Virus record (IMG/VR): IMGVR_UViG_3300021963_003656
Span: 1 to 22,519 of that record
Length of the DNA: 22,519 nucleotides
Reading direction: 5' to 3' (one strand)
From: a virus
Position numbers and translations under genes: made by a program. The notes beneath the pieces are model-generated. The model made no database searches. It saw nothing but the letters and a program-made list of their open reading frames with translations, and was not told where the DNA came from. How positions within the stretch are numbered: position 1 is the first letter of the stretch; each line of letters begins with the position of its first letter. Below are positions 1 to 22,519 of the stretch, piece by piece.

Positions 1-2040
1 CTCCATCTCACCCTCTTGGACGAAGTCAGGCTCAACACGCTCTAGGCGTAGCCACCTGTTCTCACCGATGGGGCTTGGTTGGGACGGCCCTCCCGAGACC
101 CAACCCAAGTCATTGGTCTCAAAGTAAGACTCAATGGCAAGCACATTCGTGTCCTGCACAGCATCCGTACCAATCTCGTGTTGCCACAAGGAAACAAAGT
201 CAACCACCTGATTGACCGTGATAATCAGACCAGACCCTGCTGGGATTGCCGCAGAGAGGGTATCGCCAACAACGTAGTTCTTGCCCTTGGTGTAGATTGT
301 TACAGAGGTAACGATACCTCCAGCAACAACAATCGTAGCTGTAGCCAATGAACCGCTTCCGCCTGTCAGGGCTTGGTTGGTGTAGGTTCCGTTGGTGTAC
401 GACGTACCACCAGCAGTTAACGTGATTGCGTTCACACCACCGACTTCATTGGTCTCCCAAGAAGCCCAAGTTGGATAGTGAAAGACCTGAGAGAAGTAGC
501 CAGCAGATCTACGAGCGCCAAGAGCTTCGCCTGCGTCATACCAAATGTTTTCACGTATGTTGTAAACAATAGCGTCAGTGCACTCGGTGGCGTTTCCACG
601 AGGGTAGAACCACCAAATTTCGCCAAAACGCGGAACCTTTGATACCCAAATCTTCTCGCGCTGGGCGTAGTTTAGGTTGTCAAAGAAGTAGTTTTGGTTC
701 ATTGTGTTGGGGATCTCCTTCACAACACCGTTGTAAAGCAAGAACCTATCTACACCGCACCAATAATAGATACCGTCGTACTCGATCACGGACTGAGAAG
801 ACAGAATAGACGACTGAGAAGAGATCAAGTCATAGCGCCAGTATTGTGGAGGGGTTCCTGCACCACCGATGAATGACACGCGGATAAGGCTGTCAAGGCT
901 CCAAAACAGCCCAGAAGGCGCGTTTGAGCCGCCCCTGACGGGTAGCCCTTGGACAATCTTTCCTGTGGCTACAGAGACCTCATTTGCGTCTGCTGAGACC
1001 CAATCGTTTGTGTTGCCTGCTGAGCAGTTTCTTATCAAGCCGTTATTGCCGTACACAAACACATACGGATGAAGCGTAACCACGCCACCAGAGACAGATA
1101 CATTGTTGTCAAAGGTAATGGTAGAAGCGCCAGAAGTTGTAGCCGCGGCAGAAATTACTACGTCCTGAATCTGACCCATCGTAAACACCAAGCCGTTAGT
1201 TGTTCCAGCGGTGGTGACAATTGCCGCGCCACCAGAGGATGCTGACAAGGTAAACGTCGTTGCATAGTTGGTGGCGATGATGAAGTACGTCACGCCAGAG
1301 GTAATACCCGTGGCAGTTCCTGTTCCAGTTCCTGACACAGCAACGGTCTGACCAATGTACAAACCAGTTGTAGATGTGCATGAACACTGACCAGCAATAC
1401 CTGTCACGGCAACAGCGTTCAGAACAGGCACTCGTAGGTTGGTCGAGACAACCGTAGTACCAGAAGAAATACCAGTGCCAGAGATGGATTGACCAGCACC
1501 AATCTGAAGACTTTGAGTCGACAGGTACATGGTCGTTGTGGAGTTTAGATACACCGACAAGGAGAACACACCAATGGCTGACATGGTTGTGCCAGTAATA
1601 TCACCACCCAAAACAGGGGTGTTGATGTTGTTGTCAATGAGGTTTAGAGATTGACCGGGGTGCGCCAACAGCAAGTTATCCCCAGACCCACTCACGTCAT
1701 AGAACGTATCAAACTGCCAAAGGTTATTGTCAGACGCGGTAAAGTTGCTCAGCGTCATGTCCGTGATGCCAGATCCAACACCGCTGTTGTTAATTGGAAC
1801 AACCTGTAGACCTTGCGAATGCCCATTAAATACGTTGTTAAAGCTCTGCTGTGGGTTGACGTAGATCCCGCGGGAGGGGCCTGATATTCCCGCAGTGATC
1901 TGCCTATACCCACCTACCTTACGAGGACGACCACGTTGGAAACGAACCCAACGACCAGCGTTGTAGAAGTCCTTGTCGAACACCGTGCCGTCCCGTTGGA
2001 TGCCCGGCTTCGTGTCGAGCGCAAAGACCTTCTTGGTCAT
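1..2040 (-). CDS. Tail nozzle-like protein (P22 gp10/T7 gp12-type), 3' end beyond the window
   Basis: I translated this frame by hand: it is open for 680 codons from an ATG at 2040 to the window edge with no stop, so the gene is partial. The start overlaps the stop of the upstream fibre-like gene in TAATG, which suggests translational coupling. The N-terminus (MTKKVFALDTKPGIQRDGTV, then a Trp/Arg-rich stretch around GRWVRFQRGRPRKVGGYR) and the central WRYDLISSQSSILSSQS and YYWCGVDRFLLYNGV stretches resemble beta-propeller nozzle or stabilisation proteins that close short-tailed phage tubes. This assignment rests on family memory, not on a search. Two segments look like inserted beta domains: about residues 205-285 (GLYIGQTVAVSGTGTGTATG) and about 533-610 (LTGGSGSLATATIVV). 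Both types recur in environmental phage proteins. An SU10-type adaptor gene lies two genes upstream, which fits an adaptor-nozzle pair. A generic tail structural protein is the alternative. Confidence 0.7.
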   Translation of the reverse strand, partial: MTKKVFALDTKPGIQRDGTVFDKDFYNAGRWVRFQRGRPRKVGGYRQITAGISGPSRGIYVNPQQSFNNVFNGHSQGLQVVPINNSGVGSGITDMTLSNFTASDNNLWQFDTFYDVSGSGDNLLLAHPGQSLNLIDNNINTPVLGGDITGTTMSAIGVFSLSVYLNSTTTMYLSTQSLQIGAGQSISGTGISSGTTVVSTNLRVPVLNAVAVTGIAGQCSCTSTTGLYIGQTVAVSGTGTGTATGITSGVTYFIIATNYATTFTLSASSGGAAIVTTAGTTNGLVFTMGQIQDVVISAAATTSGASTITFDNNVSVSGGVVTLHPYVFVYGNNGLIRNCSAGNTNDWVSADANEVSVATGKIVQGLPVRGGSNAPSGLFWSLDSLIRVSFIGGAGTPPQYWRYDLISSQSSILSSQSVIEYDGIYYWCGVDRFLLYNGVVKEIPNTMNQNYFFDNLNYAQREKIWVSKVPRFGEIWWFYPRGNATECTDAIVYNIRENIWYDAGEALGARRSAGYFSQVFHYPTWASWETNEVGGVNAITLTAGGTSYTNGTYTNQALTGGSGSLATATIVVAGGIVTSVTIYTKGKNYVVGDTLSAAIPAGSGLIITVNQVVDFVSLWQHEIGTDAVQDTNVLAIESYFETNDLGWVSGGPSQPSPIGENRWLRLERVEPDFVQEGEME

Positions 2041-3284
2041 TAGAACGAGCCCCCAGTAACACCCGTTGTAAAGGTTCCCGTTGTTCCCGTAACAGACCCA
2101 GCAATCGTCAAACCTGTTGCCGACAACGTAGACCTCACCACACCCAAAATAGCTGTGTTGAACTGACCAGCTCCAGCACGGTAAACACCCGTATTTGACT
2201 CGCTGGCAAAGCTCAAAGAAGGAGCCCCAACAGTGCCGTCAGCTAAAGATACCGAGGTAACCGATCCAGCCTGAGACGTGTTGGCGTTGAAGAAGTTAGT
2301 TCCATCGCAAGCCAAAGTCACCTGTTGACCAGAGGGGATCGTGACCGACGTGCCAGAACCAGTGCCTACGGTAAGCGTATAACCACCAGCGGTCACAGAG
2401 TTCTTGATCACGTACAAGTTCACCACAGGCGGGTAAACAATCGTCACGTTGCCTGTAAGAACTCCTGTGTAGGTCTGTATGGTGTTGGACGCCTCACTGG
2501 AACTTAACGTGTAAGAGCCAGAAACAACGGCTTTAACTAGCGATGTGTAGAAGAACTGTGAGCTGACACCGTAACCGACGGTGATGTAAGTTGTTCCTGT
2601 ACATACAATAAATGCCGACTCTGTGGGAGCAAAGGTCTTTGTAGAGGCTCCATCAATGTTGTCACCTGCTGAGATGACCATCGAGCCAGTTCCACTGTTC
2701 TTGAACAGCGTGAACCAATTATTGCCCAATGTAGAAGTCGATGGGAGTGTGTAAGTACCAGCTCCACCAGACCAAACCAAGGTCTGAGCACGATCTGTGG
2801 TGGCAAAGGTTCCACCAGTCACAACTGATTGAGCAGGGTGGCTTTGGTTCAGTGTTGTACCGCTTGCAACCAATCCGTAGCCAGCTAAGGTAGCGGCGTC
2901 AGCAGAGGATGTCCCAGTACCAAAGGAGATGTTGCTCCACGTACCTGTGACCGTAGGATTGGCTGTGATGTAGACGTACCTTGACTGACCAGCGGCAACA
3001 GAGATGATCGTATTGGCGCCAGCAAAGTCTTTGACCGTAAAAGTATTAGCTCCCACGTTGCGAATCAAGGCATCTTGACCTACCGAGGCTTGATTTGCAG
3101 GAGGCATGAACAAGCTAAGGTTAGCCGCAGACGCCGTGACGTCCATGATCCTAGCCGCATAGTCATCCGTAGCGTTGCCGTTGATAGGCCACTGCAACTG
3201 GGTGTTAGCACTCAGCGTAACCGAGCGATAAGAGACGTCCGTCGGCTGAATGACGTTACCTGTGAATGGTGAGTTGTAGCTCAT
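2040..3284 (-). CDS. Tail fibre-like structural protein, 414 aa
   Basis: This is a Gly/Ser/Thr-rich, almost Cys-free beta protein without a signal peptide or TM segment, typical of phage appendages. It appears to contain about three related beta modules, best seen around TGNVTIVYPPVVNLYVIKNS followed by GGYTLTVGTGSGTSVTIPSG, and around GTYTLPSTSTLGNNWFTLFK. The last 75 residues hold the phage-typical pattern PSLSFASESNTGVYRAGAG and end in VTGGSF, close to the end of the 651-aa fibre-like protein (ISGGTF). The ATG at 3284 is preceded by TAAGGA at good spacing, eight bases after the adaptor stop. The gene is sandwiched between the adaptor and the nozzle-like gene, so it may form a fibre or plug at the tail tip. 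Which appendage it forms cannot be told from sequence. Confidence 0.65.
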   Translation of the reverse strand: MSYNSPFTGNVIQPTDVSYRSVTLSANTQLQWPINGNATDDYAARIMDVTASAANLSLFMPPANQASVGQDALIRNVGANTFTVKDFAGANTIISVAAGQSRYVYITANPTVTGTWSNISFGTGTSSADAATLAGYGLVASGTTLNQSHPAQSVVTGGTFATTDRAQTLVWSGGAGTYTLPSTSTLGNNWFTLFKNSGTGSMVISAGDNIDGASTKTFAPTESAFIVCTGTTYITVGYGVSSQFFYTSLVKAVVSGSYTLSSSEASNTIQTYTGVLTGNVTIVYPPVVNLYVIKNSVTAGGYTLTVGTGSGTSVTIPSGQQVTLACDGTNFFNANTSQAGSVTSVSLADGTVGAPSLSFASESNTGVYRAGAGQFNTAILGVVRSTLSATGLTIAGSVTGTTGTFTTGVTGGSF

Positions 3285-3292
3285 GTTAGTCC

Positions 3293-3928
3293 TTAACTGT
3301 CAGCGGCAATCGCTTGACGATCTGCAATACGCAATTTGTCCTCAGTCATCAAGGTCTGCATGATCGCTTGGTACTGAGCTTGCCACAAAGGTACACGGTC
3401 GTCATTCTTGAGGAACGGCATAGCCTGTAGGAGTGATCCGTACAGCAAAGCCTGTGGGGCGTAGATGGTAAACCAATTGGTTTGGTTGGAGCTGTCCAAA
3501 GGCTGTACACGCTCGTAGTACAAGACCTCAAAGTCGTACGCTACCGCAGGCGTAGGAGCAACAAGCCAATGGGTGTAGTCGTAGTCGCAGTAGTACTTGG
3601 GGACGTCTGTGGAGGTGGGGTTAGGCCAGTACTCGCGCAAATACTCATACTTGCGAAGCAACACTGGCTGGCGCTCCCCAGCTACTGTGACGTTCATAGA
3701 AACCGTTTTGTGCCAACGAGCTGGCTTGTCAATGGTTGCCTGACCAATGGTCATTGTGCTGGTGTTAACTGTCAGGTTGCCCAAGAACTTGATCTCGGCG
3801 GCGATGACCTGCTCAGCCAGCATGATAAATAGGGGGATCTTGTCCAACGTGGAGGCGTCATTACGCTCCAAATAGGATTGGATGTTCTCGACCAAACTGT
3901 CATAGGTCATAACACTTGCGGTCGTCAT
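3293..3928 (-). CDS. Head-tail adaptor, SU10-type, 211 aa
   Basis: Adaptor proteins form the ring below the portal in short-tailed phages. The sequence has the family layout: an N-terminal helical half (TYDSLVENIQSYLERND, then LAEQVIAAEIKFLG), a central beta part (KPARWHKTVSMNVTV, LLRKYEYLREYWPNP), the hallmark YYERVQPLDSSNQTNWF, and a C-terminal helical part (YAPQALLYGSLLQAMPFLKN). I recognise this as the SU10 adaptor family from memory; length fits. The ATG at 3928 is preceded by GAGG seven bases upstream. The gene follows the holin after a 58-base gap and leads a packed group with the fibre-like and nozzle-like genes, as expected for head-tail completion proteins. A second adaptor-like protein lies at 18577-19647; how the two divide the role is unclear. 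Confidence 0.65.
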   Translation of the reverse strand: MTTASVMTYDSLVENIQSYLERNDASTLDKIPLFIMLAEQVIAAEIKFLGNLTVNTSTMTIGQATIDKPARWHKTVSMNVTVAGERQPVLLRKYEYLREYWPNPTSTDVPKYYCDYDYTHWLVAPTPAVAYDFEVLYYERVQPLDSSNQTNWFTIYAPQALLYGSLLQAMPFLKNDDRVPLWQAQYQAIMQTLMTEDKLRIADRQAIAADS

Positions 3929-3986
3929 GCGTTCACCTCGTAGATTCGTTGGGACATTTTAGTATGCCTTTTAACTTGTGACAAGG

Positions 3987-4424
3987 TTACTTGCTTGCCA
4001 CACCCTTAGTCTTCTCAAAAGAGCGCATACCAGCAATTCCCAAGATGCCTGACAGGATGACCCAAAGCTGGTCAGCCTCAAGCACTGGAGGGGGATCCAT
4101 ACCCACAGGAACCCAGCCCATAGCCTGCAAGTACTTCCAAGCCCACTGAAACAGTGGATAAGCCAAAAACTGGTACGCCATAGCCGCCACACCAATCCAA
4201 CCAATGGCAGGTCTCCAGCCCGAAACAAACACGCTAGAAGACGCCGCTTCGATCTTGTTGACCTCAATCTGAGCTAGATCGGTTGCTTGGTCGATGCGCT
4301 TCTCTTCAAGATCGAGCTTTCGTTGCTCAATCTCCATCTCCATGCGCTCTTTGTCAGTGGTGATCAGGTCGCCTGCAACCTTACCCACGGCCTCAATGAT
4401 TGATCCAACGGCAAGCAAGCTCAT
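3987..4424 (-). CDS. Holin, 3TM GTA-holin-like, 145 aa
   Basis: Holins form the inner-membrane holes that release or trigger the endolysin. The start chosen is the ATG at 4424, which overlaps the muramidase stop as ATGA and has AAAGG six bases upstream; a start at 4454 is possible but would overlap the muramidase by more. Residues 1-20 form a weak hydrophobic helix, followed by a highly charged helix (about 24-58, Glu/Lys/Arg-rich). Two hydrophobic segments follow (about 70-97, Trp-rich around GWRPAIGWIGVAAMAYQF, and about 119-134, LWVILSGILGIAGM). The C-terminus RSFEKTKGV matches the conserved end of 3TM holins of the gene-transfer-agent type (family knowledge). Position directly after the muramidase supports a lysis role. 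Confidence 0.75.
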   Translation of the reverse strand: MSLLAVGSIIEAVGKVAGDLITTDKERMEMEIEQRKLDLEEKRIDQATDLAQIEVNKIEAASSSVFVSGWRPAIGWIGVAAMAYQFLAYPLFQWAWKYLQAMGWVPVGMDPPPVLEADQLWVILSGILGIAGMRSFEKTKGVASK

Positions 4425-4936
4425 GCCAAACCTTTCAATGTTCTGTTGATCCAACCCTTAAGGAACTTGACCTGTACTGGGTTCTTGTTGCATATCTCAA
4501 CATATCTGGCAATCTTAGCTAGAGCGTAGGACTCTCTAAACCGCTGTCCGTCCGTGATTTGGTTGAGCTTTTCAATGGTTTTGGCGCCTATCCCGCCGTC
4601 AGGGGTGGCGCCCACCACAAGTTGTGCAAGCTTGACAGCCATGCCCATGCCAGCATTTACCCCAAAGTTAAAGATGGAGTTAGCTACGTCTTGGTTTGAG
4701 ATCTCGTTCCCACGCATCTTGTCCCAGAACTCAACACGGTAGAACTCACGCACCATAGGCGTGAGAGACCCACCAAACTCCTTCTTGTCGACCAGTGCCC
4801 AACCGTTCCACTGTGGGTTCTTGTTACGTGCAATACCAGCGTAAGTCATCCCGCCTGTATCACCGGGCACTTCATGCAGAACGTAACCGCCCTCATCCCT
4901 GATCATCTGCTCAAAGGCTGGTTCAAACTGAGCCAT
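4421..4936 (-). CDS. Endolysin, GH108 N-acetylmuramidase, 171 aa
   Basis: GH108 enzymes cleave the glycan strands of peptidoglycan to lyse the host. The N-terminus has the family signature FEQMIRDEGGYV, with the catalytic Glu at residue 15, followed by DTGGMTYAGIARNKNP. The C-terminal half has the family's peptidoglycan-binding pattern (SIFNFGVNAGMGMAVKLAQ, then GATPDGGIGAKTIEKLNQ). Length is normal and all visible key residues are present. There is no signal peptide, so it needs a holin, and a 3TM holin follows with a 4-base ATGA overlap. A membrane-anchored beta protein lies four bases upstream. Assignment is firm at family level. Confidence 0.9.
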   Translation of the reverse strand: MAQFEPAFEQMIRDEGGYVLHEVPGDTGGMTYAGIARNKNPQWNGWALVDKKEFGGSLTPMVREFYRVEFWDKMRGNEISNQDVANSIFNFGVNAGMGMAVKLAQLVVGATPDGGIGAKTIEKLNQITDGQRFRESYALAKIARYVEICNKNPVQVKFLKGWINRTLKGLA

Positions 4937-4940
4937 TGCT

Positions 4941-5396
4941 TTACCCCTTTAATTCAAAACTTAAATTCTTGTGACGAGGGTATTGCACAACACGCTCCCC
5001 TTCAGGGCATTTGTATTTAATGGTTGCCAATAAAGTTGCCTTACCACTTGCAATCTTTTCTTTTCTCACCATTGTCAGCTCGTAAGTGAATGTGTCGATC
5101 TCTGGCCCTGCTGGGCCACTGAACTTACTTGCGGTAGTGGTTGCCTCATGCACCATGCCAGCCGCATCACGAATGCTTGGCGTAAAACTTTCAACCGAGC
5201 AGTCGTCACGTTTTTTAATCCGCGCAACCGTGACAGTGATTGGCTTGCCAGCCTCTGCCACGATCTTAAAGTTCTCAGGCGACCATTCAATAATTGCGCG
5301 ATCAAACCAACCAAACTTATCAGCAAGTGTGTAACTGCCGCCTAAAGCGGCAACGGTAGCGGCAACGGCTCCAATTGCTTTGGTAATGTCAATCAT
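4941..5396 (-). CDS. Membrane-anchored lysis-region protein of unknown function, 151 aa
   Basis: I place the start at the ATG at 5396 because GGGGA lies about six bases upstream and the codon follows the TGA of the 30-aa mini-gene by one base; a start at 5417 would overlap that mini-gene. The N-terminal segment IDITKAIGAVAATVAALGG is hydrophobic and could be a membrane anchor. The rest looks like a soluble beta domain (NFKIVAEAGKPITVTVARIK, TFTYELTMVRKEKIASG). Two Cys residues, in RDDCSVE and KYKCPEG, could pair in the periplasm. Its place beside the muramidase, holin and two tiny TM proteins suggests a lysis accessory such as a spanin-like protein, but there is no lipobox or recognised spanin signature, so function is not assigned. 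Confidence 0.6.
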   Translation of the reverse strand: MIDITKAIGAVAATVAALGGSYTLADKFGWFDRAIIEWSPENFKIVAEAGKPITVTVARIKKRDDCSVESFTPSIRDAAGMVHEATTTASKFSGPAGPEIDTFTYELTMVRKEKIASGKATLLATIKYKCPEGERVVQYPRHKNLSFELKG

Positions 5397-5397
5397 T

Positions 5398-5490
5398 TCA
5401 TCCCCAAATCCATACAAGGGTGAACGTACCCCAAATAATGAAGATAACTAAAAAGGCCGCAACGATAAACGCTTCGACCAGATCTCTCAT
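5398..5490 (-). CDS. 30-aa single-TM mini-protein in the lysis cassette
   Basis: This short frame fills the otherwise empty gap between the 65-aa and 151-aa genes exactly. Its ATG lies two bases after the TAG of the 65-aa gene and its TGA ends one base before the ATG of the next gene. The translation starts MRDLVEAF and continues into a hydrophobic run (IVAAFLVIFIIWGTFTLVW, ending in IWG), enough for one membrane span with an acidic N-terminus. No clear Shine-Dalgarno is visible, so translation would depend on coupling to the upstream gene. Tiny TM proteins in phage lysis cassettes can act as holins, antiholins or pinholins, but nothing here identifies which. The tight fit and the composition argue for a real gene. 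Confidence 0.5.
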   Translation of the reverse strand: MRDLVEAFIVAAFLVIFIIWGTFTLVWIWG

Positions 5491-5492
5491 AG

Positions 5493-5690
5493 CTACAGAC
5501 CCAAAATCTTTTTGACGAACTCGCCAGCGACGCCGGGGCCGAACAGCACGCAGATCATCACCGCATACAAGAGGTACTCAATCTTCGTCATGCGCTTGTC
5601 CCCATCTCGCAAAGAACGATCTATACTGTTATAACGCTCTAAGCAGACTGCTTCGTGCACAGCTAACCTCTTATCAACTTCATCGCTCAT
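5493..5690 (-). CDS. Small single-TM protein, haemolysin XhlA-like layout, 65 aa
   Basis: The N-terminal 37 residues are charged and predicted helical (MSDEVDKRLAVHEAVCLERY, then SLRDGDKRMTKIEY). They are followed by one hydrophobic segment (about 38-56, LLYAVMICVLFGPGVAG) and a short Lys-containing tail (EFVKKILGL). This layout of an amphipathic helix followed by a C-terminal TM is that of XhlA-like phage proteins found near endolysins. The gene overlaps the end of hldD by 11 bases and is followed two bases later by the 30-aa mini-gene. It marks the junction between the sugar cassette and the lysis cassette. A role in lysis is inferred from position and topology only. Confidence 0.6.
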   Translation of the reverse strand: MSDEVDKRLAVHEAVCLERYNSIDRSLRDGDKRMTKIEYLLYAVMICVLFGPGVAGEFVKKILGL

Positions 5691-6450
5691 TTTTCAGGGT
5701 CGCCTTGATCTTGGTTAAATCGGCTTGGGTGAACTTTTGATACCCAGACTTCAAGTCTTCTGGCATCGGAATTGTTTCTATTTTCGCTGGTATTTCAGTG
5801 CTTGCCAAGTGGGCAACTTCTGCAAATGATATTGCTTTTCCAGTACCCACGTTCCAAATGCCAGATTCTTTTATTTTGAAGAACTTCTTGTGGATGCTGA
5901 TCACCTCATCCACATGGATAAAGTCTCTCTTAAACTGATCACTACCCTCAAAGATCTTGATCACACCAGTCTTAGCCTGCTCACGGAACTTATGAAAAGG
6001 TGAAGCCTGATCGCCTTTGTGATCCTCGTGATCGCCGTACACATTGAAGTAGCGAAAGATCTGTACAGGCGACTCTGGGCGCATGTCATGAAAGTAGCCC
6101 TCTACATACGCCTTAGACTTGGCGTAGAGGTTGGCTGGGGCTACGAGGTCAGTTTCCTTAAACGTCGTGTTGTGGGGGCCATACACCGACGCGGAGGAGG
6201 CTATCTGAAGAGGTATGCCGTACTTCTGACACCGCTCCATCAAGGTAATGGAATAACCCACGTTTTGCTTGCGAAGAGCTGACCAATCATCACAGCGGGT
6301 ATCAGAAATCGCCCCAAGGTGGATGACTCGATCTATTCCGTAAAGGGAATACTCATCACCCAAGTCACACAGGTCTAGCTCGTGCTCAGACAAGGCTTTG
6401 ACCATGTTCTGACCAATAAAGCCCTTGTAACCTGTAATTAAGATACGCAT
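5680..6450 (-). CDS. hldD: ADP-L-glycero-D-manno-heptose 6-epimerase (HldD), 256 aa
   Basis: HldD converts ADP-D-glycero-D-manno-heptose to the L-glycero form used in LPS core. The Rossmann start MRILITGYKGFIGQNMV carries the NAD(P)-binding GxxGFIG pattern. The catalytic Ser lies in ASSASVYG and the Tyr/Lys pair in NLYAKSKAYVE (YxxxK). HldD-specific blocks are clear: FRYFNVYGDHEDHKGDQAS, IFEGSDQFKRDFIHVDEV, IWNVGTGKAISFAEVA and YQKFTQADLTKIKATL match the E. coli enzyme in order as I remember it. It is shorter than the usual 310 aa, mainly through a compact N-terminal half and loss of the last 25 or so residues. I start at 6450, where GGAG precedes the ATG, instead of 6471. It overlaps the kinase gene by 13 bases. 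Confidence 0.85.
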   Translation of the reverse strand: MRILITGYKGFIGQNMVKALSEHELDLCDLGDEYSLYGIDRVIHLGAISDTRCDDWSALRKQNVGYSITLMERCQKYGIPLQIASSASVYGPHNTTFKETDLVAPANLYAKSKAYVEGYFHDMRPESPVQIFRYFNVYGDHEDHKGDQASPFHKFREQAKTGVIKIFEGSDQFKRDFIHVDEVISIHKKFFKIKESGIWNVGTGKAISFAEVAHLASTEIPAKIETIPMPEDLKSGYQKFTQADLTKIKATLKNER

Positions 6451-7151
6451 ACAGCTCCAATGCTTTGGCAAGATATTGCCGCTTTCTCGTTGGCAAACGG
6501 CAAGGCTATGCCCATATCGCCCGTCTCTAGGTGCTTGACCACCATAGCCGCTAGGAACACGTCTCCAGCGCCACAGACATCGACCACCTCAATAGGCTTT
6601 GCAAAATAGACCTTGTCCATGTAGCCACAGCCCTTAGAGCCATAGGTAACAATCAGATGTTCTGGCTCAGGCAGTGAGGTAGAGTCGTACAGTTCGCGTT
6701 GGTTGATCTTGATGTAGATGTCAGGGTAGTCTGCCAAGTTGCGCTTCTTGGTGTCCATGTAGATAGGGCCCTTAAACTGGTGCCTAAGCTCCTTGATCGT
6801 CTTAACCCATACATAACCTTTGTTGTAGTCAGAGATCACAATAGCATCAAAGTCTTGCAGGGGAACGCTGAAATCGTACGGCTGGGCTTCTACGTCCTGA
6901 TCCACCCTAAGTAGATGTTCACCAGTTCTTCGATCAATGTAGCGGATCTTGCGGGAGAGCTCTTCACTGACGCACAGCGTTACTTCTGCACCAAAAGCCT
7001 TTAGGTTCTGAGCTACGTTAAACGCCATGCCCATCTTCTCTTCGCTGTTTTCAAAATTTAGAAGCGGTGCAGTAGACTCAGGGTTTACCCTTTTTATCTC
7101 ACCGTACCTGTACTCGTCTATACAGGCATCACCAATTACTAGGATGTGCAT
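6438..7151 (-). CDS. rfaE1: D-glycero-beta-D-manno-heptose-7-phosphate kinase-like PfkB protein, short form
   Basis: In the ADP-heptose pathway this kinase phosphorylates C1 of heptose 7-phosphate. The protein matches the N-terminal domain of bifunctional HldE: GDACIDEYRYGEIKRVNPES at the start, KMGMAFNVAQNLKAFGAEV, ISDYNKGYV, then the PfkB signature VVDVCGAGDVFLAAMV with the catalytic Asp of GAGD intact. At 237 aa it is shorter than the usual 310 or so. The gap falls after GAEVTLCVSEE, where a stretch of roughly 30 residues present in HldE is missing before RKIRYIDRRTGEHLLRVD, and the C-terminal end is also trimmed. Whether it keeps heptose specificity is uncertain. It overlaps the cupin gene by 13 bases and is followed by hldD, as expected for a pathway operon. 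Confidence 0.75.
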   Translation of the reverse strand: MHILVIGDACIDEYRYGEIKRVNPESTAPLLNFENSEEKMGMAFNVAQNLKAFGAEVTLCVSEELSRKIRYIDRRTGEHLLRVDQDVEAQPYDFSVPLQDFDAIVISDYNKGYVWVKTIKELRHQFKGPIYMDTKKRNLADYPDIYIKINQRELYDSTSLPEPEHLIVTYGSKGCGYMDKVYFAKPIEVVDVCGAGDVFLAAMVVKHLETGDMGIALPFANEKAAISCQSIGAVCVS

Positions 7152-7501
7152 TGGCTGTCTCCTGTTTCAACTCTGTAGTTATCCTCCACCGAGTCAGCAG
7201 TTGAGACTTCCAAGATCACACCTGATGCTAGGCAAACTAGCTGGTGGGGAAGTAGTGGTGGGTTGTGCCATGTGTCCCCAATGTTGAGGATCTTTTCGTG
7301 GCGGCTGGCATCTTTGGTGTCTATGTAGATGACCTTAAATAAACCATTTTGGACTAGCCAAGTCTCATCTTTCTCGGCATGAAAGTGCATGGAAAACTTA
7401 GCACCCTGACGGAAAGTCATCAGCTTCCCGCAGTACTTGTCATTGGTAGCCCAGATTAGCTCCGACCCCCAGCCCTTCTTTACGATACCCTTGAGTTGCA
7501 T
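7139..7501 (-). CDS. Cupin-fold sugar-cassette protein, 120 aa
   Basis: This is a single-domain cupin resembling the small cupins related to type II mannose-6-phosphate isomerase that are found in LPS and capsule clusters. The pattern KKGWGSELIWATNDKYCGK leads to SMHFHAEKDETW, which supplies the metal-binding HxH and Glu of cupin motif 1; GDTWHNPPLLPHQLV supplies motif 2 with its His. It is likely a metal-dependent isomerase, epimerase or binding protein acting on a phosphosugar or sugar nucleotide, but the substrate is not readable. The ATG at 7501 has AAGGAT six bases upstream. The start lies 62 bases inside the rfaE2 frame, an unusually long overlap for this operon. Its position between the two halves of a split HldE ties it to heptose metabolism. 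Confidence 0.7.
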   Translation of the reverse strand: MQLKGIVKKGWGSELIWATNDKYCGKLMTFRQGAKFSMHFHAEKDETWLVQNGLFKVIYIDTKDASRHEKILNIGDTWHNPPLLPHQLVCLASGVILEVSTADSVEDNYRVETGDSQCTS

Positions 7502-7871
7502 TGATTATCCTTGTTGATGAATAGCCATCTAGGAAAGGAATGATAACTGTCTGTTTGACCAAGGTGAACCCAACAACCTGCTCAGGCTTGTAATCCCCGC
7601 CTTTTGTAATGATGTCAGGCTTGATTCTGTGGATTAACTGCAACGGTGTAGGCTCATCAAAGATGATAACTTCATCTACCCAACGAAGCGCCAGCAACAC
7701 AGCCATGCGGTCATCTTGGGAATTGATGGGTCTGCCGGGCTTTAGTTCCCGTACAGACGCATCTGAGTTTAAACCTACGATTAGCTTGCTACCCAATGCC
7801 TTGGATTTCTCCAGATACTCAACGTGCCCACGGTGGAGCACATCAAAGCATCCGTTGGTAAAGACAATCAC
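7440..7871 (-). CDS. rfaE2: D-beta-D-heptose 1-phosphate adenylyltransferase (HldE C-domain), 143 aa
   Basis: RfaE2 adenylates heptose 1-phosphate to ADP-heptose. The cytidylyltransferase fold starts with VFTNGCFDVLHRGHVEYL (HxGH at residues 13-16), followed by KLIVGLNSDASVRELK, RPINSQDDRMAVLLAL, the diagnostic TKGGDYKPEQVVG and the C-terminal GYSSTRII, all in the order of the HldE C-terminal domain. The start codon is GTG at 7871, overlapping the upstream TGA as GTGA. The last 20 or so residues, after RIINAT, have no counterpart in HldE as I remember it and are coded within the 62-base overlap with the cupin gene. All catalytic motifs are intact. In most enterobacteria this domain is fused to the kinase; here they are separate and in inverse order. 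Confidence 0.88.
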   Translation of the reverse strand: MIVFTNGCFDVLHRGHVEYLEKSKALGSKLIVGLNSDASVRELKPGRPINSQDDRMAVLLALRWVDEVIIFDEPTPLQLIHRIKPDIITKGGDYKPEQVVGFTLVKQTVIIPFLDGYSSTRIINATQGYRKEGLGVGANLGYQ

Positions 7872-8653
7872 ACACCCATCTCTTTGCGTATTTTAGTAGC
7901 AGAGATAGCGTGGGTAGCATCGTCAAAAGATTCCTGCTCAATCTTGTAGCCAACATCGCGCCCATAGGTAATGTTGACAATGTTAGGAACCAATTGAACC
8001 TCGTACTGACCTTGGTACAAAGGGTCTAGATCACGGCTAATAAACTCTTTGACCTGATTGGCGGCAAACGGGTTGGAGCCGTTCCAGCCTTGGCAGTCTC
8101 TGATCTGGATCACTACCTGACCAGTCTTAGCTAACGCCCGTTCAAACAGCTTACGGTGGCCTTCATGCCACGGTTGCCATCTGCCAAGCATCTGGACTGT
8201 TTCTTTTTGCCAGTCAAACACAGGGCGGCGGCGGTCATCCAAGATGTGCGCGGCAATGAACTCACCCCACTTCTCAGACTTCTGCTCAGTGATCCTGAAG
8301 TCATATTCCTTGGGAGGAATAAATACCTTGTTGGTATCCTCAAAGCGACCTTGGTCGATGGTGTCAACCCAGATAGTCCAGTCAGCCTTGAAGTTGTTAC
8401 GCATCTCCACAAGGGGAGCAACAAAGTCGCAGATCACATAGTCAACATCGTAGCTGTCAGCCAACTCGCGCATCCGTAGGCTCTGGCGAATACGCCCTTC
8501 GTGGGAGAAGTCCCAGTCGTTGTACTTCTTACGAACATCATCAGCATTCAACCACATGACCGTCTTGCGTTCAGCTTGCAAGTGGTCGAGGATGTGTTGC
8601 GCTAGGTATGTCTTACCCGCTCCGGGAAGACCCATCACCAAGATGCGTTTCAT
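7868..8653 (-). CDS. APS-kinase-like/nucleotidyltransferase fusion, 261 aa
   Basis: The N-terminal domain (about 1-125) is a P-loop kinase of the APS-kinase (CysC) type: GLPGAGKTYLAQ at residues 8-19, LNADDVRKKYNDWDFSHEGR at about 35-53 and ICDFVAPLVEMR at 74-85. The C-terminal domain (about 150-261) is a small HxGH nucleotidyltransferase: LGRWQPWHEGHRKLF (His163, His166) and a terminal ISATKIRKEM replacing the usual ISSTxIR. One reading is a PAPS-forming enzyme that could feed the sulfotransferase domain encoded upstream, but the C-domain looks more like NadM-type transferases than ATP sulfurylase. Another is a CysC-like kinase plus cytidylyltransferase as in Campylobacter phosphoramidate capsule synthesis, which also accompanies heptose. 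Substrates cannot be decided. The ATG at 8653 has AAGGGG upstream. Confidence 0.72.
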   Translation of the reverse strand: MKRILVMGLPGAGKTYLAQHILDHLQAERKTVMWLNADDVRKKYNDWDFSHEGRIRQSLRMRELADSYDVDYVICDFVAPLVEMRNNFKADWTIWVDTIDQGRFEDTNKVFIPPKEYDFRITEQKSEKWGEFIAAHILDDRRRPVFDWQKETVQMLGRWQPWHEGHRKLFERALAKTGQVVIQIRDCQGWNGSNPFAANQVKEFISRDLDPLYQGQYEVQLVPNIVNITYGRDVGYKIEQESFDDATHAISATKIRKEMGV

Positions 8654-8663
8654 TCGTTACCCC

Positions 8664-9074
8664 TTACAGCAAAGCGTCGAGTTGATCGTGAGTCGTAGCG
8701 GCATCAATAGCGGCTTGTTTGGTCAACATAGCCTGACGCGCTGTCTCTACTGCTGTAGCATCGTACTGCTCGTTAGCGTTAGGAGAAAGCTGTAGGCGGG
8801 ACTGCTCCATCACCACTTGCTGGAATGAAAAACCTGCGTTGGACTTCATACCGTTTTTGCGGTCAGCCACGGAGATTTCGTATGTGTCCCAAATGATCTG
8901 CACTGGATCAGTGTTTAGATCAAACCGGTGGGCGGTGTAGCCCTGACGGTGTGCTGTGATTGCAGGACGAACTTCCACAGCGTTGCGCCAGCCGTTATTG
9001 CCTACGCCTTCTGCGGGAGGTGTGTCCCAGACTTGTTTGACCTCACCATTGAGGACTTGAACGAAATGTGTCAT
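8664..9074 (-). CDS. Small tail-associated protein, possible fibre chaperone, 136 aa
   Basis: The gene directly follows the last propeller gene after 25 bases and has a strong AAGGAG six bases before its ATG. The first 65 residues form a compact domain (THFVQVLNGEVKQVWDTPPA, RNAVEVRPAITAHRQGYTAH, DPVQIIWDTYEISVADRKNG). The rest is predicted helical (FQQVVMEQSRLQLSPNANEQ, ARQAMLTKQAAIDAATTHDQ). This N-domain-plus-helical-tail layout, and its place straight after receptor-binding genes, resembles small tail-fibre assembly proteins of other phages. No specific family signature was recognised, so the chaperone role is a guess from position and layout. Confidence 0.5.
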   Translation of the reverse strand: MTHFVQVLNGEVKQVWDTPPAEGVGNNGWRNAVEVRPAITAHRQGYTAHRFDLNTDPVQIIWDTYEISVADRKNGMKSNAGFSFQQVVMEQSRLQLSPNANEQYDATAVETARQAMLTKQAAIDAATTHDQLDALL

Positions 9075-9099
9075 TTAAGACTCCTTTAAAAAGTTTATT

Positions 9100-10272
9100 T
9101 TAAGATGCTGTGGCAATAAAGCCTGCGTTTGAAGAACCATAAGGTGTGCTATTTATCAAATACCAATTAGTCAAAGAACCAACTTGTTGAGGCGTTGAAA
9201 ACGCATAAGTTGTATTTCCTATTCCTAATTGACCGTAATTATTCTGACCCCAAGTCCACAAAGTTCCATCAGTTTTGACGGAAGCTGAAGAATAATTAGA
9301 ACCAGCTACACGCAACCAAGTTGTTAAAGAGCCAACTTGAATTGGAGATGATTTATTGACTGTTGTCCCATCGCCAAGTTGCCCTTGACCGTTGTAGCCC
9401 CACGACCATAAAGTGCCATTTGTCTTAACTGCTAGACCTGCGGCGGCTCCTGTTCCAACAGTAGCCCAAGTTGTCAAAGCGCCAATTTGCTTAGGTGAAG
9501 AGTAATAGGTTGTGTTTCCAAGTCCGAGCCTTCCAGAAGCTCCATTACCCCATGCCCACAAAGTTCCATCTGTTTTAACAGCAAAAGCAAGGTATCTACC
9601 ACCAACAATTTTTAACCAATTAGTCAGCGCCCCAACTTGTTTTGGAGATGAATATACTGTTTCGTTGCCAAGTCCTAAAGCACCTCGGGTATTTGAACCC
9701 CAACTCCACAGCGTCCCATCTGTTTTAATGGCATACGAAGAACCAACAGCGCCACAAGATATTGAACTCCAATTAGTTAGAGAACCTACTTGGATTGGTG
9801 AATTTTTATCAACATTTGTTCCATCACCAAGCTGTCCAGAACCATTGTTACCCCAAGCCCACAATGTGCCATTAGTTTTAAGCGCCATCATTGTGCTTTG
9901 ACCAATACTAATAGCAGACCAATTAGTCAGAGCGCCTACCTGTTTGGGAGAAGAGTAAGCAGTTGCATTACCTAATCCTAATTGCCCAGCACTTGAAGCA
10001 CCCCAAGTCCACAGTGTTCCGTCTAACCGAACTGCTCCTGAAGCACTTGTTCCTCTTGCAATTGCAATCCATTTTTCAGCACCAATTTGCACTGGCGATG
10101 ATCTATCTGTTGTAGTGCCATCCCCAATCATGCCTGAAGCATTAACACCCCATCCAAGTAAATTGTACAAAATTGGCGGCACAGGCCAAGTCCCCGCCGC
10201 CTTAGCATTGGCTTGACTGCTGATGTTCCAGATACCTGAGTATTGAACGCCTGTGACTACTGTTACTGCCAT
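9100..10272 (-). CDS. RCC1-repeat seven-bladed propeller, type A, copy 2, 390 aa
   Basis: After an N-terminal tag (GVQYSGIWNISSQANAKAAG, ending TWPVPP) the protein is a chain of seven RCC1-like repeats of about 50 residues. Each is marked by a W-G motif: LLGWGVNASG, LWTWGASSAG, LWAWGNNGSG, LWSWGSNTRG, LWAWGNGASG, LWSWGYNGQG, LWTWGQNNYG. Seven repeats predict a closed beta-propeller. Loops after the motif come in two versions, GNTTYYSSPKQIG and GDGTTTDRSSPVQIG; this copy has several of the second. There is no signal peptide or TM. The tag resembles short motifs at the ends of phage tail proteins, so a virion adhesin or receptor-binding role is inferred. The gene starts three bases after copy 2 of type B and is poorer in G+C than the enzyme genes around it. 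Confidence 0.85.
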   Translation of the reverse strand: MAVTVVTGVQYSGIWNISSQANAKAAGTWPVPPILYNLLGWGVNASGMIGDGTTTDRSSPVQIGAEKWIAIARGTSASGAVRLDGTLWTWGASSAGQLGLGNATAYSSPKQVGALTNWSAISIGQSTMMALKTNGTLWAWGNNGSGQLGDGTNVDKNSPIQVGSLTNWSSISCGAVGSSYAIKTDGTLWSWGSNTRGALGLGNETVYSSPKQVGALTNWLKIVGGRYLAFAVKTDGTLWAWGNGASGRLGLGNTTYYSSPKQIGALTTWATVGTGAAAGLAVKTNGTLWSWGYNGQGQLGDGTTVNKSSPIQVGSLTTWLRVAGSNYSSASVKTDGTLWTWGQNNYGQLGIGNTTYAFSTPQQVGSLTNWYLINSTPYGSSNAGFIATAS

Positions 10273-10275
10273 GAT

Positions 10276-11424
10276 TTATCCTAGTGCCAGTACTGTATAA
10301 AATCCTGCGGCGGCAGTTAACCATTGGTTTAATGCACCAAGTTGTTTTGGCGATGAATAACTTGTTGTATTTCCAAGCCCAAGTTGCCCAGAACTGTTAG
10401 CGCCCCAAACCCACAATGTGCCATCAGTTTTAATTGACGCAACATTGTTTCTTCCTGCAAATGCAACACTCCAATTTGTAGAAGAGCCTACTTGTTTTGG
10501 AGATGAATAATAGGTTGTGTTACCCAATCCCAATTGACCGCTTGCATTAACTCCCCAAGACCACAATGTTCCATCAGTTTTTGTGGCTAAAGAAAAATAA
10601 TTACCACCATTTGTTGCTTTTGACCAATTAGTCAATGCACCCACTTGTTTTGGAGAGGAATAATAAGTTGTATTGCCTAAGCCTAATTGACCGTAAGGAT
10701 TACCGCCCCAAGACCATAAAGTTCCGTCAGTTTTAACTCCTAAAACAAATACCGGATTACTTGCAGGAATAGCAATAGTTGCCCAATTGGTTAAAGCACC
10801 AATTTGTTTGGGTGAAGAATAGTTGGTTGTGTTGTTAAAACCAAGTTGCCCAAAACCATTTCCACCCCAGCCCCATAATGTGCCATTTGTTTTAATGGCC
10901 ATGGCCCAATTTCCACCAGTTTGTACATTTAACCAGTTTGTAAGCGCACCAACTTGTTTTGGTGAAGAATAGTTTGTTGTGTTGCCAAGCCCTAAACTTC
11001 CATAAAAATTTCTACCCCAAGCCCACAAAGTTCCATCTGTTTTAATTGCGGCAGTCATTGGTTGATTGTTGCCATAAGAACTAGTTGAAACTTGTTTCCA
11101 TGTGGTTAAAGCACCAACTTGTTTAGGACTAGAATAATAAGTTGTAGTGCCTAAACCAAGTTGACCATAAATATTATTTCCCCATGTCCACAATGTTCCA
11201 TCTGTTTTAATAGAAGCACTTGTTGCATATCCAGTTGAAACTTGTAACCAGTCGGTCAAACTGCCAACAGCTTTTGGAGATGAGTATGCAGTAGTATTTC
11301 CTAAACCAAGTTGTCCATAATTACTACTACCCCAACTATACAAGTTGTAATAAGTGGTAGAGGTCTGTGCCGCCAGCGGATTAAACCCCGGCTTGTTGAT
11401 GCCAGCGGCATATCTAAAGCTCAC
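10276..11424 (-). CDS. RCC1-repeat seven-bladed propeller, type B, copy 2, 382 aa
   Basis: The start codon is GTG at 11424, overlapping the TGA of the transferase fusion as GTGA, with a strong GAGGAG six bases upstream. The tag AAGINKPGFNPLAAQTSTTY differs from the type A tag and matches the other type B protein. Seven repeats follow (LYSWGSSNYG, LWTWGNNIYG, LWAWGRNFYG, LWGWGGNGFG, LWSWGGNPYG, LWSWGVNASG, LWVWGANSSG), each with a Ser/Thr/Tyr-rich loop such as GNTTYYSSPKQVG. The prediction is a seven-bladed propeller displayed through the N-terminal tag. Eukaryotic RCC1 is a chromatin-bound Ran exchange factor; nothing suggests that activity here. The close pairing with type A implies the two assemble together or serve as alternatives. 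Confidence 0.85.
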   Translation of the reverse strand: MSFRYAAGINKPGFNPLAAQTSTTYYNLYSWGSSNYGQLGLGNTTAYSSPKAVGSLTDWLQVSTGYATSASIKTDGTLWTWGNNIYGQLGLGTTTYYSSPKQVGALTTWKQVSTSSYGNNQPMTAAIKTDGTLWAWGRNFYGSLGLGNTTNYSSPKQVGALTNWLNVQTGGNWAMAIKTNGTLWGWGGNGFGQLGFNNTTNYSSPKQIGALTNWATIAIPASNPVFVLGVKTDGTLWSWGGNPYGQLGLGNTTYYSSPKQVGALTNWSKATNGGNYFSLATKTDGTLWSWGVNASGQLGLGNTTYYSSPKQVGSSTNWSVAFAGRNNVASIKTDGTLWVWGANSSGQLGLGNTTSYSSPKQLGALNQWLTAAAGFYTVLALG

Positions 11425-13190
11425 GCTACACTCCTCAATGCTGGCTTAGAACCAACACGCTCTTTGATCTTGTCAAACGGGGCAGTCCAATCACCATAGA
11501 CTTCCTGTCTAAACAGTCTCATGCTGTCGTAGTACGGCGTTTTGTCACCGTCAATGGAATAGAGGTAGTATGGCATGATAGGTGTGACGACCCATGTTTC
11601 TACGCCCATTGCCGCCGCCAAATGGCTAACGCTCGTACAGGCTGAGATAACTATATCGCAACTAGCCACTGCTTGTCGAGTGTCTTCCCAAGTATTAAGC
11701 GGTACTTGTTTTACCCAAGCTGGGCAAGCATCTGAACCCTCGTCACGCTGTAAAGAAACGAACTCTGCGTCAGCATCTTTTACCGCATCAAACATCAGAT
11801 CGTAGGGGAAGCGTTTATGATGTTCATGTTCGAATTTACTGTTGCCCTGCCAACGCAGACCGATGCGTTTCTTACGCCCTTTGATTGACATTGGCTTCTC
11901 AAGGTATGGTGCACCAGACAGGTCACGCAACTCTAACCCCAAAGGAACCACAGCAGACATACCAGCAACCCAGAAGTCGTGGTAGATACCAAAGGTAGCC
12001 TCGTGCTGGACAACGGCTGAAACGCCTTCTACGCCTTGAAACAATGATGCAAGTGGCCCAGTGCAAGACACCACCACTTTACAGCCACGCTCTGCAATCA
12101 GCTTGGCATAGCGAATCTGGTGAATCTGATCGCCCAGACCGCCTTCCAGATACAGCATGACCGTACCCTTTGTCTTGCCATCCCACTGGGGTGTAGGCAC
12201 ATCAGGGCGTGAGTTACCAAAGACACCTACGATTCGTCCTCTGTCCATCAAGCCATAGCCCTTTTGGATTTGACCTTGACGCAAGTAATACCAGCCACGG
12301 TTATAGGCGGCTCGGTGGTTGTTAGGCTCTTCAGCTTCTAACTTCTGAGCTAGTCTCCAGCCCTCAGCAAAGTCACCCATTGTGGATGCGGCTAACTGTA
12401 GGTCTAGGTCATGCAACTCAGGAACTGTGCGTGGGCGCTCAAGCCAAAACTCTGGCTGGCAGAAAGCTGAGTAGTGGTGCTTCAGCAGATCGCGGGGGTC
12501 TTGCTTGTGCTGTGCCGCCAATACAGGTTTGACATCGTGCATCCCTGCGTGACCGTGCAAGTTCTCGTCATCTTCAGCCACTGTTGAGCCGTCGATGTTG
12601 TTGAAGTCGTAGGCAAAATCAGGCAAACCCAAGAACTCATGGATACGGGCTAACTGCGCTTTGGGGTCAGCTAACAGGTCTTCGTATTCAACGAACAGGA
12701 AGTTTTCTGGTGCGTACTCGTAGCCGTTCTGGAGGGAGATGTAAGCGGCGCGGAGGTGATCCATCAGTTGACCAGTCGCCATGAACTCGTCTAGGTCTGT
12801 GGGTTTGGCTACACGGATAAAGCTGGCGGCGCAGTCAGGAACTGAACGGACTGTAGCGATGATCTTAGGCTGACGGCCTAGCACCTGTGACATAGCACCC
12901 ATGATCTGACCGATAGGCCAGCCACGGGACTTGTCGATGATGACGGGCTTGTCGGTGTCTTCGTAGAACGCATCAATTGCACCGCGCATGGTCTGCGCTA
13001 ACTTGTTTCTCTCAGGGTCATTCTCGTTCAATAAACCCGCTGAGTGCCAAGTATTCGCAAGTCCATCAAGGGCGTGGACAAGCCCAGATGTGGTGGATAC
13101 ATGGGTCATCGGATTTTGGTTCAGGATAGCCGCAAGGACTGTCGAGCCAGAACGAGGAATGCCAGAGAGGAAGTGCAGTGTTTTGTTCAT
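11421..13190 (-). CDS. Sulfotransferase-TPR-glycosyltransferase (GT9-like) fusion, 589 aa
   Basis: Residues 1-250 are a PAPS-type sulfotransferase: FLSGIPRSGSTVLA carries the 5'-phosphosulfate loop (10-17), KIIATVRSVPDCAASFIRV the 3'-phosphate site (about 109-127), and FVEYEDLLADP is typical. Residues 275-320 look like TPR helices (EGWRLAQKLEAEEPNNHRAA, YLRQGQIQKGYGLM). Residues 343-570 form a GT-B half related to ADP-heptosyltransferases and TPR-linked glycosyltransferases: LYLEGGLGDQIHQIRYAKL (GLGD at 351-354), RIGLRWQGNSKFEHEHHKRF, and CDIVISACTSVSHLAAAMG with the conserved His523. Both halves look intact. The gene overlaps a propeller gene by four bases on each side. TPR-linked members often modify proteins, so glycosylation and sulfation of the flanking propellers is plausible; modification of host surface glycan is the alternative. 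Confidence 0.82.
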   Translation of the reverse strand: MNKTLHFLSGIPRSGSTVLAAILNQNPMTHVSTTSGLVHALDGLANTWHSAGLLNENDPERNKLAQTMRGAIDAFYEDTDKPVIIDKSRGWPIGQIMGAMSQVLGRQPKIIATVRSVPDCAASFIRVAKPTDLDEFMATGQLMDHLRAAYISLQNGYEYAPENFLFVEYEDLLADPKAQLARIHEFLGLPDFAYDFNNIDGSTVAEDDENLHGHAGMHDVKPVLAAQHKQDPRDLLKHHYSAFCQPEFWLERPRTVPELHDLDLQLAASTMGDFAEGWRLAQKLEAEEPNNHRAAYNRGWYYLRQGQIQKGYGLMDRGRIVGVFGNSRPDVPTPQWDGKTKGTVMLYLEGGLGDQIHQIRYAKLIAERGCKVVVSCTGPLASLFQGVEGVSAVVQHEATFGIYHDFWVAGMSAVVPLGLELRDLSGAPYLEKPMSIKGRKKRIGLRWQGNSKFEHEHHKRFPYDLMFDAVKDADAEFVSLQRDEGSDACPAWVKQVPLNTWEDTRQAVASCDIVISACTSVSHLAAAMGVETWVVTPIMPYYLYSIDGDKTPYYDSMRLFRQEVYGDWTAPFDKIKERVGSKPALRSVA

Positions 13191-14344
13191 GTGTTTTTAG
13201 TTGTTACTGTATGGTAATTTCCAGAAGCAATGTTAAGCCATGTGGTTAAACTACCGACTTGATTAGGGCTAGAACGATAAGTTGTGTTGCCTAAACCAAG
13301 TTGTCCGTAATTATTTTTTCCCCAAGCCCACAAAGTTCCATCCGTTTTTGTGGAAATTGTAAAAGACAAACCGCAAGCAACCTTTGACCATAAAGTACCA
13401 GCACCGATTTGTTTAGGCGATGAATAATTTGTGGTGTTACCAAGTCCTAATTGACCAAAATTATTTAGACCCCATGACCAGATAGTCCCATCAGTTTTAA
13501 TTGCAAAACTATCGCAATACCCAGTAGACACCTTGAGCCATGTAGTCAAAGAACCAATTTGTTTAGGGCTGGAGTAATAGGTTGTGTTGCCCAAACCCAA
13601 ACCACCAGCGTAATTATTACCCCATGACCACAATGTTCCATTAGATTGGATTGCTTGGGAATTGTTAAAACCAGCTTCTAAATCAACCCACGAAGTTAAA
13701 GCGCCAATTTGAACAGGAGATGATCGAGGTGTTAAATCATTTAAACCTAAACGACCACTTGAATTGCTACCCCAAGACCAAAGGGTTCCATCTGTTTTTA
13801 ACGCTATAACATGTGAATCACCAACGGCAACATTTGCCCAATCAGTTAATGATCCAATTTGTTTTGGGGAAGAGTAATAAGTCGTATTGCCAAGACCCAA
13901 TTTACCTGATTGACCATTTCCCCACGACCAGATGGTTCCATTGGTTTTGATGGCAACACAAGAATATGATCCTGCTGAAATTTTTAACCAGTTTGTCAAA
14001 GCGCCAACTTGTTTTGGGCTGGAATATTCTGTGGTGTTACCTAAGCCAAGCTGACCACTTCCATTGCGACCCCACGACCACAATGTTCCGTCTAATTTAA
14101 TTGCAACAGTAAAAGCGCCACCGCCAGAAATGCTGGCCCATGTAATTAAAGAGCCAACTTGCTTAGGCGAAGAGTAATAAGTAACATTGTTTAAACCTAG
14201 TTGACCGCCATAGTTAGCGCCCCATGAATACAAAGCAGGCCCCGGTGGGCTAGGCCAAGTCCCAGCCGCAATAGCGGCATTCACCTGTTGCATTGTCCAG
14301 ATGCCTGAATATTGAACGCCTGAAACTGTTGTTACGACTGGCAT
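13187..14344 (-). CDS. RCC1-repeat seven-bladed propeller, type A, copy 1, 385 aa
   Basis: The type A tag is GVQYSGIWTMQQVNAAIAAG followed by TWPSPPGP (about residues 9-37), shared with the 390-aa copy. The seven repeats are LYSWGANYGG, LWSWGRNGSG, IWSWGNGQSG, LWSWGSNSSG, LWSWGNNYAG, IWSWGLNNFG and LWAWGKNNYG. Most loops are of the GNTTYYSSPKQ kind, with one variant (NDLTPRSSPVQIG). The ATG at 14344 lies six bases after the type B stop, and the TGA overlaps the ATG of the transferase fusion, so the fusion gene is probably translated by coupling from this one; it has no clear Shine-Dalgarno of its own. Function is inferred to be virion surface display, with the tag as anchor. Confidence 0.85.
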   Translation of the reverse strand: MPVVTTVSGVQYSGIWTMQQVNAAIAAGTWPSPPGPALYSWGANYGGQLGLNNVTYYSSPKQVGSLITWASISGGGAFTVAIKLDGTLWSWGRNGSGQLGLGNTTEYSSPKQVGALTNWLKISAGSYSCVAIKTNGTIWSWGNGQSGKLGLGNTTYYSSPKQIGSLTDWANVAVGDSHVIALKTDGTLWSWGSNSSGRLGLNDLTPRSSPVQIGALTSWVDLEAGFNNSQAIQSNGTLWSWGNNYAGGLGLGNTTYYSSPKQIGSLTTWLKVSTGYCDSFAIKTDGTIWSWGLNNFGQLGLGNTTNYSSPKQIGAGTLWSKVACGLSFTISTKTDGTLWAWGKNNYGQLGLGNTTYRSSPNQVGSLTTWLNIASGNYHTVTTKNT

Positions 14345-14350
14345 GATTTT

Positions 14351-15493
14351 TTAATATAAAAGAGCAATTGTAGAAGCTCTACTTGTAGCAACATTTATCC
14401 AAGTAGTTCCTGAACCAATTTGCTTGGGTGATGAAGATGAACTTGTATTTCCTTGACCCAACTGCCCATTGTTATTTCTACCCCAAGACCAAATAGTTCC
14501 CGAAGTTTGTACAGCAGAAAAGAAATAACTACCGCCTGCAACTTTTAACCAATTTGTTAATCCACCAACTTGTTTTGGAGAAGAGTAATAGGTCGTATTG
14601 TTTAAACCGAGTTGACCATAAGAATTTGCGCCCCACGCCCACAATGTTCCGTCTGTTTTTATAGCGCATGTTGCAGAAGAGGCACATGCGGCACTTGACC
14701 AAGTTGTCAATGCACCAACTTGTGTTGGTGAAGATTTGTAAGTTACATTGTTAATACCTAATTGACCATAGGCATTAAAACCCCAAGCCCATAATGTTCC
14801 ATTTGTTTGGGTAACTAATATGTGATTGGCACTACTACCACTTGCCATGTTAGACCAAGTGGTTAATGCTCCAACTTGTTTAGGGGATGAATAATAAGTG
14901 GTATTACCTAAACCTAAATTTCCAAAAGCGTTATATCCCCAAGCCCACAAAGTACCGTCAGTCTTGATAGCATAAGAACAATTTTGGCTACCAGCAACAT
15001 TTGCCCAAGTTGTTCCAGAACCAATTTGTTTTGGACTTGAATATGCGGTTGTATTACCTAAACCCAACTGACCTTGTGCATTAAAACCCCATGACCAAAG
15101 CGTACCATCAGATCGAATTGCTAAAATAAATTGATAGCCATTAGAAACTTTTGACCATGTAGTTAAAGATCCTACTTGTTTGGGTGAGGAGTAGGATGTT
15201 GTATTACCTAGACCAAGTTGTCCATTTGCGTTATATCCCCAAGCCCACAAAGTACCGTCTGTTTTAATGGCACTTGTAGTTGCATATCCAGCAGAAATGC
15301 TTAACCAATCTGTTAGTGAACCAACTTGATTTGGTGAAGAATAATAAGTGGTATTGTTTAACCCAAGTTGACCTCTAATATTATTACCCCAAGTGTACAA
15401 ATATGGGTAATAAGTCGTAGTCGTAGTTTGGGTAGCCAGCGGATTAAACCCCGGCTTAACAATACTCCCCGGAAACATTTGTCTTATAGACAT
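14351..15493 (-). CDS. RCC1-repeat seven-bladed propeller, type B, copy 1, 380 aa
   Basis: The first of the four propeller genes to be transcribed, 12 bases after the small structural gene at 15506. The type B tag MSIRQMFPGSIVKPGFNPLA resembles short N-terminal tags of other phage structural proteins. Seven repeats follow: LYTWGNNIRG, LWAWGYNANG, LWSWGFNAQG, LWAWGYNAFG, LWAWGFNAYG, LWAWGANSYG and IWSWGRNNNG. Loops are mostly GNTTSYSSPKQVG-like. Residues that differ between blades lie mostly between repeat motifs (for example NGYQFILAIRS against GSQNCSYAIKT), as expected for a shared scaffold with varied faces. No catalytic motif was seen. Role as adhesin or receptor-binding head is inferred. 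Confidence 0.85.
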   Translation of the reverse strand: MSIRQMFPGSIVKPGFNPLATQTTTTTYYPYLYTWGNNIRGQLGLNNTTYYSSPNQVGSLTDWLSISAGYATTSAIKTDGTLWAWGYNANGQLGLGNTTSYSSPKQVGSLTTWSKVSNGYQFILAIRSDGTLWSWGFNAQGQLGLGNTTAYSSPKQIGSGTTWANVAGSQNCSYAIKTDGTLWAWGYNAFGNLGLGNTTYYSSPKQVGALTTWSNMASGSSANHILVTQTNGTLWAWGFNAYGQLGINNVTYKSSPTQVGALTTWSSAACASSATCAIKTDGTLWAWGANSYGQLGLNNTTYYSSPKQVGGLTNWLKVAGGSYFFSAVQTSGTIWSWGRNNNGQLGQGNTSSSSSPKQIGSGTTWINVATSRASTIALLY

Positions 15494-15505
15494 ACTGTTC
15501 CCCTA

Positions 15506-15883
15506 TCAGCTTTGGATGGATTCGTAGCTGATCGTGTAAGTGATACCACTTGATGTACCAGAAGTCACCACAATGGATGAGTTCTCCATCAGGTACACCG
15601 CCGTAGTCTTATCCACCGCGATCACAGATGCACTGGCAGGCACTGAAATAGTAGAGATGATTGGGTAGTTTGTACCTGCGCCAGCGGCGGCATTGTTGAT
15701 TGCAACCGTGGCGTTCACAGCACTTGAGCCATTCACATTAGCACATACGATTTGGTTGATCTTGTAGACCAAGCCAGAAGATGCGGCATTAGACAGCAGA
15801 GTGTTAGCTGTTGTATTGCCGGGTGTTAAATACGTTGTATTACCTGTGATGGTCGTAACGTTAACAATATTTGGATTTGCCAT
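15506..15883 (-). CDS. Small beta-rich phage structural protein, 125 aa
   Basis: A compact Ser/Thr/Ala-rich beta protein with the pattern MANPNIVNVTTITGNTTYLT, KINQIVCANVNGSSAVNATV, TISVPASASVIAVDKTTAVY, LMENSSIVVTSG and a final YTISYESIQ. Proteins of this layout are common in the tail-gene regions of environmental phages and are taken to be virion components; I know of no defined role. The ATG at 15883 has AAGGAAC at good spacing and follows the previous stop by nine bases. It lies between a fibre-associated small gene and the first propeller gene, so it may belong to the appendage carrying the propellers. Confidence 0.6.
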   Translation of the reverse strand: MANPNIVNVTTITGNTTYLTPGNTTANTLLSNAASSGLVYKINQIVCANVNGSSAVNATVAINNAAAGAGTNYPIISTISVPASASVIAVDKTTAVYLMENSSIVVTSGTSSGITYTISYESIQS

Positions 15884-15892
15884 GATAGTTCC

Positions 15893-16273
15893 TTACAGAC
15901 CGAATACGATTGAAAAAGCGATTGCTTGACCCTTGGTAGCACCAGTGGCCGCAGGTGTAGTTGATTGCCACGTTGTACCGTTTGATGTCAAAACATTACC
16001 AGCCGTGCCGGGGGCAACCGCCTGCAAAGCAGAGGTTCCGTTACCCAACAGCACGTTGTTTGCCGTCAGTGTCGTAGAACCAGTTCCACCAGCCGAGACT
16101 GGGGTTGTTTTCCACGCAATAACTTGAACATTGCTAGAGCTGTCTTTGTAGAAGAGTTTACCGTCAGCAGTGTTGATTGCCAACTCCCCAGCGGCGAGAT
16201 TTCCTGACGTTGGTGCATTGGTTGTTGTAGCGCTGTAGTAGAGCTGAATTGGGGTGTAGCCTGCTTGTGCCAT
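15893..16273 (-). CDS. Small tail-fibre-associated protein, 126 aa
   Basis: The start is the ATG at 16273, which overlaps the upstream stop as TAATG and has GGAGGAA at the right distance; an upstream in-frame ATG at 16327 would overlap the 651-aa gene and adds an odd Trp/Arg-rich stretch. The N-terminus QAGYTPIQLYYSATTTNAPT and the motif AAGELAINTADGKLFYKDSS are typical of phage fibre and tail-tip proteins, where the latter forms a small beta unit. A second unit (AGGTGSTTLTANNVLLGNGT) matches repeat units in the 651-aa protein just upstream. It is probably an accessory or tip piece of the same fibre. Confidence 0.62.
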   Translation of the reverse strand: MAQAGYTPIQLYYSATTTNAPTSGNLAAGELAINTADGKLFYKDSSSNVQVIAWKTTPVSAGGTGSTTLTANNVLLGNGTSALQAVAPGTAGNVLTSNGTTWQSTTPAATGATKGQAIAFSIVFGL

Positions 16274-18228
16274 TAGAAAGTTCCTCCAGATATTCCACCT
16301 GTGATTGCGCCTGTAGATGGATTGCAAGTAATTGATGAATTCACCAATTGTCCCAAATTACCAGTTGTTGCGCTAACAAAAGTTAAGTAATTTGTTGCAT
16401 TTGTTGAATCGGCTGTGATCGCTGTGTTTGTGGCGTTTGTAGCATTGGTCGCAGAGCCAACAGACAAAGTGCTTTGAGCTACATACTGAGGCGCAGAAGC
16501 GCCAGCGGTCAGGACATAGTTGGTTGTACCAATAGCCAACTTAGACAGAGCGGTAGTGCCAGACGCATACAGCAAGTCACCAGCGGTGTAAGAGGTCAGG
16601 TTTGTACCACCATTGGCGACACCCAATGTGCCAGCCAGCGTCACAGCGCCCGTCGTGCCAGTGCTTGGGGTAAATCCAGTCGTGCCTGCGCTAAACGATG
16701 TCACGCCGCCTGCTGGCGCCGCAGACCATGTCGCTGTTGTACCGTTGGATGTCAACAGGTAACCATTAGAGCCAATCGGCAATCTTGTAGCGCTGTTTGT
16801 GCCGTTACCAATGATCAGGTCACCAGTTGTGGTGATAGGCGATAAAGCATTAAACGCCGCGCCTGCTGTTGTCTGTCCAGTACCACCAGAGCCAATTGCA
16901 AGGGTAGCTGACAAACCAGCCGCAGTGCCTGTGGTGTTCTGATTCCATGTAGGAATAGCGCCAGCCAAGTCTGCGTAAGCAATACTTACTGCACCCGTCT
17001 GGCCATTGACTGAGCTGACCAAGTTGGTTTGATCAATCTTTTGCCAAGCTGTACCGTTGAATATTGCCCAGTCACCTACTTGCCAGTCAGTGATACCGTC
17101 AAGATTCGTTGTGCCAGCTACTGAGACAACGTAGTAGTAACCGTTTGTTCCGACACCAGATGCAAGCGTAGGCGTGTTAGTCGAGGCATTCCAAGAGCCC
17201 TGATACACCAAACCACCAGTTATGGCGGCGGTTGTCACACCTGTGATCACGCCCTTGGCGTTCACGGTGATCACTGGGATCGCTGTGGTCGAGCCGTAGG
17301 TGTTAGCAGTTACGCCAGACGCAGGCAAGTCAGCATTGACCATTGCACGGAAACTAGGCGTACCAGCAGAGCCGTTAGGCGACGCAAGCATGTAGTTTGC
17401 TGTCTGGGATGCCCAAGCCGCTGTTAAGTCGCCTGTAGACGTAACTGGTGAGTTTGTGACGGTAAAGTCGCTTGGCATTACTAAGCCAACAGAGGTTACG
17501 CCAGTACCCGTAGTGATCGCACCCCATGCGTTGTTTGCATAGCCTTCAAACGTAGCTGTCGTTGTGTTGTAGCGAAGCTCACCGTTGTTTGCTGGAGAGG
17601 GACGCTCAGCGGTTGTACCGACGGGGAGGGTCACGCCCTCGATGCCGGGGAGCACCGCGTTGCTGGCAATCGCAAACGTAGGATTACCAGAAGCGCCGTT
17701 TCCGTTCGTGACCGTGATCTGATTCGCCGTACCCGTAAGGTCACGACCAGCAACCGTCGTCCCGCCACCAGTCATGGCAAGCATACCCGTGCCAGACAAG
17801 TTAGCTACCGAAGCGGCAACACCTGTCAATTGGAATGTTGGGTTGCCTGATACGCCGTTGCCATTGGTAACGCTTAAACCGCTTCCAGACGTCGATAAGG
17901 TGCGTCCTGTTACCGATCCACTAGACTTGGCAATAATCCCGTCAGAAGACGTTTCAAGGCTTCCTGAGACCCCATTCAAGGTGATCTGAAGCGTAGACTG
18001 GGCGCCACCGTCAACCAAACCAACACCTGTACCGCTAGAAAGCGCTCTGCTGTTAGTCAGAGTAGGTTCTTGGTTCTTTGTGATGAACGTCTGAGTCTGA
18101 ACGGGAGAACCCGCAAGCGCGGCAGTCGTTGTCTGTACGGTCTGACCATTCTGAACGATAGGGACAGCTTCTGTACCAGTAATCGCACCAGCGGCAGGTA
18201 ATTGTGTGATCGTTACTTGTGCGGACAT
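16273..18228 (-). CDS. Tail fibre-like protein with short beta repeats, 651 aa
   Basis: The protein is dominated by Gly, Ser, Thr, Ala and Asn and is built from short beta repeats known from phage fibres. The unit LSVTNGNGVSGNPTFQL recurs as ITVTNGNGASGNPTFAI, and the unit TTGDLIIGNGTNSATRLPIG recurs as AGDLLYASGTTALSKLAIG. The segment VGTTAERPSPANNGELRYNT, followed by FEGYANNAWG, is a widespread phage fibre motif. The N-terminus MSAQVTITQLPAAGAITGTE is a typical attachment tag. The C-terminus ends GAITGGISGGTF, echoed in the 414-aa fibre-like protein. No enzymatic domain is visible. Residue order suggests a trimeric fibre shaft. The ATG at 18228 follows the previous stop by one base. Confidence 0.75.
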   Translation of the reverse strand: MSAQVTITQLPAAGAITGTEAVPIVQNGQTVQTTTAALAGSPVQTQTFITKNQEPTLTNSRALSSGTGVGLVDGGAQSTLQITLNGVSGSLETSSDGIIAKSSGSVTGRTLSTSGSGLSVTNGNGVSGNPTFQLTGVAASVANLSGTGMLAMTGGGTTVAGRDLTGTANQITVTNGNGASGNPTFAIASNAVLPGIEGVTLPVGTTAERPSPANNGELRYNTTTATFEGYANNAWGAITTGTGVTSVGLVMPSDFTVTNSPVTSTGDLTAAWASQTANYMLASPNGSAGTPSFRAMVNADLPASGVTANTYGSTTAIPVITVNAKGVITGVTTAAITGGLVYQGSWNASTNTPTLASGVGTNGYYYVVSVAGTTNLDGITDWQVGDWAIFNGTAWQKIDQTNLVSSVNGQTGAVSIAYADLAGAIPTWNQNTTGTAAGLSATLAIGSGGTGQTTAGAAFNALSPITTTGDLIIGNGTNSATRLPIGSNGYLLTSNGTTATWSAAPAGGVTSFSAGTTGFTPSTGTTGAVTLAGTLGVANGGTNLTSYTAGDLLYASGTTALSKLAIGTTNYVLTAGASAPQYVAQSTLSVGSATNATNATNTAITADSTNATNYLTFVSATTGNLGQLVNSSITCNPSTGAITGGISGGTF

Positions 18229-18229
18229 A

Positions 18230-18577
18230 TTATGGGCTCAGTTGGTCTAGGTTGCCGTTGTTCTCAGGATCCTGAGTGTTACCCTCTGTCGAGATGATAA
18301 AGCTACCACCAGTGATACCGTTTTGGGTAGTGACAATGTTGTTGTCATTGGCGGCGACGCTCACGTCAGGACGCGGGAATCTGATCGTTATTCTCTCAGT
18401 TTTTCGGGCTGGAAGTCTATAGGGATCTTTCTCATCGGCACAGCCTTGTCCACAGACTTGCAAGCCGGGGAAGTTCGGATCAGGTCTCATCTGGTCGTGG
18501 TCGCGCTTCATCTTGCAACGATCACAGATTGCTATCGATAAAGTAGCATTTCCACGAGTGTCCAGAAAGATAGGCAT
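18230..18577 (-). CDS. Small CxxC zinc-ribbon-like phage protein, 115 aa
   Basis: The N-terminal half has two cysteine pairs, CDRC and CGQGC, about 20 residues apart, which could bind one zinc ion (ICDRCKMKRDHDQMRPDPNF, then GLQVCGQGCADEKDPYRLP). The phrase DEKDPYRLPARKTERITIRF followed by PRPDVSVA is a conserved block in short-tailed phage genomes next to head-tail genes, in my recollection, with unknown function. The C-terminal part carries NGITGGSFIIST, the same GGSF pattern that ends two fibre-like proteins here. The start ATG overlaps the stop of the adaptor-like gene as TAATG. Confidence 0.6.
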   Translation of the reverse strand: MPIFLDTRGNATLSIAICDRCKMKRDHDQMRPDPNFPGLQVCGQGCADEKDPYRLPARKTERITIRFPRPDVSVAANDNNIVTTQNGITGGSFIISTEGNTQDPENNGNLDQLSP

Positions 18578-19647
18578 TATCTTGTGTACACAGAAATGTT
18601 AGGTGCAAAGTAGATCGGAGACTTGTCACGCTCTTCCTGCTCCACTTCGTTCAAGTACTTCTCGGCTTGACCTTCAAGGTACTGGATACGAGCCAGATCA
18701 ACGCCGGGCAACTCTAGCGCCATCCTGTGCGACAACATCATCAAGGTCGCCTCGTACCACCGTGTTGGGATGTACAGCTCGTCAGTCAAAGCGCCAACGT
18801 CCATGATCTGTTTGCTGTACCACACAGTGATCTGCACAAATGGGTCGCTGGGGACGGGCCACAAGTACAGCGTAGGCAGAGGAATCGTGCGATCAAACCA
18901 GAATTGGAAGGGCTGGTTAGCCGTAAAGTTCTTGTTTGGCAGGTTTGTGTAGTCGTCGCGGTTTAGGCGAGACATTGTGATCTCGGTGGAGTTGTTGCCC
19001 ACGTAAAACTCACGCAAAGCCAGCGTTGTGCCGTTGGAAGCACGTACGCGGTAGTACTGGACGTCTTGACCGGGGTTGATATCCGTCCAAATCCACTGGT
19101 TATCCGTCACAGCCACCGATCCAAGGCTCTCAAGCGTCGACCAAGTGCTGTTATCTGTTGAGTACTCTAGCGTCAACGTCCATGTGGCGCTTCCGCCCCC
19201 TGCTATGTACGGCAGGAGACCAATGGAGCCAGCATAGATGGCTTGGTTTGTACCAAAGTTGGCTGAAATGTTGCCGTTTGCACTGGTTTGCAGGCAGAAC
19301 GTGTCCACGTCGTTGTCGCCTACGTTGGCAACAGTACCACCCGCGGAGCTTGAGTAGCTTGCACTAGGGCGGCTCATGGTGCGATAGAGCACGTTTAGAG
19401 CGTCGTTTGCACCCACGGGTAGGCTGTATATGTAATTGTTCGCAGAAACGCCCAAAACGACCTTGTCGATGGCGAAATACTGGATACCTATGTTGATCAA
19501 GCGTTGAAGCAAGAAGCCAAGCGACTGACGAGCGGACACAAGTTGCTCAGAGGTCAACTCTTCGGCTAATTTGCCTGCGCGTCTCGCACCATGATCGATC
19601 AAGGTTTGGACGTTAACTGTCTGACCGTATGTATCTGAGTACGCCAT
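18577..19647 (-). CDS. Adaptor/tail tubular protein A-like with inserted beta-sandwich, 356 aa
   Basis: The N-terminal helical part (NVQTLIDHGARRAGKLAEEL, VSARQSLGFLLQRLINIGI) and the C-terminal part (MSRLNRDDYTNLPNKNF, LPTLYLWPVPSDPFVQITVW, RWYEATLMMLSHRMALELPG) together follow the layout of head-tail adaptor proteins (P22 gp4/T7 gp11 type) as I remember it. Between them, at about residues 93-220, sits a beta-sandwich resembling an F5/8-type C (discoidin) domain: GDNDVDTFCLQT, SATWTLTLEYSTDNSTWSTL, VQYYRVRASNGTTLALREFY. Such a domain often binds carbohydrate. The ATG at 19647 has AAGGAAC upstream. It is the first large tail gene after the capsid block. Adaptor identity is moderately sure. 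Confidence 0.62.
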   Translation of the reverse strand: MAYSDTYGQTVNVQTLIDHGARRAGKLAEELTSEQLVSARQSLGFLLQRLINIGIQYFAIDKVVLGVSANNYIYSLPVGANDALNVLYRTMSRPSASYSSSAGGTVANVGDNDVDTFCLQTSANGNISANFGTNQAIYAGSIGLLPYIAGGGSATWTLTLEYSTDNSTWSTLESLGSVAVTDNQWIWTDINPGQDVQYYRVRASNGTTLALREFYVGNNSTEITMSRLNRDDYTNLPNKNFTANQPFQFWFDRTIPLPTLYLWPVPSDPFVQITVWYSKQIMDVGALTDELYIPTRWYEATLMMLSHRMALELPGVDLARIQYLEGQAEKYLNEVEQEERDKSPIYFAPNISVYTR

Positions 19648-19656
19648 TGTTGTTCC

Positions 19657-19908
19657 TTACCAGCCGGGGCAGTTCCACCGTTGCATCGATGCGCGTGATC
19701 GACTGCCCTTTTCGCTCTTTTCTGCTACAGGTGCCATTCTCGCGCAAAACGAGTCCCTACGGGGGCCTCCTTGGGGCTGTGGAGCCTTTAAATTTGAACC
19801 AGTCTCGCGGTTGTACTTAGCGCGACCTTTAGCCGTAAGTCCTGCACCCTGTTTGGCAGGGAGCTTCTCACCGCGACCGATTGCAAGACTTACGTTTTTT
19901 TTGCTCAT
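19657..19908 (-). CDS. Small basic phage protein with SFCARM motif, 83 aa
   Basis: A Lys/Arg/Gly-rich protein with the conserved phage pattern GLTAKGRAKYNRETGSNLKA, then PQPQGGPRRDSFCARM, and a terminal RASMQRWNCPGW. I recognise the pattern as recurring in tailed-phage genomes, often near head genes, with no known function. The two Cys and the basic character could suit zinc or nucleic-acid binding, but this is speculation. The start overlaps the previous stop as ATGA. Confidence 0.6.
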   Translation of the reverse strand: MSKKNVSLAIGRGEKLPAKQGAGLTAKGRAKYNRETGSNLKAPQPQGGPRRDSFCARMAPVAEKSEKGSRSRASMQRWNCPGW

Positions 19909-20183
19909 TTTACTTTGGCTGTTCTGGCGGATTGCTTGAAGGCTTGAGCCGTTGGCGCACCTTTGCTACCAACTCTGCGCATTTTTTCCCCAGAGCCTTC
20001 AGCGATTCTTTCACGCTTTGCATTGATATTTTCATACAAGCCGCCTCCTTTAAATTTCTTTCCCTCATCAGCTTTGGCAAACTCTTTGCCAACTTTTTGA
20101 GAGATACCAACCTTCTTGGCAAACGCAGGGTTGTGTGCAACCGCCTGCATTAAATTGTGCTGAGAAGATGATTTGCTTGGCAT
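19905..20183 (-). CDS. Small basic phage protein, 92 aa
   Basis: Two short conserved blocks are visible. The first, PSKSSSQHNLMQAVAHNPAF followed by AKKVGISQKVGKEFAKAD, resembles the DUF3008-type block SK.QQ.FM found in phages. The second, NINAKRERIAEGSGEKMRRV followed by GSKGAPTAQAFKQSA, is a separate phage-wide motif. The protein is strongly basic, with no TM or signal. Function is unknown; a virion or DNA-associated role is possible. It ends in an ATGA overlap with the SFCARM gene. Confidence 0.6.
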   Translation of the reverse strand: MPSKSSSQHNLMQAVAHNPAFAKKVGISQKVGKEFAKADEGKKFKGGGLYENINAKRERIAEGSGEKMRRVGSKGAPTAQAFKQSARTAKVK

Positions 20184-20185
20184 GA

Positions 20186-20467
20186 TCAGCCGCAGAAAAT
20201 AGTCACAGCCGCCGCAGTTGGCAACGTAACGTGGATGTCTGTGTTAAATCGGATACCGTTCCCGGGGATCAGCGTCGAGATCACCGCTGTGTTAACCGTA
20301 ATGTTCACGCGCAAGCGCTCTGTGCCACTTGCACCGCCATCACGAAACACAATCTCTCCAGCAGTACCGCCAGAAGCTAATTGATAGCCCGCAAGGTTAG
20401 TTGCGCCTGCGTACATCGTGCCAGTTGCATCTTCATGAACGGCAAATACATTCGTCAATGTTGACAT
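20186..20467 (-). CDS. Small beta-rich structural protein, 93 aa
   Basis: The gene is the first after the terminator at 20481-20505, and a GGAG lies about six bases before its ATG. The protein is short and beta-rich, with no Lys (MSTLTNVFAVHEDATGTMY, GGTAGEIVFRDGGASGTERL, RFNTDIHVTLPTAAAVTIF). It has the look of small capsid-decoration or tail proteins of phages, but I recognise no specific family. Expression may be set by read-through of the terminator just upstream. Confidence 0.5.
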   Translation of the reverse strand: MSTLTNVFAVHEDATGTMYAGATNLAGYQLASGGTAGEIVFRDGGASGTERLRVNITVNTAVISTLIPGNGIRFNTDIHVTLPTAAAVTIFCG

Positions 20468-20480
20468 TTAAATCTCCAAT

Positions 20481-20505
20481 TAAAAGTGGGAGCCGAAGCC
20501 CCCAC
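20481..20505 (-). terminator. Intrinsic terminator with UUCG loop
   Basis: On the minus strand the sequence forms an 8-bp stem GTGGGGGC/GCTCCCAC (one G-T pair) closed by a TTCG loop and followed directly by TTTTAATT. It lies six bases after the TGA of the 344-aa gene. The GGAG ribosome site of the next gene comes about five bases after the T-run, so it may act as a partial terminator that lowers expression of downstream genes. Confidence 0.85.
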
Positions 20506-20511
20506 CTAGGT

Positions 20512-21546
20512 TCAGCACTTTACTGATCCACCACGTTTTCTAGCAGGAGCTACCGTCAAAGACTTTTCAGTCTTGGTGACAGAACCCGCAGGTTTTTCCT
20601 TGCTAGTAAACAGGCTCTTCGCACCCTCGTACAGCTTGCTAGGGATGCTACGGATGGTTTTAGCCATGTCCATATCCTCCTCAGATGGGCCGATCGATTT
20701 GTCGTAAGCGCCCTTGGAAAGGTCAGTGATGCTCCCGCCGTCTTTGTACTTCAGGTTGCTCTGGGCTTTCGCTTGCTTCATCGCTGTTGCGTTCTCAGCC
20801 TTGAAGGCAGATTGCTCTTTCTTCTGGGCTGGGGTCACACTGCCACCCGTTTTAAAGGTGCCAGATTGACGATCATTGCTGACAGGAGCAGATTTCTTCT
20901 TAGCTGGGTATGCTACGGCGCGACCGCTGTCGTTAACAGCTCCCCCCGTAGCGAAGCGCTTTTTTGTCGCACCACCTTTTTTGTAGCCACCGCCATTACC
21001 TAACTTGACATCACCTGTTGGGGCGCTGTTGTTGTCAGGAGTAGCTGTGACCATCTTGGTGTCGCGATATTTGCCGCCTTGACCTTCGGTGTTGATGATG
21101 CCATCTTTAGCGATAGCGCCACCCTTTTTATAACCACCTTGACCATTGACAACGCCGCCTGTGGCGTAACCCCCGGGCTTTGTCGACTTGGCGATACCAC
21201 CAGTAGCTAGACCTTTATGACCTTTGCTTGCTGGTTTACCTTCATGAGACTTCAACTCAGACTTAATACCCTTGAGGGCTTTCATCTCAGCTTTGTGCTC
21301 ACCCTTGGACTCGCCACCTTCCTTCATGGTTGCACCAGCCATAGCGGCACGGCGCATAGCCATTGAAGGACGCTTGGGACGAGCTACGGGCATCATGCCA
21401 CCGCGTGCAGGCATAGAGGAGGGCATCGCTGATGGCATAGCCATCATTCCGCCGTCAGCCTTTTTAACGGATCCGCCTTTTTTGAGCTTGAGTTCGACTG
21501 TTGGTTCAGTCGTCATCATCTTCACCATTGGTTTAAATTGACCCAT
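20512..21546 (-). CDS. Basic Gly/Lys-repeat protein of the head block, 344 aa
   Basis: A disordered-looking, highly basic protein whose main feature is about a dozen copies of a short motif with GG in the middle: KKGGSVKK, KEGGESK, ATGGIAKS, ATGGVVNGQGG, KKGGAIAK, KKGGATKK, ATGGAVND, KTGGSVTP, KDGGSITD and the C-terminal KRGGSVKC. An early segment is rich in Met, Ala and Pro (MMAMPSAMPSSMPARGGMM). Near the end a helical part appears (EDMDMAKTIRSIPSKLYEGA). The strong AAGGAG before the ATG at 21546, the place next to the capsid gene and the terminator at its end suggest high expression in the virion block. It may bind DNA or act as an internal or scaffold-like protein; function is unknown. Confidence 0.6.
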   Translation of the reverse strand: MGQFKPMVKMMTTEPTVELKLKKGGSVKKADGGMMAMPSAMPSSMPARGGMMPVARPKRPSMAMRRAAMAGATMKEGGESKGEHKAEMKALKGIKSELKSHEGKPASKGHKGLATGGIAKSTKPGGYATGGVVNGQGGYKKGGAIAKDGIINTEGQGGKYRDTKMVTATPDNNSAPTGDVKLGNGGGYKKGGATKKRFATGGAVNDSGRAVAYPAKKKSAPVSNDRQSGTFKTGGSVTPAQKKEQSAFKAENATAMKQAKAQSNLKYKDGGSITDLSKGAYDKSIGPSEEDMDMAKTIRSIPSKLYEGAKSLFTSKEKPAGSVTKTEKSLTVAPARKRGGSVKC

Positions 21547-21557
21547 GATGTGCTCCT

Positions 21558-21944
21558 TTAGACGTCAGCGTATTTATAGACGATCGTCACACGAGCGGCG
21601 CCAGCAGTAGCGGCAGTACCAGTTTGGCTGTACGTAATAATAGCGCTGACATCACTGGTTCCAGTGTTTGCCCATGCGCTGTATACGCCCGTTGTTGCAA
21701 CAGAAGCGCGACCTGCGCTACCAACCGAAGTGGCGGTAACAAAAGCGGCGGCAGAACCTGTCTTGCCAACGGTAACAGTGTTTGTAGTACCAGCATCAAA
21801 AGCTGTAGTCACATCGATGTTGATGTCAACGATTTGTGCACCAGCGGGAATAGTTGCAATCGTTACTGCTGTTGCATTGGTGTATGCAAAGGTTGTAGTA
21901 ACGGCTGACAACATGCCGCCGATATTGGTCACTTGATTTGCCAT
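21558..21944 (-). CDS. Small beta-sandwich protein after the capsid gene, possible head decoration, 128 aa
   Basis: A Thr/Ala/Val-rich beta protein without Cys, TM or signal (VTTTFAYTNATAVTIATIPA, GAQIVDINIDVTTAFDAGTT, AAFVTATSVGSAGRASVATT, AARVTIVYKYADV). The gene directly follows the capsid gene and its terminator, with AAGGAG before the ATG at 21944, so it should be strongly translated. In many phages this slot holds a head decoration or stabilising protein, which would suit its size and fold. No family-specific motif was recognised. Confidence 0.55.
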   Translation of the reverse strand: MANQVTNIGGMLSAVTTTFAYTNATAVTIATIPAGAQIVDINIDVTTAFDAGTTNTVTVGKTGSAAAFVTATSVGSAGRASVATTGVYSAWANTGTSDVSAIITYSQTGTAATAGAARVTIVYKYADV

Positions 21945-21958
21945 TGTCTTTTCTCCTT

Positions 21959-21983
21959 AAAACGCAGGGGGCGAACCCCCCGC
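21959..21983 (-). terminator. Intrinsic terminator with UUCG loop after the capsid gene
   Basis: On the minus strand an 8-bp stem GCGGGGGG/CCCCCTGC (one G-T pair) closes a TTCG loop and is followed by GTTTTAA. It starts seven bases after the TAA of the capsid gene. The AAGGAG of the next gene overlaps the end of the T-run, so terminator and ribosome site are packed together. It probably gives the capsid gene its own abundant transcript and lets a fraction of polymerases continue. Confidence 0.85.
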
Positions 21984-21989
21984 TTGGGT

Positions 21990-22519
21990 TTAGACACCGG
22001 CTGTACCGTACATGGCGCGTGGGTCTGTAAACCCTACGTCATAACGTTCAGTGGCTTTATAACGCATGGAATCAGTCTCAAAATCCCCTTCCATGGTCTT
22101 CTCGAGCTTACGACGCATCATGAGCTTCATGCCTTCAGGAGCGTCGGTCTGTACCCAGAATGCTGACGCATTGGTCAAACGTGACAACACAGCCGCGCCT
22201 TCGTCCAACAAACCGATGGACTTGACAGGGTTGATGTCGTTGTTTGCATTACCTGCGCGCAAGACGGATTTCAAGAGAACTTCAGCTTGGAAGACGTTGC
22301 CGGGGGCGACCACCAATTGGCGGGGCACAAGGCGAATCTTCTTACCATTGTTGTCCACAGCTTGACGAATCTGGATCAACATCTGTTCGAGAGATGTCTG
22401 TGACAGATTGGCGGCTGTAGCCAATTGGTTGCTGAATGTACCGCTGACGATAGGGTGAGCTGTGCTGATCAAAGCAACGCCGTCGCCACCTGCTGTAGCA
22501 CCACCTGTGAAGGCGTTGT
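21990..22519 (-). CDS. Major capsid protein, HK97-fold, C-terminal 175 residues
   Basis: The frame is open to the right edge of the window, so the N-terminus is missing. The visible part starts NAFTGGATAGGDGVALISTA and continues HPIVSGTFSNQLATAANLSQ, TSLEQMLIQIRQAVDNNGKK, VPRQLVVAPGNVFQAEVLLK, ending in FTDPRAMYGTAGV. The GDGVALISTAHP-type block, followed by a helix and a P..LVV-type strand, is typical of phage major capsid proteins including the Mu gpT-like group (family knowledge). A strong terminator follows, consistent with the most abundant virion protein. An internal TTG at 22472 is in frame but is not a plausible start. Confidence 0.78.
   Translation of the reverse strand, partial: NAFTGGATAGGDGVALISTAHPIVSGTFSNQLATAANLSQTSLEQMLIQIRQAVDNNGKKIRLVPRQLVVAPGNVFQAEVLLKSVLRAGNANNDINPVKSIGLLDEGAAVLSRLTNASAFWVQTDAPEGMKLMMRRKLEKTMEGDFETDSMRYKATERYDVGFTDPRAMYGTAGV

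Follow-up and report, generated by a model that had tools for sequence, protein, structure and literature searches.

The 22,519-nucleotide stretch of viral DNA considered here (the window; IMG/VR record IMGVR_UViG_3300021963_003656) probably encodes a multi-head adhesin kit of a freshwater tailed phage, in which address-tagged receptor heads would be exchangeable and a transferase (ST) would modify the propellers or the appendage that carries them. Four RCC1 propellers, each preceded by a short N-terminal tag, surround ST in this region. In relatives of the phage, the tags are specific to gene position, the propellers are uncoupled from the tags and have been swapped behind them, and the linkage of propellers with ST is conserved.

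The gene order on the minus strand is B1-A1-ST-B2-A2 (Table 1). A preliminary description of this DNA had pointed to a B-A, transferase, B-A order with 4-base overlaps at both borders of the transferase gene, and the coordinates bear it out: A1 and ST overlap in ATGA (13187-13190), and ST and B2 in GTGA (11421-11424). Gaps of 6 nt and 3 nt separate B1 from A1 and B2 from A2, respectively. Fibre-like proteins are encoded upstream of B1, at 15506-15883, 15893-16327 and 16273-18228. The window record is a fragment, nearly all of its relatives are metagenomic and many of them fragmentary, and closely related contigs were filtered out by simple sequence keys only.

Table 1. Positions of the propeller genes, address tags, transferase gene and downstream genes in the window
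Feature	Positions	Strand	Description	Evidence or remark
B1	14351..15493	-	380 aa; address tag and seven-bladed RCC1 propeller	Pfam RCC1; model with pLDDT 92 and 7 blades; RCC1/UVR8/HERC fold matches
A1	13187..14344	-	385 aa; A1 address tag and RCC1 propeller	Pfam RCC1
ST	11421..13190	-	589 aa; sulfotransferase-like N half, TPR segment, GT9/heptosyltransferase-like C half	PF13469 (9e-17), Foldseek, TPST2 alignment
B2	10276..11424	-	382 aa; B2 address tag and RCC1 propeller; GTG start after GAGGAG	
A2	9100..10272	-	390 aa; A2 address tag and RCC1 propeller	Pfam RCC1
B1 address tag	15428..15493	-	first 22 aa, MSIRQMFPGSIVKPGFNPLATQ	position-specific in 21 phages
A1 address tag	14252..14344	-	first 31 aa, ...YSGIWTMQQVNAAIAAGTWP	position-specific in 21 phages
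B2 address tag	11359..11424	-	first 22 aa, MSFRYAAGINKPGFNPLAAQTS	position-specific in 21 phages
A2 address tag	10183..10272	-	first 30 aa, ...YSGIWNISSQANAKAAGTWP	position-specific in 21 phages
p136	8664..9074	-	small protein	accompanies ST in 30/30 loci with at least 6.5 kb downstream of ST
APS-kinase-like and NMN-adenylyltransferase-like domains	7868..8653	-		PF01583 (2.9e-9)
ADP-heptose genes	5680..7871	-	HldE C-domain-like 7440-7871; cupin 7139-7501; HldE N-domain-like 6438-7151; HldD-like 5680-6471	

The flanking proteins had been described as propellers, and all four are indeed 7-bladed RCC1 propellers. They match PF00415/PF25390 at 1e-63 or better, with 28 RCC1 repeats over the four proteins and every protein above the family cut-off, and they also match phrog_4219. 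In the predicted structure of B1, which was the one modelled, the blades are four-stranded and the tag is of low confidence; the model matches RCC1/UVR8/HERC structures with TM scores of 0.83-0.87. A comparison of 936 distinct blades placed the variable positions (8, 10, 11, 21, 39 and 41-44) in or beside the two loops of one side and showed the loops GALT and TDGT of the opposite side to be conserved, the sides being assigned from the alternation of antiparallel strands and not from coordinates. Positions 36, 38 and 45, which lie inside strands, were variable too. Propeller variation thus falls mainly on one predicted face, and the same reasoning from strand alternation would place the entry of the N-terminal tag on the conserved side.

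Viral contigs yielded ST homologues with 76-97% identity, and a propeller adjoins ST in 60 of the 61 distinct ST loci; in the exception (L142), many propellers are present elsewhere in the locus. When layouts were classified by regular expression, which makes the classes approximate, the B-A, ST, B-A layout was found in 16 of the 40 well-flanked distinct loci and an A-before-B order in none of these 40. In others of these loci, ST is flanked on one side or on both by one protein whose tag is a BA fusion, and a few loci carry propellers on a single side. Taken together, the adjoining propellers in 60/61 loci, the recurrence of the full layout and the lack of A-before-B loci indicate that the layout is not due to chance. 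The overlap of ST with the downstream propeller is conserved, being present in 36 of the 49 loci having one, whereas that with the upstream gene is not (10 of 53). A comparison of module number among relatives, as had been proposed, showed that a side may have one propeller, two or many. Moreover, among 18 relatives of the virion protein encoded at 3293-3928 that have at least 15 kb of sequence, 17 lack a close ST, any propeller and HldD alike, and the eighteenth has all of them, which suggests that these genes are gained and lost jointly.

The same pair of N-terminal tags had been noticed on each side of the transferase gene, which agrees with the tag identities: 63% for B1/B2 and 56% for A1/A2, versus 18-22% between B and A. 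B1 and B2 have one identical 23-bp run in common, aagccggggtttaatccgctggc. Four position-specific tag kinds could be distinguished, exemplified by GSIVKPGFNPL (position -2), SGIWTMQQVNAAIAAGTWP (-1), SFRYAAGINKPGFNPL (+1) and SGIWNISSQANAKAAGTWP (+2). In the 21 phages with the full layout, each of the 84 tags had its nearest neighbour in another phage at its own position. Tags on non-propeller proteins were considered and rejected, since every distinct KPGFNP-tagged ORF (110/110) has an RCC1 motif; the locus set used here was partly chosen for ST or propellers, and the DNA-pattern scan was not so chosen. In one locus (L298), a B1 tag is fused in frame to an A1 tag before a single propeller, and its DNA is near that of both window tags. 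The synonymous-site identity of the tags is 0.62-0.79 within and between modules, and within a phage the tags of the two modules resemble each other more than permuted pairs do, also inside the main clade (p 0.03, 0.01). This likeness is consistent with recombination through the tags; part of it would also be expected from DNA-level constraint and from shared descent.

The propellers behave differently from the tags. Their nearest neighbour was at the same position in 30 of 84 cases, with 21 expected from permutation (30 was reached in 77 of 2000 shuffles), and mean propeller identity was 57.5-58.4% in every comparison class of the 21 phages. Against four close relatives (L089, L090, L092 and L093), DNA identity was 88-100% in the tags, 89-91% in the flanking ST, 86-90% in p125 and 93-95% in p136, versus 67-71% (one 81%) in the propellers, which is also the level found among the four propeller copies of the window (67-72%). 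In a sliding comparison, identity drops where the tag ends. A cross-comparison of propellers by k-mer prefilter and alignment revealed that the B1 propeller of L094 is 91% identical to the B2 propeller of L093; the tags of the two differ, and the likeness begins after the tag. Other near-identical propellers behind different tags include B1/B2 (85% and 81%), A1/B1 (82%), A1/composite (86.5%) and B1/composite (87%). Because the tags track position, the propellers do not, and alike heads are present behind different tags, the four genes appear to represent four position-specific addresses with exchangeable heads, having the conserved N-terminus and exchangeable C-terminal module of a modular receptor-binding protein.

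Duplication of a module around a modifying enzyme had been the original explanation of the symmetry, with B1 expected to pair with B2 rather than with A1 across the full length. A full-length quartet likelihood analysis supported this pairing (B1 with B2, A1 with A2) and rejected both alternatives (AU 0.007 and 0.001). For propellers without tags, the same pairing was still the best, but the alternatives were not rejected (AU 0.054 and 0.153); separate treatment of tags and propellers, which had also been suggested, thus gave a clear answer for the full length and none for the propellers alone, implying that the pairing is mainly carried by the tags. Synonymous-site identity among blades is 0.34-0.43 versus 0.32 expected, which is near saturation, and a recent propeller duplication was therefore rejected. 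Given propellers that favour no pairing significantly, an identity of about 58% everywhere and near-saturated synonymous sites, duplication would be limited to the tags and the layout, with the heads replaced repeatedly: the original claim stands for the former, and not for the propellers as traceable copies of each other. The four retained, diverged propellers described earlier correspond to four heads kept at fixed positions.

A simple duplication, in which the B-A pair was copied around ST, the four proteins diverged in place and each propeller descended with its tag, would account for the identical internal order on both sides, the full-length pairing, and the synonymous states and same-phage likeness that the tags of the two modules have in common. 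However, across phages the propellers do not track the tags, near-identical propellers stand behind different tags, and heads with approximately 30% DNA divergence lie beside genes that are 5-14% divergent. This refutes the explanation for the heads and makes it improbable as a whole. Hypermutation by a diversity-generating retroelement, instead of head exchange, might also uncouple propellers from tags; Tyr, Asn and Ser are abundant at the variable positions, where 51% of Ser codons are AGY versus 17% at other tested positions, a bias that adenine-directed mutation could yield. Nevertheless, a reverse transcriptase (PF00078) was found in none of 22 related records (some of them fragments), synonymous sites are near-saturated throughout the blades, and whole heads are common to different tags, so this mechanism was rejected as very improbable.

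With respect to the transferase, the N half of ST matches the folds of protein-tyrosine sulfotransferases (TPST1/2) best, and its PAPS-binding loop GIPRSGS and 3'-phosphate Arg/Ser align with those of TPST2, as is characteristic of tyrosylprotein sulfotransferases; P12-T17, R115 and S123 are invariant. ST also contains a GLGD motif. The C half has a GT-B/GT9-type fold in a model of moderate confidence (pLDDT 75, pTM 0.54), with matches to TibC (2.9e-5), WaaC (1.4e-4) and WaaF (4.4e-4). The best fold matches of ST (Foldseek) include TPST2, TibC, WaaC, OGT and SPINDLY, among which TPST2 and TibC are protein-modifying. The TibC subfamily is characterised by an iron-binding cysteine motif; in the C half of ST, C376, C511 and C518 are the invariant cysteines, with no CxxC among these. 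ST resembles TibC and WaaC/WaaF in its C-half fold, and ADP-heptose genes lie nearby in the window phage; unlike them, it is encoded by a phage and also contains a sulfotransferase half and a TPR segment. It also differs from TPST1/2 in its approximately 20% identity and its fusion to a glycosyltransferase-like half. ST looks capable of attaching both sulfate and sugar to proteins. Because its linkage with propellers recurs across phage groups, these are the likeliest substrate or partner of ST, which would most likely modify the propellers or their appendage.

The small downstream protein p136 has no Pfam or NCBIfam match. Other genes downstream may be involved in donor supply. The APS-kinase-like gene possibly supplies PAPS, and the ADP-heptose genes, whose scores (TIGR02199, 2.8e-49; TIGR02198, 1.1e-30; TIGR02197, 2.7e-61) are all under the curated equivalog cut-offs, possibly supply a sugar donor. 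These genes are not tightly linked to ST: of 30 loci, 24 have an APS-kinase-like homologue and 10 the ADP-heptose genes. A complete ADP-heptose pathway was rejected, as no GmhA above cut-off was found in 22 related records, and the early steps would be those of the host.

The same sugar genes raise the question of whether ST acts on the host surface (such as LPS, leading to a superinfection block or receptor change) and is, with them, merely co-operonic with the propellers. ADP-heptose is an LPS precursor, genes for both HldE and HldD lie downstream, and WaaC/WaaF, which match the C half of ST, act on LPS. On the other hand, ST is located beside propellers in 60/61 loci, also where the heptose genes are absent (20/30), separate sulfotransferase and TPR-GT genes adjoin propellers in two other phage groups, and the top N-half folds are protein-tyrosine sulfotransferases; host-surface modification thus appears rather unlikely. 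The least probable explanation, which hardly deserves credence, is an internal DNA-packaging role, as hinted by the name of the RCC1 family and by a remark in PMC11370258 that similar virion proteins are suspected of helping DNA packaging. Head variation beside conserved genes, swapping behind tags and tail-fibre neighbours in named phages would be unexpected for such a role.

RCC1 proteins of Escherichia phage W70 (gp237-239) and GAP32 (GAP_001) are virion proteins according to mass spectrometry (PMC11370258, PMC5259590). Phage RCC1 proteins such as these (phrog_4219; W70, GAP32 and the multi-copy arrays of 121Q) resemble those of the window in being RCC1 propellers, often in several adjacent copies, whereas the excerpts of the W70 and GAP32 papers contain no report of address tags, head exchange or a linked sulfotransferase/glycosyltransferase (PMC11370258, PMC5259590). 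Synechococcus phage S-SRM01 and marine virus AG-345-E08 are also similar to the window, with several RCC1 propellers accompanied by TPR-GT and a sulfotransferase gene, but in these two the sulfotransferase and TPR-GT are separate genes, B-A pairs are absent, and the propeller tags differ from those of the window or resemble the A type only faintly. The sulfotransferase gene directly follows a propeller in both, as does TPR-GT in S-SRM01, whose propeller region is downstream of baseplate and tail-fibre genes. The order in BUCT-ZZ01 is tail fibre, one short gene, propeller and TPR-GT. In the modular receptor-binding proteins of tailed phages, a conserved N-terminal anchor is combined with an exchangeable C-terminal part. 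The window propellers are comparable in that the N-terminus is conserved at fixed gene positions and the C-terminus exchanged; their anchor differs in comprising only 22-31 residues, in occurring in four position-specific kinds and in serving four propeller proteins of one phage. In the collection of papers searched, there was no description of a phage propeller/sulfotransferase/heptosyltransferase cassette.

Translation signals bear on how the heads may be displayed. Of the 21 phages, 19 have a Shine-Dalgarno-like motif before B2. For B1, the strict rule is satisfied in only 5/21, but it does not count GGGGA, which is present in most of the inspected upstream sequences. Such motifs were found for A1 in 3/21 and for A2 in 7/21 phages, and A1 and A2 start a few bases from the end of B. 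The few A motifs and the proximity of the A starts imply that translation of A is probably coupled to that of B, and this favours the two heads being displayed at the same time. Of the two roles suggested earlier, a mixed appendage is more likely than alternative receptor-binding heads, because all four ORFs are intact and A is probably translation-coupled to B.

According to the proposed mechanism, the 22-31-residue N-terminal peptide would assign each propeller to the B1, A1, B2 or A2 position and would most simply serve to dock it at one particular seat of a tail or neck appendage. The head, with its seven blades, would then be the receptor-binding module, for which the variable face is indirect evidence; this face would be directed away from the anchored one. 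Recombination at or near the tags would swap heads while the seats are kept, giving up to four different heads per virion, and ST would modify the propellers or appendage with donors partly derived from the downstream APS-kinase-like and ADP-heptose genes. The more specific version, in which the fused enzyme sulfates and glycosylates the heads on either side of it and a four-address code seats heads that can be traded without disturbing assembly, is put forward tentatively and is open to considerable doubt.

The kit looks like a form of multi-head host recognition in which heads are swapped and seats kept. If this is true, it would show a phage keeping several recognition heads at once and swapping them like cassettes, with short position-specific peptides for seating and a repeat propeller that varies. 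The tags could then be used to search metagenomes for heads of this type, and having a sulfotransferase/heptosyltransferase linked to them would make phage-encoded modification of tail proteins directly testable.

In the window, HldE-like sequence is divided between two phage-borne genes, and no match to GmhA above the cut-off was found in the related records searched. Across all of the seven-bladed RCC1 propellers, AGY codons account for 51% of the serine codons at blade positions 8, 10, 11, 41, and 42 vs 17% at the other positions tested, and the commonest residues at these five positions are Tyr, Asn, and Ser. If a diversity-generating retroelement is absent, both biases remain unexplained.

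At least eight propeller genes form an expanded array at a single locus of one relative (L142:460-17247). In some relatives, a stretch judged by eye to be fibronectin-III-like separates the N-terminal tag from the propeller.

Features in the window and in loci of relatives (L-numbers; +1/+2, propeller places downstream of the fused sulfotransferase-like/TPR/heptosyltransferase-like gene, ST)
Feature	Location	Remark
SU10-adaptor-like protein	window:18577-19647	weak F5/8-type-C match mid-protein
HldE (two genes), cupin, HldD-like genes	window:5680-7871	phage-borne
GIY-YIG and/or NUMOD3 homing-endonuclease-like ORF	L094:11776-12330	ST/downstream-propeller junction
Same	L098:5533-6159	same
Same	L125:3827-4432	same
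Same	L149:5474-6181	same
Same	L100:8657-9421	same
Fibronectin-III-like stretch	L100 +2, L105 +2, L121 +2	tag/propeller boundary; by eye
Same	L101 +1	same
Same	L131, L149	same

The junction between ST and the downstream propeller is interrupted in several relatives by homing-endonuclease-like ORFs, and that of the window itself carries no such GIY-YIG or NUMOD3 ORF. Recombination at this junction could be favoured by the ORFs of the relatives.
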